NCBI RefSeq assembly: GCF_000484535.1
Contig: NC_022600.1
Coordinates: forward strand, 310,001 to 374,000
Length of the DNA: 64,000 nt
Direction of reading: 5' to 3'
DNA from: Gloeobacter kilaueensis JS1
Lineage (GTDB): Bacteria > Cyanobacteriota > Cyanobacteriia > Gloeobacterales > Gloeobacteraceae
Part shown: positions 1-64,000 of the stretch, in pieces
How positions within the stretch are numbered: the stretch's first letter is position 1
Layout of the letters: every line of letters begins with the position of its first letter
The notes under the pieces: generated by a model
The model's input: the letters and a program-made list of their open reading frames with translations, nothing else
Told to the model about the DNA's origin: nothing
Database searches by the model: none
Position numbers and translations under genes: made by a program

Positions 1-1
1 C

Positions 2-127
2 TTCGGCGCAGATGTGGGGCGCTACTTTGACCCGAGAAGTAAAGCTGGGATCATTGCCTACAGTACGAATGCTGCCGCTGTCCAAATTGCCTACGAAAAT
101 TTCCAGATTCTGCAGACAGCTCCCTAA
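2..127 (+). CDS. C-terminal end of an unidentified protein (cut by window edge)
   Basis: An open frame enters from the left edge and ends at TAA 125-127, giving 41 residues that start FGADVGRYFDPRSKAG and end in NFQILQTAP. No family is recognisable from so short a tail. It lies 27 bp upstream of the nucleotidyltransferase gene on the same strand, so it is probably the preceding gene of the polysaccharide cluster. Frame and stop are seen directly; cluster membership is inferred from position. Confidence 0.5.
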   Translation, partial: FGADVGRYFDPRSKAGIIAYSTNAAAVQIAYENFQILQTAP

Positions 128-154
128 ACCCATTCATCTACGAGGAGGAAGTCT

Positions 155-1138
155 ATGAAAGCCTTCATTCTTGCCGCTGGCAAAGGCACGCGGCTGCGTC
201 CCTTCACTGACGCCTTACCCAAGCCACTGATGCCTGTGCTCAATAAGCCGGTGATGGCCCATATTCTGAATCTGTGCCACAAACACGGCTTTGATCAGCT
301 CGTGGCGAATCTGCATTATCGGGGCGAGAAGATCAGCGCCTTTTTTAGCAACGGTGCCGATTATGATGTTTCTCTGCAGTACTCATGGGAGGAGCAATTG
401 CTGGGCACTGCCGGTGGAGTGCGACGGCAGGCGGACTTTCTGGCAAACGATACCTTCTTGGTGATCTCGGGGGATGTTATGACAGACATCGACCTCACCG
501 CCTTGCTAAAGTTTCATCGTGAAAGCGGCGCTGTCGCTACTATGGCCGTCAAGGAAGTTGGCGACCCTAGCCGTTTTGGCATCGTTGTGACAGAGACAGA
601 CGGACGGGTGACACGTTTTCAAGAAAAGCCTGCCCGTGGTACAGAACAATCGCGTCTGGCAAACACGGGAATTTATGTCTTAGAACCCGAGGTGTTCAAC
701 TGGATACCGCCGATGGCCTTCTTCGACTTTGGGAACGACCTGTTTCCAATGCTGGTGGCAAAGGGAGCACCCGTCTACGCCATGCACACCGACGCCTACT
801 GGTCAGATGTCGGCACTCTGGGTCAGTACCTCTATACCCACTGGCAGTTGTTGACCCATCCGGGCACGAAGGAGCGAATCGGCAACAATACGCTCATTGA
901 GCCAGGGGCAGTTGTCTCTGAGCAGGCTCTAGTTGGCAGTAACTGCGTAATTGAGGCTGGAGCACGGGTGCTTGGTTATAGTTGTGTGAGCAACTCTTGC
1001 GTCATCCGCTCTGGAACTGTTGTATGCGATAGTGTTGTCTGGACAACGGAACAATTCGCCCACATTCTCTCCGGCGAACTGGTCCGCTCGATTTGGGGAG
1101 ATGGAAAACAGGTCTCTCTCGACATGCCAAATTTGTGA
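155..1138 (+). CDS. Sugar-1-phosphate nucleotidyltransferase with C-terminal left-handed beta-helix
   Basis: This 327-residue cytoplasmic enzyme should join a sugar-1-phosphate to an NTP to make an NDP-sugar. The NTP_transferase signature LAAGKGTRLRPFTDALPKPL lies at residues ~6-25, a catalytic-type VISGDV near residue 107, and a hexapeptide-repeat tail after ~residue 245. The architecture matches RmlA/GlmU/MurU-like and mannose-1-phosphate guanylyltransferase families; the exact sugar cannot be read. A GAGGAGG ribosome site lies ~8 nt before the ATG. The flippase gene starts within ~30 bp, so the two are likely co-transcribed. Supply of an activated sugar to the surrounding glycan cluster is inference. 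Confidence 0.87.
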   Translation: MKAFILAAGKGTRLRPFTDALPKPLMPVLNKPVMAHILNLCHKHGFDQLVANLHYRGEKISAFFSNGADYDVSLQYSWEEQLLGTAGGVRRQADFLANDTFLVISGDVMTDIDLTALLKFHRESGAVATMAVKEVGDPSRFGIVVTETDGRVTRFQEKPARGTEQSRLANTGIYVLEPEVFNWIPPMAFFDFGNDLFPMLVAKGAPVYAMHTDAYWSDVGTLGQYLYTHWQLLTHPGTKERIGNNTLIEPGAVVSEQALVGSNCVIEAGARVLGYSCVSNSCVIRSGTVVCDSVVWTTEQFAHILSGELVRSIWGDGKQVSLDMPNL

Positions 1139-1168
1139 TTCTTGATTCCTAAACGTATAAACCCAGCG

Positions 1169-2632
1169 ATGAATCTACGCCAGAAAGCTGTAAAGGGAGT
1201 AGGGTGGTCTGCTGTCCAGAATTTCGGGAGTCAGGCTGTCGGCTTATCAGTCTACTTGATCTTGGCTCGCCTGCTCGGGCCGGAAGTGTTTGGACTGGTG
1301 GCCCTCGCCAGCATTTTTGTGGCTTTCGTACAGGTCTTTCAAGATCAGGGCCTTAACGAGGCCATCATTCAGCGTCAGAAGCTGGATGAGTTGCATCTGG
1401 ATACAGCTTTCTGGACCAATTCTGTTATGGGGCTGCTTCTGACGCTTTTGGGTGTCATCGGCAGCAGTTGGGTGGCCCTGTTCTTTCGTGAACCACGGCT
1501 CAGTCCAGTGATCTGCGTTTTGTCCCTTGGGTTTGTCATTGGTTCTCTAAGTGCAGTTCAGCAGGCGATCCTCACCCGCGACTTTGCCTTTAAGGCGCTG
1601 GCGGCTCGTTCACTCAGTGCAACCTGCTGCGGTGGTGTGGTCGGCATCGCTATGGCTATAGCTGGCTTCGGCGTCTGGAGCTTGGTTGGTCAACAGTTAA
1701 CCAACCAGTTCATTGGCCTTGCCATGTTATGGCGAGCAAGCCCTTGGCGTCCGAAGCTGCGCGTCTCCCGTAAACATCTGGGTGAATTGCTCGCTTTTGG
1801 CGCGAATGTTACAGGCTACAACCTGTCCAACTTTTTCAATCGTCGTTCCGACGATTTCTTAATTGGTTACTTTCTTGGCCCTGTAGCTCTAGGTTACTAC
1901 AGCATCGCCTACCGTATCTTGACGGTAATGGTTCAGTTGCTCACGACAACAACGACACAGGTGGCATTGCCTGCATTTTCACAACTCCAGCAGCAACCAG
2001 AACGATTGCGCTCGGCCTTTTATACGGTCACGCAGTTTACTAGCTTGATCTCTTTTCCGATTTTTCTTGCTGTCGCTGCGCTAGCTCCAGAACTGGTCGC
2101 AACCCTTTTTGGCAGCAAATGGACAGCGAGCGTTTCTGTTATGCAGGTGCTCTGTCTCGTCGGCATTCAACAATCTATATTTTTCTTTAACAGTACGGTC
2201 TTAATGGCAATGGGAAAGCCATCCTGGCGTCTGTGGCTCAATTTGTTGAACTCTGCCTGCGGGGTGGTTGCCTTTGCTCTGGCAGTTCGTTGGGGTATTG
2301 TAGCAGTGGCAGCAGCCTACGTTCTGCGCGTCTATCTGCTCTCACCTTTTACGTATTGGGCAGTTGATCGGCTCATTCACTTGGACTGGAAAATGTATCT
2401 CCGTCAGTTTCTCCCGGCTCTAGCTGGCTCAATAGCGCTACTTCTGGTCATTACAGCGATCAAAAGCATTGTCAGAGAGTCATTAATCCCTTACCAGTTG
2501 CTGCTAATCTGTAGCGGTGCCAGTTTGGGTACTTATCTGTTTGTTCTGCGCTTCAGTTCCCCCAACTTGTTCAAGCGTATGCTCGACACCTTACGTCTGT
2601 TTCTGCCAAGGGCTGCAGCACGGGTTCCCTAG
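1169..2632 (+). CDS. Polysaccharide flippase, Wzx/MOP superfamily
   Basis: This integral inner-membrane protein (~487 residues) has about 12-14 hydrophobic helices. Its N-terminus (VKGVGWSAVQNFGSQAVGL, residues ~8-26) and the LARLLGPEVFGLVALA segment are typical of the Polysacc_synt/MATE-like flippases that move lipid-linked glycan units across the membrane. The frame is open from a TTG at 1142, but ATG 1169 places the start where family members begin. It sits between the nucleotidyltransferase and MurB-like genes, as expected for an O-antigen or exopolysaccharide locus. The family is clear; the glycan it moves is unknown. Confidence 0.88.
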   Translation: MNLRQKAVKGVGWSAVQNFGSQAVGLSVYLILARLLGPEVFGLVALASIFVAFVQVFQDQGLNEAIIQRQKLDELHLDTAFWTNSVMGLLLTLLGVIGSSWVALFFREPRLSPVICVLSLGFVIGSLSAVQQAILTRDFAFKALAARSLSATCCGGVVGIAMAIAGFGVWSLVGQQLTNQFIGLAMLWRASPWRPKLRVSRKHLGELLAFGANVTGYNLSNFFNRRSDDFLIGYFLGPVALGYYSIAYRILTVMVQLLTTTTTQVALPAFSQLQQQPERLRSAFYTVTQFTSLISFPIFLAVAALAPELVATLFGSKWTASVSVMQVLCLVGIQQSIFFFNSTVLMAMGKPSWRLWLNLLNSACGVVAFALAVRWGIVAVAAAYVLRVYLLSPFTYWAVDRLIHLDWKMYLRQFLPALAGSIALLLVITAIKSIVRESLIPYQLLLICSGASLGTYLFVLRFSSPNLFKRMLDTLRLFLPRAAARVP

Positions 2633-2692
2633 CTTCAGCGGCACGCTACTTGCGATATGCGTCTGAGAAAGAATCGATTGAGGGAAATTGAG

Positions 2693-3532
2693 ATGGTCAA
2701 CGTAATTTCCTTAGACTCAAATCAACTTTCAACTTTCCGAACCCATCATCACTTTGAGCATTACGGAGAGTTTCACGATCTTGATGAATTTGCAAAGTAC
2801 TCTCACTGGGCTGCCTTGAACAATGCAAAAGTGTACATCCTCGGTAATGGATCGAATACGCTCTTTACGGCTGACACGATTCGTGCGCTGGTGCTTAAAA
2901 ATTGCATCCCCAAATTACTGAAATCACTTCCTGATAACAGGCTTGAGATCAGCTCAAGCGTACAAATCAATGATGTCTTGAACTACTGCTATCAGCGCTC
3001 TCTCACCTCCTTTTATTATCTGGCGTCTGTACCGGCGAGCATCGGAGGAGCCTTAGCCATGAATGCTGGACGTGGCAGGAGTCATAATTGCACCATCTAC
3101 GATTTCGTCGAGAGTGTAACGTTTTTCGACGGAGAGACAGTAAAGACCCTCAAGAACGATGAAATTGCAAGAGGCTATCGCAAAACAATCTTTACAGGGA
3201 TGCACGAGAAGCTGATCTTGAGCGCAATTCTACAATTTGAGAGAACGGAATTTGGGATAAGCCCTATTTCAGAGCGTCGCCAATTTGCAAAAGAGCACCA
3301 AGACAATACTCAACCCAATTGCGGTACGGTTTTTAAGTCTGCCTGCTATCCCATCATGGATCGGCTGCGCGGCATACGGGTTGGAGAGGCACAGTTTTCC
3401 CAGAAAACTAGTAACTGGATTCTCAACAAATCTGCGAGCAGCAGGAATATCATGCGCTTGATTGCAATTGCCAAGTTACTGCATCTGGTTACATTCAGGA
3501 AGATTGAGCTTGAAGTAATTAGTGTCAATTAA
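2693..3532 (+). CDS. MurB-like FAD-binding oxidoreductase in a glycan cluster
   Basis: This 279-residue protein resembles UDP-N-acetylenolpyruvoylglucosamine reductase (MurB). A flavin-binding GNGSNTLF lies at residues 51-58, SVPASIGGALAMNAG at 112-126, and the YR of the substrate-binding YRxSxF motif at 162-163 (GYRKTIF). A C-terminal GEAQFSQKTSNWILNK resembles the end domain, and Glu273 sits near the usual catalytic Glu. The catalytic Ser/Cys position in canonical (A)GSxFKNP reads CGTVFKSA, so Thr212 replaces it. ATG 2693 has GAGGGA upstream; an in-frame ATG at 2657 lacks a good site. Location among glycan genes and relaxed motifs suggest a role other than housekeeping MurB; this is inference. 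Confidence 0.75.
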   Translation: MVNVISLDSNQLSTFRTHHHFEHYGEFHDLDEFAKYSHWAALNNAKVYILGNGSNTLFTADTIRALVLKNCIPKLLKSLPDNRLEISSSVQINDVLNYCYQRSLTSFYYLASVPASIGGALAMNAGRGRSHNCTIYDFVESVTFFDGETVKTLKNDEIARGYRKTIFTGMHEKLILSAILQFERTEFGISPISERRQFAKEHQDNTQPNCGTVFKSACYPIMDRLRGIRVGEAQFSQKTSNWILNKSASSRNIMRLIAIAKLLHLVTFRKIELEVISVN

Positions 3533-3589
3533 GTTATCTATTGTGAAAGTAACAGAGTCAGCTCAAACCCACCCACAGGAATGCCAGTC

Positions 3590-4687
3590 ATGAAAGTAGG
3601 AATTCTGACATTTCACCATACGACTAACTATGGTGCTATGCTTCAAAATTACGCATTAGCTAAAACAATTGCAGCTATGGGATTTGACGTTGAGGATATA
3701 GATTACCGTCCCTACAGAGCAGTTCGATACTACCTGAAGGAGAATTTTTTACCAGGCCGTCCACTACTTAGCAATCTGATTAAGTACTGGAAAATGAGCG
3801 AGTTTAGAAAAGCCCATATCAAGCTCAGCAATTCTACCTGTTACACTCGCGAAGGTCTGCAACGGTATCGTCGAAATTATGATGCCGTCATCTGTGGTAG
3901 TGATCAAGTCTGGTGCATCGATTCATTTCGCAGATATGATCCCTCCTACTTTCTCGATTTTATCGACCAACAAGCAACTCGCAAGATAAGCTATGCTGCC
4001 AGTGCTGCCTGGACCACCACCTTTGGGCAACATAAGCAAAAGACGGCGAATTTGCTGCGCCACTTTTCTGCTATTTCTGTCCGCGATGCGAATACTCGAC
4101 GGCTTGTTAAAGAGGAATGTGGTCTCGACGCACCTTGCGTTTTAGATCCGACCTTTTTGGTGAACTACGATGAGCTCTTGGCCACAAATACTATCCCCCA
4201 AAAGAGCCCATACCTGCTTATTTATAAAATGGGACCAATGCAGAGAGACGAAGAGAAGTTCATTCTAGAACTCGCTCGTTCTAAAAATCTGGAGGTTCTT
4301 TCTGTTGGATATTCCCATAAAATCGCTACTAGAAGAAATTTTATCGGGATTGGACCTCAAGAATGGGTAAATTACTTTGCTAATTCCCAGTATGTGTTTA
4401 CCGATTCCTATCATGGAACCATTTTTTCGATTATTTTTAGAAAGCCCTTTAATGTTTTCGTAGACACTACCAAGGCAACCAAGACCGGTGATTTGCTCCT
4501 CGAATTAGGATTGACCGACCGGATTTTCGGTACTGGAGCCACTACTGACCAAGTGGACTATACCTTTGCGGCTGAAAAGTTGGCCAGGCAAATTCAGTTG
4601 TCCAAGGCATTTTTATCTCAAGCGTTAGCGGATGTTTCTCAAGTCGCCATCCTCGAATCAGGTGGAAAGATAAACATCTCTGGCTGA
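3590..4687 (+). CDS. Polysaccharide pyruvyltransferase family protein
   Basis: This protein of ~365 residues belongs to the PS_pyruv_trans family, whose members add ketal pyruvate to surface polysaccharides or act as related glycan-modifying transferases. The diagnostic start KVGILTFHHTTNYGAMLQNYAL (residues ~2-23, read in two parts as KVGILTFHHTTNYGA and MLQNYAL) and the inner ICGSDQVWC near residue 100 are both present. A later TDSYHGTIFSIIF matches the C-terminal conserved block. An in-frame ATG lies 9 nt upstream at 3581. The gene is noticeably AT-rich compared with the second half of the window. Acceptor sugar and true activity are unknown. Confidence 0.85.
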   Translation: MKVGILTFHHTTNYGAMLQNYALAKTIAAMGFDVEDIDYRPYRAVRYYLKENFLPGRPLLSNLIKYWKMSEFRKAHIKLSNSTCYTREGLQRYRRNYDAVICGSDQVWCIDSFRRYDPSYFLDFIDQQATRKISYAASAAWTTTFGQHKQKTANLLRHFSAISVRDANTRRLVKEECGLDAPCVLDPTFLVNYDELLATNTIPQKSPYLLIYKMGPMQRDEEKFILELARSKNLEVLSVGYSHKIATRRNFIGIGPQEWVNYFANSQYVFTDSYHGTIFSIIFRKPFNVFVDTTKATKTGDLLLELGLTDRIFGTGATTDQVDYTFAAEKLARQIQLSKAFLSQALADVSQVAILESGGKINISG

Positions 4688-4737
4688 GTGGTCTTCTCGT
4701 TTATAGAGTGCGTGAAGCGTCAAAAGTTATAAGTACT

Positions 4738-6189
4738 ATGGCTGCGATTAAATCTCGAGCAATCAAATGGGCGCGCTATGCCTCCAGTTTTTTACTCGAT
4801 GGAATAGATTTTCTACATCGTCAAATGCTGGCCGGACGAGCACAACGCACGCTTGCTCGATTGCAGTCCTGCGGCGTCGGTGTTCGTGTCCTTGGAAAGT
4901 TGTACGTCTCAGAGCCAGAGGCTGTCGCTATCGGAAACAATGTCCACATTGGTGACAACGCCTACTTCAGAACAGAGGGCGGCCTGACGATCGGCGACAA
5001 CGTTCATATGAGCCGCAACGTCACTATATATACAACTAATCACAACTTCACAGGTGCTGTCCTGCCTTACGACAATACTGACTTGCTAAAGCCGGTCACT
5101 ATTGGCAAAAATGTCTGGATCGGCATGAATGTGTCAATTGTATCGGGTGTCCAGATTGGCGATGGTGCGATCATCGGCATGGGAGCCGTGGTGACACGGA
5201 ATGTTCCTGCTCTCGCTATCGTTGGCAATCAGCCGATCCGTGTTCTCAAGCATAGAGATGCGGAGCACTACGAACAGCTAGAGCAGGCGCGCGAATACGG
5301 TGGTGTCAACGGCAAACCTTTAGCAAGAACGAATGTGCAACAGTTTGAGCCTAGTGCTGCGGATGCACAGATGTTTTTTGTTGCTACTGCCGAAGGGACG
5401 AGTAGCAAGATGATACATAATCTGCTTACTCAGCTGCCTGATGTTACCTGTATACACGAAGGAAGACCTCAGCTTGTGCGGCTTGCAACAGAGTTGGCCC
5501 ACGGTTTGAAGCAAAAAGAGCAGGTTAAAGAAGAATTGAGGGCTCTCTACTGTAATAGCAGTGTTTTTTCGGGTTACTTGCACGGCGAGATCGATCACAA
5601 GTTGTGTCAGCTAATCGGCGTTTTGGCGGAATTGCTTCCGGCGGGTAAGATTATCTGGTTGATTAGAGATGGTAGGAACGCTGTAGCTTCAACCTGGACA
5701 GAGGGTTGGTTTTCCTGCGAAGAAGCCGAGCAGATCGTTCCAGTTAACTATAATTCTGGCAATCCAAAGCTACGGTGGATCAGCTATCGTCTGGATGGGG
5801 CAAAGTGTGGTTGTTTCAGTGAAGAAGAGTGGAATCGGCTGTCTACTTTTGAGCGCAACTGCTGGTATTGGTCCTACAGCAACCGAGAAATCGAGAGGCA
5901 ACTTTCTTCACTTCCTGCTTCGCGAAAGGCGTTCTTTCGGCTAGAGGAACTGCAGACACAGCTCGGTAATTGGCTCACTTTTTTGGGACTTCAGCAACAG
6001 CAGGATCTATCTTTGATCGCACCAACCCAGGGCACTGGTGCTCCGGGCTGGCAGAGTTGGCAGGCAGATCAGATCGCTGCTTTTGAACGCCAGTGCGCTG
6101 GGGAGATGGACCGCTGGTACCCTGGCTGGCGACGAGGGACTCCCTGGCAGGTGGGTCATCCATCAAAAGCAGAACCGCTCCCGTCCTGA
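4738..6189 (+). CDS. Fused hexapeptide acyltransferase and sulfotransferase-like protein
   Basis: This 483-residue protein has two parts. Residues ~45-190 form a left-handed beta-helix of the WbbJ/maltose O-acetyltransferase type, with TTNHNFTG and the series VTIGKNVWIGMNVSIVSG and IGDGAIIGMGAVVTRNVP. Residues ~213-480 look like a sulfotransferase: FFVATAEGTSSKMIHNLL stands at the usual phosphosulfate-binding loop and WLIRDGRNAVAS (~residue 306) resembles the 3'-phosphate-binding strand-helix. ATG 4738 is preferred; a GTG at 4708 is in frame. It closes the polysaccharide operon. Acetylation plus sulfation of one glycan is an inference. The sulfotransferase assignment is weaker than the acyltransferase one. 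Confidence 0.75.
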   Translation: MAAIKSRAIKWARYASSFLLDGIDFLHRQMLAGRAQRTLARLQSCGVGVRVLGKLYVSEPEAVAIGNNVHIGDNAYFRTEGGLTIGDNVHMSRNVTIYTTNHNFTGAVLPYDNTDLLKPVTIGKNVWIGMNVSIVSGVQIGDGAIIGMGAVVTRNVPALAIVGNQPIRVLKHRDAEHYEQLEQAREYGGVNGKPLARTNVQQFEPSAADAQMFFVATAEGTSSKMIHNLLTQLPDVTCIHEGRPQLVRLATELAHGLKQKEQVKEELRALYCNSSVFSGYLHGEIDHKLCQLIGVLAELLPAGKIIWLIRDGRNAVASTWTEGWFSCEEAEQIVPVNYNSGNPKLRWISYRLDGAKCGCFSEEEWNRLSTFERNCWYWSYSNREIERQLSSLPASRKAFFRLEELQTQLGNWLTFLGLQQQQDLSLIAPTQGTGAPGWQSWQADQIAAFERQCAGEMDRWYPGWRRGTPWQVGHPSKAEPLPS

Positions 6190-6192
6190 TAG

Positions 6193-6228
6193 AAAGCGGC
6201 CACAGAATTTTGCTCTGTAGCCGCTTTA
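6193..6228. terminator. Bidirectional hairpin terminator
   Basis: AAAGCGGC, then CACAGA, loop ATTTTGC, TCTGT and GCCGCTTT form a near-perfect stem with an A-run on one side and a T-run on the other. It lies between the convergent polysaccharide operon and the TIG-repeat gene, so it can serve both. Confidence 0.85.
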
Positions 6229-6250
6229 TGGGATGTGTTTTTTCTCGATT

Positions 6251-7918
6251 TTAGGGGAAGGAGACATCCTGCCAGTCTGGAGAAGCAAAGTACCAGTTGC
6301 TCACTCCCATCTGGTGGTTGTTCACATCCAGTCCGGCATGAGGAGCGGTCGGGTTGATCCAGTAGTCTGCGCCAATCTGCACCAGCACCGGACCGGTAAT
6401 CTTCAAGCGGCCCTTCACCGAGCAACTGCTCACCGTGTTCGCCGCAAAGGATGGACGCGGATAGGCCGTTCCATAAAAATGCCAGACTTTGTCCGCTGCC
6501 GTGGTCGGTGTAAATGTCGTCGAGTTGTTGGCGGCGTTGTAGCTCCAGGGCATCGGGTCGTGGGCGTCGTTGTTGCCGTACCAGGGGTCGCGCACGTAAA
6601 GACCACCTGCCATTGTTCCCTCGTCGTGCTGCATCAAGGTATTCTTGCCGCTCACGACGCACCACAGCTCCATGTAGTCGATCTCCACACTGCCTGGACT
6701 GCTCGGCTGGTTGGTATCGACGATCGACTGGCCCCAGTAGGTCGCAGACGTCCAGCCGGACGGGGCAGATGTCGGGCTATCGACATAAGCCGAACCGCTC
6801 GGCACATCCGCTGGTACCCCGGCGTCCGGCAGGGTAAAGTTCTGGCTGGTGCTCACCTGGCTATCGCCCATTGAGAGGGTGATAGGTCCACTTCTGGCGG
6901 TAGTAGGAACAGTTGCTGTCACCTGGCTGGAGGAGTCCCAGGTGTACTCGCCATAGGCCGGGTTGCCGTCTGCTCCTTGAAAGGCAACGCTGGTAACGTT
7001 GATGAGGTTAGTGCCTTTGATGACGACCTGGGTGTAGATGGTGCCGTTAGTGGGTGAGAAACTGCTGATGCTGGCAGGGGCACTGCTGAAGGAGGAACTG
7101 CTGGTGGCGGTGCCGGTGCTGGTTTTGACAGTGACGGGTCCACTGAAGTTGCCGGTGGGTGTGGTGGCTGTGATCTGGTTGGTGGAGTTGATGGCGTAGG
7201 TGAGGTAGGTGTTGCCGACTTTGACGGAACTGGCACCGTTGAGGTTGGAGCCTGTGACGATGAGTTGGGTACCGGGAGGGCCGCTGGTGGGTGAAACACT
7301 CGTAATCGATGGTGTAGGCGTGATGAAGGTAAAAGGCGTGGAACTGGAGGCTTGAGCGATGCTGGTTTTGACGACGATGTTGCCGGTTGTAGCGTTACTG
7401 GGCACAGTGGCCGTAATCTGGCTATCAGAGTTAACAGTGTAAGTGGCATAGCCGTTGCCAAACTTGACAGAGTTGGTGCCGCTATAAAAGCCTGCGCCCT
7501 TGATGACGACCTGGGTTCCTGGCAAACCACTGGTGGGTGAAAAGCTGCTGATATTGGCAGAGACCGTGAAGCCACTGCTGCTACTTATATAAGAGCCACC
7601 AATGTTGGCAACGATGTTGCCAGTTGTAGCACTGCTGGGCACAGTGGCCGTAATCTGGCTATCAGAATCAACAGTATAGGTGGCATAGCCATTGCCAAAC
7701 TTGACGGAGCTGACGCCGTTATAAAAACCGGAGCCTTTGATCGCAACCTGTGTACCCGTCGAACCATTCGTTGGAGAGAAGCTGCTGATCGTGGCAGCAG
7801 TCTGAGCGAGGGCAGAAGACGGAGGAAGATTGAAGGAGAAAGTCTGGATGGAGGCAGCCGTTGCATTCAAAGCGAGCAAAGCAGCAGCACAGACGGAAAC
7901 TCGATGAAGTACAGACAT
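6251..7918 (-). CDS. Secreted protein with four IPT/TIG repeats and an unknown C-terminal domain
   Basis: This 555-residue protein begins with a likely signal peptide (hydrophobic AAALLALNATAAS). Four IPT/TIG immunoglobulin-like repeats follow, each opening with ISSFSPTNG-type sequence and carrying GTQVVIKGxxF and SQITATVP blocks. From ~residue 365 comes a ~190-residue tryptophan- and tyrosine-rich domain (containing WYGNNDAHDPMPW) that I do not recognise. TIG repeats usually stiffen extracellular or surface proteins, so an exported adhesin or carbohydrate-binding role is possible but not shown. The repeats are also similar at DNA level (see the repeat entry). It is transcribed toward the polysaccharide operon from a long upstream region shared with gmd. 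Confidence 0.8.
   Translation of the reverse strand: MSVLHRVSVCAAALLALNATAASIQTFSFNLPPSSALAQTAATISSFSPTNGSTGTQVAIKGSGFYNGVSSVKFGNGYATYTVDSDSQITATVPSSATTGNIVANIGGSYISSSSGFTVSANISSFSPTSGLPGTQVVIKGAGFYSGTNSVKFGNGYATYTVNSDSQITATVPSNATTGNIVVKTSIAQASSSTPFTFITPTPSITSVSPTSGPPGTQLIVTGSNLNGASSVKVGNTYLTYAINSTNQITATTPTGNFSGPVTVKTSTGTATSSSSFSSAPASISSFSPTNGTIYTQVVIKGTNLINVTSVAFQGADGNPAYGEYTWDSSSQVTATVPTTARSGPITLSMGDSQVSTSQNFTLPDAGVPADVPSGSAYVDSPTSAPSGWTSATYWGQSIVDTNQPSSPGSVEIDYMELWCVVSGKNTLMQHDEGTMAGGLYVRDPWYGNNDAHDPMPWSYNAANNSTTFTPTTAADKVWHFYGTAYPRPSFAANTVSSCSVKGRLKITGPVLVQIGADYWINPTAPHAGLDVNNHQMGVSNWYFASPDWQDVSFP
7375..7810 (-). repeat. Tandem ~240-bp intragenic repeat (two units) in the TIG gene
   Basis: The segments around 7375-7560 and 7615-7800 are near copies: both contain the same block from GGGCACAGTGGCCGTAATCT through the GGCATAGCC...TTGCCAAACTTGAC stretch, spaced by ~240 bp. 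They encode the first two TIG repeats. Strong DNA identity suggests recent duplication or gene conversion, and the unit number may vary between strains. Confidence 0.75.
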
Positions 7919-8401
7919 GGATGACCTCTAACACGAAGGTAGATGCAAATAGACACACGAAAACCGCGTTGTTCTGATGAACCTTCTGGTATTCAGTGAG
8001 TTCATTCAGCAGGATTGGGCAAAGCTAATAGTTGCTCTGGCCATCGGTTAATTGATGGGCTTTCGTCTCGGTTCTTTTGTTATTCGTATTCTGCAATCTG
8101 AAACATGATAGACACTACCGTCATCCGACTAACTTTAGGGACTCATAAAATTCCTGGCAGCTATCCGCCTGGTTAGCTCCTGCAAGCCCAAACTCTGCTG
8201 CAGAAGGGTACCGATACAGCCCAAATAGGACAGCCACCTGGCCAACCATCAGCAATGGGTCGGCATCTCGGGTGAATCTCTCAGGTGGCAGTTCTGGCTT
8301 CTACCGTTCCATCCGTCCAGCGTCCGTATTATCCTGGTGAGAATTGCTCACTCAGTCACAGCGACTCCGGAACAGTGGCTCAAAAGGAAGGAGATGGATA
8401 C
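7919..8401. other. 483-bp divergent intergenic region
   Basis: This spacer separates the TIG gene (minus) from gmd (plus) and must hold both promoters. The TIG side is AT-rich; the gmd side contains GC-rich partial inverted repeats. I see no RNA gene, no convincing protein-coding frame and no clear -35/-10 pair. An open frame upstream of gmd from 8285 lacks a ribosome site and codes for a tail atypical of GMD, so it is treated as non-coding. Confidence 0.5.
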
Positions 8402-9451
8402 GTGAGAAAGGCTTTGATCACAGGCATAACCGGCCAGGACGGCTCGTACCTCGCCGAGTTCTTGCTTGAAAAAGGCTACGAGGTACACGGACTGCGCCGC
8501 CGCTCCAGTAGTTTCAACACTGGCCGCATCGACCATCTCTATCTCGATCCCCACCAACCGGAGGCACGCCTTTATCTGCACTACGGCGATCTATGCGACG
8601 GCACTGGCCTGCGGCATCTTGTTGAGCAGATCCAGCCGGACGAGGTCTATAACCTGGCCGCCCAGTCCCACGTCGCTGTCTCCTTCTTGCAGCCTGAGTA
8701 CACGATCGAGGTAAATGCCACCGGCACCCTGCGATTGCTGGAGGCGGTGCGCGATCTGTGTGATCGCAGTGGCAGGCAGGTGCGCTTTTATCAGGCGGGT
8801 ACCTCGGAGATGTTCGGTTCTAGCGCGCCTCCCCAGTCGGAGATAACACCCTTTCACCCCCGCTCACCCTACGCCGTCTCGAAGGTGGCAGCTTACTGGC
8901 AAACGGTCAACCACCGCGAAGCCTACGGCCTGTTTGCCTGCAACGGTATCCTGTTCAACCACGAGTCGGAGCGGCGCGGCGAAACGTTCGTCACGCGTAA
9001 GATTACTCGGGCTGCCACGCGCATCAAACTCGGTCTGCAGGAGCATCTGTACCTGGGCAATCTCGGTGCACGGCGCGATTGGGGCCACGCCCAAGATTAT
9101 GTACGGGCCATGTGGCTGATGCTGCAGCAGGATGCCCCGGACGACTATGTCGTCGCCACCGGTGAGTCCTACGCAGTGTCGGACTTTGTTGAGCGGGTAT
9201 TTGCGCGCCTGGAACTCGACTGGCAGGAGCATGTGCGGGTAGATCCGCGCTACTTTCGACCGGCAGAGGTGGAGTTTTTGTGGGGCGACCCGGCCAAAGC
9301 CCAGCAGCGTCTGAACTGGCATCACCACGTCAGCATCGATCAGCTAGTAGAGCGGATGGTCACCAGCGACCTGATGCTTGCCCAGCGCGAGAAAGTACTA
9401 AAAGAAGCAGGTGTGCTCGGCTCTGCGACTGGTTCTGCTTATATGTTCTAA
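8402..9451 (+). CDS. gmd: GDP-mannose 4,6-dehydratase
   Basis: This enzyme converts GDP-D-mannose to GDP-4-keto-6-deoxymannose, the first step to GDP-L-fucose. At 349 residues it matches the family. The Rossmann motif GITGQDG is at residues ~8-14, the YxxxK catalytic pair is Tyr157/Lys161 (SPYAVSK), and the GMD-specific [16 protein letters not shown] block follows. The start is GTG 8402, with AAGGAAGGAGA ending ~10 nt upstream; the longer frame adds 39 unrelated residues. The GDP-fucose synthase gene follows 43 bp downstream, so the two form a pathway operon. Confidence 0.95.
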
Positions 9452-9494
9452 GGAGGAAATGCCGGTGAGCGATGCTTAATGAGGGGTCTAAGCG

Positions 9495-10463
9495 ATGAGC
9501 GAGCTTCAAGATCAGCGAGCCAAAATTTATGTTGCTGGCCACCAGGGTCTGGTAGGCAGTGCAATTTTGCGCCAATTGAACAAACTTGGATTTTCAAATA
9601 TTGCGACCCGCACCAGCCACGAACTGGATCTGCGCGATCAGGCTGCGGTCAACACTTTTTTTGAGGCGGAGCGACCAGATTATATTTTTTTGGCAGCGGC
9701 TCGCGTCGGCGGCATTCTTGCAAATAGCACGTATCCGGCCCAGTTCATCTATGACAATTTGATGATTGCGACCAATGTCATTCATGCAGCCTGCGTCTAC
9801 AAAGCTCGCAAGCTGCTGAATCTTGGCAGTAGCTGCATCTATCCAAAACTGGCACCGCAGCCGCTCAAAGAGGAATACCTGCTGACAGGACCACTGGAAC
9901 CGACCAACCGCGCCTATGCCCTGGCCAAGATTGCAGCCATCGAGCTTTGCGATCACTACCGCACCCAGTATGGCTGTAATTTTATCTCGGCAATGCCCAC
10001 CAACCTTTACGGCCCCGGCGACAACTTTGATCTCCAGTCCTCCCACGTTCTGCCCGCGTTGATGAGTAAGATCGTTGCTGCTAAACACGCTGGCGCAGCG
10101 GCAGTGGAAATTTGGGGAACAGGCCAACCCCTGCGGGAGTTTCTGTACGTCGATGATCTTGCGGATGCTTGCATCTTTTTGATGAAACACTTCGACGATC
10201 CTGGGCCAATCAACGTGGGTACCGGGGTCGATCTGAGCATCAGGAATCTTGCTGAACTGATCTGCGAGATCGCCGACTACGGCGGTGAGCTGGTCTTTGA
10301 CAGCAGCAAGCCGGACGGCACACCGCGCAAGTTGATGGACGTCTCACGGCTGACAGCGATCGGTTGGCAGGCCAGAACGAGCCTCCGTGAAGGCATTCAA
10401 AAGACACTGGCGTGGTATTTGTCGGAGCACAGGCTCTCAGGACTACTATCAAAAACTTCCTGA
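9495..10463 (+). CDS. wcaG: GDP-L-fucose synthase
   Basis: This 322-residue epimerase/reductase takes the Gmd product to GDP-L-fucose using NADPH. It shows the Rossmann GHQGLVGSAI near residue 15, the family block LGSSCIYPKLAPQP, and the catalytic Tyr141/Lys145 (RAYALAK). PTNLYGPGDNFD is the characteristic GMER segment. It follows gmd on the same strand. The last 15 bp overlap the end of nadK on the opposite strand, so transcription converges there without an obvious terminator. Confidence 0.95.
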   Translation: MSELQDQRAKIYVAGHQGLVGSAILRQLNKLGFSNIATRTSHELDLRDQAAVNTFFEAERPDYIFLAAARVGGILANSTYPAQFIYDNLMIATNVIHAACVYKARKLLNLGSSCIYPKLAPQPLKEEYLLTGPLEPTNRAYALAKIAAIELCDHYRTQYGCNFISAMPTNLYGPGDNFDLQSSHVLPALMSKIVAAKHAGAAAVEIWGTGQPLREFLYVDDLADACIFLMKHFDDPGPINVGTGVDLSIRNLAELICEIADYGGELVFDSSKPDGTPRKLMDVSRLTAIGWQARTSLREGIQKTLAWYLSEHRLSGLLSKTS

Positions 10464-11426
10464 TCGGGGTGGCTCACTGTCGAGCTGATGATTCTGGTTG
10501 TACGAGCTTTGTGCAATACGGCAACCAGGATCGCGCTCAGCCTGAATGCGCGTACCGGCCCACTTGAGCTTTTCGCGCAGGGTGCGGAAGTAGGAGTGGC
10601 GCTCCTCAAGGATGACAAGACGCGCCGGATGGCGGGCCGCTTCGATGCGCACCGTCTGGCAGGGATGGATGGCTGCAGCGAGGGTGCCGTCGCTCCAGAG
10701 CTTGATGTTAAGGTCCGGGTCGTAGAGGGGGGCAACTTCGATGATCCCGGTAGCCGGTAGGACGACCGGGCGGCTCGACAACGAGAGCGGGCAGATGGCC
10801 GTGATCGTAATCGCCTCCAGCGAAGGAGCGACGATCGGGCCGTTTGCCGCCACGGTGTAGGAGGTGGTGCCAGTCGGGGTTGAGATGAGCAGGCCGTCGC
10901 CGTGGACCTGATCGACCACTTCGCCGTTGATCGCAAGCTCAAGGATGATGCTGGTGAGACGACTCTCGCCTGCGATCTTGAGGCAAAATTCGTTGAGGCA
11001 AAAAAACGGTTGCCACTCCGGCAGTGGAGCCGCACCGGTGAGCTGCGACTGCAACATCATTCGCTTTTCGATCTCGTAGTCACCTGCGAGCAACCGCTCC
11101 CAAAAAGGCGGCGTCAGCACCTCCGGCGGCTGGGTCAAAAAGCCCAGGTGGCCGCCGACGTTGACCGCCAAGATCGGCACATCGACCGTCGAGAGGTGCC
11201 GAGCGGCAGCCAGAGCCGAACCATCGCCTCCCAGCACGATGGCCAGATCGATCTGGCCATCGGTGGCGTCGAGAAAATCAGGATAAGGGTTGCAGCGCGG
11301 ACCGGCAGGCCCGGTGTACACCTGACAGCCCGCCCGCCTGAGTAGCGCCTCGCACTGCTCAGCCTGGGCTTTGCTGCGCGCATCGTCGCCCCGGTAAGCG
11401 ATCACCACCTGATCAAAAAAAGACAT
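10449..11426 (-). CDS. nadK: NAD kinase
   Basis: This 325-residue protein phosphorylates NAD to NADP. The GGDG motif (VLGGDGSALAAAR, ~residue 64), the CLNEFCLK block carrying the NE motif, and DGLLISTPTGTTSYTVAANG are all in the expected order, followed by ICPLSLSSRPVVLP. The last ~25 residues (from about QAERDPGC) look like a family-atypical tail that runs into the end of the convergent fucose synthase gene. Cyanobacteria often carry two NAD kinases; which paralogue this is cannot be told here. Confidence 0.94.
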   Translation of the reverse strand: MSFFDQVVIAYRGDDARSKAQAEQCEALLRRAGCQVYTGPAGPRCNPYPDFLDATDGQIDLAIVLGGDGSALAAARHLSTVDVPILAVNVGGHLGFLTQPPEVLTPPFWERLLAGDYEIEKRMMLQSQLTGAAPLPEWQPFFCLNEFCLKIAGESRLTSIILELAINGEVVDQVHGDGLLISTPTGTTSYTVAANGPIVAPSLEAITITAICPLSLSSRPVVLPATGIIEVAPLYDPDLNIKLWSDGTLAAAIHPCQTVRIEAARHPARLVILEERHSYFRTLREKLKWAGTRIQAERDPGCRIAQSSYNQNHQLDSEPPRSGSF

Positions 11427-11521
11427 GCAGAGTTGGCCTCAGTTGCTGCATTAGGTAGCCCTTAACACAGCATATCCAACCCGGACACGGGTGTACTGGG
11501 ACGAGACACCCTTCTTGCAGG

Positions 11522-11788
11522 ATGAACGGCGAACAGTACCTCAATCATCCGATGTTCGGATTACTCTATCTCATCTGCCCGGCAGGGGAGGGAGCGGCGC
11601 TGTATTCGACGCTCTACACCCAGCAGATGTTTTTTCTGGTCGTCACGGGCGCAGCCCCTTCCTTTGAACCTGTGGGCCGCGAGCAGGCCCGCCGGGTGGT
11701 CGAGAACCGGATCAAACTCTTGCGCACCCTCAAAGGCGGCTACGACGAACTTGAGCGTCTCAGCCAGTTTCAGCAGCGCCACTTTTAG
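11522..11788 (+). CDS. pipX: PII-interacting protein PipX
   Basis: This 88-residue protein matches cyanobacterial PipX, the small co-activator that binds either PII (GlnB) or the nitrogen regulator NtcA. The diagnostic start YLNHPMFGLLYLIC, the Tudor-like core with LYTQQMFFLVV, the FEPVGREQARRVVENRIKLLR block and a C-terminal helical tail are all present at the expected length. Its last 4 bp overlap the end of the minus-strand glycosyltransferase gene. It links to the nitrogen-control genes near 42-46 kb, including a perfect NtcA site. Identification rests on remembered family sequence. Confidence 0.9.
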   Translation: MNGEQYLNHPMFGLLYLICPAGEGAALYSTLYTQQMFFLVVTGAAPSFEPVGREQARRVVENRIKLLRTLKGGYDELERLSQFQQRHF

Positions 11789-12864
11789 ACAAAGCGGGCG
11801 AGCAATTCGCCGGTCTGCCAGGCGGTGTGCTCCCAGCTAAACTGAGTAGCGCGCACCAGACCCCGCTCGCGCAGTTCGGTGCGCAGGCCGGGTTCAGTCA
11901 AAATGCGCTGCATCGCGTCGGCAATCGCCTCCACCCGGTAGGGATCGACCAGCAGGGCGGCACCGGTGGCAATCTCGGTCAGCGAAGCAAGATTCGAGGT
12001 GATCACCGGTGTGCCGCAGGCCATCGCCTCCAGGACCGGTAGCCCGAACCCTTCCCAGAGGGTCGGGAAAAGCAGCGCCTGGGCGGATTCGACCAGGGCC
12101 GGCAGCTGGGCGTAAGGAACGTAATCGAGAAAGCGAACGCGCCTCTGGAGGCCCAATCGATCGATCTGGGCCACCAGGGGCGGTCTTTGGCGCAGATCCT
12201 GGGGGCCTGCGATCCAGAATTCGTAGTCGTCTGCCCGCAGACGGGCGAACGCCTCGATCATGCGCGCCAGATTTTTGTGGCGGTCCTGGCGGCCCACGTA
12301 AAGAAAATAGTTGCCCTGATCCAGCCCACGGGGATAAAAGTGCGCCGCGTCGTGGGCCAGTGCGATCGGCGTGATCTTGTGGGCAGAGATGCCGTAGAAG
12401 CGGATGATGTCGCTGGCAGTCGCCTTTGAGTCGCACAGGATATGCTCGGCGCGCTCCAGCACGCGTGGCACGTAGTACTGGAAGTAGCGCGTCAGCAGAG
12501 ACGGGAACGGCCCTGGAAAACGCAGCGGGATGAGATCGTGGACGGTGACCACCGAGCGGCACTGGGCACTGAGGGGACTTTCTGGCAGCGGTGAGAAGAG
12601 CAGATCGGCTTTGAGAGCCCGGTAGAGCGCCGGCAGGCGGGTCTGCTGCCAGCCCAGGCGCGCCAGATGCCCCCAGCGCCCGCCATCGGAGGCGAGAAAG
12701 GCCGGTACGGCACAGCAGGGATATGGCTCGACCGCTCGGGGCGAAAACAGCGTCACCAGATCGCCCCAGTCGAGGTGAGCGAGCAGATTGAGGGCGTAGG
12801 TGCCAAGACCTGTCGGTTTCTCGGGCAAAAAGGCCAGGTTGATGCAAAGATGCGCCCTGACCAT
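11785..12864 (-). CDS. Glycosyltransferase family 4 (GT-B fold)
   Basis: This 359-residue protein has a retaining GT4 architecture. The N-terminal half contains a conserved HDLIPLRFP near residue 110. The C-terminal nucleotide-sugar half shows FLYVGRQDRHKNLARMIEAF, then LLFPTLWEGFGLPVLEAMACG with the EGFGLPxLE donor-binding motif. It resembles mannosyltransferases of cyanobacterial surface glycan synthesis, but donor and acceptor cannot be named. It lies 51 bp downstream of ald on the same strand. Confidence 0.88.
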   Translation of the reverse strand: MVRAHLCINLAFLPEKPTGLGTYALNLLAHLDWGDLVTLFSPRAVEPYPCCAVPAFLASDGGRWGHLARLGWQQTRLPALYRALKADLLFSPLPESPLSAQCRSVVTVHDLIPLRFPGPFPSLLTRYFQYYVPRVLERAEHILCDSKATASDIIRFYGISAHKITPIALAHDAAHFYPRGLDQGNYFLYVGRQDRHKNLARMIEAFARLRADDYEFWIAGPQDLRQRPPLVAQIDRLGLQRRVRFLDYVPYAQLPALVESAQALLFPTLWEGFGLPVLEAMACGTPVITSNLASLTEIATGAALLVDPYRVEAIADAMQRILTEPGLRTELRERGLVRATQFSWEHTAWQTGELLARFV

Positions 12865-12915
12865 TACCCATCAATCCGGTCATGGACATCGCAAGCGACT
12901 GGCACGGCTGGTCCC

Positions 12916-14010
12916 TCAGGCATGAATGAGGTCGGGGAAGACCTGCTGGACAGCCGGATGTACCAGCCGGCCATGGGCAATATTGATGCCCAGCGCCAGG
13001 GCCGGATCGTGGTCGGTGGCGGCTGGAAAGCCGAGTTCTGCCAGCTTGACAACGTAGGGCAGCGTGGCGTTGGTGAGCGCCTGGGTGGCTGTCCAGGGCA
13101 CCGCCCCCGGCATATTCGGCACGCCGTAGTGCAGGACACCCTCGTCGATATAGACCGGCGCGGAGTGGGAAGTAGGCCGCAGCGTCTCCACGCAGCCGCC
13201 TTGATCGACGGCGACATCGACGATCACAGAGCCACTGCGCATCCGACGCACCACCTCGCGGCTCACCAGCTTGGGGGCGCGCCGCCCGGTGACGAGCACT
13301 GCCCCGATGAGCAGGTCTGCCCCCGGCACGACCTGCTCGATCGTCTGGCGGGTGCTGAAGAGCAATTCGACGCGCGAGCCGAAGAGATCCTCAAGGTAGG
13401 CCAGCCGATCGAGGCTGACATCGAGGATCGTTACCCGTGCTCCCATCCCGACGGCGATGCGGGCCGCCTCGGTGCCGACGATGCCGCCGCCTAAGATAAC
13501 GACGTGACCAGAGGCCACCCCCGGCACGCCACCCAGGAGCACGCCCCGGCCTCCCTGCTGCTTTTCGAGAAAGCGCGCACCGAACTGAACGGCCAGACGG
13601 CCAGCGATGGCACTCATCGGCGTAAGCAAGGGCAGCCGTCCGTCGGCCAGAGCCACCGTCTCGTAGGCGATGCAGGTGGTGCCTGACTGAAGCAGCGCTT
13701 CGGTCAATTCGCGGCTGGCTGCCAGGTGCAGGTAGGTAAAAAGAATCTGGTCCTTGCGCAGCAGAGGGTACTCGGCTAGCAGGGGCTCTTTGACCTTGAC
13801 GACCATCGGCTGCTCGTAAACGGCGGCAGCGTCGGGGGCAATCTGGGCTCCCGCTTCGATGTAGTCTTGATCGCTAAAGCCAGAACCGATCCCCGCCTGC
13901 GTCTCGATGGCAACCCTGTGGCCATGATCTGTAAGGGCGCGCACCGCTGCTGGCGTGAGGCCGATGCGAAATTCTTGATCTTTGATCTCTTTTGGAACAC
14001 CAATGTGCAT
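12916..14010 (-). CDS. ald: Alanine dehydrogenase
   Basis: This 364-residue NAD-dependent enzyme interconverts L-alanine and pyruvate plus ammonia. The start MHIGVPKEIKDQEFRIGLTP, the substrate lysine segment VVKVKEPL (~residue 75), the catalytic histidine in FTYLHLAASREL (~residue 95) and the dinucleotide fold VVILGGGIVGTEAA are typical. The C-terminal NMPGAVPWTATQALTNATLP is also conserved. It starts 10 bp after the LON-N protein gene, which suggests co-transcription with the two upstream genes. Confidence 0.95.
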   Translation of the reverse strand: MHIGVPKEIKDQEFRIGLTPAAVRALTDHGHRVAIETQAGIGSGFSDQDYIEAGAQIAPDAAAVYEQPMVVKVKEPLLAEYPLLRKDQILFTYLHLAASRELTEALLQSGTTCIAYETVALADGRLPLLTPMSAIAGRLAVQFGARFLEKQQGGRGVLLGGVPGVASGHVVILGGGIVGTEAARIAVGMGARVTILDVSLDRLAYLEDLFGSRVELLFSTRQTIEQVVPGADLLIGAVLVTGRRAPKLVSREVVRRMRSGSVIVDVAVDQGGCVETLRPTSHSAPVYIDEGVLHYGVPNMPGAVPWTATQALTNATLPYVVKLAELGFPAATDHDPALALGINIAHGRLVHPAVQQVFPDLIHA

Positions 14011-14020
14011 GGAGGGACCG

Positions 14021-14659
14021 TTAACTCAAGGTATCTTTGAGAACCGTCCGGGCTGCCAGATGCTTGAGGGTCGTCTGCAGAATGTCGATCTCGCGCTGGA
14101 GGCGCTGGGAAGTGTTCTGCAGTTCCAATAGAGCCTGTTGCTCTTCTGCGGCACCGTAGAAACTTCCCCCGATCCAGTAGGAAAGTTCCAGAGGATCCTC
14201 CGGCAGTGTCGGCAGCGGGATGGGCTTCTCCATCAGCTTACTGGACAGGCGCACCACATCGGCGAGAAGTTTCTTTGCCTCGAAACTCAGCGCCGAGAGA
14301 TCCGACTCCAGGGGCTCATCTTCTAACCACTGTACAAGTCCGACCCGATAGGGCTTCTGGCGGGTATATTCGAGCACTCTGAAACGCTTGACACCCACGG
14401 TCATCACGTTCATGCGGTGATCCGGCAGGCGATCGACCTGGGTGATCTCAGCACAGCAACCCACCCGCGCCGGCTGCCTGGCCTCTCCATCCCACAAGAG
14501 CACCCCGAAGCGGCAATCGGTGTCGAGCACCGTGTTCATCATCATCCGGTAGCGCGGCTCGAAGATATGCAGCGGCAGGGGGCGTCCTGGAAACAGCACA
14601 ACATCTGGCAAAGGAAATAGCGGCAGCTCCTGGACGGCGAGTGAGAATGAAAGACTCAT
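14021..14659 (-). CDS. LON N-terminal substrate-binding domain protein
   Basis: This 212-residue protein consists of the LON N-terminal (LON_substr_bdg, PUA-like) domain without the AAA+ or protease parts. LPLFPLPDVVLFPGRPLPLH at residues ~13-32 and IFEPRYRMMMN are the signature. The tail from ~residue 165 is probably coiled coil (LLELQNTSQRLQREIDILQ). Stand-alone forms are common in cyanobacteria; their function is poorly known. Its start overlaps the stop of the PCP_red gene at 14659, so the two are translationally coupled. Confidence 0.85.
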   Translation of the reverse strand: MSLSFSLAVQELPLFPLPDVVLFPGRPLPLHIFEPRYRMMMNTVLDTDCRFGVLLWDGEARQPARVGCCAEITQVDRLPDHRMNVMTVGVKRFRVLEYTRQKPYRVGLVQWLEDEPLESDLSALSFEAKKLLADVVRLSSKLMEKPIPLPTLPEDPLELSYWIGGSFYGAAEEQQALLELQNTSQRLQREIDILQTTLKHLAARTVLKDTLS

Positions 14660-14865
14660 TACTGACCAAACTCCAAACGGGCTTGCTGGACCAGTTCGAC
14701 GGTGACGAGGTCCGCCCCGCTGGCACGGGCCAATTCCTCGATGCGCAGACGGGCCTGGGAGCGGACGAAAAAAGGAATGTTCCGCAGCTTGACAAGTGCC
14801 TGCGGCGTCCAGCGCAGCTCGTCCATCCCCCCTACATTTTTCTCTTCGAACAATTCAGGATGCAC
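14659..14865 (-). CDS. Small PCP_red-domain protein
   Basis: This 68-residue protein matches the PCP_red domain found at the C-terminus of the light-independent protochlorophyllide reductase ChlB subunit and as small stand-alone proteins. The signature [20 protein letters not shown], residues ~17-36, is followed by [13 protein letters not shown] and the [12 protein letters not shown] helix. The start is GTG 14865: AGGAGG lies 8 nt upstream. An internal ATG at 14826 has a G-run directly abutting it and no room for a spacer. The stand-alone role is unknown. Confidence 0.8.
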
Positions 14866-15199
14866 GTCTTAGCCCTCCTGTGTTCCTTCATTCTAAACCC
14901 CTGTTACATTCTCGAAACCGGACCCGGTGCGCCCCCGCCTCCGTCCTGATGACAAACGTCCTCAAAAGCCCTAAAATAGAGAGCAAGACGCCAAAGACAT
15001 AAAAATTGCCAAAAACATCGGCGGGCTGAAGAGCGGTTGTAGGCGGATTCTGCCCGCCCGCCACCCGGTGTTCCTCTTGCAGGCGGTTGACGCCGGTGGG
15101 CAGGCCAAATAAAGTGTTCCATATCCGATATCCGCAGCTTCGGGCACTAGATGCGGATTTTCGATATTTCGGATAGGCAGCATTTGAGGAGCACACGCT
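14866..15199. promoter_or_regulatory. nrdJ upstream region with a tandem/inverted ATATCCG element
   Basis: This divergent spacer lies between the PCP_red gene and nrdJ. At 15121-15134 the heptamer ATATCCG occurs twice in tandem. At 15152-15175 the inverted form (TGCGGATTTTCGATATTTCGG then ATA) faces it, giving an imperfect inverted repeat ~25-50 nt before the nrdJ ATG. This looks like an operator. It does not match the NrdR palindrome or a cobalamin riboswitch that I can recognise. A GAGGAG-like ribosome site (TGAGGAG, 15185-15191) precedes the ATG at 15200. The rest of the spacer shows nothing clear. Confidence 0.45.
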
Positions 15200-17485
15200 A
15201 TGGCGATGGATGGGGCAGGAAGCCTGGAGCAGCAGATGGTGCTTTCGGAAGCCCAGAAGGCGGTGCTTCAAAAGTATCTCGTCGCGGACGAGCACAGCTG
15301 GGAAGAGGTCTGTCGGCGCGTCTCGCGCTTTGTGGCCAGTGCAGAGAAAACGCCTGAGCTGCAGCGCGAGTGGGAGCAAAAGTTTTACTCGGTCCTGGCA
15401 CCGATGAAGATGATTCCGGGCGGCTCGATCCTGGCCAACTCCGATCATGGCACCCACGGCCTGCTCAACTGCTTCGTGCTCTCCGCCGAGGACAACATTC
15501 AAGACATCGCCAAACTGGTCACCGACGCCATCCTCACCACCAAGTTCAGGGGCGGCGTCGGCATCAACATCGGTGCAGAAGGCCAAAAAGGCTATATTCG
15601 TCCCAAGGGCTTCCCCTTCGCCGATGGCAAGGCGCTCGGGCCGTGCGCCGTTCTGGACATGATTTCCGAGACTTCCAAGAAGATCACTACCGGAAATAAA
15701 AGTCGCAGAGGTGCATTTATGTTCTCAATGCACTGGAAGCATCCGGACGTGCAGGAATTTGTTCAGGCAAAGACCCAGTCGGTAATGGACGCCCAGGCCG
15801 CCCGCCAGTTACTCGAACAGATGGCGGAGCTGGTGGTCGATAGGAGCCTGAGCGACGAGCAAAAAAATGCCCGGCTCGCTCAGATTCGATCCGAACTCGG
15901 CACCGCCTGGAAAGAAACCCACCTCTCGCCCCAGGGCACGCGGGACCGGCGCTGGCACAACGCCAATATCTCCGTGCAGGTGGACGACGAATTTTTTGAG
16001 CGGCTCGATGCGGGCGATCCAGCGGTCGTCGAACTGTGGGACAAAATTGCCGAATTTGCCCACGACACCGCCGATCCGGGTCTCCTGCTAAGTGACAACG
16101 CCAGGCGGCGCTCGCCGCTAAGAAATTTCATTACAACTACCAATCCTTGCGGCGAAATTTGGCTCCCTCCGAACTCTGCCTGCAACCTCGGTTCGATTGT
16201 GATCTCTCGATTTGTGTATCACACCGAGCAGGGCGCACAGCTCGACTGGGACGATCTGGGCCGGACGATCGAGATTTCGACGCGCTTTCTCGACGACGTG
16301 CTCGATGTCGCCGAATTTGCCACCCCGGCCCAGAAGCACAACGTCCGTCAGGTCTTTCGCCAGCTGGGCCTGGGGATCATGGGTTGGGCGGACTGGCTGA
16401 AGGTGCGCCGCATTCCCTACGACTCGCAGCTGCACCTGCAGGAGATCGACCGTGTGGGCCGATTTATTGCCGAGCGGGCCTACCGCGCCTCCGAGGCACT
16501 GGCAGCCGAGAAGGGTACCTGCGGCATCTGGGATGCGATCAAGGACGTGCGCACCGGCAATCCCTTCGAGCGCTGGACCGACGCTGCGGGCAACTTTTAC
16601 AGCGGCGATGAGGCAGCAAGGGTAAACCTGCCGCTCACCCAAATGCCCCGGCGCAACTCGACGGTTCTGTCGATCGCTCCTACCGGTTCGATTGCCCAAC
16701 TGGCGGCCTGCTCCTGGGCCTTCGAGCCCGACTTTGGCCTCACCATCTGGAAGCAGGTCTACGTCGATGCTTCGCGCTCCCAGCAAAATTGGGTACAGAT
16801 TCTCAGCCCCTACGTCGAGGATTTGCATCTGAGCGAAGCCGATCGCGATCTGGTGCTCAAGACCGGCTCCCTGCAGGGGACAGCCTTTGCTCTTGCCCAG
16901 CCGGAGGAAGCAGCGGCCTTCAAGATCTCGCGCGAGATTCCCTGGCAGTGGCACGTACTGGCCCAGGGCCGCTGGCAGCAGTGGGTCGATTCGTCGATCT
17001 CAAAGACGATCAACTGCAGCGGCGAGACCACCGTCGAAGAGATCAAGGAGATGTACCGCTTTGCTGAGCGCAACGGCCTCAAGGGGATCACCGTCTACCG
17101 CGAAGGCACCCTCGAATCGGAACCGGTCAAGATCGGGGCGATCGAGGATGACAAACCGGCGATCATCCTGCCCACCCAGATAAGCAACAACGGCAACGGC
17201 AACGGCAACGACCCGATGCTGCCCCGGCCCTTCCTGGCGGGCGATGTCAGGCCGGCGATGCTCGACGAGGAGGTGTCCCAGGCGGCTTCGCTCATCGGCA
17301 TTCACTACGATGACGGGCCGATGTACCTGAGCGAGCAAGCGCCGATCGATGACTGGACCAGCAGCGAGTTCAAGGGCGGCTGCGGCGGCGGTGTGCTGCA
17401 CTACCAGATCTGGAGGCGCGAGAACGGTCGCAGGCTGCTGGTGGTGCGCAGCGACTCCTACTCCCAGTGCTTCATCAAAAATTGA
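15200..17485 (+). CDS. nrdJ: Adenosylcobalamin-dependent (class II) ribonucleoside reductase
   Basis: This 761-residue enzyme reduces ribonucleotides using B12. TNPCGEIWLPPNSACNLGSI (residues ~314-333) carries the thiyl-radical cysteine Cys317 and the downstream redox-type Cys328; the partner Cys91 is in GLLNCFVL. PTGSIAQLAACSWAFEP marks the C-terminal barrel half. No intein interrupts the gene, although cyanobacterial RNR genes often carry one. The tail has GGCGGGVLHYQIW and a final SQCFIKN but no CxxC pair, which some class II enzymes use for reduction. A structured candidate operator lies just upstream. Confidence 0.92.
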   Translation: MAMDGAGSLEQQMVLSEAQKAVLQKYLVADEHSWEEVCRRVSRFVASAEKTPELQREWEQKFYSVLAPMKMIPGGSILANSDHGTHGLLNCFVLSAEDNIQDIAKLVTDAILTTKFRGGVGINIGAEGQKGYIRPKGFPFADGKALGPCAVLDMISETSKKITTGNKSRRGAFMFSMHWKHPDVQEFVQAKTQSVMDAQAARQLLEQMAELVVDRSLSDEQKNARLAQIRSELGTAWKETHLSPQGTRDRRWHNANISVQVDDEFFERLDAGDPAVVELWDKIAEFAHDTADPGLLLSDNARRRSPLRNFITTTNPCGEIWLPPNSACNLGSIVISRFVYHTEQGAQLDWDDLGRTIEISTRFLDDVLDVAEFATPAQKHNVRQVFRQLGLGIMGWADWLKVRRIPYDSQLHLQEIDRVGRFIAERAYRASEALAAEKGTCGIWDAIKDVRTGNPFERWTDAAGNFYSGDEAARVNLPLTQMPRRNSTVLSIAPTGSIAQLAACSWAFEPDFGLTIWKQVYVDASRSQQNWVQILSPYVEDLHLSEADRDLVLKTGSLQGTAFALAQPEEAAAFKISREIPWQWHVLAQGRWQQWVDSSISKTINCSGETTVEEIKEMYRFAERNGLKGITVYREGTLESEPVKIGAIEDDKPAIILPTQISNNGNGNGNDPMLPRPFLAGDVRPAMLDEEVSQAASLIGIHYDDGPMYLSEQAPIDDWTSSEFKGGCGGGVLHYQIWRRENGRRLLVVRSDSYSQCFIKN

Positions 17486-17623
17486 ATCCCCGGCCCGCCT
17501 GGAGCTGATCTGGAGCCTCAATTTTGTCCGGTTAGCTTGGTATGCTTGGATCTTGGATGCTTGTCGCCCAGGGGGCGGAGCTTTCAGATTCACGGTGCGT
17601 GTCTACCGGCTACAGGAGGGCCA

Positions 17624-18469
17624 ATGGAACTCGGATCTGTCACTCATAAGGAATTGTTCTGTCGCAGCATCATCGATACGCACAAGCAATACGATCCACT
17701 GGAGATGCCCTGGCCGGAACTGGACGAGCCGGCCCTTGAACTGGTGCGCAGCATTCCTTTTTGGGAGGAAGCACTCTACCGCGAAATTCAGGCGGGCCGC
17801 CTGGTGAGCGCCTATGCCGAGACTGTAGACGATCCGCTCGTGCGCGAGGCGATCGCCATGCAGGGCGTCGAGGAGACCCGCCACGCCCGCTTGATCGAGG
17901 GGCTGATGCGCACCTACGACATCAAAGTTCGCCTGCGCCCGGTCGAGCCACTGCCTGCCGACCTCGAAGACGCTTTTATGGCCCTCGGCTACGAGGAGTG
18001 CCTCGACTCGTTCTTTGCCTTCGGCATGTACCGTCTGGCCGCCGACGCCCATATCTTTCCTGAAAAGATCTTCGCTATCTTCAACCAGCTCATCGACGAA
18101 GAAACGCGCCACAACCTCTACTTCATCAACTGGGCTGCCTACCACCAGATTCGCACGGGCCAGGGAGCAGAAATCATCCGTTCGTTGCGCTCGCTCTGGT
18201 ACTACGGCCAGGCGCTGACCCGGCTGGTCAGCGGCTTTGCAAGCGGGACTGCCAATTCACCCGGATTTACCGCCCACGGCATCTCATCTTTTGCAATCGA
18301 CCTGACTCCCGAAAAATTCATCCGCACCTGCCTCCAGGAGCAGGAGCTGCGGATGACAGCCTTCGACAGGCGGCTGTTGCGCCCCCAGCTGATGCCGACT
18401 CTGGCCGGGCTCGCCTCTCAGCTTCTCTCACTGTGGCCCTCCCCCCAGCCCCACTCCAGATCGGCGTAG
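17624..18469 (+). CDS. Ferritin-like diiron-family protein
   Basis: This ~281-residue, mainly helical protein has two motifs spaced like diiron ligands: GVEETRHARL (residues ~82-91) and LIDEETRHNLYF (~157-168), each an ExxH within a helix. This supports the ferritin-like superfamily. Substrate and reaction cannot be assigned. ATG 17624 follows AGGAGGG by ~5 nt; the open frame extends 29 codons upstream without a better start. It lies 138 bp after nrdJ on the same strand, with no terminator visible, so read-through from nrdJ is possible. It is not the class I RNR small subunit by length or motif. Confidence 0.7.
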   Translation: MELGSVTHKELFCRSIIDTHKQYDPLEMPWPELDEPALELVRSIPFWEEALYREIQAGRLVSAYAETVDDPLVREAIAMQGVEETRHARLIEGLMRTYDIKVRLRPVEPLPADLEDAFMALGYEECLDSFFAFGMYRLAADAHIFPEKIFAIFNQLIDEETRHNLYFINWAAYHQIRTGQGAEIIRSLRSLWYYGQALTRLVSGFASGTANSPGFTAHGISSFAIDLTPEKFIRTCLQEQELRMTAFDRRLLRPQLMPTLAGLASQLLSLWPSPQPHSRSA

Positions 18470-18567
18470 AGGACCCCTGCAGCCCCACCGCAACCTTGTC
18501 TTAATCTTCCCTTCAACGAATCATTACCTTTAGCTATTACGCTAGCAGTAGTGTGCGAGGAGAAGAG

Positions 18568-19074
18568 ATGCTCCAAGCGATCGCGTTGGCCTGGTTGTTG
18601 CTGGTTATCGGTGATGGCGTTTCTACTTTCTGCTATCACGTTCCTGAACACGTCCTCGGTCGATTGCACGTCCAGGTCCACCACGCCCCGCGCAAAAACT
18701 TTCGCCACTACGCGGTGCTATCTGGAAAACCGGTGGTAATGCTCGACGGCATTCTCGGGGCATTGCCCTACCTGCTGGTGGCGGCAGTGTTCTGGCCGCT
18801 GAGCGGGCCGGGGGTGCTTCTGGGTCTGGCCTTCGGGCAATTTCACGTCTGGTGGCGGCATACGACGGCCCTGGGCTGGCAGACGCCCAGAGCAATTGCA
18901 AAGCTGTGCGGCTGGCTTGGGATCACCACACCCGAGCAGCACTGGCAGCACCACTGCAACAGCTATACGGCCTACGGCGACATCTTTACCTTCTTTGACG
19001 CTCCCGCTCGCCTCTGGCTGAGGCAACTGCGGCGCTGGCGGCTCAACCGACGGCGCTACTTTTTTGCTGGTTGA
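18568..19074 (+). CDS. Histidine-box membrane hydroxylase/desaturase-like protein
   Basis: This 168-residue membrane protein has two or three hydrophobic segments and clustered histidines: VQVHHAPRKNFRHY (~residues 33-46), FHVWWRHTT (~92-100) and EQHWQHHCNSY (~127-137). This pattern is that of the fatty-acid hydroxylase/sterol desaturase superfamily and resembles the TMEM189/CarF (Kua) plasmanylethanolamine desaturase type. GAGGAG precedes ATG 18568; an in-frame GTG at 18553 is less well placed. Its last 19 bp overlap the end of the convergent MFS gene. Substrate is unknown and the family assignment is by motif only. Confidence 0.6.
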   Translation: MLQAIALAWLLLVIGDGVSTFCYHVPEHVLGRLHVQVHHAPRKNFRHYAVLSGKPVVMLDGILGALPYLLVAAVFWPLSGPGVLLGLAFGQFHVWWRHTTALGWQTPRAIAKLCGWLGITTPEQHWQHHCNSYTAYGDIFTFFDAPARLWLRQLRRWRLNRRRYFFAG

Positions 19075-20357
19075 AGCGTATCCAGACCGCTGGGGTAAAA
19101 GGCAAAGGCTCCGGCAGCGGCCAGGGCCAGCATTCCTGCCACGGGCCCGACCAACTGGATGCCGAGGGGATGGGCCGGGGTATAGCCGAAGGTGGCCTGC
19201 AGCCAGCCGAACTGGGCTGCCGCCAGGCCGTAGCTCACCTTGATCAAAAAACCCTGCAGGCCAAAGAACAGAGCGGCCCGCCCCTGGCCGCTGGGCAGGC
19301 TGTCCTGCTCGGCCTGCTCGGCCACCAGCGGATTTTGAACGGCACTCAAGATGCCCAGGGGTAAACCGAGGGCGGCAAAGATGAGCGAGGCCCAGCCCGT
19401 GGGAGAAAGCCCGCCCACCGACTGGCCAATCGTCGCCAGCAGCGGCAATAGACAGGCAAACAGGACGAGCGCCACGAGCATGATCTGCCGTTTGCCCAGC
19501 TTCGGCGTGAGGACGCGGGCAGCGAGCACAGAGAGGAGCGTCGTCGCAAACAAGATGCCCAGATAGGTTGCTGCCGCCTCCTTCGGCTGGCCCAGTAGAA
19601 CGGTGACAAAGTACGTCGCTCCCGTGCGCACCATCGAAAAGCCCAGCCAGAAAACAAACAACATCGCCACCAGAGCCCGGAAGCCCCGGTTGCCCAGCAG
19701 GATCGTCCCCATTTCTTTTAAGGCCAGTCCCCCCGCTGCCACCGTCGGCAATTGCCGCACCGAAAGGGCACAGAGCACCATGACAGCGACTGCGCCACCG
19801 ACAAAGAACAGGGCCGTCACCGGCAGGCGGCCTCCCAGGTACTTGAGGGCGATGCCGGAGAGCACCTGACCCACCAGTACCGCCACCAGAATCAACAGCG
19901 CCTGGGTGTTGGTGAGGCTGACCTGCTTGCCGGGGCTCTCGGCCATAGTCGGGATGAGGCCCAGGTAGGGCACGATAAAGCACGCCTGGCCCACGGTCAT
20001 CAAAGGCAGCAGACCAAAAAGCCAGACGCCGATCCCCCCGCCTGTCTGAATAAATTCGGGAAGCCAGAATAAACCCATACCCACACCGCCGAAGACAATC
20101 GCCCCGAGCGCCAGAAAAAGCCAGGGCCGCCCTGATCGCGCTGCCCAAAAACCGACCAGCGGATTGGCCACCGCCTCCAATACCCGTGCGGCCAAAAAGG
20201 CATTGCCAAAACTCTGGGGATCGACGAGCCCCGCGCCCCGCTCCACCGGCGGCACGAAGAAGATTGTCAGCCACGTCTGCAAAAAAGCGTCGGCCACCGT
20301 GTAGCCGAAGACCCCCAGCAGGTAGGGCCAGATCGATAAACGCACCGGAGCGCTCAT
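19056..20357 (-). CDS. MFS transporter
   Basis: This ~433-residue inner-membrane protein has about 12 transmembrane helices and the overall character of the MFS_2/GPH (glycoside-pentoside-hexuronide:cation symporter) type, with FWAARSGRPWLFLALGAIVF near residue 70. A loop of small and basic residues joins the two halves. The open frame continues to a GTG at 20381; ATG 20357 (MSAPVRLSIWPYLLG) places the first helix normally. Substrate is unknown. It ends inside the tail of the convergent histidine-box gene. Confidence 0.82.
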   Translation of the reverse strand: MSAPVRLSIWPYLLGVFGYTVADAFLQTWLTIFFVPPVERGAGLVDPQSFGNAFLAARVLEAVANPLVGFWAARSGRPWLFLALGAIVFGGVGMGLFWLPEFIQTGGGIGVWLFGLLPLMTVGQACFIVPYLGLIPTMAESPGKQVSLTNTQALLILVAVLVGQVLSGIALKYLGGRLPVTALFFVGGAVAVMVLCALSVRQLPTVAAGGLALKEMGTILLGNRGFRALVAMLFVFWLGFSMVRTGATYFVTVLLGQPKEAAATYLGILFATTLLSVLAARVLTPKLGKRQIMLVALVLFACLLPLLATIGQSVGGLSPTGWASLIFAALGLPLGILSAVQNPLVAEQAEQDSLPSGQGRAALFFGLQGFLIKVSYGLAAAQFGWLQATFGYTPAHPLGIQLVGPVAGMLALAAAGAFAFYPSGLDTLQPAKK

Positions 20358-20511
20358 GCTCTCAGAATGCCCCGATTTCACCTCGATCGCAGTCGGGAAG
20401 ACGACAACGATATATAAAGTATGTCTTATTCTCAGCCGTTCTGCAAAATTTTCCTCAACAGCATCTAAACATTATTAAAGTTCACAAAAAATTTGCTCAC
20501 GCTGCGTCCGA

Positions 20512-20829
20512 TTAACCCTTGCGGTAGATGGCGCACAGGCGATTCGGTTTGCTGATCTGCGCCTTGAATAGAAAGTTTGCCGGAACGTTGATCACGACGT
20601 ACTCGCTGGACTTGTAGTAGGGCTCGAACTCGCGGGCCATGCCGTAGGGTGTCTGGGGGCTGTAGGGCACCGGCTGAAAAAGTAACTCCGTAAACTGCAC
20701 CGCCGGTAAGCCGGTCGCAGCACAGATCTGAGCAGAGAAAGCCTCACCTGTGAGCAGGGCAAAGAGGGTCTCTTTTGCTTCCGGCTCCAGGACAAAGGCT
20801 CCGTCAAAGTGCATCGGACGCAGGTTCAT
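20512..20829 (-). CDS. Conserved-looking hypothetical protein
   Basis: This 105-residue soluble protein has no signal peptide and no motif I recognise. It has a plausible ATG at 20829 and a compact mixed composition (LLFQPVPYSPQTPYGMARE). It is divergent from mntH, with ~120 bp between the two starts, so the promoters share that gap. An AT-rich stretch (20382-20511) follows its stop. Codon composition resembles the neighbours. Its existence is moderately supported; function unknown. Confidence 0.55.
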   Translation of the reverse strand: MNLRPMHFDGAFVLEPEAKETLFALLTGEAFSAQICAATGLPAVQFTELLFQPVPYSPQTPYGMAREFEPYYKSSEYVVINVPANFLFKAQISKPNRLCAIYRKG

Positions 20830-20950
20830 GGGCTTATTCTCAGCGCACTGTTATCTTGCCACGGGTCTGAGGAGCAGACCAGATCTGCCGTTTCGTTGTA
20901 CCGCCCAATCTGGCAATGCCGTTAGCCTGGAGGGACGTAGGGTTTGTGCG

Positions 20951-22282
20951 ATGGGCCGCTGGCAACTGCCTAAAATTCCAACTGCGCCTTTTTGTCCCTC
21001 CGAGATCGAGGGGACGGTTTCTGTGCCGGAAGGGGCGAATACCTGGCAGCGCTTTTTGGCCTTTCTGGGGCCGGGCTATCTGGTGGCGGTGGGCTACATG
21101 GACCCCGGCAACTGGGCCACCGACATTGCCGCCGGATCGCAGTTCGGCTATGGGCTATTGTCGGTAATCTTGATTTCAAACTTTATTGCGGTGCTGCTCC
21201 AGACCCTCAGCGTCCGCCTGGGACTGGCCACCGGCCTCGATCTGGCCCAGATGTGCCGGGCCCAGTTTCCGGCCCGCCTCAACTTTGTGCTCTGGGTCTT
21301 CGCTGAGATCGCGATTGTCGCTACGGACCTGGCGGAGTTGCTGGGAAGCGCCCTTGCGCTCAAATTGCTCTTTGGCCTGCCGCTTGCCTGGGGAGTCTGC
21401 CTTACTGCCCTCGATATCGTCGTCGTTCTCGCTCTGCAGAGCCGGGGATTTCGCTGGCTGGAGGCGATGATTATCGGCCTCATCGCCACGATTGGCCTGT
21501 GCTTTATTGCTGAGATCGTCCTTGCAAAGCCGGACTGGGGAGCGGTGGCGGCGGGTTATCTTCCCCAACTCAGCATCGTCGAAAATCCCGGCAAGCTCTA
21601 CCTCGCCATCGGTATCCTGGGGGCGACGGTGATGCCCCACAACCTCTACCTGCACTCCGCCATCGTCCAGACCCGTGCCTGGGACAAGGACAAGCGCGAG
21701 GCGGTGCGCTTTGCGACGGTCGATTCTACCATCGCCCTCTTCGCTGCCCTGCTCGTCAACTCGGCGATCTTGATCGTGGCGGCGGCCAGCTTTCACTTTC
21801 GGGGCTACCAGCAGGTGGCCGAAATTCAAGATGCCTATCGCCTCCTGGCACCGCTACTGGGCACCGGGGCAGCGAGCTTTTTGTTTGGCCTTGCCCTGCT
21901 CGCCTCTGGCCAGAGTTCGACTTTTACCGGTACCCTCGCAGGCCAGATCGTCATGGAAGGATTTCTCGATCTGCGCATTCCCTGCTGGCTGCGGCGGCTG
22001 TTGACCCGTGCCCTCGCGATCATTCCCGGCCTGTGCGGCATCTTGATCTTTGGCGAGGGCAGCATCGGCAAGATGCTCGTGCTCAGCCAGGTGATCTTGA
22101 GCCTGCAGTTGCCCTTCGCTGTCTTTCCGCTGTTGCTTTTTACGGCGAACCCGGCTTTGATGGGCCGCTTCACCAGCCCCGCCTGGATACAGGCGTTCGC
22201 CTGGATGGCCGGATTCGCCATCGCCGGGCTGAACGCCTGGCTTTTGATCCAGATTCTGTTTGTCTCGAATCCGGCTGTCTAG
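20951..22282 (+). CDS. mntH: NRAMP-family divalent metal transporter
   Basis: This ~443-residue proton-coupled Mn2+/Fe2+ importer of the inner membrane carries the metal-binding DPGN in GYMDPGNWATDIAAG (~residues 38-52) and the MPHNLYLHSA motif of helix 6, with 11 or so transmembrane helices. The frame is open from 20750, but ATG 20951 (MGRWQLPKIP) is the sensible start: a GGAGGG lies ~15 nt upstream and NRAMP proteins begin close to this point. Specificity for Mn is inferred from the family's bacterial members. Confidence 0.92.
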   Translation: MGRWQLPKIPTAPFCPSEIEGTVSVPEGANTWQRFLAFLGPGYLVAVGYMDPGNWATDIAAGSQFGYGLLSVILISNFIAVLLQTLSVRLGLATGLDLAQMCRAQFPARLNFVLWVFAEIAIVATDLAELLGSALALKLLFGLPLAWGVCLTALDIVVVLALQSRGFRWLEAMIIGLIATIGLCFIAEIVLAKPDWGAVAAGYLPQLSIVENPGKLYLAIGILGATVMPHNLYLHSAIVQTRAWDKDKREAVRFATVDSTIALFAALLVNSAILIVAAASFHFRGYQQVAEIQDAYRLLAPLLGTGAASFLFGLALLASGQSSTFTGTLAGQIVMEGFLDLRIPCWLRRLLTRALAIIPGLCGILIFGEGSIGKMLVLSQVILSLQLPFAVFPLLLFTANPALMGRFTSPAWIQAFAWMAGFAIAGLNAWLLIQILFVSNPAV

Positions 22283-22725
22283 GAAATCCCCTGATCCTTG
22301 CCCTGACCCAACCGAAATCAGGCGCAACGACCGGCTGAAGTTGGTGAGTTTGGCCACCCCTTGCCCTGGGACGAAGGGGCAAAGGGAGGGAGCGGACGAT
22401 GATTTATCGGTTTCTGAGACTGCCTGGTTCTTATAGAATCCGACTTTTTGGAAAATCCGAAGTTGGCAGATGAAGACTGTTTGCTCTGGACCAGGGTTTT
22501 AAAAGATTCATCAGCCTGGACAGTGGTTGAGAACGTATGGCAAAAACTTTATCTATGCCTCAAATTCTGGAGCTGTTTCTACCGGAATGCGTACTACCAA
22601 ATACTGAGGCGGCAGCAGTCCTGGCGGACAGAGAATTATCTCACACTATCGACGGATGTAAGCGCAACAACTTCTCGTGAAGCTGGAAAGAGAACGAATT
22701 TTGCTCCCAAAGCCAGGAGGTTCTT
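22283..22725. other. 443-bp intergenic region with a weak hairpin and a doubtful small frame
   Basis: After mntH, 22358-22384 holds CCCTTGCCC facing GGGCAAAGGG, a hairpin without a T-run, so a weak terminator at best. From 22537 an ATG opens a 47-residue frame (MAKTLSMPQILELFLPECVL...) closed at 22680. It has no ribosome site I trust and no family resemblance. The promoter of the SRPBCC-rhodanese gene must lie in the AT-richer part near 22430-22700. Confidence 0.4.
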
Positions 22726-23976
22726 ATGGCAATCGGTACAAGCGATACCGTTGCAGCCCATGGCAATCATCGAGTCAGTATCGAGATTGCCGCGCCTCCA
22801 GAGCTTGCCTACGCACTCTGGACGCAGTTTGAAAAATTCCCCCGCTATTTCCGTCATATAGAGGCGGTAAGAGTGGATCCGAGCAACCGTCTGCTCCAGC
22901 AGTGGACCGGCAAGTTTCTTGGCACCAGCCAGACCTGGAACGCCGAAATTACCAACCTCACCCCCAACCGGATCATTGCCTGGCGCTCGGTAGACGGTTT
23001 CGAGAACAGCGGCTCGCTCACCTTCGAGCGCAACGAGGCGACCGAGCCCGCCGGTGAGGGCACGACGACGCTGACCCTCCAGATTGGCTACAACCCGCCC
23101 CTGGGCTTTCTAGGCGATGTGGCGGAGGCCGTCTGGTACAAGCAGCGCTTCGATGAAGCACTAGAAGAAGACCTTTCGCGCTTCAAAGATCTCTGCGAGG
23201 CACTTTATGCGCGCATCCTCGCCAGACGCGGCGAGGGCGACTCGCTCGACGCGGCGATGCAGGCGACGTTGATCGACGAAGGCATCCCCGAGCAGGCTTT
23301 GCCCAGCAAGATCGAGCGGGGCGAGTACGAGATGAACCACATTCCGTATCCGGGGGTGATCACGACGACCGAGCTCGGCAACCGGCTTGCCTGGGGCGAA
23401 GTCGCCTTTACGATCCTCGATGTGCGGCCCCTCGAGTACTACCAACAGGCCCACATCCAGGGCGCTTCCGCTGCGCCGCTGGAGTCGCTCGAAGAGCGCA
23501 TCCAGCAGATTACAGCCCCCGAAACTTCCGGCTGGGACCGCCAGATCATCGTCTACTCCAATCGCGGCGACGGCTTGAGCGCTCTGGCCGCCGAGCGGTT
23601 GCGTGCCATCGGCTACAGCCGCGTCTTCGACTACGTAGACGGTTTTGAAGCCTGGCGCTCCACCCACGGACCGATCGAGACCCAGACCACCGGCCAGATC
23701 CCGAGCAAGGGCCTGCCGGAGCGCTCGGACTATCTGGAGCGCGTCACCGCCGCTCCGAGTGTCAACGACAACCCGATTGTCGGTGGCAGCGAGAGTGAGA
23801 TGAGTCAGGAGAAGGTCTCGCCCAAATTTGCCGGGGGCGTGCCGGGGGCGCGCATCGCCGAGCAGCCTGCCAAGAGCGAGGAGCAGGTCCTGCGCGAGGC
23901 GGCCATGCATGAGCGGACGAGCGAAGAACTCGACCCGCGCGAGGACGAAGCAGCTGGCCATCGCCAGCAGAGCTGA
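22726..23976 (+). CDS. SRPBCC-domain and rhodanese-like fusion protein
   Basis: This 416-residue protein joins an N-terminal SRPBCC (polyketide cyclase/START-like) fold, residues ~15-165 (ELAYALWTQFEKFPRYFRHI), to a rhodanese-like domain, ~205-320 (FTILDVRPLEYYQQAHIQGA). In the loop where rhodaneses hold their catalytic cysteine (usually CxxGxR), the sequence reads VYSNRGDG with Ser278, so sulfur transfer is unlikely and the domain may only bind. The last ~80 residues are acidic and charged with low complexity. AGGAGG lies ~7 nt before the ATG. A strong terminator follows. Function unknown. Confidence 0.75.
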   Translation: MAIGTSDTVAAHGNHRVSIEIAAPPELAYALWTQFEKFPRYFRHIEAVRVDPSNRLLQQWTGKFLGTSQTWNAEITNLTPNRIIAWRSVDGFENSGSLTFERNEATEPAGEGTTTLTLQIGYNPPLGFLGDVAEAVWYKQRFDEALEEDLSRFKDLCEALYARILARRGEGDSLDAAMQATLIDEGIPEQALPSKIERGEYEMNHIPYPGVITTTELGNRLAWGEVAFTILDVRPLEYYQQAHIQGASAAPLESLEERIQQITAPETSGWDRQIIVYSNRGDGLSALAAERLRAIGYSRVFDYVDGFEAWRSTHGPIETQTTGQIPSKGLPERSDYLERVTAAPSVNDNPIVGGSESEMSQEKVSPKFAGGVPGARIAEQPAKSEEQVLREAAMHERTSEELDPREDEAAGHRQQS

Positions 23977-23991
23977 CCGCCTCTGGAGCTG

Positions 23992-24027
23992 CCGCCCGGA
24001 GGACAGGTCAATCTTCCGGGCGGTTTT
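23992..24027 (+). terminator. Rho-independent terminator after the SRPBCC-rhodanese gene
   Basis: CCGCCCGGA, a 14-nt loop, TCCGGGCGG and then TTTT form a 9-bp perfect stem. It sits 16 bp past the stop and just before the convergent Nudix gene end at 24029. The T-run is on the plus-strand side only. Confidence 0.88.
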
Positions 24028-24028
24028 G

Positions 24029-24514
24029 CTACTCCAGTCCTGCCGCCATCAGGCATTTAATCACGTAGGGGTGCAGTCCCTCTGGGATCGCCTGCACCCA
24101 CCGATATTCCAGGTGAAAGCCGTCCAGCACCGGCACCGCGTTCGCCTCCACCGGATAGAGAAAAAAGCAGCTATTGATGCTGTGGATCGCAATCCCAGAA
24201 GGACCATCCGGGAAGATGGTCTCGGCTGTGTGGATGATGGGTCCGACGTGGCAATCGATGCCGACTTCTTCGAGCGCCTTGCGCCGGGCGGCGTCCTTCA
24301 TCATCTCGTCCTTGAGCACCCGTCCGCCGGGTACCCACCACTGGCCCATCGCTGGGGGCACCTTGCGCCTGACGAGCAGGACCGCGCCCTGGGCGACGAT
24401 CGCCACGTCCACGCAGGCGATGGGCAGGTTGGACAGGATCTGATCGTAGAGCGGCTGGGGAATATAGGGCCGTTCGGTTTTAGCAGGCGCGGCCTTCGGT
24501 GGAATACGCTTCAT
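24029..24514 (-). CDS. Nudix hydrolase, GDP-mannose mannosyl hydrolase-like
   Basis: This ~161-residue enzyme shows a Nudix box PGGRVLKDEMMKDAARRKAL followed by EEVGI. The first Glu of REUxEE is Lys here, a deviation also seen in the GDP-mannose mannosyl hydrolase (Gmm) subgroup, and the preceding GQWWVPGGRVLKDE matches Gmm sequences. It would hydrolyse GDP-mannose to GDP plus mannose, competing with gmd for substrate. ATG 24514 (MKRIPPKAAP) is preferred over 24544. It is divergent from the second Nudix gene. Substrate is inferred. Confidence 0.72.
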   Translation of the reverse strand: MKRIPPKAAPAKTERPYIPQPLYDQILSNLPIACVDVAIVAQGAVLLVRRKVPPAMGQWWVPGGRVLKDEMMKDAARRKALEEVGIDCHVGPIIHTAETIFPDGPSGIAIHSINSCFFLYPVEANAVPVLDGFHLEYRWVQAIPEGLHPYVIKCLMAAGLE

Positions 24515-24676
24515 AGATAGACAAAACACTGCTGGACAGGCCATTGTCGCGGCAATCGCCTCTTCCCGTCAAGGGAGCCACGGCAGTAAAGATTTTTCTT
24601 GCTATACTGAGCGCATTGCGCATGCACTGTTGGCTAGCAGCGCGAGGAGTGCTAATCTCATTCCCGCGCTGTTTTC

Positions 24677-25234
24677 ATGGGCATGGCGATGGAGTCGGAA
24701 ATGCAAAGTTTGTGGCGGACCCTCGAGCGCCGGACGCTGGCGGCCAACCCTTACTGGAGCTACTGCTGCGATCGCTACCTGGCTCCAAATGGCGAGGCGA
24801 GCGACTATTACTACGTCCATACGCCGGGTTCGGTCCTCGCTGTGCCGCTCTTCGACGCGCAGACGGTGCTGATGGTGCGCCAGTACCGCTATTTGAACGG
24901 GCGCACCAGTCTCGAATTTCCGGGAGGCGGCTGTAAGGCGGGGCGCACACCGCTCGCCTGTGCTCAAGACGAATTGCAGGAGGAAACCGGCTATCGGGCC
25001 GCTCACTGGCAGGAACTGGGCGGCTTCAACCCCTGCAAGGGGCTCACCGACGAGTGGTGCTCGGTGTACCTGTGCCGGGATTTGCACGCTGCTCCCCTCG
25101 CCAATAGCGATCCTTTCGAGATCACTGCTGCTGAGGTGGTGACGATGGCGAGCATTCCCGAGCGCATTCGCGGCGGGGATATCTGGTGCGGGATGACGAT
25201 CGCCGCCTGGTACCTGGCGGGTGCTAGTCTTTGA
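24677..25234 (+). CDS. Nudix hydrolase, ADP-ribose pyrophosphatase-like
   Basis: This 185-residue protein has the fold order of ADP-ribose pyrophosphatases: VPLFDAQTVLMVRQYRYL precedes the Nudix region (FPGGGCKAGRTPLACAQDEL then QEETGY). Two positions differ from the consensus GX5EX7REUXEEXGU: the first Glu is Arg, and the Arg of REUxEE is Asp. Later EExG residues are kept, so metal binding may be altered. The last 11 bp overlap the convergent secreted-protein gene. Alternative starts exist near ATG 24683 and 24689. Confidence 0.78.
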   Translation: MGMAMESEMQSLWRTLERRTLAANPYWSYCCDRYLAPNGEASDYYYVHTPGSVLAVPLFDAQTVLMVRQYRYLNGRTSLEFPGGGCKAGRTPLACAQDELQEETGYRAAHWQELGGFNPCKGLTDEWCSVYLCRDLHAAPLANSDPFEITAAEVVTMASIPERIRGGDIWCGMTIAAWYLAGASL

Positions 25235-25718
25235 AGGCGGCGAGGAGCCGGGCGGCCACCGGGTCGAAGAATGCTGCTTGTTCGCGGGGGTACTGCAAAA
25301 AAAGATTTTTGAAGACGCCGTCTTTATAAATCATCTTGCGATGAAAGCACCAATGGCCCTCGAAACCGGAGACGACGAAGGCATTGTCCTTGAGTTCTTT
25401 GGCGGTGACGACCCGGTGGGAAGCGGTGTCGCTGCGGCCCGCCTCGCGGTACTCGATTTTGAGCGTCGTATCGAGCATGGCGCTCGTAAAGCCCCAGACG
25501 CGCAACTCCGCTTGACCGTCGCGAGTCACAAAGCGTTGGCCAGTGCCATTTTCTGCCTCGCCCAGAGGCACGAACAACCCTCCTGGGTAGCTTAGACAGA
25601 AACCAAAACGGCTGTTGCAGTAGGTTTCGGTCCGCTGAGTACCCGGCGATGCCACTTGGGCCGAGACGGCGGCAGCACAGACGAGAAGTGGTGCCAGAAA
25701 CACCGAAAACTTTCTCAC
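25224..25718 (-). CDS. Small secreted protein of unknown function
   Basis: This ~164-residue protein begins with a signal peptide-like VRKFSVFLAPLLVCAAAVSA from GTG 25718. The mature part has paired cysteines (TYCNSRFGFCLSYP) and a beta-rich appearance with a GRSDTASHRVVTAKEL segment. Such a start-proximal RFGFCLSYP block recurs in small cyanobacterial secreted proteins, but I know of no assigned function. The frame stays open to 26024, which would overlap the IS110 leader; the signal peptide favours the short form. An ATG at ~25778 is also in frame. Confidence 0.55.
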   Translation of the reverse strand: MRKFSVFLAPLLVCAAAVSAQVASPGTQRTETYCNSRFGFCLSYPGGLFVPLGEAENGTGQRFVTRDGQAELRVWGFTSAMLDTTLKIEYREAGRSDTASHRVVTAKELKDNAFVVSGFEGHWCFHRKMIYKDGVFKNLFLQYPREQAAFFDPVAARLLAAFKD

Positions 25719-26104
25719 AAGCGATCTACAGGCAGGATCGTCGTCTATTGTTAGCACAGCGGCGGGTGGGCTCTGCATCTGGATAGACAGCAGCGATAGG
25801 AGCGGCAGCACTGCGTCCCTTGCAGCAGAAGAAAAACAAGACGAGCCTGCCACTGACTCCACCCATCCCCCCCGCAGCCCAGTTACAGTGAACCCCCCCT
25901 CGTATATTGCTATTGGTTCCAAGGTAGCGGTGAGGACTGTGCCCCCCCTTGCGGCTTTGACCGCGTGGAAGAGATTGTCCCCCGCTATCAAGGACCGGCA
26001 AAGCTGAACCGTATCGAGTGGCACTGACCACGTATCACGAGGCTAGACTTTTGCCGTCCTGCGGAACTTGCCTACCTCCTCTGAAGCTTCAACTGGAGAC
26101 ACTC
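25719..26104 (+). ncRNA. Candidate bridge-RNA-bearing leader of the IS110 element
   Basis: The 386 bp before the transposase ATG hold several stems. GGTAGCGG (25923-25930) can pair with CCGCTATC (25982-25989, one G-U). Inside it GCGG-CTTTGA-CCGC (25951-25964) forms a hairpin. GTGG-CACTGA-CCAC (26018-26031) forms another, flanked by a repeated CGTATC (26010, 26031). IS110-group elements encode a recombination guide ('bridge') RNA in the non-coding end next to the recombinase. The position and structure fit, but loops and element ends are not defined. A competing view, a protein relic at 25857-26027, is given in the findings. Confidence 0.35.
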
Positions 26105-27133
26105 ATGCAGCGAGACGGTTCACAAAACGACTATCAGCTATTTGTCGGTATTGATGTGGCGGCACTCACTGTCACTGCCGCCTGGCTGCTCACCCACGCA
26201 AAGCCTACCGCTGCCATCACACTGCCCCAAACCCCCGAAGGACACTGCCAATTGGCCGAACGCTTACTCGCCGTCTGTCCCACCGCCGCTGAGGTGTTAG
26301 TGGTCATCGAAGCCACAGGCTCCTACTGGATGCGACTGGCCACATTTCTGGCGCTCAAAGGTTTTGCCGTCAGTGTGGTCAACCCCGCTCAGTCTCATTA
26401 CTTTGCCAGGGCACTGCTCAAGCGTTCCAAAAGCGATGCGCTTGATGCCCAGACGCTTGCCCAACTCGCTGCCGCCCTGCAACCTGGTCTTTGGCAGCCG
26501 CCGCCTGAGATTTATTACCAACTCCAACAGCGCCTGCAGCATCGCGATGCCTTGCTGCAGCAACGCCAACAACTGCACAACCAGTTGCACGCTCTGCGGC
26601 AATTTCCGTTGGTGGTGGCGGCGGTACAAGCGAGTCTGGAGCAGTTGAGCCACACCTTCGATGAGCAGATTGCGCAGATGGAAGCTCAGCTAGAAGCGCT
26701 GCTCGCCCAAGACTCGCTTTGGCATCAAGCTGCAACCAAGCTGCGCACTATCAAAGGCATTGGGTCTGTCACCGCTGGGTGGGTGTTGGTGAGTACCCTC
26801 AACTTCGGCTGCTGTGCAACGGTGGAAGCGGCGGTGGCCTACGCGGGTCTCGCTCCCCGCTCCCACCGTAGCGGCACCAGCCTTCATAGACCAGAGCGCA
26901 TCGGCCATGCAGGCAATGCCCGCTTACGCACGGCGCTGTATATGGCGAGCTTGAGTGCGATCCGCTGCAATCAGCAGATTAAAAGCTTTTACCAGCGGCT
27001 ACGAGCAGCCGGTAAACCGGCAAAGGTAGCGCTTTGCGCTGCGGCTCGCAAACTCTTACACATTGCCTGGGCGGTTGTGAAAACAGACACGCCTTTCGAT
27101 GCAGAGCACGGCAGGTTGGTTTGCTTGCAGTAG
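26105..27133 (+). mobile_element. IS110-family transposase (DEDD recombinase)
   Basis: This 342-residue protein is an IS110-type transposase. The N-terminal RuvC-like domain shows the DEDD set: Asp17 (VGIDVAA), Glu69 (VVIEATGSYW), Asp111 and Asp114 (KRSKSDALDAQ). A central coiled coil (~residues 133-200, QLQQRLQHRDALLQQRQQL) follows. The C-terminal Transposase_20 part has IKGIGSVTAGW, AVAYAGLAPRSHRSG with Ser256 at the catalytic serine position, and HAGNARLRTALY. ATG 26105 is preferred; an upstream frame from 26018 lacks family resemblance. No terminal inverted repeat is visible, which is normal for IS110. The gene looks intact. Confidence 0.9.
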
Positions 27134-27394
27134 GGCGGAGGAAGAGAAGAAAGGAGGAGGCTGCTTGACTCTCAATACCGTATCTCTTCTCCTCTGCCCG
27201 GCGGGGCAGCCCCCCATTCGGGGGGCAGGGGAGGAGAGGGGGGGCAGGGGGGGTGTGGAGGGGTGGGGGACGGTTTTAGCAATACCCAAAAGCGCAAAAG
27301 AACAACCAACTCCCAAAAAGCCCGCTTCCCCCATCCAGCCCAAAACCTGATGCTTTTTTCGCTTCGTCTCCTTAGCAGTGAAGGTTAAACGTCG
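27134..27394. repeat. GC-rich palindromic tract downstream of the IS110 transposase
   Basis: Positions 27187-27240 hold a nested palindrome: TCTCCTCTGCCC... outside, with GCCCCCC-ATTC-GGGGGGC (27209-27226) as perfect 7-bp stem and 4-nt loop, and GGGGAGGAGAGG on the right. Purine-rich GGGGGCAGGGGGGG tracts continue to ~27270. This could be a terminator-like or dispersed repeat, or belong to the element's right end. The element's boundary cannot be placed. Confidence 0.55.
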
Positions 27395-27757
27395 ATGCTT
27401 CTGACTGAGAACGAAATTAATGCTGCAATAGAGACAGTAAAAGCTGCATTTCCCAACCTCAGCAATTGGCAGTACCAGAACACAGTGAGCAGCGAGTGCC
27501 CTGGATTCTCCCTGTGGGGCCAGTTCGTCCTCAAGCCTGATGGGCCCTGGACTAAAGACTTCTTCATCACATTCTATATCTACCAAGTCCAATGGCGTGG
27601 AAGCCTGACGGTAGGCCAACATGCTTACTTCTGGTCCAGCACGGAAGAGGGAGACTCCTACTTACTGAACACAGAATTGTGTGATTCTCTTGAAACAGCT
27701 ATCGCAGCGCTCAAAGCAGAAATTTCCAGGCTTTTTGCAGCCTTCCTGGCTCTATAA
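27395..27757 (+). CDS. Hypothetical protein
   Basis: This 120-residue protein has no signal peptide and no motif I recognise. It starts LLTENEINAAIETVKAAFPN and contains an aromatic-rich middle (FFITFYIYQVQWRGSLTVG), consistent with a small alpha/beta fold. The sequence before its ATG is poor in ribosome site. It lies between the IS110 palindromic tract and the end of clpX on the opposite strand. AT content is higher than in the neighbouring tig-clpX genes, so it may have come in with the mobile element. Function unknown. Confidence 0.5.
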   Translation: MLLTENEINAAIETVKAAFPNLSNWQYQNTVSSECPGFSLWGQFVLKPDGPWTKDFFITFYIYQVQWRGSLTVGQHAYFWSSTEEGDSYLLNTELCDSLETAIAALKAEISRLFAAFLAL

Positions 27758-27867
27758 TCTGCGATATGATTTTCGGCTTATCAAGCGCTCCTTGTAACTC
27801 CTGACGTCCCGCGCAGCGATAGGCCACCCACCCCAGCGGTGAGCGTCTTGGGCGAACACCTGTGATG

Positions 27868-29187
27868 CTACGCCGATTCGGGCTTGGGCAGGGAACTGGG
27901 CAGGATGAGCAACTCGGAGGTCGAGCGCTTCTCGACCATCTCGCGGGTGATGATGCATTCGCGGATATCGGAGCGCGAGGGGATCTCGTACATCACCTCG
28001 AGCATCAACTCCTCGACGATGCCGCGCAGGGCACGCGCCCCGGTCTTGCGCCGGAAAGCCTCTTGGGCGATGGTCTTGATCGCCTCGGGCTCGAAGGTGA
28101 GCTTGACCGCGTCCATGCGCAACAGGCGCTGGTATTGCTTGAGCAGGGCGTTTTTGGGCTCGGTGAGGATAGCGATGAGCGCCTCCTCGTCGAGGGGTTC
28201 GAGCACGGCGATGGTCGGGATGCGACCGATAAATTCGGGGATGAGGCCAAATTTGACCAGATCGTCGGGTTCGAGCGCCTTGAGCGATTCGACCAGGCGC
28301 TTTTCACGGTTTTGGGGTTCGCCGCCCGCCTGAACAAAGCCCATGGCGCGCTTGCCGCTGCGCTGCTCGACCACCCGCTCCAGGCCGACGAAGGCACCGC
28401 CGCAGATAAACAAGATATTCGTCGTGTCGATCTGGATGTATTCCTGGTAGGGGTGCTTGCGCCCACCCTGGGGAGGCACGTTGGCGATCGTGCCTTCGAG
28501 CATCTTGAGGAGCGCCTGCTGGACACCCTCGCCCGACACGTCGCGGGTGATCGAGGGGTTCTCGGACTTGCGGGCAATCTTGTCGATTTCGTCGATGTAG
28601 ATGATGCCGCGCTGGGCGCGCTCGACGTCGCCGTCGGCCACCTGCAGGAGCCTGAGCAGGATGTTCTCGACGTCCTCGCCCACGTAACCCGCCTCGGTGA
28701 GGGTGGTCGCATCGGCGATCGCAAAGGGCACATCGAGCAGATCGGCGAGCGTCTGGGCCAGGAGCGTCTTGCCGCAGCCAGTGGGACCGATGAGCAGAAT
28801 GTTGGACTTGGAAATTTCGACTTCGTCGCCGTTTTCTTCGAGCTTGGAACTGAGGCGCTTGTAGTGGTTGTAGACGGCCACCGAGAGGATCTTTTTGGCT
28901 TCCTGCTGGCCAATCACGTGCTGATCGAGGAAGGACTTGATCTCCTGGGGCTTGGGAATTTTTTTAAGGGACGGCTCGCGGCGGCGCTCGCGGGAACCGG
29001 CTTTGACCTTGGCTGGTTGCGGCTGTGGCTGGGTCGCCCCTTCAAAGAGTTCTTCGTCGAGAATCTCGTTACACAGTTCGACGCACTCATCGCAGATATA
29101 GACCCCAGGCCCGGCAATCAGCTTGCGGACTTGCTCCTGGGACTTGCCGCAGAAGGAGCACTTGAGATGGGAGTCGTACTTGGGCAT
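27868..29187 (-). CDS. clpX: ATP-dependent Clp protease ATP-binding subunit ClpX
   Basis: This 439-residue AAA+ unfoldase has the N-terminal zinc-binding domain with Cys10, Cys13, Cys32 and Cys35 (CSFCGK and CDECVELC), Walker A GPTGCGKT at ~134-141, Walker [11 protein letters not shown], and the C-terminal D2-small domain. ClpX hexamers dock on ClpP to unfold and feed substrates. It lies 23 bp downstream of tig on the same strand, so the two are co-transcribed. In most bacteria clpP lies between tig and clpX; here none is present. Confidence 0.96.
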
Positions 29188-29210
29188 GGGGCCGCCTTGG
29201 TTGCAAGGGT

Positions 29211-30632
29211 TTACTGAACGGGAGGCGATTCGCCGGGTGCGGGTGACTCCACATCGCTGTTGTCTGCTTCGCCGGGCGAAGAGACAGCCTCGGAGGAGAG
29301 GGAGGGATCATCGCTGGGGGCCGCTTCTGCCGTCTCCGGCGAAAGCACCTCTATTGTAGAATGCCCGGCGAGCCAGTCCAAAATCTTCTCTGTGAGCATT
29401 TCCTCACGGGCAAAATCGGCGAGCGCCTGCTCGGAGACCGGCTCATCGAGATCGGCGCGCAGTTGCTCGACGCGCTCACTTACCTGGGATTCATCGACCT
29501 GGAGGTTTTCGAGGCGGGCCACCTGGGCGAGGGCGAGGGTGCGCTTGAGGCGATTTTCAGCGTCGCCTCTTAAAGTCTCCCGCAGCCGGGGCATGTTCTC
29601 TTCGGTGAAGATCCGGCTCGGATCGATGCCGCGCTGCTGCAGGTCGCGGATGCTCTGCTCGGCGAGAAACTGCACTTCGCGGTTGACGAGCGTATCGGGC
29701 AGATCGACGGTCGTCTGCTCGACGATCGCCTTGATGATCGCCGCGTCGCGGTTGGCGCGGGTCTGCTCGGTGGCCTGCTCCTGCTGCTGCTTTTCGAGAA
29801 ATTCTCTTAACGCCTCAAGCGAATCAAATTCGCTGATGTCGCTGGCAAAATCGTCGTCGAGGGCAGGCAGGTCTTTGATCTTGAGGTCTTTAAGCGTCAC
29901 CTCAAAGCGCGCCTCGACTCCCGCCAGTTCTGTCTGGGGATAGTCCGCCGGGAAGGTGAGATCGAGGGACTTGCTCTCGCCGATATTCATGCCGACGATG
30001 CCCTCGGTAAAGCCCGCGATGAGGCGGCCCGGCACCAGCTCGACTTCAAAATCGCTGGCTTTAGCTCCGCTAATCTCGCTGCCGTCGTCTCTGCGGCTGC
30101 CGCTAAAGTCGATGATCGCCGTGTCACCCGCCTCCGCCGGGCGGTTTTCGACCGGCACCAGCACCGAGCGCTGCTCGCGGTAGCGTTCGAGGGTGGCATC
30201 GACACTGGCCGGGTCGTAGGGCACCTCTTTGTACTGGATGGTGAGGCCGGTGTAGGTGCCCAGCGTCACCTCCGGCTGGACATCGACGGCGGCGTTAAAG
30301 CTCAAGGGTTCGCCCGGCTGGTAGCGGCCCAGCAATTCCTCGAACGAGTCGCGCAGTTGCAGGTTCCCCAGCGAGGCGATCGATTCTTGTTCGATCGCTT
30401 CTTTGATCGAGGAGTCGATGAGATTTTCGAGGGCAAGGGCTTTGAGGCGCTCCTTGCCATAAAACTGCAGCACCAACTGGCGCGGCGCTTTGCCGGGGCG
30501 AAAGCCAGGAATGCGCGCCTTGCGCACGTAGTCGCTCACCAGTTTTTCGTAGGCTTGTTTGGACTTGTCGCCTTCGACTTCGACGAGCAGGCCCATCTGG
30601 GAGCGCGGGAGTTTTTCTTGCGTAACTTTCAT
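29211..30632 (-). CDS. tig: Trigger factor
   Basis: This 473-residue ribosome-associated chaperone begins at ATG 30632 ([12 protein letters not shown]) with the ribosome-binding signature near residues 40-55 ([15 protein letters not shown], where GFRxGKxP is canonical). The PPIase-like domain follows ([11 protein letters not shown]) and then a long helical C-terminal domain rich in basic and acidic residues. The last ~60 residues are low complexity ([18 protein letters not shown]), which is uncommon. The open frame extends further upstream to 30926 without any family resemblance. It is divergent from grpE, which starts 152 bp away, and precedes clpX. Confidence 0.95.
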
Positions 30633-30784
30633 CGACTCAAAAAATATGAAGGACGGCGGCCAGCAGGCCAGACAGAGGCCCATTGTACACGCTCCATTGC
30701 CGCGCTGCCGACTGCGCAGACGGGGACGAAGCTGCAGCAAGACGAGGTTAAGATCGACAGCAAAGCATTTTAAGCACAAGAGCA

Positions 30785-31384
30785 ATGGCAGAGAACGAGA
30801 GTGTAACCGAGAACTCCCAGCCGCCCGTAACGGCGGCAGCGGCGGCCCCGCCCACCGGCGATCCGGCGGGAACAGCAGGCAGCGACATCGACCAGGCTGC
30901 CCAACTCGAACAACTTGCCGCCACAAACACCCAGCTGCAAGAAAAGCTGGGCGAGCAGGAGCAGAAATATCTCAGGCTGCTGGCCGACTTCGACAACTTC
31001 CGCAAGCGCACCCAGCGCGAGAAGGACGAACTCGGCGCGTTCGTCTCCGCAAGGCTACTGCAGGAGATTCTGCCGGTACTCGACAACTTCGATCGGGCCC
31101 GCACCCACGTCCAGCCCGAAAACGAGCGCGAAGAAAAGCTACACAACAGCTACCAGCAGGTCTACCGCCAGTTTCTTGCCATCCTCGAAAAACAGGGCGT
31201 CCAGCTCCTTGAGGTGGTGGGCCAGCCCTTCAACCCGGCTCTGCACGAGGCGATCCTGCGGGAGGAGTCGAGTGAAGTGAGCCAGGAAACGGTCGTCGCC
31301 GAATTGCAAAAAGGCTACAGCCTGGGCGAGCGCGTGTTGCGCCCGGCGATGGTCAAGGTGGCCGTACCGGCGCACCCGGCCTGA
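30785..31384 (+). CDS. grpE: Co-chaperone GrpE
   Basis: This 199-residue nucleotide exchange factor for DnaK has a long, Ala/Pro/Gln-rich disordered N-terminus (~residues 1-45), a coiled-coil dimer region (~45-90) and the conserved core YLRLLADFDNFRKRTQREKD (~residues 59-78). The C-terminal beta domain includes FNPALHEAI and YSLGERVLRPAMVKVA. ATG 30785 begins MAENESVTEN, and the region before it is divergent from tig. No dnaK or dnaJ is adjacent in this window. The end abuts the convergent HAD/ATPase gene. Confidence 0.94.
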   Translation: MAENESVTENSQPPVTAAAAAPPTGDPAGTAGSDIDQAAQLEQLAATNTQLQEKLGEQEQKYLRLLADFDNFRKRTQREKDELGAFVSARLLQEILPVLDNFDRARTHVQPENEREEKLHNSYQQVYRQFLAILEKQGVQLLEVVGQPFNPALHEAILREESSEVSQETVVAELQKGYSLGERVLRPAMVKVAVPAHPA

Positions 31385-33097
31385 TTATGCTGGAGCGGTG
31401 TAGCGCCTCTGGATCGCCTCTAAGATCCGCTCGCGGCTTTGAGCGGCATCGAGGCCGGGTTCCGATTCGACTTGGGCCACCTCGTCGGCCAGATCCCGGT
31501 CCTTGATCGCCTCGCCAAACCAGCGGGAGTAATCGTGAGCCTGGAGGTGAAACAGCCAGGTCTCATCGTCGATGCCCTGGGCAAGCTGGCCAAAGAGGAC
31601 CAGATTCTGGGCGCGCAGGTTGAGGCGATTGTCGGGGCCGCGAAAATAAAAGCTCTTGTCGGTGCCCAATTCCCCCTCCGCGTACTTGCGCAGGTGGCGG
31701 CGGCGCTCCATCTGGGGCGGCTTGATCTCGAAGCGCTCGGTTTGGCCGTCGCCGGTGCGGTGCCAGGCGAATACCTGCCCCGGCTCCAGTTTTTGGGGCT
31801 CTAGATCGGGGGGGACGCGGCCAATCGCCTCACAAAAAGCGCCGATCGTCCGTTCAGGCGTCTGACCGACGGCAAAGACGCTATCGACCGGCAGCAGGGC
31901 CGCCGGTGAGACGCTCTCCGGATGGACGGTGACCAGGATCATGCCCTTGAGCGCCTGGGGCAGGGTCAGGGTCGCCGGATCCCAGGTGGAAGGAAGCAGG
32001 TGGTGCGCCTCATCGACGACGATCCAGTGGGGCCGGGCGGTCTGGACGCGCAACTGCTGCAGTTGCGGCAGCAGGTCCGCAAAGAAGGCGGGCCGATCCG
32101 CGAGTGGAATACCGAGGAGGTTGACGACGACGTTGTGATCGGGCCGCTCAAGCAATTCGAGGACCTTTTCTGGTACCGGCGGCTGGTGGCTGTCGCCGAT
32201 CACGAGTGCCCCCTCGAATTCGGCGTAGTCGCCCTCCGGGTCGATGATGCAGAACTGGTAACCGCGCTCGACCAGTCGTTCGAGCATCCCGGTCGTAAAA
32301 GTCGTCTTGCCGCCGCCGGAGGTGCCGGCGAGCAGCACGCTCGTGCCGTAGGGTCTGAGATACACTTCTGAGCCGTCCTCGCGGTTGCCGAGCAGGATGT
32401 CGTGGCGGCTGATCGAAGGCTCGATATCGGCCAGATCGCTTTCTACCAGCCGCTCGATAAGTTCGATCACCCCTGCCCCCCGCGCGCCCCCGGTGACAAA
32501 ATCTGCCAGATCCTTGAGGGCCGGCAGGGCGTTGGCGACGGCGACGGCGCACTCGCAGGCGCTCAAAAAAGCGTGGTCGTTTTCGGCGTCTCCGACACCT
32601 GCGACGTTGTGAGGAGAAAGGCCCAGTTCTGCTAGAGCCGCCGCGAGGCCGCTTGCCTTGTTGATCCCGGCGGGCAGGACCATCACCGCCCCCTTGTTGA
32701 AGATCACCTGCAGCTCAAGGCCCAGGTCGCGGATCGCAGCGAGCACCGCCGTCTCGTTGGGCTCCCAGGTGGCCACAATCACATGGCCCACCGACAGCGG
32801 CGAGACGTTCTGTTCTTTGAGCCGCTCGACAAAGGCTTCCGGCGGCGCAGCGGCCAGCGGCACCGCCTCGCGGCTGGCAGGCCGATACAGAAGCGCCCCA
32901 TTTTCGGCTACCACCCGCTCAAAAAGTTCGAGGTGCGGAAAGGCGCGTTCGAGATCCTCCAGTTCGCGCCCGGTCACCAAGAGCAACTTGCGACCAGAAT
33001 TGCGCAATTTTCGCAGCGCCTGGAGGGTAGCTTCGTCCACGCGGCCATCGGCAGCGAGGGTGCCGTCGTAATCGCAGGCCAGAGCCAGGTAGTGCAT
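31385..33097 (-). CDS. HAD-IIB phosphatase domain fused to a HerA-like P-loop ATPase
   Basis: This 570-residue protein has two domains. Residues ~1-225 form a Cof-type HAD phosphatase: Asp9/Asp11 in DYDGT, Thr42 in LVTGRE, Lys147, and GVGDAENDHAF at 167-177 (motif IV). Residues ~226-480 look like an FtsK/HerA-type ATPase: Walker A GTSGGGKTT (258-266), Walker B HWIVVDEAHH (357-366). The last ~90 residues contain NLVLFGQLAQGIDDET and HDYSRWFGEAIKD, a block I recall from HAD-fused proteins. All catalytic residues look present in both. The joint function is unknown; glycan or nucleotide processing coupled to ATP is a guess. Confidence 0.8.
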   Translation of the reverse strand: MHYLALACDYDGTLAADGRVDEATLQALRKLRNSGRKLLLVTGRELEDLERAFPHLELFERVVAENGALLYRPASREAVPLAAAPPEAFVERLKEQNVSPLSVGHVIVATWEPNETAVLAAIRDLGLELQVIFNKGAVMVLPAGINKASGLAAALAELGLSPHNVAGVGDAENDHAFLSACECAVAVANALPALKDLADFVTGGARGAGVIELIERLVESDLADIEPSISRHDILLGNREDGSEVYLRPYGTSVLLAGTSGGGKTTFTTGMLERLVERGYQFCIIDPEGDYAEFEGALVIGDSHQPPVPEKVLELLERPDHNVVVNLLGIPLADRPAFFADLLPQLQQLRVQTARPHWIVVDEAHHLLPSTWDPATLTLPQALKGMILVTVHPESVSPAALLPVDSVFAVGQTPERTIGAFCEAIGRVPPDLEPQKLEPGQVFAWHRTGDGQTERFEIKPPQMERRRHLRKYAEGELGTDKSFYFRGPDNRLNLRAQNLVLFGQLAQGIDDETWLFHLQAHDYSRWFGEAIKDRDLADEVAQVESEPGLDAAQSRERILEAIQRRYTAPA

Positions 33098-33296
33098 AAA
33101 AGGTCCGCCTTGGGCTCAGACAGTGCCCTCAGTGTCCGATGACAATCTGGCGAAGCGGATGTGTCCAAGGAGAGATTCGTGCCCGGTTCCTACCACCGAC
33201 AGACAAGCAGGCGGCGCGGTCTCTATCGGAATGTAGCTCCGGGGCGAGTTGGGAGGACTCTACAGTGTTGGGCGTAGTGATAAAAAGGCGGCACCG

Positions 33297-34037
33297 ATGC
33301 CCGAGAACGATAAGCAGCCCGGTCTGGCGGAGCAGGCACTCAACAAGGCGGCAGAAATGGGCCTGACGAGCCAGTTGCGCGACGTCGAGAAGATGGACGT
33401 GGCGATCAAGACCAATCCCCTCAAGCTCATCCAGGGAGAAGTCGAGGCGGTGAGCGTCGAGGGCGAAGGGCTGCTGATGCAAAAGGATCTGCGCGTCGAA
33501 AAGCTCGAAGTGCAGGCGGGCCGCATCTCGATTAACCCCCTCGCCGCCGCCCTGGGCAAGATCGAACTGGAGCAGCCCACCGAAGCGACCGCCCGCGTCC
33601 TGCTTACCGAGGCCGATTTGAACCGCTCGCTCAACTCCGAGTACATCCGGGGGATGCTGCAGAATTTGCAGATCGAAGCCGAGGGCAGAGCGCTCAGCGT
33701 CGATGTCCAGCAGGTCGAAGCGAAGCTGCCGGGCGAGGAGCGCCTCTGGATGCGCTCGCGCCTCTCCATCCACCAGACAGGCGAGACCCAAGAAGTCACC
33801 TTCACCGCCCGTCTGGTGCGCTCGGGCAATCGGATCGCCCTCGAAGACATTCAGTACCCCGAAGGCGGCGATCTTTCGCCCGAGCTGACGGCTGGACTGC
33901 AGGTCAAGGCGAACGAACTGGGCAACATCAGCAACTTCGAGCTGGACGGGATGTCCCTGCGCCTCCAGACGCTCGAAGTGCGCCGGGGTGAAATCGATCT
34001 TACCGTCGAGATCTACGCCGAGCAGTTTCCGAGCTAG
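33297..34037 (+). CDS. DUF2993 (LmeA-like) protein
   Basis: This 246-residue protein starts at ATG 33297 (MPENDKQPGLAEQALNKAAEMG). The repeated beta-strand pattern (VEAVSVEGEGLLMQKDLRVE, ISINPLAAALGKIELEQP) matches DUF2993, the family that includes the mannosylation-linked LmeA of mycobacteria and many cyanobacterial envelope proteins. No signal peptide is evident. A weak start region follows 199 bp after the divergent HAD/ATPase gene. Its stop touches the end of petA on the opposite strand. Role in lipid handling is known for relatives only. Confidence 0.72.
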   Translation: MPENDKQPGLAEQALNKAAEMGLTSQLRDVEKMDVAIKTNPLKLIQGEVEAVSVEGEGLLMQKDLRVEKLEVQAGRISINPLAAALGKIELEQPTEATARVLLTEADLNRSLNSEYIRGMLQNLQIEAEGRALSVDVQQVEAKLPGEERLWMRSRLSIHQTGETQEVTFTARLVRSGNRIALEDIQYPEGGDLSPELTAGLQVKANELGNISNFELDGMSLRLQTLEVRRGEIDLTVEIYAEQFPS

Positions 34038-35078
34038 TTAGAGTCCCTGCTTCTCCGCCTCGTACTCCTGGACTTTTTCGACCTGCTTTTTCTTGAGAAC
34101 GAGCAGCAACTGGCAGACGAAGGCCGCCGCCAAAAAGGCGATGAGCCAGGTCACCCGCTGCGGATCTTGAAGCACGATGTCGCCCTCCTCCTGACCAAAG
34201 CCACCGACGTTCGGGTCGTTGGTGAGGGGGTCGCCCGCCTTGAGCTTGGCTCCGACTTTGAGCGTCTCCAGCAGCTTCGGTCCGGGGGGAATATTGACGA
34301 CGGTCGGCTTTCCCTTCTCGTCGGTGATCGTCACCCGCTCGCCGTTCTCGTACTCAAAATCGACCGGTTCGGTGCCGAGGCCGTACTGGAGCTTGGCTGT
34401 AACCTTGACGCCCTTTTCGATGTTGGCCACGGTACCGGCGACGGGGCTCGTGTACTGGGCATTGTTGCTCGCAGTGCCGTTGGAGTAGACCTGGCCTCTG
34501 CCCCGGTTCGCCCCGACGTAGAGCGAGTACTTGCCAAAATTTACCCGCTCCTCTTTGCTCACGCCCTTAGCGTTCGGATCGGGCGCTTTGATCGGGACGA
34601 TAAATTCCTGGTCTTTGACCTGGTCGGAGCCGATCTGATTGATGATGTAGGTGGTCGGGTGCTCCTTGAGCTTTTCGGGCTTGTCGGCGTAGAGCTGTAC
34701 GGCGGGGTACTTCTCCATCGCCTCCTTCGCTTCTTTGTCCCACTCTTTTTCGGGGGCGAGGTTAAAGCCCTTCGGCAGCTGAATATAAGCGCCCAACTGC
34801 ACGACTGCCGGGCTGCCGTCTGCGCCGACTTCCTGGACTTTGGGATCCCAGGGCACCTTGACTTTGAGATTAAACACCTGCCCCGGCTCGACCGACTGCG
34901 GAAACTCGACCTCGGTCTGTTTCAGGCCGAGGTGACAGTTCGAGCAGACAATTTTGCCCGAGGCGTCGCGCGCCTCCGGGTAGGCGGCGGCGAACGCCGG
35001 CCAGGCTGAAGCCTTTTGAGGCACACTCCACAGGCCCGCCGCCGCAACCAGGGCCCAGGCCATCCATTGCTTTTTCAT
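34038..35078 (-). CDS. petA: Apocytochrome f
   Basis: This 346-residue precursor is a membrane-anchored c-type haem protein of the cytochrome b6f complex that passes electrons to plastocyanin or cytochrome c6. A signal peptide ends at ~Ala25; the haem motif CSNCH is Cys45, Cys48, His49. A C-terminal helix (~residues 312-332, WLIAFLAAAFVCQLLLVL) anchors it. The mature protein appears to start at Trp26, where the usual axial-ligand N-terminus is Tyr1. ATG 35078 is chosen; ATG 35090 is in frame. It follows petC by ~27 bp in the petC-petA operon. Confidence 0.95.
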   Translation of the reverse strand: MKKQWMAWALVAAAGLWSVPQKASAWPAFAAAYPEARDASGKIVCSNCHLGLKQTEVEFPQSVEPGQVFNLKVKVPWDPKVQEVGADGSPAVVQLGAYIQLPKGFNLAPEKEWDKEAKEAMEKYPAVQLYADKPEKLKEHPTTYIINQIGSDQVKDQEFIVPIKAPDPNAKGVSKEERVNFGKYSLYVGANRGRGQVYSNGTASNNAQYTSPVAGTVANIEKGVKVTAKLQYGLGTEPVDFEYENGERVTITDEKGKPTVVNIPPGPKLLETLKVGAKLKAGDPLTNDPNVGGFGQEEGDIVLQDPQRVTWLIAFLAAAFVCQLLLVLKKKQVEKVQEYEAEKQGL

Positions 35079-35105
35079 TGCATTCTCCACCCGAATCTGC
35101 GTCGC

Positions 35106-35663
35106 TTACTTCTTCCAGTACGGATCTTTGTTGCACCAGAGATCCGAGCAGCGAAAATCCTGCTCGGTCCAGGGCGAAAAGACGACATGGTTATCCTGGA
35201 CCGCTGCCTTGACCAGGGCAAGGGGCATCGGGGCCGGACCACGGTGCAGGCTACCGTCGGCATTGTACTGTGAACCGTGGCAGGGGCACTTGAATAGCTG
35301 CGCGCCAGTGTCCCAGGGTACGACACAGCCAAGGTGGGTGCAGACGGCGTTGATGCCGTAGTTGGCGATCTGCTTGTCGTTGATGACGATGTAGGTCGCA
35401 TCGCCGCCGTTGACATCGATGCCGAGACTGATCACCCGGTCGATGGGAGCAGAATCGGCGAGGAGCTTATCGACGGCGATGTCTTTGCCGGCGCGATCTT
35501 TGGCTGTCGCCCCACCGCCGCCGCCCGAACTGGAAGGCGGCAGAAAATACTGAACAACTGGATAAAGGGCGGCAAGGGTCGTAGCCGCGATCGCCCCGCC
35601 CGTCACGTACGAGAGCAGCTGGCGGCGGCCCATCGAGATCTCTTGTGCTGCAGATTCGCTCAT
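35106..35663 (-). CDS. petC: Cytochrome b6f complex Rieske iron-sulfur subunit
   Basis: This 185-residue protein has an N-terminal twin-Arg-like RRQLLSYVTGGAIAATTLAA anchor (~residues 13-32), a Gly-rich hinge SSSGGGGGA (~44-52), and the Rieske cluster ligands Cys108/His110 (CTHLGC) and Cys126/Cys128/His129 (CPCHGSQY). Cys113 and Cys128 form the disulfide-type pair. The tail WTEQDFRCSDLWCNKDPYWKK is longer than in most PetC proteins and has two extra cysteines. AAAGGGAGAACC precedes ATG 35663. The region to queC is a divergent 190-bp promoter gap. Confidence 0.95.
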   Translation of the reverse strand: MSESAAQEISMGRRQLLSYVTGGAIAATTLAALYPVVQYFLPPSSSGGGGGATAKDRAGKDIAVDKLLADSAPIDRVISLGIDVNGGDATYIVINDKQIANYGINAVCTHLGCVVPWDTGAQLFKCPCHGSQYNADGSLHRGPAPMPLALVKAAVQDNHVVFSPWTEQDFRCSDLWCNKDPYWKK

Positions 35664-35853
35664 GGTTCTCCCTTTAAGGAGTGTGCTGTAACAAAAGGAC
35701 TTGAAAAGATATTAACGACTGATCCCCGAGATTGCGAACAATTGCTTAACAGAGATTAACATTTCTTTGCATGAGCACTCATGGCGGGCCGGTGCGGCCA
35801 GGGGAGCGGGCCTGCGAGGTTAAGATTGCAGAGTAGCGACCGGCGGGTGGGCG

Positions 35854-36558
35854 GTGAAAAAGGCACTGGTGGTTCTATCCGGCGGGCAGGATTCGACGAC
35901 CTGCGCGGCTCTGGCCTGCCGGCAGTTCGACGCGGTGTACGCCGTTACCTTCGAGTACAACCAGCGCCACGCCATCGAGCTTGAAAGTGCCCAAGCCGTG
36001 AGCGAAGCGCTGGCTCTAGCGGGACAGGAGGTGATCCGACTGGGCCCGGTGCTCAAGGGTACCAGTCCCCTCGTGAGCGACGCCCCCGTTGGCGAGTACG
36101 ATTCGCCCGAGCAGTTGCCCGGCGGTGTGGAGCCGACGTTTATTCCTGGGCGCAATATTTTGTTTCTCACCATCGCCGCCAACCGCGCCTACTGCCTGGG
36201 CTGCCGCGACATTTTTATCGGCGTCTGCGAGGCAGATTTTGCCGGTTACTGGGACTGCCGCCAGCTTTTTATCGATGCGATGGCAAAGGCGCTGGGAGAG
36301 GGCATCTACGGCGATCCGGCGGCCCTGCGCATCCATGCGCCCCTGATGCATCTGAGCAAGGCTCAAACCGTCCGCCTCAGCGCCGAAGTGTTGGGCGAGC
36401 GCTTCGAGGAGGTGCTGGAGCAGACCCATACTTGCTATCAAGGAATAAGAGGCGGCTGTGGCCGATGCCACGCCTGCATTCTCCGCGACCGGGGTTTTCG
36501 AGAAGCGAAGATTGCCGATCCGATCTGGAAATATCGAAAAGAGCCGATAAAACTGTGA
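35854..36558 (+). CDS. queC: 7-cyano-7-deazaguanine synthase
   Basis: This 234-residue ATP-dependent enzyme turns CDG into preQ0. The P-loop [11 protein letters not shown] is at residues ~8-18, and the C-terminal zinc-binding cysteines lie in [19 protein letters not shown] (~residues 194-212). It starts at GTG 35854. The stop overlaps the queE start (GTGA at 36555), so the two are translationally coupled. preQ0 feeds queuosine or archaeosine-type tRNA modification. Confidence 0.94.
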
Positions 36559-37199
36559 ATACATCCACCACACCGATTTTGAGCACTGCCACCCAGAGCC
36601 TGCTTGTCCAGGAGTGCTTTGGCCCGACGATCCAGGGCGAGGGCTACTGGGCGGGGACGCTGGTCGATTTTATTCGTCTTTATGGTTGCCCGGTGGGCTG
36701 CCCCTGGTGCGACACCGGTTACGCGGGCGGTGGCTCCCACCTGCCCTGCGAGCGGCGAACGATAGGCGAACTGGTTGCCGCCCTGCAATCGCCCCGCACG
36801 GTGATCTCGGGGGGTGAGCCTTTTCTCCACGCGGGCATCGTCGCCCTCGTAGAAGCGATCGGCAAAAGTGGCCGGGCCGTCTCGATCGAGACTTCCGGCG
36901 CGTTCTATCAGCCGGTGGCCGATTGGGCCTGGGTGACCCTCAGTCCCAAGCAGCACCTCTCGCCGCGCTACCCGGTGCGGCCTGAAATCTGGCAGCGGGC
37001 GAATGAGGTCAAGATCGTGATTTCCACGGGCGAAGAAGTCGAGTACTACCGCCCCTACCTGCTGCCCGGTGTGCCCGTCTCGCTGCAGCCGGAATGGGAG
37101 GAGCGCGAGCGCACCCTGCCTCTAACGCTCTCGCTGCTCAGGAACTATCCCCGCTACCGGCTCTCGGTCCAGCTGCACAAGTACATTCAGGTGCCCTGA
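36555..37199 (+). CDS. queE: 7-carboxy-7-deazaguanine synthase
   Basis: This ~214-residue radical SAM enzyme converts CPH4 to CDG. The cluster motif is CPVGCPWC (Cys-x3-Cys-x2-Cys), inside [14 protein letters not shown], preceded by [14 protein letters not shown] (~residue 22). SGGEP ([11 protein letters not shown]) is the SAM-binding GGE motif. The start is GTG 36555; the reading frame upstream overlaps queC without family resemblance. It ends in an ATGA overlap with the next gene. Confidence 0.92.
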
Positions 37200-37612
37200 T
37201 GGAAGCGCCCTACCTGACGGTAGTCGCCCCCGACCGGCAGGTATATCCCGGTACGATTCGCTATGAGTACCGGATCGCCGCCGGTTTTCGTCGCCGCCAC
37301 GCCAACCCGCCCCTCTGGCACGACCGGCACGAGCACGAATTTACCGTCACCCTCGAACTGGCTGCCTTCCGTCCGCCCACCGGTCTTTACGGCCTCGACA
37401 TGGTTGCCCTCGAAGAGCAGCTCAAGCGCTGGACAGCCGCAATACCGCCTGTGCTCAACGATTGCCCGCTCTGCCCCCACGGCACCACCGAGGAGCTGTG
37501 CCACTACTTTGCCTCGCTGCCCCTCGAAAGCCACGTTCAGCTATTGGCAGTGAGCGTCGCCGAATCGCCGGAGCGGGTGACAATCTTGCGGCTGGCCCAC
37601 CCGGACCGCTAG
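37199..37612 (+). CDS. QueD/6-pyruvoyltetrahydropterin synthase-like protein lacking the catalytic Cys
   Basis: This 137-residue protein follows queC-queE with an ATGA overlap, where 6-carboxytetrahydropterin synthase QueD is expected. The zinc ligands are kept as His34, His44 and His46 (WHDRHEHEF in place of CxxxHGHxY). The catalytic Cys four residues before His44 is Trp40, and the usual DH pair is LNDCPLCPH. The PTxE-like GTTEEL (~residue 95) is kept. It could be an altered enzyme, a non-catalytic partner or a different pterin activity. The operon position is seen; the role is inference. Confidence 0.75.
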   Translation: MEAPYLTVVAPDRQVYPGTIRYEYRIAAGFRRRHANPPLWHDRHEHEFTVTLELAAFRPPTGLYGLDMVALEEQLKRWTAAIPPVLNDCPLCPHGTTEELCHYFASLPLESHVQLLAVSVAESPERVTILRLAHPDR

Positions 37613-37730
37613 CGGACACGCCTGGTAGATTGGCACTTTCGGGCAGAAGAACTGTATGGAATTTCGATCTTTCTGATACACTCTTCTGTGGCCCTCCGGG
37701 GCTGCCCTTCAAAACTGTGAGGAGTAATAC

Positions 37731-38438
37731 ATGTTTGTGCCTAAGGCTGGCCTTTCGGGCCAGGCGCTCGTTTTGGCTGGCATCCTGACTGTGAGCATCC
37801 CGATGGCAGCGCTGGCCCAGAGCGCGCCGCCCTCCGCCTACCAACTGGGACGCCCACTCTACATCGACATTAAAGGGGGTGCCGCCTTTCCCACCGCCCA
37901 GAGCAGCAGTGGGTTCCGTTTCGCCCCAGATACAGGCTTCAACGTCGGCCTGGCGGTCGGTTATCGCTTCTCCAACAACCTCCGCGCCGATCTGGAATTT
38001 TCGTACTTTAACTCGAACGTGCCCGGCACTCGGGGATTTGTTTTTGGCTCGCTGGGGTTTACATCCGGACCGCCGGTGTTCGCACCGCTGTCCCCGATTA
38101 CGACCAATAGCAAAGCCGAAAATTTTGCTGGTCTGGTGAACCTCTACTATGACTTCGACACCGGTTCTGCGATTCGGCCCTACCTGGGTGTGGGCATCGG
38201 CTACAGCAGCTTTAACTACACGGGCAGCGGCAGCTTCAGCCAGGGGCTATTTGCCTACCAGGCCCGCGCCGGAGTGAATTTTGGCCTCTCCCCCGAACTC
38301 GAACTGCTTTTGGGCTACCGCTTCTTTGGCACCACCTCGATCACCTTCCCGGCAGCTGCCACAGGTTTCGGTACAGCGATCGATGTTGGGGGCCAGGCCA
38401 TTCACAACGTCGAACTCGGACTGCGCTTCAATCTTTAG
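37731..38438 (+). CDS. Outer-membrane beta-barrel protein
   Basis: This 235-residue protein has a signal peptide (residues 1-~30, ending in MAALAQ) and then alternating hydrophobic/polar strands ending in the aromatic-terminated HNVELGLRFNL. It resembles the OmpA-like or 'P44/Msp2'-type 8-stranded barrels common in cyanobacteria and proteobacteria. Characteristic strands are YIDIKGGAAFP, GLAVGYRFSNNLRADLEFSY and RPYLGVGIGYSSFNY. GAGGAG precedes the ATG. Specific function is unknown. Confidence 0.82.
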   Translation: MFVPKAGLSGQALVLAGILTVSIPMAALAQSAPPSAYQLGRPLYIDIKGGAAFPTAQSSSGFRFAPDTGFNVGLAVGYRFSNNLRADLEFSYFNSNVPGTRGFVFGSLGFTSGPPVFAPLSPITTNSKAENFAGLVNLYYDFDTGSAIRPYLGVGIGYSSFNYTGSGSFSQGLFAYQARAGVNFGLSPELELLLGYRFFGTTSITFPAAATGFGTAIDVGGQAIHNVELGLRFNL

Positions 38439-38758
38439 GTGAACGGCCCGGCTTTTCTGCTACGGTCCTCGCCATAAAGCATGTACTCAAACTGTCAGGA
38501 TTTAGGCAGTTGGCGTCCCGTTCCTCAAGCTTTTTTGCTGGCATTTAGCAAAATCGAAGACGCTGCATGTCCTGCAGCGTCTTCGATTTTGTTGAGGGAA
38601 CAACCTCTGGGACAGGACTATGCCTGTTTCTATTTTGTTGATAGTGACGGTAATCTTTGCGAAAGATGCGATTTACACCGGTTATTTAAATTCAGGATGC
38701 TATAACTACAGTGCGTAAAAAAATCCATACGCATTGTTTTAACTTTTAGTAGTTACTT
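38439..38758. other. 320-bp intergenic region holding the terminator below
   Basis: The spacer holds a strong hairpin (separate entry) and an AT-rich stretch (38680-38758, TAACTTTTAGTAGTTACTT) that is the likely promoter of the hybrid kinase gene. A 74-codon frame from 38481 runs through the hairpin and is not credible as a gene. Confidence 0.5.
38549..38593. terminator. Strong hairpin terminator, 19-bp perfect stem
   Basis: CAAAATCGAAGACGCTGCA (38549-38567), loop TGTCC, then its exact complement (38573-38591) followed by TT. The A-run on the left and T-run on the right make it usable from both sides. It separates the beta-barrel gene from the kinase gene. Confidence 0.92.
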
Positions 38759-41700
38759 ATGACCTCTGATTCACCTTCTGAGCCAATCGATGCCCAGGAT
38801 ACTCTCTTTGTAGAAGAGCAGGACGATTCTCCGTTTCCGGTCGCCGGGATTGGCGCTTCGGCAGGCGGCCTGGAAGCGTTTACGGAACTGGTCGGGGCGC
38901 TGCCTGCTGCCACCGGTATGGCCTTTGTTCTGGTCCAGCACCTGTCGCCGGATCAGCCCAGTTTGCTGCGGGACATTCTGGCGCGGACGACGGAGATTCC
39001 GGTTCTGGAAGTAACGGACGGGATGGCCGTCGAGCCGGACCACATCTACGTGCTGCCCCCGAACCGCCAGATGACGATCGCTGAGAATACCCTGCGGCTA
39101 TTTCCGCGCCAGCGCACGCGGGGCCGGTTTATGCCCATCGATGCCTTTTTTATCTCCCTGGCCAAAGAGCGGGGCCGCAAGGCAATCGGGGTCGTACTTT
39201 CCGGCACTGACGGGGACGGCTCGGTGGGACTTGAAGCGATCAAGGCCGCCGGGGGCATGGCCTTTGCTCAGGACGAACAGTCCTCCCAATTTACAGGAAT
39301 GCCACTATCAGCGGCAGCGACGGGCCACGTCGATTTCATCTTGCCGCCGGCGGCCATCGCCGCCGAACTGGCCAGGATCGGTCACCATCCCTACCTGCAC
39401 CGTCCGGTTCTCAACCGGACGAGGGCGAGCAGCGACGAGCAGTCCCTCAGCGCAATCGTCCGGCTTTTGCACAATGCCACCGCTGTCGATTTTAGCGAAT
39501 ACAAGCGGCCCACCTTCCTGCGGCGCGTCCTGCGGCGCATGGTGCTGCACCGACTCGAGAACCTCGACGATTACGTGCGCTTTCTTGAGCAACACCCGGA
39601 GGAGGTGCTCGCCCTCTACCGCGACGTGCTCATCAACGTCACCAGCTTCTTTCGCGACTGGGAAGCGTTCGATGGCCTCAAAAGCTCGGTGTTTCCGACC
39701 ATTATCGAGCGCAAACCGCTCGATATACCGATTCGCATCTGGGTGCCGGGGTGCGCCACCGGCGAGGAGGTCTACTCGATCGCTATCTGCCTGTACGAAT
39801 ATCTCGAGGACAACAAAGTCAAGTCCACCGTGCAGATCTTTGGCACCGATATCAGCGAGTTGTCCATCGAGCAGGCCCGCTCCGGAGTCTATCAGCCCGG
39901 TCAGGTAAAGGGGTTGTCTCCTGAACGGATGCAGCGCTTTTTTATCCAGCACGAAGGTGCCTATCAGGTCGCCCAGCACCTGCGGGAGATGTGTGTCTTT
40001 GCCCGCCAGAACCTGATTGCAGACCCGCCCTTCTCGCGGCTGGATCTGATTAGCTGCCGCAACGTGCTGATTTATTTTTCGCCTGCCCTGCAGCGCAAGG
40101 CTCTTCTTACCTTTCACTACAGCCTCAAACCGGACGGTTTTTTGTTGCTCGGCAGCACTGAGACGCCGGGCGATTCTTCGGGTCTATTTACCCAGATCGA
40201 CCGCAAACAAAAACTCTACGCCCGCAAGCTCGTCCCCTCGCGGCTGCCGGTCGAGATCATACCCAACACCGCCCTGGCCACCGTGCCGAGCAGCGAGCGG
40301 CGAATAAGTGACGAGGTTGCAAGCGACTTTAACCTCCAGCAGGAGGCGGACCGGCTCATCCTCGATCGCTACTCGCCCGCCGGGGTAGTCATCAACACAG
40401 ACCTCGACATCCTGCACTACCGGGGCGAGATCGGTCCTTTTATCAAACCGGCAGCGGGCCGGGCCAGCCTCAGCCTGCTCAAGCTGGTGCGCTCCGAGTT
40501 GCGGCCCGAACTGCGCACCGCCCTGCACCAGGCAAAAAAGCAGTTGCTGCCGATTCGGCGCGAGGGGGTGACGCTGCGCGACGAGAACCGCAGCCGCAAC
40601 ATCCGCATCGAGGTCATTCCCTTCAAGTCCGCTACCCGCGAGAACTATTTTCTGGTGCTCTTCGTCGATGAGCCGCTCATCGAGGCTCCCGAGCCGCCCG
40701 TTTCGAGGCCGCGACGCCAGAATCAGCAGGAGCAGCGGATCTTGGAGTTGCAACAGCAACTTCTGGCCAAAGAAGAGTACCTGCGCTCGACGGTCGAAGA
40801 ACTGGAAGCGAGCAACCAGAGCCTCAGGGTCGCCAACGAGGAGATTCTGTCGAGCAACGAGGAGTTGCAGAGCACCAACGAAGAACTGCAGACCGCCAAA
40901 GAAGAGATCCAGGCGGCCAACGAAGAGCTGAACACGGTCAACGACGAATTGCAGCGCCGCAACCACGAATTGTCCCTGGCGAGCAACGACCTGCAGAACC
41001 TGCTTGTGAGCACCCAGATTCCGATCTTGATGCTCGACGGCGGCCTGCGCATCCGCCGCTTCACACCACCGGCAGGTGTCCTGTTTAACTTGATCCCGAC
41101 GGATCTGGGCCGCCCGCTGCGCGACATCAACCACCAGCTCAATATCAGCGATCTTACCGAGCAGATCGCCAGTGTGATCTCTAGCTTGAGCCCGCTCTCG
41201 CAGGAGGTGCGCGACCAGCAGGGCCACTGGTACGAGCTGCGCGTCCGGCCCTACCGCACCCTCGACAACAAGATCGAAGGGGCAGTGCTGGTGCTGATGG
41301 ACATCGACGGGCTCAAGCGCAGTGCCGAAGAGCTGGCCACCGCCCGCGACTACGCCGAGGCTCTCGTCGATACGGTGCCCGAGCCGCTTCTGGCCCTCGA
41401 CACCGACTTGCGGGTGCTCAGGGCGAACCGGGCCTTCTACGACGAACTATTTTGTGTGCCCCAATTGATCGAAGGCCGCCTGCTCTTTGAGATCGGCGAC
41501 GGCCAGTGGGATCTGCCTGAGCTGCGCGCCGGGCTTGAGAGCCTGGTCCAGAACGAAGGCCAGATGGTGGATCTGGAGATCGAGGGTGATTTTCAGGGCG
41601 TCGGGCATCGGGTGCTCGTGCTCAACGCCCGGCGCACGTCCAGGTCCCAGGGCGAAGGGTCGCAGATCTTGCTCGCTTTTAGCGATATCACCGTGCGCAA

Positions 41701-42463
41701 GCGCCTGGAGGCCGAACGCGCCCAACTGCTCGATATCAGCGAGACCGCCCGCCGCGATGCGGAGCAAGCCAACCAGGCAAAGGACAACTTTCTTGCCACC
41801 CTCAGCCACGAACTGCGCACTCCCCTCAACCCGATCATCGGCTTTGCCCAGTTGCTGCTGCGCAGGCCGGATCTCCCAGCGGAGATGAGCCAGGCGCTGC
41901 AGGCGATCGAGCGCAACGGCAGACTGCAGGCGCAACTCATCGATGACATGCTCGATGTCGCCCGCATCGAATCAGGACGATTGCGCATCGAGCGGCGAGC
42001 GATCGAGATGGCCGCCATCGTCAGGACTGTCGTCGAAGGATTGCAGGCGAGCGCAACCGCCAAGGACCTCACCATCGAGACCGAACTTGAACGCGAATGC
42101 CCACTCTTTGCCGATCCGCTGCGGATGCAGCAGATAGTCTGGAACCTGCTCACCAACGCGATCAAGTTCACCCCAGCCTCGGGGCGGATCACCATTCGCC
42201 TCACGCAGGACGATCGGCAGGTGCAGCTACTGGTGCGCGACACGGGCATCGGTATTCAGCCTGAATTTCTGCCCCAGGTCTTCGAGCGCTTCCGCCGGGC
42301 CGACACCTCCACGACCCGCCGCTACGAAGGGCTGGGATTGGGGCTATTTCTGGTGCGCCACATCGTAGAGGTCCACGACGGTTCGGTAAGGGCCGAGAGC
42401 GACGGCGAAAATCTGGGCAGCACGTTTACGGTGATCCTGCCCCGCTACGATGGTCCCCTCTGA
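38759..42463 (+). CDS. CheB-CheR-PAS-histidine kinase fusion
   Basis: This 1234-residue sensor kinase starts with a CheB methylesterase domain (~20-205; IGASAGG serine, VQHLSP histidine, SGTDGDG aspartate), then a CheR methyltransferase domain (~225-480; GCATGEEVYS SAM loop). A long coiled coil (~657-745, many NEEL repeats) leads to PAS segments (~750-990), a HisKA domain with phosphorylatable His1017 (SHELRTP) and a HATPase_c (~1115-1230; DTGIGI and GLGLGLFL). There is no receiver domain. Such hybrids combine chemotaxis-like enzymes with two-component signalling; the stimulus is unknown. No cognate regulator gene is adjacent. Confidence 0.92.
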   Translation: MTSDSPSEPIDAQDTLFVEEQDDSPFPVAGIGASAGGLEAFTELVGALPAATGMAFVLVQHLSPDQPSLLRDILARTTEIPVLEVTDGMAVEPDHIYVLPPNRQMTIAENTLRLFPRQRTRGRFMPIDAFFISLAKERGRKAIGVVLSGTDGDGSVGLEAIKAAGGMAFAQDEQSSQFTGMPLSAAATGHVDFILPPAAIAAELARIGHHPYLHRPVLNRTRASSDEQSLSAIVRLLHNATAVDFSEYKRPTFLRRVLRRMVLHRLENLDDYVRFLEQHPEEVLALYRDVLINVTSFFRDWEAFDGLKSSVFPTIIERKPLDIPIRIWVPGCATGEEVYSIAICLYEYLEDNKVKSTVQIFGTDISELSIEQARSGVYQPGQVKGLSPERMQRFFIQHEGAYQVAQHLREMCVFARQNLIADPPFSRLDLISCRNVLIYFSPALQRKALLTFHYSLKPDGFLLLGSTETPGDSSGLFTQIDRKQKLYARKLVPSRLPVEIIPNTALATVPSSERRISDEVASDFNLQQEADRLILDRYSPAGVVINTDLDILHYRGEIGPFIKPAAGRASLSLLKLVRSELRPELRTALHQAKKQLLPIRREGVTLRDENRSRNIRIEVIPFKSATRENYFLVLFVDEPLIEAPEPPVSRPRRQNQQEQRILELQQQLLAKEEYLRSTVEELEASNQSLRVANEEILSSNEELQSTNEELQTAKEEIQAANEELNTVNDELQRRNHELSLASNDLQNLLVSTQIPILMLDGGLRIRRFTPPAGVLFNLIPTDLGRPLRDINHQLNISDLTEQIASVISSLSPLSQEVRDQQGHWYELRVRPYRTLDNKIEGAVLVLMDIDGLKRSAEELATARDYAEALVDTVPEPLLALDTDLRVLRANRAFYDELFCVPQLIEGRLLFEIGDGQWDLPELRAGLESLVQNEGQMVDLEIEGDFQGVGHRVLVLNARRTSRSQGEGSQILLAFSDITVRKRLEAERAQLLDISETARRDAEQANQAKDNFLATLSHELRTPLNPIIGFAQLLLRRPDLPAEMSQALQAIERNGRLQAQLIDDMLDVARIESGRLRIERRAIEMAAIVRTVVEGLQASATAKDLTIETELERECPLFADPLRMQQIVWNLLTNAIKFTPASGRITIRLTQDDRQVQLLVRDTGIGIQPEFLPQVFERFRRADTSTTRRYEGLGLGLFLVRHIVEVHDGSVRAESDGENLGSTFTVILPRYDGPL

Positions 42464-42479
42464 TCCTTACCCTGCGGCT

Positions 42480-43520
42480 TCAGCCCATCAGTTTTTGCAG
42501 CTGAGCAAAGGCAAGGCCGTCGTCTATGGCACGGCTGGCGGTGGGGATCGCTTCTCTTAGGGACGGGCTGAAGCCGGCTTCGGCGAGTAAAAAGGTGCTA
42601 TTGAATATCGCAGCGCGACGCAGGGGGGTATCCTCGCCTTTGAGCGTCGCCATCATGAGGCCGCGCAGGCGCTCCAGGTCGTGGCCGTCGCCGGTGAGAG
42701 CCAGATCGTCGTCTGCCAGATCAAAGTCACCCGCCACCAGGCGAAAGGTTTCCGGGGCAGCCAGATCCGAACGCCAGCGCACGCCCAGGTTGGGGTGAAA
42801 GAGGGTGCAGTTCATCGAACCCTGGACGCCCCGAATCAGGGTAAGCGCACTCTGAGCGCGCAGTTGGGCGGTGGCGACAGCGAGGGTGATCGTCTCGCGG
42901 TGGGTGTAGCCAATCACAGGCAGGCCCAGGCCCACCGGGTTCCAGAACAGTTCGGCGGTGGCAAGGGGCGGGCGCTTGCCAATCTCGTCGCGGTAGGTCT
43001 GCAGCTCAAAAGCTTCCGGAAAGTGGGCGGGCAGGTACACCCAGCCGATCGCGGTTTCTTTGTACTGTTCGCTTAGCTCCTGACTATCACGAAACAGATC
43101 GATCCCCAACGCAGCGAGCAGATCGAAGCTGGTGAGGCCGTGCTTGGGGGGCATGTCGGTGCTGCCGTGCAGGACGACGCCCAGACCGAGGCTGCTTACG
43201 ATCAAGGCGGTGAGGGGGGTGATGTTGGCGAGGCGGTCCTGACCGTCGTAGGGGCTGCTCAAGATCACCGGGCCGGGAGCACCGGGGGCAACGCTCAAGG
43301 GCCGGGCCACCGCGTCGAAGGCATCGAGGATGCCCGCCAGTTCCTCCGGCGTCGGGCGCTTGATCCGGTGGGCAATCAGAAAGGCACCGGCCTGGGCGGG
43401 AGTCGGTTCGCGGTCTAACAAAAGCCGCATCGCCCGGCAGGATTCCTCGCGGCTCAGGTCGCGGCCCGTCAGACGACCGGAGCCAATTTTTTTGACGAAC
43501 TCGCGAAAGACGGCGCTCAT
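42480..43520 (-). CDS. cnaT: Anthranilate phosphoribosyltransferase-like protein CnaT
   Basis: This 346-residue protein resembles glycosyltransferase family 3 (TrpD-like), with LANITPLTALIVSSLGLGVVL and VLHGSTDMPPKHGLTSFD in the glycine-rich phosphoribosyl region. CnaT of Anabaena is a TrpD-like protein required for expression of the nitrate-assimilation nir operon, and it lies near ntcB and nirA in cyanobacteria. Here it is directly downstream of an NtcB-like LysR gene, overlapping by ATGA at 43520, with nirA divergent. The assignment depends on this context; a TrpD2-type role is the alternative. Confidence 0.75.
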   Translation of the reverse strand: MSAVFREFVKKIGSGRLTGRDLSREESCRAMRLLLDREPTPAQAGAFLIAHRIKRPTPEELAGILDAFDAVARPLSVAPGAPGPVILSSPYDGQDRLANITPLTALIVSSLGLGVVLHGSTDMPPKHGLTSFDLLAALGIDLFRDSQELSEQYKETAIGWVYLPAHFPEAFELQTYRDEIGKRPPLATAELFWNPVGLGLPVIGYTHRETITLAVATAQLRAQSALTLIRGVQGSMNCTLFHPNLGVRWRSDLAAPETFRLVAGDFDLADDDLALTGDGHDLERLRGLMMATLKGEDTPLRRAAIFNSTFLLAEAGFSPSLREAIPTASRAIDDGLAFAQLQKLMG

Positions 43521-44467
43521 CAGCCGGCGAGGGCAGAGCGCTCGGCAAGCCAGCTTTCGGCCCCGGCGCGCACCCAGCGCTCGAAGGCGGCGGGCAGGTG
43601 CTCGGCCACCAGTTGCCGGAAAGCGGCGACCACCGGCACCTGGTAGTTGTCCTTGCGGCAGACCAGCTCGACGGTGCGGCTCAGGCGCGGTTCCTCGATC
43701 CGGGCGATGGCCAGATCACTGTTCAGGTTCTGCACGGCACACAGGGGCAGAATCGCTACTCCTACCCCCTGGCGGACCATCTCCTTAAAGGCTTCGAGCG
43801 TGTTCAGTTCGACGGCGACCTCGATCGAGACGCCAATGGCACGAAAGTGTTGTATCAGGGCAGTGCGCATCGCGTAGCCTTCGCGGAAGACCACCTGGGG
43901 ATAGGCGGCCACCTCCTGCAAGCGGACGCGGGCGCGGCGGGCAAGGGGATGGCGGCCCGGCAGCAGTGCTACCAGTTCCTCCTCATAAAGAGGTGTGCTC
44001 ACCAGTTCCGGCGAGTGGATGGGACCCATCAAAACGGCCATGTCCACCAGCCGGTCCAGGAGCACCTTGGTGATCCGCTCCGAGCCGAGGGAGGTGAGCC
44101 GGAGCTGCGTGTCGGGATAGCGCTCGCGGAAGACGGCCAGAATCGACGGCAATAAATAGGTGTTGACCGAGTGCAGCCCGGCGATGCAGATTTCGCCCCG
44201 ATCGGGGCGCAGCAATTCGCCGATCGCCTCGCGGGCCTGCTCCAGGTCGCGGTGGGCGCGGCGGGCGTAGGGCAAAAAGCACTCGCCCAGGGGGGTGAGG
44301 GTGGCCCGACGCCCGGTGCGGTTAAACAAAGGACCGCCCAGCTCGCTTTCGAGGGCCATGATCTGCTTGCTCAGTCCCGGCTGCGAGACGCCGCACTGCT
44401 CGGCGGCGAGCCTGAAACTGCCACAGCCATTAAGAGTCAGAAAATACTGCAACTGCTTTGAATCCAC
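43520..44467 (-). CDS. ntcB: LysR-family regulator, NtcB-like
   Basis: This 315-residue regulator has the LysR winged helix at residues ~1-60 (FRLAAEQCGVSQPGLSKQIM) and the periplasmic-binding-like effector domain. In cyanobacteria NtcB activates the nirA operon in response to nitrite and nitrogen status. Context supports this: it is divergent from nirA, shares a 242-bp region with an NtcA box, and is coupled to cnaT. The start is GTG at 44467. LysR genes resemble each other, so context carries most of the weight. Confidence 0.75.
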   Translation of the reverse strand: MDSKQLQYFLTLNGCGSFRLAAEQCGVSQPGLSKQIMALESELGGPLFNRTGRRATLTPLGECFLPYARRAHRDLEQAREAIGELLRPDRGEICIAGLHSVNTYLLPSILAVFRERYPDTQLRLTSLGSERITKVLLDRLVDMAVLMGPIHSPELVSTPLYEEELVALLPGRHPLARRARVRLQEVAAYPQVVFREGYAMRTALIQHFRAIGVSIEVAVELNTLEAFKEMVRQGVGVAILPLCAVQNLNSDLAIARIEEPRLSRTVELVCRKDNYQVPVVAAFRQLVAEHLPAAFERWVRAGAESWLAERSALAG

Positions 44468-44532
44468 ACCCTGTTACCCCAACACGCGGTCCCCTGTGCA
44501 TCAGACGATACCCGGCTGTCGGGAGGGCGAAT

Positions 44533-44546
44533 GTATCTGAGGTTAC
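44533..44546. promoter_or_regulatory. NtcA-binding box (GTA-N8-TAC)
   Basis: GTATCTGAGGTTAC matches the NtcA consensus GTA-N8-TAC exactly. It lies ~160 bp upstream of the nirA start, within the ntcB-nirA divergent region. Next to it, TGAG-GTTACGTAATATTA-CTCA forms an imperfect dyad typical of LysR sites, so NtcB could bind adjacently. NtcA plus NtcB control of nirA is known in cyanobacteria; binding here is inferred from sequence. Confidence 0.8.
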
Positions 44547-44709
44547 GTAATATTACTCAGCTGTAGATGCCTGTCGAAGGCTTGATTGCTGCCGGTTATC
44601 GAAGCGATAGCGGTTCGCTTTCGTCGGCACAATTTTGTGCGTTTGCACACACTTTCTGGGGAAGGGGAGCGGTTTTTTGGAACAAAGCCGGATTGAACGG
44701 GAAGGAATC

Positions 44710-46233
44710 GTGGCAAACCCGATCGAAAAGATCAAAGAAGAAAAGCCGGGGCTGGCGGTCAGGGCAGAGCTGGACGAGTTGGCCCGCCTCGGTTGGGAAG
44801 CGGTGAGCAAGGGGGATCTCGAACGGCTCAAGTGGATCGGCTGGTTTTTTCGCAAGAAGACCCCTGGCCGCTGGATGGTGCGCCTGCGGGTGCCGGGGGG
44901 AATTCTCACTACTTCTCAGATTCGGGTAGTAGCAGGGATTCTCGCCGCATTTTCGGACGTACAGCAGTGCGACATCACCACCCGCCAGAATATCGAGTTG
45001 CGCGGCCTGTGCCTGGAGGATAGCCCTGAGATCCAGCGGCGGCTGGAGGCGGTGGGGCTGAGCACGGTGCAGTCGGGCATGGACAACGTGCGCAACGTCG
45101 TCGGCTCACCCGTAGCCGGGCTCGATCCCCACGAACTTATCGACGTGCGGCCCCTGGTGCAGCAGATTCAAGATGCGATCACAGCTGGCGGCGAGGGCAG
45201 CTTCGAGTTCAGCAACCTGCCGCGCAAGTTCAACATCTCGATCACCGGCGATCGCGAAAATTCGGCCCACGCCGAGATCAACGACATCGGTTTTCTACCG
45301 GCCTGCCGGGAGGGCCAGTTGGGCTTCAACGTGCTGGTAGGGGGCGTGCTCAACTCCCAGCGCGCCACCCCGGCCTTGCCCCTCGACTGCTTCGTGCTGC
45401 CCGATCAGGTGGTGCCGCTGTGTCTGGCGATTCTCAGGGTCTACAGCGACTACGGTCCCCGCGAGGCGCGCACCCGCGCCCGGATGATCTATCTCATCGA
45501 AGATTGGGGAATCGAAAAATTTCGCGCCGAGGTGGAGGCGGCGGCAGGTTTCTTGCTCACTCCGGCGGCCAGCGAAGAATTTATCGACTTTGCCAGGCGC
45601 GATCACATCGGCGTCTGGCCCCAGAAGCAACCGGGGTTCTTCTTTGTCGGCCTGCACGTGCCGATCGGGCGGCTCTACGCTCCCCAGCTTGCCGAGCTGG
45701 CCCGCCTCGCCGAGCAGTATGGCGAGCAGGAAGTGCGCCTCACCGTCGAGCAGAGCCTGCTCATCCCCCACGTCCGGGCGGAGCAACTGGAATCGCTGCT
45801 GGCCGAGCCACTGCTACAAGTTTTCTCCCCCGAGCCGGACCCGCTCCTGAGGGGCCTCGTTTCCTGCACCGGTGCCCAGTTCTGCAATCTGGCGATTATC
45901 GAGACCAAGGAGCGGGCGCTGAAGCTGGCCCATGTGCTTGCAAGCGAACTGGAACTGCCCCGGCCCGTGCGCATCCACTGGTCAGGGTGTCCCAATTCCT
46001 GCGGCCAGCCGCAGATTGGCGACATTGGCCTGATTGGCACCAGGACAAAAGTCGGTGGCCAGAGCGTCGATGCGGTACACATCCTGATGGGGGGCCGGGT
46101 CGGGGCTGATGCCCGCCTGGGGGAGGTGGTACAGGAGAACGTGCCCTGCGACGAGCTGGCCAGTGTCCTCAAGGGTCTACTGATCGAGCACTTTGGAGCC
46201 GAGGAGCGCTACCCTCCGGCCCTGGCAAGCTGA
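44710..46233 (+). CDS. nirA: Ferredoxin-nitrite reductase
   Basis: This ~507-residue cytoplasmic enzyme reduces nitrite to ammonium using reduced ferredoxin, with siroheme and a [4Fe-4S] cluster. The four cluster cysteines are Cys386 (SCTGAQFC), Cys392, Cys427 (SGCPNSCGQ) and Cys431 in the classical order. ITTRQNIELRG near residue 90 is the other conserved block. The start is GTG 44710 with GAAGGAA just upstream; the longer frame from 44635 has no family support. Expression is probably under NtcA/NtcB. No nitrate reductase or transporter gene lies in this window. Confidence 0.95.
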   Translation: MANPIEKIKEEKPGLAVRAELDELARLGWEAVSKGDLERLKWIGWFFRKKTPGRWMVRLRVPGGILTTSQIRVVAGILAAFSDVQQCDITTRQNIELRGLCLEDSPEIQRRLEAVGLSTVQSGMDNVRNVVGSPVAGLDPHELIDVRPLVQQIQDAITAGGEGSFEFSNLPRKFNISITGDRENSAHAEINDIGFLPACREGQLGFNVLVGGVLNSQRATPALPLDCFVLPDQVVPLCLAILRVYSDYGPREARTRARMIYLIEDWGIEKFRAEVEAAAGFLLTPAASEEFIDFARRDHIGVWPQKQPGFFFVGLHVPIGRLYAPQLAELARLAEQYGEQEVRLTVEQSLLIPHVRAEQLESLLAEPLLQVFSPEPDPLLRGLVSCTGAQFCNLAIIETKERALKLAHVLASELELPRPVRIHWSGCPNSCGQPQIGDIGLIGTRTKVGGQSVDAVHILMGGRVGADARLGEVVQENVPCDELASVLKGLLIEHFGAEERYPPALAS

Positions 46234-46415
46234 AGGAGCGCGTCAACAAAGGCAGACATCCGGTCGGCACAGCCCCTGTTATGATCTGGCTGGCCAACCG
46301 CGAGTGCCGCGAGAATCTCGAAGGGACGTTTGCCATTACCGGCATTGGCGTCGCTCGCGGCAGTACGGACGAGTACTTTTTCAGCCAGATCTTCTTGAAC
46401 GAGCAGTTAAGATAG
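46234..46415 (+). pseudogene. Relic of a CAP/SCP-domain gene (C-terminal fragment)
   Basis: Between nirA and argG the frame 46281-46415 (and open further upstream) reads MIWLANRECRENLEGTFAIT then GIGVARG and EYFFSQIFL. This matches the C-terminal end of the CAP/SCP (PR-1-like) domain, usually WLNSPGHRxNLL followed by an IGVGVA strand. The usual His of the HRxN motif is Cys here. Only ~45 residues remain and no complete start or domain is present, so it is a decayed fragment. Recognition rests on motif memory. Confidence 0.6.
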
Positions 46416-46445
46416 CCTCGGAAAGTCTCAAGACAGCGGGGCGCA

Positions 46446-47645
<1,200 letters not shown>

Positions 47646-47651
47646 CGGCTG

Positions 47652-48233
47652 CTACTGGCGCGGATACTGGGTCTTGACAAAGCCAATTTCGTAGAGCTGC
47701 TGGTAGGCTTTTTGACCCAACTCGCGGGTCGGGTTCTGGCTGGTGGTGATCCGCACCAGCAGAGGCACCGCCAGCTCGGGCTTGCCCTGGGCGCGGTGGA
47801 TCAAGGCGAGCTGGTAGGTCGCCTCGTCGCGGCGAATCGCTGCCTGCAGCGCCAGTTGCTTTTCTTCGTCGGCGATGCGGTTGTCGATCCCGGCAAAGGA
47901 CTTGGACAGTTGCTGATGAAAAGTCGAGATCTGGTTGAGCATGGTGAGCGCCTCCTGGTTGCGGGAGATCGCCTCGGTAAAGCGGCCATCTTGAGCGGCC
48001 TGCTGGGCATTTTTAAGAAGCTGATCGGCCCCAGAAAGACTGAGAACGCTGCTGGTCTGTTCGAGCTGGCGGTACTTGCTGCCGTCAGGAATCGAAGGGG
48101 CCGTCGCAGGTTCGGAGGCCGTGGTCGTACCGGGATTTTGCTTGAGGCCGCCCGCCTGTTGGGCTCCGGCTGCCGTCGCCCCCAACAGGGCCAGGGCGAA
48201 AAAGAAAGTCCCCACCTGGGAGAATGTTCGCAT
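47652..48233 (-). CDS. Secreted or periplasmic helical protein of unknown function
   Basis: This 193-residue protein has a clear signal peptide (residues 1-~24, FFFALALLGATAAGAQQ), a Thr/Pro-rich linker, and then helical segments with a TPR-like rhythm: LLKNAQQAAQDGRFTEAIS and YQLALIHRAQGKPELAVPLL. Such proteins often serve as scaffolds, but no partner is known. It is convergent with argG with only a 6-bp gap, and is divergent from psaA with a 368-bp spacer. Confidence 0.7.
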   Translation of the reverse strand: MRTFSQVGTFFFALALLGATAAGAQQAGGLKQNPGTTTASEPATAPSIPDGSKYRQLEQTSSVLSLSGADQLLKNAQQAAQDGRFTEAISRNQEALTMLNQISTFHQQLSKSFAGIDNRIADEEKQLALQAAIRRDEATYQLALIHRAQGKPELAVPLLVRITTSQNPTRELGQKAYQQLYEIGFVKTQYPRQ

Positions 48234-48601
48234 GGGGTGATTCCTTGAAACTTCTGTATCTTACCACCCCACCCGATCGCCCCCTGGCCATCTCCCCCAG
48301 CAAGGAGCCGCCAGAGGCAACAGTCCTGCAAATTTTGGCAATAGATTGTGATGACTCCTCTGGGCCTTGCAGGGCTCAAATCTAGTGCTGGCGGCAATTA
48401 CAGGCATCTTAAATAATGTTAAGCGAAGCCTGTATGTTTTTGGGCTGGCCTATAATGCAGCGTAACTGCGTATGCTCTTTGGTCGATTTTGGCCATCATC
48501 ATCTGTCATCAACAGATCCGAAAGAGCAAACGTCGGGGTTCTCATTCCGAAACCGGGCAGTGCCGGTCTTACCGGTAGTGCCTCAAGCAAGGAGATCCTC
48601 A
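48234..48601 (+). promoter_or_regulatory. psaA: psaA upstream region with a consensus -10 box
   Basis: A perfect TATAAT lies at 48451-48456, ~145 nt before the psaA ATG, with no good -35 at 17 bp. This would leave a long 5' leader. An ATTACAGG motif at ~48397 partly resembles half of an HLR1 (RpaB-type) element but lacks the paired copy. AGGAGATCC just precedes the ATG. Confidence 0.55.
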
Positions 48602-50977
48602 ATGTCTACAACGCCGCAGGAGCGAGAGAAGCCCGTAAGGGTTCTCGTAGACAACGACCCGGTACCTACCTCCACCGAAAAGTGGGGCAAGCCGGGTTGG
48701 TTCGAGCGGAACCTGGCTCGCGGACCCAAGACAACCACCTGGATCTGGGATCTGCATGCTCTTGCTCACGACTTTGAAACCCACACCTCCGACAAGGAGG
48801 AAATTTCCCGCAAGATCTTCTCGGCTCACTTTGGCCACCTGGCGGTGGTCACTGTGTGGCTGAGCGGCATGTTCTTCCACGGTGCGAACTTCTCCAACTT
48901 CAACGCCTGGATGCTCGATCCGCTCAAGCTCAAGCCCAGTGCCCAGTTTGCCTGGCCGGTCTTCGGTCAGGAGATCCTCAACGATCCGGGCACGGCGGCA
49001 AAAGGCTTCGAGCACGGCGGTCTGGTGTTGACCTCGGGGCTGTTTCACCTGTGGCGGGCGGTCGGCTTTACGACCACCGGCCAGTTGCAGGTCATGTCTT
49101 TTGGCCTTCTGGCCCTTGCGGCGATTTTCCTGTTTGCCGGTTGGTTCCACTACCACAAGCGCGCCCCCAAGCTCGAGTGGTTCCAGAACGTCGAGTCGAT
49201 GCTCAACCACCATCTGGCGGGGCTCATCGGTCTTGGTTCGCTCTTTTGGACCGGCCACTTGATCCATGTCGCGCTGCCGGTCAAGGCCCAACTCGACGCC
49301 GGTATCGCCCCGGATCAGGTCAATCCCTTTTTGGGGCTCGACTACGCGGCGATGGGCAAGTACTTCCCGAGCGGCTTTGGACCCAACGGCGGCTTAGGGG
49401 CGTTCTTTACCCTCAACTGGGGCCAGTTCAAGGACTTTTTGACCTTCAAGGGCGGCCTTGAACCGGCAACCGGTGCCCTCTGGCTCACCGACATCGCCCA
49501 CCACCATCTGGCGCTGGCGGTGCTGTTTATCGTCGCCGGGCACATGTACCGGACCAACTGGGGCATCGGCCACTCAATTAAAGAGATGCTCGAAGCCCAC
49601 AAGGGTCCGCTCACCGGCGAAGGGCACAAAGGTCTCTACGAGATCTTGACCACTTCCTGGCACGCCCAGCTGGCGATCAACCTGGCGATCGTCGGTTCGA
49701 TCACGATCATCGTCGCCCACCACATGTACGCGATGAATCCCTATCCGTACATGGGCGTCGATTACGCCACCCAGATCTCGCTGTTTACCCACCACATGTG
49801 GATTGGCGGCTTCTTGATCGTGGGGGCGGGGGCGCACGCGGCGATCTTCATGGTCCGCGACTACGACCCGGTGCAGAACCAGAACAACCTGCTCGATCGC
49901 ACCCTGCGCCACCGCGATGCGATCATCTCGCACCTCAACTGGGTCTGCCTGTTCCTGGGCTTCCACTCGTTCGGACTCTACGTCCACAACGACACGATGC
50001 AGGCGCTGGGCCGTCCAAAAGACATGTTCGCCGACTTTGCCATTCCCCTGCAGCCGGTCTTCGCCCAGTGGGTGCAGGGCATCCACACGGCGGCAGTCAA
50101 TGGCCTCACCGGCGCGCCGGGCGGTGTCACTGCTCCCTGGGTCACAGATACCAGCTACACCTGGTACGGCAGCCTGCTGCCCACCGCCGGTGCAGCGGCG
50201 ATCCAGGCCAATCAGGTGCTGGCCCTCGCCAACGGCAAGATCGCCGCATCTCCGATTCACCTGGGCACGGCGGACTTTATCGTCCACCACATCTTTGCCC
50301 TGTGCATCCACGTCACGGTGCTCATCTTGCTCAAGGGCGTGCTCTTTGCCCGCTCCTCGCGCCTCATCCCCGACAAGGCCAACCTCGGTTTCCGCTTTCC
50401 CTGTGACGGCCCTGGCCGGGGCGGCACCTGCCAGTCCTCCGCCTGGGACCACGTCTTCCTTGGGCTCTTCTGGATGTACAACACCATCTCGGTGGTGATC
50501 TTCTACTTCAGCTGGAAGATGCAGTCGGATGTCTGGGGGACGGTCGCCGACGGTAAGGTCTCCCACATCATCGGCAATACCGACGTGTTGCTCGGTGCCG
50601 ACCAGACGATCACCCTGTCGCAGTTTGCGGCGAGTGCGGTCAACATCAACGGCTGGCTGCGCGACTTTTTGTGGGCGCAGGCTTCGGCGGTAATCAACTC
50701 CTACGGGGGACCGCTCTCAGCCTACGGCCTGCTGTTTTTGGGTGCGCACTTTATCTGGGCCTTCTCGCTGATGTTCTTGTTCAGTGGTCGCGGCTACTGG
50801 CAGGAACTCATCGAGTCGATTGTCTGGGCGCACAACAAGCTCAAGGTAGCCCCCGCCATTCAGCCTCGCGCTCTGAGCATCACCCAGGGCCGGGCGGTCG
50901 GTGTGGCCCACTACCTGCTGGGAGGGATCGTCACCACGTGGGCGTTCTTCCTGGCGCGATTCCTGGCCTTGCCATAG
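48602..50977 (+). CDS. psaA: Photosystem I P700 apoprotein A1
   Basis: This ~791-residue subunit forms, with PsaB, the P700 core and the FX cluster. Two cluster cysteines are Cys601 and Cys610 in [15 protein letters not shown] 48602 ([15 protein letters not shown]) is chosen over an open frame from 48416 that lacks family resemblance. It is longer than the usual ~750 residues. Extra sequence lies at ~486-558 (after FAQWVQ) and ~655-685 (after SHIIGNTD), both in loop regions. psaB follows 12 bp later. Confidence 0.97.
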
Positions 50978-50989
50978 GGAGTGACATCA

Positions 50990-53149
50990 ATGGCAACACG
51001 TTTTCCAAAATTCAGCCAGGACCTTGCACAGGACCCGACCACACGTCGCATCTGGTACGGCATCGCCACCGCCCACGACTTTGAAAGTCACGATGGGATG
51101 ACGGAGGAGGCGCTCTACCAGAAGCTGTTCGCCACCCACTTTGGACACCTGGCGATCATCTTCTTGTGGTCCTCGGGCAACCTGTTCCACATCGCCTGGC
51201 AGGGCAACTTCGAGCAGTGGGTAGCCAACCCCACCACCGTCATTCCGATCGCCCACGCGATCTGGGATCCGCACTTCGGTGCCGGTGCGGTCAAAGCCTT
51301 TACCCCCGACGGGGGGGCCGGACCGGTCAACGCCGCCTACTCGGGGCTGTACTACCTCTACTACACCCTCGGGATGCGCTTCAATTCGGACCTCTACGAA
51401 GGTTCGATCTTCTTGATGATCCTGGCGACGATCTTCTTGCTCGCGGGCTGGCTGCACCTGCAGCCGCGCTTCCGCCCGTCGCTGGCCTGGTTCAAAAACG
51501 CCGAGTCGCGCCTCAACCACCACCTGGCGGGCCTGTTTGGCGTCTCGAGCCTCGCCTTCGCCGGTCACATGATCCACGTCGCCATCCCCGCCGCGCGCGG
51601 TGTGCGGGTCGATTGGAGCAACTTCCTCTCTGTCAAGCCGCACCCTGAGGGGCTCGCCCCCTTCTTTACCGGCCAGTGGGGGCACTACTCCGACCCGCAG
51701 TATGGTCCGCCGATTCTCACCTTTATCGGTGGGCTCAACCCGGCCACCCATACGCTCTGGCTCACCGACATCGCCCACCACCACCTGGCTATCGCCGTGA
51801 TCTTTATCATTGCGGGCCACATGTACCGGACCAACTTCGGCATCGGCCACTCGATCAAAGAGATCCTCGATGCCCACAAGGGACCGCTTACGGGTGAGGG
51901 GCACCGGGGCCTCTACGACACGATCAACAACTCGCTGCACTTCCAGCTCGGTCTGGCCCTCGCCTCTCTGGGTGTCATCACCTCGCTGGTCGCTCAGCAC
52001 ACCTACGCCCTGCCGGCCTATCTCTATATGCCGCAGGACCACACGACGATGGCGGCCCTGTACACCCACCACCAGTACATCGCTGGTTTCTTGATGGTCG
52101 GGGCCTTTGCCCACGGGGCGATCTTCTTTGTGCGCGACTACGATCCGAAGGCCAACGAAAACAACGTCCTGGCCCGGATGCTCGAGCACAAGGAAGCGTT
52201 AATTTCGCACCTGAGCTGGGTGAGCCTGTTTTTGGGCTTCCACACCCTGGGTCTTTACGTCCACAACGACGTGATGCAGGCGTTCGGTCGCCCCGAAGAT
52301 CAGATCCTCATCGAGCCGGTCTTCGCCCAGTTCGTCCAGGTGCAGTCGGGCAAGATCATCGAGGGCATCCCCGCCCTCTTTGGCGGTATCGGCGTCACCG
52401 CTCCCAACCTGGTAGCCAACGCAGGCTGGTTGCAGTCGCTCAACGCCAACGGCTCGCCCATCTTCCTGCCCATCGGCCCCGGTGACTTTTTGGTGCATCA
52501 CGCCATCGCCCTGGGCCTGCACACGACGACCCTGATTCTGGTCAAAGGTGCCCTCGACGCACGCGGTTCCAAGCTGATGCCCGACAAAAAGGACTTCGGC
52601 TTTGCCTTCCCCTGCGACGGTCCTGGCCGGGGCGGCACCTGCGACATCTCCGCCTGGGATTCCTTCTATCTCGCCATGTTCTGGATGCTCAACACGATCG
52701 GTTGGGTGACGTTCTACTGGCACTGGAAGTGGATCTCGATCTGGGGAGACAACATCTCCCAGTTCAACAACAGCTCGACGTACCTGATGGGTTGGTTGCG
52801 AGATTATCTCTGGGCCAACTCTGCCCCGCTCATCGGCGGTTACACCCCGGCGGCGGGCACCAACGCCATCTCGGTCTGGGCCTGGATGTTCCTGTTCGGC
52901 CATCTGGTCTGGGCGACCGGCTTCATGTTCCTCATCTCCTGGCGCGGCTACTGGCAGGAGTTGATCGAGACCCTGGTCTGGGCCCACGAGCGCACCCCGC
53001 TCGCCAACCTCGTCCGCTGGAAGGACAAGCCGGTAGCGATGTCGATCGTTCAGGGCCGCCTGGTCGGTCTCGCCCACTTCACCGTGGGGTATATCCTGAC
53101 CTACGCTGCCTTCTTGATCGCTTCGACAGCCTCCCTCTACCCGAGGTAA
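50990..53149 (+). CDS. psaB: Photosystem I P700 apoprotein A2
   Basis: This ~719-residue partner of PsaA holds FX cysteines Cys542 and Cys551 in [15 protein letters not shown] 50990 ([10 protein letters not shown]) is preceded by AGGGAG; GTG 50981 is in frame 9 nt upstream. It is somewhat shorter than typical PsaB (733-740 residues), partly in the loop after FAQFVQ (~445-490). It ends before a strong terminator and is the end of the psaAB operon. Confidence 0.97.
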
Positions 53150-53167
53150 AGGCGCAGGTCAGCGACT

Positions 53168-53200
53168 AAAAAAGCCCCTGGTTTTTGCCGGGGGCTTTTT
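53168..53200. terminator. psaB hairpin terminator, bidirectional
   Basis: AAAAAGCCCC, loop TGGTTTTTGCC, and GGGGGCTTTTT form a GC-rich stem flanked by A- and T-runs, 18 bp after psaB. It also lies just past the end of the convergent DNA-binding-like gene, so it can serve both. Confidence 0.93.
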
Positions 53201-53218
53201 GTTGGGATCTGACGGCCT

Positions 53219-53563
53219 TCAGGCGAGGGGACTGGAAAGGCTGCTGGTCTTGAGGGGCACCAGATTGCCGTGCTGGGTAAGGCCAAGCAAGATCGATTCG
53301 TTGGTGCGGATATTGTTGCCGGTGAGGGCGCAGCGCTGGTCTTGATGGGCGGTGGCCACGATCGTCGTGCGAATGTCGGCGGCGCTGATGCGAATGTGAT
53401 AGTCACCAGATTTTTCGCGCACGTAATTCCAGAGGATTTCTCTGACCAGAGCCTGGTAGCCCTGATCGCCGGAGAACTGCTTGAGCTTTTCTTTTAACTC
53501 GCGCTCCAGACGAATGCTGGTCACTTCCATTTCGGTGGTGGAGGTGCGCGGTAGTGCTTGCAT
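53219..53563 (-). CDS. Small protein with possible ribbon-helix-helix DNA-binding start
   Basis: This 114-residue protein starts MQALPRTSTTEMEVTSIRLE, followed by RELKEKLKQFSG, a strand then helix that resembles the N-terminal half of a ribbon-helix-helix dimer. The rest (VREILWNYVREKSGDYHIRI and a C-terminal Ser-rich tail) has no recognised motif. Similar small proteins occur near photosystem genes in cyanobacteria, but I cannot confirm the family. It is convergent with psaB across the terminator. Confidence 0.5.
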   Translation of the reverse strand: MQALPRTSTTEMEVTSIRLERELKEKLKQFSGDQGYQALVREILWNYVREKSGDYHIRISAADIRTTIVATAHQDQRCALTGNNIRTNESILLGLTQHGNLVPLKTSSLSSPLA

Positions 53564-53632
53564 GGTAAGACTCCTTGGCTCGCGGAAACGACTGTAGTAC
53601 CCGTGTAGTATAGCTTTTCTGGCTTTGGCGCG

Positions 53633-55126
53633 CTACTGGTTGCGCAGCCCGGCAGGCACGATCCAGTGCTCGGCCAGATCGAAGCCGAACTGGACGACGA
53701 GGGCGAGAGCTGCCGCCGGGATCGCTCCACTGAGGAGGGTGGCATTGTCGTTGAGGGCGAGGCCGGTAGCGATGCGCTCGCCAAAGCCCCCCGCGCCGAT
53801 AAAGGCGGCGATCGTGGCGGTGCCGACGTTGATCACCGCCGCTGTCTTGATCCCAGCCAGGATCGTCCGGGAGGCGAGGGGCAATTCGATGAGCCGCAGG
53901 CGCGCAAGAGCCGGCAGGCCCAGGGCCATGCCCGACTCGCGCAGGTTGGGCGGAATATCGGTGAGCCCCGCGTAGGTGTTGCGCACGATAGGTAAGAGCG
54001 AGTAAAGAAACAGGGCGACCAGGGCGGGAAGGGTGCCGATTTGCTGCAGCACCGGGATCAAGAAGGCGAGCAGGGCGAGCGAAGGAATGGTCTGGATAAG
54101 CCCGACCCCAGCCAGGATCGTCTGGGAGAGGGCGGGGCGGGAGGCGGCCAGGATACCGATGGGCACACCGGCGATGACGCCAAATAAAAGCGAGACAAAG
54201 ACGAGCAACAGGTGCTGGAAGGTGAGGCGGCCAAAATCCGGCCCAAATAATTGAGCGATAAAGCCGGTCGCAGCCGGGTCGGGGGCACCGTTTCCAAGAA
54301 ACTGAGAGGCAATCGCAGCAAAAGATTCGCCGCGCAGTTCGGCGTCGGCGTTCATCTGGATCATCTGTCGGGCGCTGATCTTGCCTTCGAGCTGGCCGAT
54401 GGCTGCCCAGGCTGCCGGTAACCGCCGGGGGAGATCCAGCCGGTAAAGGAGCACCGCCCCGTAGGCCGGAAAGAAGTGGCGGTCGTCTTCGAGCACCCGC
54501 AGGTGATAGCGCTCGATCTTGGCGTCGGTCGAGTAGATGTCGATTACATCGATCTGGCCGGTGGCAATCGCCTCGTAGGCGAGGCCGTGCTCGATGGCGC
54601 GGGGCTGGGCGTTCAGGCCGTAGACCCGCCGCACACCGGGCCAGCCGTCCGCCCGGTTCAAAAATTCCTGCGACAGGCCGAATTGCAGTTCGAGATGGCG
54701 GCTCAAGTCTGTGAGAGTACGGATGCCGAGCTTTTGGGCCTGCTCCTCGCGCATCGCGAGGGCGTAGGTGTCGTCAAAGCCAAAGGGCACCGCTGCGCCC
54801 AGGCCCAGGGGGGCAAGCTGGCGGTTGAGGGTGGCCAGACTTGCCGGAGCCGTGTTTTTGAGGATCTCGCGGTCGATCGTGCCGGTGTACTCCGGGTAGA
54901 GGTCGATTTCTCCGGCCCGCAGGGCAGCATAAAGAATGCCCGTATTGCCCAGCCCCTGGCGGTGAATGGCCTGGGTCCTGCCCGGACCTTCGGCCTGGGC
55001 ACGGACGATCTCCGCCAGAATATAGGACTCGGTGAAGCGCTTGGAGCCCACTTTTAACGGACCTTCGGCCCAGGCAAGGGGCTGGAGGACGAGCAAGAAC
55101 AACCAGACGAGCCGCAGGGTGCGCAC
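53633..55126 (-). CDS. Glycine betaine/choline-type ABC transporter: binding protein fused to permease
   Basis: This 497-residue protein has an N-terminal signal peptide and an OpuAC-like substrate-binding domain (~residues 22-275; VGSKRFTESYILAEIV and NTGILYAALRAGEIDLYPEYTG). A binding-protein-dependent permease domain follows (~290-490; GVPIGILAASRPALSQTIL and the LGLPALARLRLIELPLA EAA-like loop). In most fused transporters of this family the permease comes first and the binding protein second; here the order is reversed. No ATPase partner is adjacent. It ends 3 bp before trmD. Confidence 0.82.
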   Translation of the reverse strand: MRTLRLVWLFLLVLQPLAWAEGPLKVGSKRFTESYILAEIVRAQAEGPGRTQAIHRQGLGNTGILYAALRAGEIDLYPEYTGTIDREILKNTAPASLATLNRQLAPLGLGAAVPFGFDDTYALAMREEQAQKLGIRTLTDLSRHLELQFGLSQEFLNRADGWPGVRRVYGLNAQPRAIEHGLAYEAIATGQIDVIDIYSTDAKIERYHLRVLEDDRHFFPAYGAVLLYRLDLPRRLPAAWAAIGQLEGKISARQMIQMNADAELRGESFAAIASQFLGNGAPDPAATGFIAQLFGPDFGRLTFQHLLLVFVSLLFGVIAGVPIGILAASRPALSQTILAGVGLIQTIPSLALLAFLIPVLQQIGTLPALVALFLYSLLPIVRNTYAGLTDIPPNLRESGMALGLPALARLRLIELPLASRTILAGIKTAAVINVGTATIAAFIGAGGFGERIATGLALNDNATLLSGAIPAAALALVVQFGFDLAEHWIVPAGLRNQ

Positions 55127-55129
55127 AGA

Positions 55130-55810
55130 TCAACCGTCCGGTGGCAGCAGGTCGGGGCGGCGCTCGCGGGTGCGAGCCAGTTGCTGCTCGCGCCGCCAGC
55201 GCTCGATCTGGGCATGGTGACCGCTCAGGAGCACCGGCGGCACGGACCAGCCTCGAAAACTAGCCGGGCGGGTGTACTGGGGGTATTCGAGCAGATTGTC
55301 TTCAAAACTTTCGGCGGCGAGGGAGCGCTGGTTGCCGACGGTACCAGGGAGCAGGCGCACCACGCCGTCGATGAGGGCGAGGGCCGGGATCTCGCCGCCG
55401 GTAAGCACAAAGTCTCCCAGGGAAATCTCGTGGGTCGCCAGGTGCTCCCGTACCCGCTCGTCCACGCCTTCGTAGTGGCCGCAGACGAGTACCAGTTGTT
55501 GAAATTCGACCAGCGACTTGAGGAGCGGCTGGCGGAGGGGCACGCCCTGGGGAGTCAGCAGGATCACCGCACGGGGCGATTCGACCGGCAGCGACTCGAC
55601 CGCCGCAAATAGCGGCTCCGGTTTGAGCACCATTCCCGCTCCGCCGCCGTAGGGCGTGTCATCGACGGTGCGGTAGCGATCGCCGGCAAAGTCGCGGGGA
55701 TTGGTGAGCGCAACGCTTACGATCTGCTGGGCAACCGCCCGGGCGAGCAGGCTGGTGGTGAGGGGCGTCTCAAAAAATTCCGGAAACAGGGTCACGACAT
55801 CGATTCGCAT
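55130..55810 (-). CDS. trmD: tRNA (guanine-N1)-methyltransferase
   Basis: This 226-residue SPOUT enzyme methylates G37 of tRNA using SAM. The [20 protein letters not shown] start and the deep-knot segment [20 protein letters not shown], residues ~137-156, are characteristic. AGMVLKPEP is the SAM-binding-side block. It lies directly upstream of the betaine-transporter fusion on the same strand and starts 28 bp from the divergent nadC. Confidence 0.95.
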
Positions 55811-55838
55811 CGCACCGACCGGGACTTACGATCAAATT

Positions 55839-56699
55839 ATGATAGCGAATCCTTTTAATCCACCCCAGCCGCTCGTCATCGATCCCCTGCTGCGCAGCTG
55901 GCTCGCCGAGGACTGGGGCCGGGGCGACCTTACCTCCGAGACGCTCTTTAACGAGCACAACCCGCTCGTCACCGGCCAGATTCTCCTCAAGGACACCGGC
56001 GTCATCGCCGGGCTGCCCATCGTCCAGCGGCTCTTTGCCATCGTCGATGAACGGGTGCGGATTGCGCCGGTGGTGAGCGAAGGAGCGGCCATAGAACCCG
56101 GCACGATCGTCGCTGTGCTCGAAGGGCCGGTGCGCTCGGTGCTGATGGGCGAGCGGGTCGCGCTGAATCTGCTCCAGCGGCTGAGCGGCATCGCGACTCA
56201 GACGCGCCGCTACGTCGAGCGGCTGGTCGGTTCCACCGCCCAACTGGTCGATACGCGCAAGACGACGCCGGGACTCAGGCTCCTTGAAAAGTACGCCGTG
56301 CGCGTCGGCGGGGCGCTCAACCACCGCTTTGGCCTCGACGATGCGGCGATGATCAAGGACAACCACATTCTTGCCGCCGGTGGCATCCGCCCGGCAATCG
56401 AGCGGCTGCGGGGCCGGATTCCTTTTTTGACGCCCATCGAGGTCGAGACCGAATCGCTTATCCAGGTGGAGGAAGCCCTCGCCTGCGGTGTGCAGGTGAT
56501 TATGCTCGACAACATGCCCCTTGAATTGATGCGGCGGGCGGTCCTGCTCATCCATCGCCGCGCCCTCACCGAAGCGTCGGGCAACATCACCCTCGAGACG
56601 ATCGCTGCCGTCGCTGAGACTGGCGTCGATTATATTTCCACCAGCGCCACGATCACCCGTGCCCCCTGGCTCGACATCAGCCTCGATCTCACCCTTTAG
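55839..56699 (+). CDS. nadC: Nicotinate-nucleotide pyrophosphorylase
   Basis: This ~286-residue enzyme makes nicotinate mononucleotide from quinolinate and PRPP in NAD synthesis. LAEDWGRGDLTSE (~residues 24-36), DTRKTTPGLR (~139-148), GGALNHRFGLDDAAMIKDNH (~160-179) and the IMLDN loop are the family blocks. ATG 55839 (MIANPFNPPQ) is preferred; the frame is open upstream across the start of trmD. It shares NAD metabolism with nadK at 10.4 kb, though they are far apart. Confidence 0.95.
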   Translation: MIANPFNPPQPLVIDPLLRSWLAEDWGRGDLTSETLFNEHNPLVTGQILLKDTGVIAGLPIVQRLFAIVDERVRIAPVVSEGAAIEPGTIVAVLEGPVRSVLMGERVALNLLQRLSGIATQTRRYVERLVGSTAQLVDTRKTTPGLRLLEKYAVRVGGALNHRFGLDDAAMIKDNHILAAGGIRPAIERLRGRIPFLTPIEVETESLIQVEEALACGVQVIMLDNMPLELMRRAVLLIHRRALTEASGNITLETIAAVAETGVDYISTSATITRAPWLDISLDLTL

Positions 56700-56754
56700 G
56701 GCCATCAAGAACGATCCAGGGAAAGTAGGGCGTCTGGCAACCAGCACCGATCGA

Positions 56755-56782
56755 AACGAGCCTGAGGGGCAGTTGGCTCGTT
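56755..56782. terminator. Hairpin between nadC and the GloVer-repeat gene
   Basis: AACGAGCC (56755-56762), a 12-nt loop and GGCTCGTT (56775-56782) form an 8-bp perfect stem between two convergent genes. There is no T-run, so it is a weak candidate only. Confidence 0.4.
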
Positions 56783-56792
56783 CGCCAGTAGG

Positions 56793-57989
56793 CTACTGGG
56801 GGGCAATCTTGAAGATTGTTCCGAGGCTCGGAAGATCTGAGGTGCCCAGGGTCGTGCCGTAGAGGTTGCCCTCTGCGTCGAGCAGCAGGGGGGCCACTGG
56901 ATAAGCGCCCTGCAGCTGAAAATTTTCGATCGTCGTCAAGGACTGGCTACTGGTATTGAATTTGAAGGCGGTGCCCAGGCCACTCACACCGCCCCTGAGG
57001 GTAGTGCCGTAGAGATTGCCAGTGCTGTCTGCGATCAAGGTGGCGTAGGGGTTGGCTCCGCTCACACCGTCGAAGGTATAGAGGGGCGTCAGTTTGCCCA
57101 GCAGCGAGAGCTTGTAGAGGATGCCGACGCCACCGGCCCCACCGCTGATCGTCGTGCCGTAGAGATTGCCCTTCGGATCGCGCACCACCCCGCCGTAGGG
57201 TTTGGACCCGTCGCTGCCGTCGAAGGCATAGAGCACCGAGAGCACTCCGCTTGGATCGAGCTTGAAGATCGTGCCGTAACCGGGACCGCCTCCAGCGGTG
57301 GTGGTGCCGAAGAGGTTGCCGTTGCTGTCGAGCAACAGCCCCGCGTAGGGGTTGGCTCCAGTCGGTCCATCAAAAGAATACAGCGTCGTCAGCTTGCCCT
57401 TGAGCGTCAGCTTGAAGATCGTCCCGAGGCCAAAGGCTCCGCCGCTGTAGGTCGTGCCATAAAAGTTGCCGACCTTGTCGCGGATGAGAACAGAACTGGG
57501 CTGACTGCCGTCGGAACCCTGGAAAACATGGACGACCTTAAAATTGCCGGCCCCATCGATCTTGTAGAGGACGCCGTTGGCCTTGGGGCCGCCGCTGGTG
57601 GCCGTGCCGTAGAGGTTGCCCGAGCTATCGATGAACACACCGCCGTAGGGAACGGCACCGTCGCTGGTACTGAAGGAGTGCAAAAGCGTATACTGACCCG
57701 CAGCAGAAAGCTTGTAGACAGTGCCGAGGTTCTTGCTGCCCCCGACGCTGGTCGTGCCATAAAAGTTACCCGCCCCGTCGCGGGCAAGACCGGCGTAAGG
57801 CAGCGCTCCGTCGCTGCAGAACGCGCCCGAGGTCTGACTGCAGAAGGTGTAGGAAATGCTCAGAGTCTGGGCAATACTGGCGCTCTCCCCGGCAACCAGC
57901 AGCAGGCCAGTGAGCATCAGAGTCGAGAGCGAGGCACAGAACCCTCTGACGTGCTGTGCAGGCTTGGACGGAAGCAGGAGGCTTTTCAT
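56793..57989 (-). CDS. Secreted protein of GloVer-type tandem repeats
   Basis: This 398-residue protein has a signal peptide (LLLVAGESASIAQ near residue 30-42) and ~7 repeats of ~50 residues, each with LYSFDG or similar, PYAGLLLDSNGNLFGTT, and GTIFKL. This matches the 'choice-of-anchor tandem repeat GloVer-containing' family, which was named after Gloeobacter and Verrucomicrobia. Such proteins are thought to be exported and to have beta-propeller-like repeats; no function is known. It is strong support for a Gloeobacter-like host. Confidence 0.85.
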   Translation of the reverse strand: MKSLLLPSKPAQHVRGFCASLSTLMLTGLLLVAGESASIAQTLSISYTFCSQTSGAFCSDGALPYAGLARDGAGNFYGTTSVGGSKNLGTVYKLSAAGQYTLLHSFSTSDGAVPYGGVFIDSSGNLYGTATSGGPKANGVLYKIDGAGNFKVVHVFQGSDGSQPSSVLIRDKVGNFYGTTYSGGAFGLGTIFKLTLKGKLTTLYSFDGPTGANPYAGLLLDSNGNLFGTTTAGGGPGYGTIFKLDPSGVLSVLYAFDGSDGSKPYGGVVRDPKGNLYGTTISGGAGGVGILYKLSLLGKLTPLYTFDGVSGANPYATLIADSTGNLYGTTLRGGVSGLGTAFKFNTSSQSLTTIENFQLQGAYPVAPLLLDAEGNLYGTTLGTSDLPSLGTIFKIAPQ

Positions 57990-58114
57990 GAGGGAGACCT
58001 TGATCGTGGCATCGGGATTATAGAGAGTACATCCAGCCAGCGCAAGTGAGCTGCATCACACGTCCTAAAAAATCTTGATCGAGATCGCAAAACACCTCCG
58101 ACCGAGAAGAACCC

Positions 58115-58471
58115 TCAGCGCCAGACCTCGACGGCGACCGTGCCTGTAAATCCCGCCAGAGGGGGCTGGGGCTTGTGGACCTCGACGCGCACGGCGCTGA
58201 GCCGTTTATCGAGCTGGCGCAGGCGGCAGGCAATCCGCTCGGCCATCGCCTCGATCAAGGCGAACTGCTCCTGCTCGACGATCGAGCGCACCAGGGCGAT
58301 CGCTGCGGCGTAGTCGAGGGTGTCATCTAAGTTGTCGCTGGTACTGGCCTCTTTAAGATCCATCTGCAAGTCGAGATCGACGATGAAGCGCTGGCCCAAC
58401 TGGCGCTCCTCGGCAAAGACGCCGCTGTGGCCGTAGGCGGTAATGCCGCGCACGCGGATGCAGTCGGCCAT
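58115..58471 (-). CDS. folB: Dihydroneopterin aldolase
   Basis: This 118-residue enzyme of folate synthesis converts dihydroneopterin to 6-hydroxymethyldihydropterin. DCIRVRGITAYGHSGVFAEE (~residues 3-22) and the catalytic lysine in VRVEVHKPQPPLAG (~95-108) are the conserved blocks. It starts 3 bp after rodA ends on the same strand, so they are co-transcribed. A 125-bp gap to the GloVer gene lies downstream. Confidence 0.92.
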   Translation of the reverse strand: MADCIRVRGITAYGHSGVFAEERQLGQRFIVDLDLQMDLKEASTSDNLDDTLDYAAAIALVRSIVEQEQFALIEAMAERIACRLRQLDKRLSAVRVEVHKPQPPLAGFTGTVAVEVWR

Positions 58472-58474
58472 CGC

Positions 58475-59731
58475 CTAGCTCGGAAAGACGAGTTTGTTGC
58501 GGTGGTGACTTGCCACCGACTCGACTAAGCCCAGGGCCGTAAAACAGGTGATCAAGAACGACCGGCCAAAGGTGACAAAGGGCAGCGGAATGCCTGTAAC
58601 CGGAGCAAGCCCGATCGTCATGCTGATGTTGATCACCGTCTGGAACAAAAGCATCGTGAACACACCGACCGTAAGCAGCGAACCAAAGTCGTCGGAGGCG
58701 TTGCGGGCGATCACGATGAGCCGGAAAAACAAGCACAAAAATAATCCCAGCAACACCAGCGCCCCGACAAAGCCCCACTCCTCGCCGAGGGCCGAAAAGA
58801 TAAAGTCGGTGTGCTGCTCGGGGATAAAGTTGAGCTGGGTCTGGGTGCCCTGAAAAAATCCGCGCCCCAGGACACCGCCCGCTCCAATTGCGATCTCCGA
58901 CTGGAGGATGTGGTAGCCGGAGCCGAGCGGATCGCCGCTTGGATCGAGAAAGACGACCAGCCGCTGCTGCTGGTAGGGTTTGAGCAGGTGCCAGAACATC
59001 TGGCCGAGGCCGCCTGCGAGCAGATTGGCTGCTCCCACCGCAAGCGCACTCCACCAGCCCCAGCTGAGGGAGCGCCAGGCAAGCAGAGCCATCGCCAACC
59101 CCCAGCCCAGCCAGACTGGCAGCGACAGGGCGTAGAGAACGGCGGCAACCAGCGGCGAGGCGAGGACGATGAGCCAGCTCGCCCGCGCCCCGCCCCAGTA
59201 GAGCATCCCCAGGGCAATCGCGCCAAAGACCAGAGCCGTTCCCAGATCCGGTTGCTTGAAGACAAGTAAAAAGGGCACCGCCAGCACCGCCAGCACCAGC
59301 CAGATCTGGCGGAAGCGGCGAATGGGATAGCGATGGAGCAATGCCGCCAGGGTCACGATCACCCCGAGCTTGGCAAACTCGCTGGGCTGCAACTGGATGC
59401 CGCCCAACTCGATCCAGCGCTGGGCTCCTTTGGCGGAGCTACCGACGAAGAGCACCCCGAGCAGCATGGTGCAGGCAGCAGCGTAGATCCCCCAGTACCA
59501 GCGCAACAGCCAGCTATAGCCAAAGCGCGACAAAAAAAGCGTCCAGCCGATGCCCACCGCACCCGTCGCCAGCTGCGCCTTCCACTCGCTGCCCTCCGGG
59601 CGGGTGCTGAAGATCGTGAGCACCCCCGTCGCCAGAAGCAGCACCGCGAACAGTAACAGCCAACCGTCGAAGCTGCGCAGAAACTTTTGAGCCGAGCTGA
59701 ACCAGCTGTTCCAGGGCAGTTTCAGTTCCAT
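58475..59731 (-). CDS. rodA: Rod shape-determining protein RodA (SEDS glycosyltransferase)
   Basis: This 418-residue inner-membrane peptidoglycan polymerase has ~10 transmembrane helices. The SEDS hallmarks are GGIQLQPSEFAKLGVIVTLA (~residues 110-129) and, near the C-terminus, SALGEEWGFVGALVLLGLF followed by VTGIPLPFVTFGRS. Length and start are normal for RodA rather than FtsW. It is followed by folB with a 3-bp gap and preceded at 27 bp by the ferredoxin gene. Confidence 0.94.
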   Translation of the reverse strand: MELKLPWNSWFSSAQKFLRSFDGWLLLFAVLLLATGVLTIFSTRPEGSEWKAQLATGAVGIGWTLFLSRFGYSWLLRWYWGIYAAACTMLLGVLFVGSSAKGAQRWIELGGIQLQPSEFAKLGVIVTLAALLHRYPIRRFRQIWLVLAVLAVPFLLVFKQPDLGTALVFGAIALGMLYWGGARASWLIVLASPLVAAVLYALSLPVWLGWGLAMALLAWRSLSWGWWSALAVGAANLLAGGLGQMFWHLLKPYQQQRLVVFLDPSGDPLGSGYHILQSEIAIGAGGVLGRGFFQGTQTQLNFIPEQHTDFIFSALGEEWGFVGALVLLGLFLCLFFRLIVIARNASDDFGSLLTVGVFTMLLFQTVINISMTIGLAPVTGIPLPFVTFGRSFLITCFTALGLVESVASHHRNKLVFPS

Positions 59732-59758
59732 AGGGCGGCTTGTAAGAGGACAACCACT

Positions 59759-59986
59759 TCAAGACGGTGTTTTTTGTAACTCCGGCTTTTCTTCGGGCAG
59801 GATTGCGCCAGTGACCGGGCAGACCTGCAGGCAGATGCCGCAGTCGATGCAGGTCGAAAAATCGATCCAGTACCAGTTGGTACCCTTGGCGTTTTTGCCT
59901 GGTCCTTGATCGATGCAGGAAACCGGACAGGCATCGACGCAGTCTGCAACCCCTTCGCAAACATCGGTGACGATCGTGTGGGGCAT
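59759..59986 (-). CDS. Bacterial-type two-cluster ferredoxin
   Basis: This 75-residue electron carrier has a second cluster motif CIDCGICLQVCP (Cys-x2-Cys-x2-Cys-x3-Cys-Pro) and a first region CEGVADCVDACPVSC with Cys-x5-Cys-x3-Cys-Pro spacing, as in 7Fe or 2[4Fe-4S] ferredoxins. Redox partners are unknown. It lies between the YlqD-like gene and rodA on the same strand, 27 bp upstream of rodA. Confidence 0.9.
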   Translation of the reverse strand: MPHTIVTDVCEGVADCVDACPVSCIDQGPGKNAKGTNWYWIDFSTCIDCGICLQVCPVTGAILPEEKPELQKTPS

Positions 59987-60027
59987 CGCTCGTTTCTCCC
60001 TCTCGCTCCATTCAGTATAGGACGGGC

Positions 60028-60462
60028 CTACTCCTCGCCCCGGATCTCCTTGACGATGCCATCTTCGAGGAGAATCTCGACGTTCATCTTGGCGACGAGA
60101 TTGTCTCCGGGCTGGACATCGAAGTAACTCTCGACCTGCCCCTGGACCACTTCTTGATCCATCTCCCAGGCAGTGACCTGCGAGAGTTGCTGCAGGAACT
60201 GGTTTTTTTGCTGCAGGAGCTGGTTTTTTTGTTCGTTGACCTGCAGGCGAACGTTGTCGATCTGACTTTTGGCCTCGGGACCGAGGGGCTTGAGGCTGGT
60301 GCGCTCAATCTCAGCTATCGCCCGTTTGCCCTGAAAGTCGAGCTGCTCAAGCTGGCGGTCTGCCTGAGAAAGAAAACTCTGCAACTGTGCCATCATTTCG
60401 TCTTTCAAGCGAGCGGTCACGATCGCCTTGATGGTCACGTTGCGCTTGATGTTGAGCTTCAT
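60028..60462 (-). CDS. YlqD-like protein
   Basis: This 144-residue protein matches the YlqD family by length and pattern: MKLNIKRNVTIKAIVTARL at the start, a long Gln-rich coiled coil (~residues 20-95; VNEQKNQLLQQKNQFLQQ), then a beta-rich C-terminus (VESYFDVQPGDNL, MNVEILLEDGIVKEI). Function is unknown. It is the first gene of the minus-strand run that continues through the ferredoxin and rodA, and is divergent from the methyltransferase gene with 51 bp between starts. Confidence 0.78.
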   Translation of the reverse strand: MKLNIKRNVTIKAIVTARLKDEMMAQLQSFLSQADRQLEQLDFQGKRAIAEIERTSLKPLGPEAKSQIDNVRLQVNEQKNQLLQQKNQFLQQLSQVTAWEMDQEVVQGQVESYFDVQPGDNLVAKMNVEILLEDGIVKEIRGEE

Positions 60463-60513
60463 TGAACTCGCTACGGTAAAGTCGCTTGCGTATTTTACGC
60501 CTTCGCCCGGTCA

Positions 60514-61212
60514 ATGTCGATCGACGCCCGGCGCTTAAAAACAGCCTTAATAGAGAAGAAGCACTCTGCAGATAGGACCCTGGCAACGATCCTGCGCGAC
60601 TGGAGCTTTCGCTACGCCCCGCTGTACGAGGCGATCACCTGGCTTGCGGCGACTTTGGCGGGCGGGCAGGCGTATTTTCGACGGGCCGCCTGGCAGGATC
60701 TGCCCCTCGACGAGCGCTGGCAGGTGCTCGATCTGTGCTGCGGCCCCGGCAGTGCGACGCGCTATCTGGCCGCCACCGGAGCGCAGGTGACGGCCCTGGA
60801 CGCTTCAAGGACGAGCCTCCGCTACGCCCAATCGCGCCTCAAAACCGTTCAATTTGTCTGGGGCCAGGCGGAGAGGCTGCCCTTCGCCCCGGCCAGCTTC
60901 GACCTGGTACACACCAGCGTCGCCCTCCACGAGATGGAGCCAGGGCAACTGGAGGCGATTTTTCAGCAGGTGTATCGGGTTCTCAGGCCCGGCGGCTCCT
61001 TTGTGTTCATCGACTACCACCAGCCGACCAACCCGCTTTTTTGGCCGCCGCTGGCGATTTTTTTGTGGCTCTTTGAGACCCATACCGCCTGGCGGTGGTT
61101 AAGAGCAGATCTACCGGCTCTGCTCTCTGCTGCCGGAAACTGGCGAGCTCCCCAGAAGCGCCTGATCGCCGGTGGCAGCCTGCAGATTGTGCGCATCGAA
61201 AAGGGCCCCTAG
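60514..61212 (+). CDS. Class I SAM-dependent methyltransferase
   Basis: This 232-residue enzyme has the Rossmann SAM motif VLDLCCGPGSATRYLA (~residues 69-84), then an acidic strand end (ALDASRTSL) and the LRPGGSFVFIDY strand (~153-164). It resembles UbiE/MenG-type ubiquinone/menaquinone methyltransferases or related tocopherol-pathway enzymes, but the substrate cannot be assigned. Its end overlaps the end of the convergent ABC transporter gene by 4 bp. Confidence 0.78.
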   Translation: MSIDARRLKTALIEKKHSADRTLATILRDWSFRYAPLYEAITWLAATLAGGQAYFRRAAWQDLPLDERWQVLDLCCGPGSATRYLAATGAQVTALDASRTSLRYAQSRLKTVQFVWGQAERLPFAPASFDLVHTSVALHEMEPGQLEAIFQQVYRVLRPGGSFVFIDYHQPTNPLFWPPLAIFLWLFETHTAWRWLRADLPALLSAAGNWRAPQKRLIAGGSLQIVRIEKGP

Positions 61213-62945
61213 CTTACGGCCTTTTCCAGTTCCTGCTGGTCCCACAGTTGGCGGTACGCGCCGCCCCGGCGCAACAGTTCAGTGTGGGAGCCGCCCTCGA
61301 CGATCTGGCCTCTTTCCATGACCAGAACGCGGTCGCAGGCGGCGGCGGCGCTCAGCCGGTGGGTGATCAAGATGAGCGTGCGCTGCTGGTCTTCGAGGCG
61401 GTCCAAGATCTCTTCGGCGGTCTGGTTATCGACGCTTGAGAGCGCGTCGTCGAGCACCAGGACCGGCGCGTCCATCAAGAAGGCGCGGGCGAGGGCGACG
61501 CGCTGGCGCTGGCCGCCGGAGAGGGTAATCCCCCGCTCGCCCACCAGGGTCTGGTAGCCCCTTGGAAAAATGTCGATCTCCTCGTGGATGCGCGCCTGAC
61601 GGGCAGCTGCCACCACCTCGGCGTCGGTAGCGGTGGGACGACCGTAGCGGATATTTTCGGCGACGCTGGTGCTAAATAGAAAGCTCTCCTGGGGCACGTA
61701 GGCGATCGCCTGACGCAGGTCGTTCAGCTTGAGGCTCACCACGTCGATGCCGTCGAGGAACACCTGGCCGGGCTCGATCTCGAGCAGCCGGGGCAGGGCG
61801 TTGGCGAGGGTCGATTTGCCGGAGCCGATCGTGCCGACGATGGCGACCGACTCGCCTGCTGCCACCTCGAAGGTGACGCGGTCGAGGGCGGGCCGCTCGC
61901 TGCCGGTAAACCTGTAGCTCAAGTTGCGCACGGCGATTGCACCCTCACTATGGCCCAGGGGCACGGCATCGGGAGCTTCCACGATCGTGGGCGGCACCGA
62001 GAGGATGCTTTCTACCCGGTCGATGCTCACCTGACCGCGCTGGTAGGTGGTGATCGTAAAGCCGAGCAGAGCAGTCGGAAAGACCAAGCGCTCGATGTAG
62101 ATGGCGAGGGCGGCAAAGGCACCGAGGCTGAGGCTGCCCTCCGCGAGGCGAGGGCCACCGGCCCAGAGCAGCACCAGCAGACTGCCGCTTGCCAGGCCGC
62201 CCAACAGCGGAAAGATGATGTTGCGGCTGAGGGCGAGGCTGAGGTTGGCTCTGAGCAATTCGTCGTTTTTGGTGTCGAAGGCGCGGCGCTCGTTGTCTTC
62301 TTGGGCGTAGACCTTGATGAGCGAGATACCGCCCATGTCCTCTTGAATCAGAGAACTGAGCCGGTCCAGACCCTGCTGGACAGCGATCTGCTCGTTGCGC
62401 AGCCGGTCAGAAAAAAGCCAGACCGCCCCGAACATCAGCGGATAGACCAGAAGACACAGCAACGTGAGCGACCAGTCGAGGCTCAGCATCACCGGCAGGG
62501 TGAGCAGGTAGGCAAACAGGGTGTTGATGATGCTCAAGATCGCAAAGCCCAACAGACGCCGGACATTCTCGACGTCGCTGGTGGCGCGGTTGATGAGGTC
62601 ACCCACTGGATTTTGGGCAAAGTAGGTGGGCGACATGCGCAGCAGGTGGGAGAAGATCTTTTCTTTGAGGTCGAACTCGACCCGCCTGCCGATACTAAAA
62701 AGCAGCACCCGAGACCAGACTCGAATCAAACCCATGACCGTGGCAAGCGCCAGGATCGCAAGGGCGTAGAAGAGCACCCCCTGGTAGCGCAGGTTGTGGC
62801 CCAGATCGTCGATCGCGCCTTTGATGAGCCACGGGATCACCACCCCGAGGCCGTTGGTGACAAAGAGCGAGAAGATACCAAGAAAAAGTCGGCCCCGGTG
62901 CGGGCGCAGATAACTGTAGAGGTGGGCAAAGGAAGCTCTGGCCAT
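61209..62945 (-). CDS. MsbA-like ABC transporter, permease-ATPase fusion
   Basis: This 578-residue half-transporter has six transmembrane helices (~residues 15-300) followed by an ABC ATPase domain. Walker A GTIGSGKST (~368-376), the signature LSGGQRQRVALARA, and Walker B VLVLDDALSSVD are all present. It likely exports lipids, lipopolysaccharide precursors or drugs, as MsbA/MdlB-type proteins do; the substrate is not readable. It is divergent from the DUF39 gene, with 54 bp between starts. Confidence 0.92.
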   Translation of the reverse strand: MARASFAHLYSYLRPHRGRLFLGIFSLFVTNGLGVVIPWLIKGAIDDLGHNLRYQGVLFYALAILALATVMGLIRVWSRVLLFSIGRRVEFDLKEKIFSHLLRMSPTYFAQNPVGDLINRATSDVENVRRLLGFAILSIINTLFAYLLTLPVMLSLDWSLTLLCLLVYPLMFGAVWLFSDRLRNEQIAVQQGLDRLSSLIQEDMGGISLIKVYAQEDNERRAFDTKNDELLRANLSLALSRNIIFPLLGGLASGSLLVLLWAGGPRLAEGSLSLGAFAALAIYIERLVFPTALLGFTITTYQRGQVSIDRVESILSVPPTIVEAPDAVPLGHSEGAIAVRNLSYRFTGSERPALDRVTFEVAAGESVAIVGTIGSGKSTLANALPRLLEIEPGQVFLDGIDVVSLKLNDLRQAIAYVPQESFLFSTSVAENIRYGRPTATDAEVVAAARQARIHEEIDIFPRGYQTLVGERGITLSGGQRQRVALARAFLMDAPVLVLDDALSSVDNQTAEEILDRLEDQQRTLILITHRLSAAAACDRVLVMERGQIVEGGSHTELLRRGGAYRQLWDQQELEKAVS

Positions 62946-62999
62946 ATGTCAAGCTTATCTTGGGGAGCCTGTTGCTGTTAAACCTGTTGCCTTCAGCCT

Positions 63000-64000
63000 G
63001 TGGCCATCACGCGCTCGATCGCCCAAATTAACGACCGCATCCGCGCCGGTACGGTGCGGGTGATGACGGCGGCTGAAATCAAAGCAGCGCTCAAAAGCGC
63101 CGACGTCGAGGCGGTGGCCGCCGAAGTCGATGTGATCACTGCCGGCACCTTCGAGCCGATGGAATCTTCCGGGGCCATCCTCAACCTGGGCCACACCGAT
63201 CCGCCGATTCGCCTGGCGCGGGCCACCTTGAACGGCGTCGAAGCCTACTGCGGCTTTGGAGCAGTCGATCTGTACCTGGGGGCGGCCCAGCCGGGAGAAA
63301 GCCTCGACTACGGCGGCGGCCACGTCATCGCCGATCTGGTGGCAGAACGGACAGTGCGGCTGCGGGCGACGGGCTGGCCCGCCGACTGCTACCCGCGCCG
63401 CGACTTCGAGAGCCTGATCCGCCTGGATACGATCAACCAGGCGTATCTTTTTAATCCGCGCAACGTCTATCAGAATTTTATCGTCGGCGTCAACGGCGGC
63501 GATCGGCCCCTGCACACCTACCTGGGCACCCTCCAGCCCAGGCTCGGCAACGCCGTCTACGCCTGCCCCGGTGCCCTCAGCCCGCTGCTCAACGATCCGC
63601 TCTTGCGCTCGGTGGGCATCGGCACCCGCATCTTCTTGGGAGGCGGCACCGGCTACATCGCCTGGGAAGGAACCCAGCACTTTCCGCTGCAAAAGCGTTT
63701 GCCCAACGGTACGCCGGTCGGTCCTGCCGCCACCCTCGCCCTCATCGGCGATCTCAAGCAGATGGATCCGGCCTGGGTGCGCGGTTGCCGCTTTTACCAG
63801 TACGGCCCTTCGCTGATGCTGGGTGTCGGTATTCCCCTGCCGGTCTTTGATGTGGCCGTCGTCGCCGCTGCCGGTATCGACGACAGCGAGATCGTCGCCC
63901 CGGTCATCGACTTTGCCATTCCCCGCCGCGTGCGGCCCACCTTTGGTCTGGTCAGCTACGCCCAACTTAAAAGTGGCCAGATCACGATCGCCGGTCAAAA
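63000..64000 (+). CDS. DUF39/HcyBio (homocysteine biosynthesis) family protein, cut by window edge
   Basis: A plus-strand frame opens at GTG 63000 (a stop lies upstream at 62979-62981) and stays open to the window end, giving ~333 residues. Blocks such as AITRSIAQINDRIRAGTVRV, MESSGAILNLGHTDPPIRL, RNVYQNFIVGVNGGDRPLHT and IFLGGGTGYIAWEGTQHF match the DUF39/HcyBio family. In methanogens this protein is linked to making homocysteine from aspartate semialdehyde, and cyanobacteria also carry it. The C-terminal domains (often ferredoxin-like or CBS) lie outside the window. Confidence 0.82.
   Translation, partial: MAITRSIAQINDRIRAGTVRVMTAAEIKAALKSADVEAVAAEVDVITAGTFEPMESSGAILNLGHTDPPIRLARATLNGVEAYCGFGAVDLYLGAAQPGESLDYGGGHVIADLVAERTVRLRATGWPADCYPRRDFESLIRLDTINQAYLFNPRNVYQNFIVGVNGGDRPLHTYLGTLQPRLGNAVYACPGALSPLLNDPLLRSVGIGTRIFLGGGTGYIAWEGTQHFPLQKRLPNGTPVGPAATLALIGDLKQMDPAWVRGCRFYQYGPSLMLGVGIPLPVFDVAVVAAAGIDDSEIVAPVIDFAIPRRVRPTFGLVSYAQLKSGQITIAGQ

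Follow-up and report, generated by a model that had tools for sequence, protein, structure and literature searches.

The window is a 64,000-nt stretch of the genome of Gloeobacter kilaueensis JS1, which consists of a single contig of 4,724,791 bases; the nearest matches come from a MAG of Aphanocapsa lilacina. Near the start of the window lies a run of five genes (155-6189), all on the plus strand and separated by gaps of 3, 24, 48 and 20 bases. The first gene of the run within the window (155-1138) encodes a nucleotidyltransferase with a hexapeptide tail, of the sugar-1-phosphate nucleotidyltransferase type (PF00483, 175 bits; PF00132). It is followed by a Wzx-type oligosaccharide flippase (1142-2632; PF13440, 323.9 bits), a MurB-like flavoprotein of 279 aa (2693-3532; PF01565 and PF02873), a polysaccharide pyruvyltransferase-family protein (3590-4687; PF04230, 142.2 bits), and a protein that combines a hexapeptide acyltransferase with a sulfotransferase-like region (4708-6189; PF00132, with PF13469 sub-threshold). 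These assignments bear out the initial annotation, which had placed a MurB-like frame between a Wzx flippase and a pyruvyltransferase gene. The open reading frame of the MurB-like gene spans 2657-3532 (plus strand), with 2657 as an alternative start, and 2693 is the better start because the alignment with its relatives begins there; the pyruvyltransferase frame opens at 3581, and its conserved start is 3590.

Two further plus-strand genes probably supply sugars for the same glycan, a GDP-mannose 4,6-dehydratase (8285-9451; PF16363, 466 bits) and a GDP-fucose-synthase-type epimerase/reductase (9495-10463; PF01370, 213 bits), and glycosyltransferase-like ORFs were seen by inspection of the sequence upstream of the window. 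One Aphanocapsa locus (L004) has the same gene order (flippase, MurB-like gene, pyruvyltransferase, acyl/sulfotransferase), and the flippases in this position are 69% identical. The acyltransferase and the sub-threshold sulfotransferase region form one reading frame in the window, and this arrangement is kept in the Aphanocapsa locus (53% identity). The glycan cluster is flanked on the opposite strand by two TIG-domain proteins (window 6251-7918, minus strand, and C1:304997-306661 of the contig, minus strand), which are 89% identical and are a recent duplication.

Both MurB domains are present in the MurB-like protein, with 42.3 bits for FAD_binding_4 (PF01565) and 28.7 bits for MurB_C (PF02873; cut-off 27). 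Its best sequence matches in the PDB are MurB chains (4pyt, E=9e-17), and the top 18 matches of a fold search were all MurB; the AlphaFold models behind such searches were shallow and of low confidence (pLDDT 62 and 72), and served as fold support only. The motifs first quoted for this protein (GNGSNTLF, SIGGALAMNAG, GYRKTIF and CGTVFKSA) are present as given. When the active site is aligned with that of E. coli MurB, as had been proposed, Arg163 (codon 3179-3181) and Glu274 (codon 3512-3514) coincide with Arg159 and Glu325, and Thr212 (codon 3326-3328; all codons on the plus strand) coincides with the catalytic Ser229, a residue named in the title of PDB entry 1uxy. The threonine noted in the initial annotation is thus present at the catalytic position. 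It is not a marker of the family: only four copies have it, three from Gloeobacter/Aphanocapsa and one from Levilactobacillus, while the other MurB-like proteins paired with a pyruvyltransferase have serine, and on this ground it was dropped as the family's defining feature. Judging from the alignment, the threonine is a local variant.

The MurB-like protein therefore resembles MurB (E. coli; S. aureus 1hsk; 4pyt) in its FAD fold, its MurB_C domain and its Arg159, Ser/Thr229 and Glu325 positions, the equivalents of which are present in every paired MurB-like protein. It differs from MurB in other respects. Its scores fall below the cut-offs of the MurB equivalog models (NF010480, 118.0 vs 259; TIGR00179, 90.9 vs 144.5), and Asn233-Pro234 of the FKNP motif is replaced by Ser-Ala. 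In the paired proteins generally, these two residues and the loop that follows them are lost or altered, the exception being a retained Pro234 in one of them (L054). In addition, MurB has MNAGA where the protein in the window has MNAGRG, a motif that is invariant in the alignment of the close subfamily, which takes in homologues from Natrinema pellirubrum and Cetobacterium somerae.

A standard murB, for which a search elsewhere in the genome had been suggested, was found: it encodes a protein of 318 aa (match at C1:2636879-2637172, minus strand, 116.7 bits). Across 386 cyanobacterial genomes there is one MurB-type match in nearly all, and two in the source genome and in G101, a cyanobacterium of a different family; in both of these the second copy adjoins a PF04230 gene. 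The source genome contains only two EPSP-synthase-family (MurA/AroA-type) genes, and therefore has no spare MurA-type donor. The partner of the MurB-like protein is a pyruvyltransferase, whereas that of MurB is MurA.

The neighborhood is conserved, as the initial annotation had proposed to check, and recurs in distant genomes and in the form of fusions. With this and the ordinary murB elsewhere, neither of the two outcomes that the initial annotation had named as refuting it was obtained. A. lilacina has two MurB-like/PF04230 pairs in separate glycan clusters of one genome (L003, 10001-11980; L004, 2815-4810), and the two genes are directly adjacent in the archaeon N. pellirubrum and the fusobacterium C. 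somerae. Haloarchaea have no peptidoglycan, and the Natrinema protein therefore cannot serve peptidoglycan. More divergent MurB-like proteins are paired with PF04230 in Novosphingobium and in Levilactobacillus brevis, where a flippase gene alone stands between the two. A pyruvyltransferase-MurB fusion occurs in Paracoccus aestuarii (845 aa) and, in the same order, on an Enterococcus-associated contig (817 aa); in phage contigs from IMG/VR the order is reversed (MurB-pyruvyltransferase, 603 aa). No single strongly supported clade unites the paired MurB-like proteins, and MurB-like partners may therefore have been recruited more than once.

Several of these records have a context worth describing. 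The Enterococcus fusion lies in record OR846590, "Enterococcus phage Efs 1-1-1" (L057, 5998-8451), a 138-kb contig with ABC-transporter, glycosyltransferase and glf-like genes, which, though labelled phage, looks like host chromosome. The reversed fusion (L045, 6897-8708, and L044) is found on an IMG/VR phage contig in which genes resembling those for terminase and capsid were seen by inspection. It lies next to a cytidylyltransferase of the IspD type, an SDR protein and further ORFs resembling glycan enzymes, and the phage may modify a glycan of its host or of the virion. A plasmid of Haematobacter massiliensis (pOT1-6; L043, 8539-10882) carries a MurA-MurB gene pair within a surface-glycan cluster, which suggests a dedicated supply of UDP-muramic acid for that glycan. 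Other candidates were set aside, namely G747 and G658, two Bacillota in which MurB is surrounded by long open frames (ordinary cell-wall operons rather than fusions), Alkalihalobacterium loci L005 and L006 (where an ordinary murB lies within the division cluster), and murB matches in Stenotrophomonas, Lysinibacillus, Sinorhizobium and a Paenibacillus plasmid, which have no adjoining pyruvyltransferase.

The reductase partner varies among related pyruvyltransferases. In Gemmobacter fulvus the pyruvyltransferase part is 68% identical over 500 aa to that of the Paracoccus fusion, and is fused to a nitroreductase, not to MurB. Fusions are also found to FrhB in Marinibacterium and to a nitroreductase in P. 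alcaliphilus; in the tree of pyruvyltransferases these two branch together as sisters despite their different types of partner. Further nitroreductase partners occur on an E. coli plasmid contig and in L. plantarum and Allorhizobium, and further FrhB-like partners in Klebsiella aerogenes, Sinorhizobium and the E. coli O124/O164 O-antigen cluster. As far as gene content can tell, the constant part is a transferase of PEP-derived units together with some reducing partner, and the reductase is exchangeable.

The pyruvyltransferase of the window shares its family (PF04230) with CsaB, WcaK and Pvg1p. A PDB search with its profile gave zero matches, and the fold matches of its low-confidence model include Pvg1p (5ax7). 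Mutagenesis of CsaB implicated R148, H308 and K328 in PEP binding, with R306 added by docking (PMC10435577). In the alignment, the equivalents of R148 and H308 are present in the window protein and R306 is replaced by Ser, which gives S-Y-H in place of R-x-H; against the CsaB equivalog model (TIGR03609) the protein scores only 20.7 bits (cut-off 213.1). The same holds for reductase-linked pyruvyltransferases as a group: R148 and H308 are present and Ser, Thr or Phe stands in place of R306, the replacement being found in all 17 of those aligned first, whereas the ketal-type WcaK and cyanobacterial CsaB retain R-x-H.

We also sampled 60 Bacillota PF04230 loci regardless of their neighbors, most of which are R-x-H, CsaB-type loci without a reductase. 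A reductase was detected within about 3 kb at three of eight S-x-H loci and at none of 49 R-x-H loci (Fisher p=0.002). The S-x-H count rises to five of eight with wider windows and Pfam, in a search that covered the S-x-H loci only. The reductase near these S-x-H loci is often FrhB-like, though absent at some: no reductase was found among the genes checked at three of the eight, nor within 4 kb of the S-x-H pyruvyltransferase of Ruminococcus albus.

Lactic-acid ethers are known on enterobacterial capsules and O-antigens. The E. coli O124 and O164 clusters, which are grouped as identical, contain glycosyltransferases, wzx, wzy and glf, and beyond these only an FrhB-like and a PF04230 gene. E. 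coli O124 itself presumably bears a lactic-acid ether, 4-O-[(R)-1-carboxyethyl]-D-glucose, and we assume that Klebsiella K66 likewise bears a carboxyethyl ether. By elimination, the FrhB-like/PF04230 pair should make the ether of the O124/O164 glycan. The O124-type pyruvyltransferase is one intact gene in WEC and two adjacent annotated pieces in TUM18780 (L067, 501-3016; L059, 8148-9283), and the side group may have been lost in some O124 strains. According to its title, a 2006 paper reports a pair of glucolactilic-acid genes from Shigella boydii 17, a review names Shigella dysenteriae as a source of 4-O-[(R)-1-carboxyethyl]-D-glucose, and a further title reports cross-reaction of O164 with S. 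dysenteriae type 3. For Klebsiella, the cps survey gives K8, K22, K37 and K66 as having the pyruvyltransferase gene without a pyruvate ketal, and over 79 cps loci it lists nitroreductase genes twice and an F420-hydrogenase-like gene once. Paper titles describe 4-O-[(S)-1-carboxyethyl]-glucuronic acid in the K22 capsule, and O-acetylation as the sole difference between K37 and K22.

We consider that the MurB-like/PF04230 gene pair is probably (roughly three chances in four) a module that acts in two steps to place a lactic-acid (1-carboxyethyl) ether on a sugar of the surface glycan. In the first step, the PF04230 protein (3590-4687), as a proposed PEP-dependent enolpyruvyl transferase, would transfer enolpyruvyl from PEP to one sugar hydroxyl rather than form a ketal over two, the acceptor being a sugar that is bound to a nucleotide or a lipid and faces the cytoplasm. 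The FAD-bound MurB-like protein, as the proposed enolpyruvyl-glycan reductase, would then reduce the enolpyruvyl double bond with hydride from NADPH to give the lactyl ether. To judge from the conserved MurB residues, Thr212 (Ser in most homologues) would donate the proton while Arg163 and Glu274 hold the carboxylate. If the stereochemistry of MurB is kept, the predicted product is an (R)-1-carboxyethyl ether, and the adjoining flippase would export the modified oligosaccharide.

Three other explanations have to be weighed against this module. That the protein is a second housekeeping MurB, reducing UDP-GlcNAc-enolpyruvate for peptidoglycan or as a supply of UDP-MurNAc to the glycan, would account for the MurB fold and the retained catalytic residues, and the Haematobacter cluster shows that a MurA-MurB pair can lie among surface-glycan genes. 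We nevertheless find it quite unlikely, given the scores far below both equivalog cut-offs, the changes in the FKNP Asn/Pro and the loop after it, the ordinary murB elsewhere in a genome that has no extra MurA-type gene, and the homologue in Natrinema, an archaeon without peptidoglycan. It seems very improbable indeed that the resemblance to MurB is only superficial and that the protein is a DprE1-like enzyme from the broader group with the VAO-type FAD fold, acting on sugars as a FAD-dependent oxidase or epimerase: the FAD_binding_4 domain is common to such oxidases and DprE1 appears further down the fold-search list, but the MurB_C domain and the Arg, Ser/Thr and Glu set of MurB are conserved, and MurB alone fills the first 18 places of that list.

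The remaining alternative concerns the transferase, and supposes that the PF04230 protein forms an ordinary pyruvate ketal while the redox reaction of the MurB-like protein has no connection with it and takes place on a different sugar of the glycan. The PF04230 proteins of known product, CsaB and Pvg1p, do form ketals (PMC10435577), and the PEP residues R148 and H308 are conserved. Against this, fusion or adjacency recurs with three unrelated types of reductase, R306 is lost in the reductase-linked branch, reductases detected within about 3 kb in the Bacillota sample accompany S-x-H and not R-x-H loci, and Klebsiella K22, K37 and K66, as given in the cps survey, have the transferase and no ketal; we therefore regard it as unlikely.

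The two-step lactyl-ether module remains the best explanation found from sequence, and to this extent upholds the suggestion of the initial annotation that an enolpyruvyl-sugar made by the neighboring gene is then reduced. Its further suggestion of a new route holds in part only, because of the O124/O164 pair and the Shigella boydii 17 title. The O124/O164 system resembles the window in having a PF04230 gene adjoining a flavoprotein reductase beside wzx, and its side group is, from a paper title and a review, a lactic-acid ether; it differs in that its reductase is FrhB-like (PF04432/PF04422), with no sequence relation to MurB. The two-gene route thus appears already to have a precedent in O124-type clusters, and what is new is the apparent use of a MurB-derived reductase. 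Literature searches combining MurB with polysaccharide pyruvyltransferase gave nothing relevant, and in them we found no description of a MurB-type reductase for lactic-acid ethers.

A wider proposal, for which we would give about even odds, is that the S/T/F-x-H branch of PF04230 forms, independently of MurA, a second class of enolpyruvyl transferase, which works with interchangeable MurB-like, nitroreductase-like or FrhB-like reductases as a general lactyl-ether module distributed over bacteria, phages and at least one archaeon, and in which the reductase and the residue at the R306 position predict a lactyl ether as opposed to a ketal. If this is true, genes annotated as murB inside glycan clusters would be tailoring enzymes, also in peptidoglycan-free archaea, and sequence would predict which of the two decorations a glycan carries. 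On the transferase side, the chemistry of MurA and MurB would then have evolved a second time.
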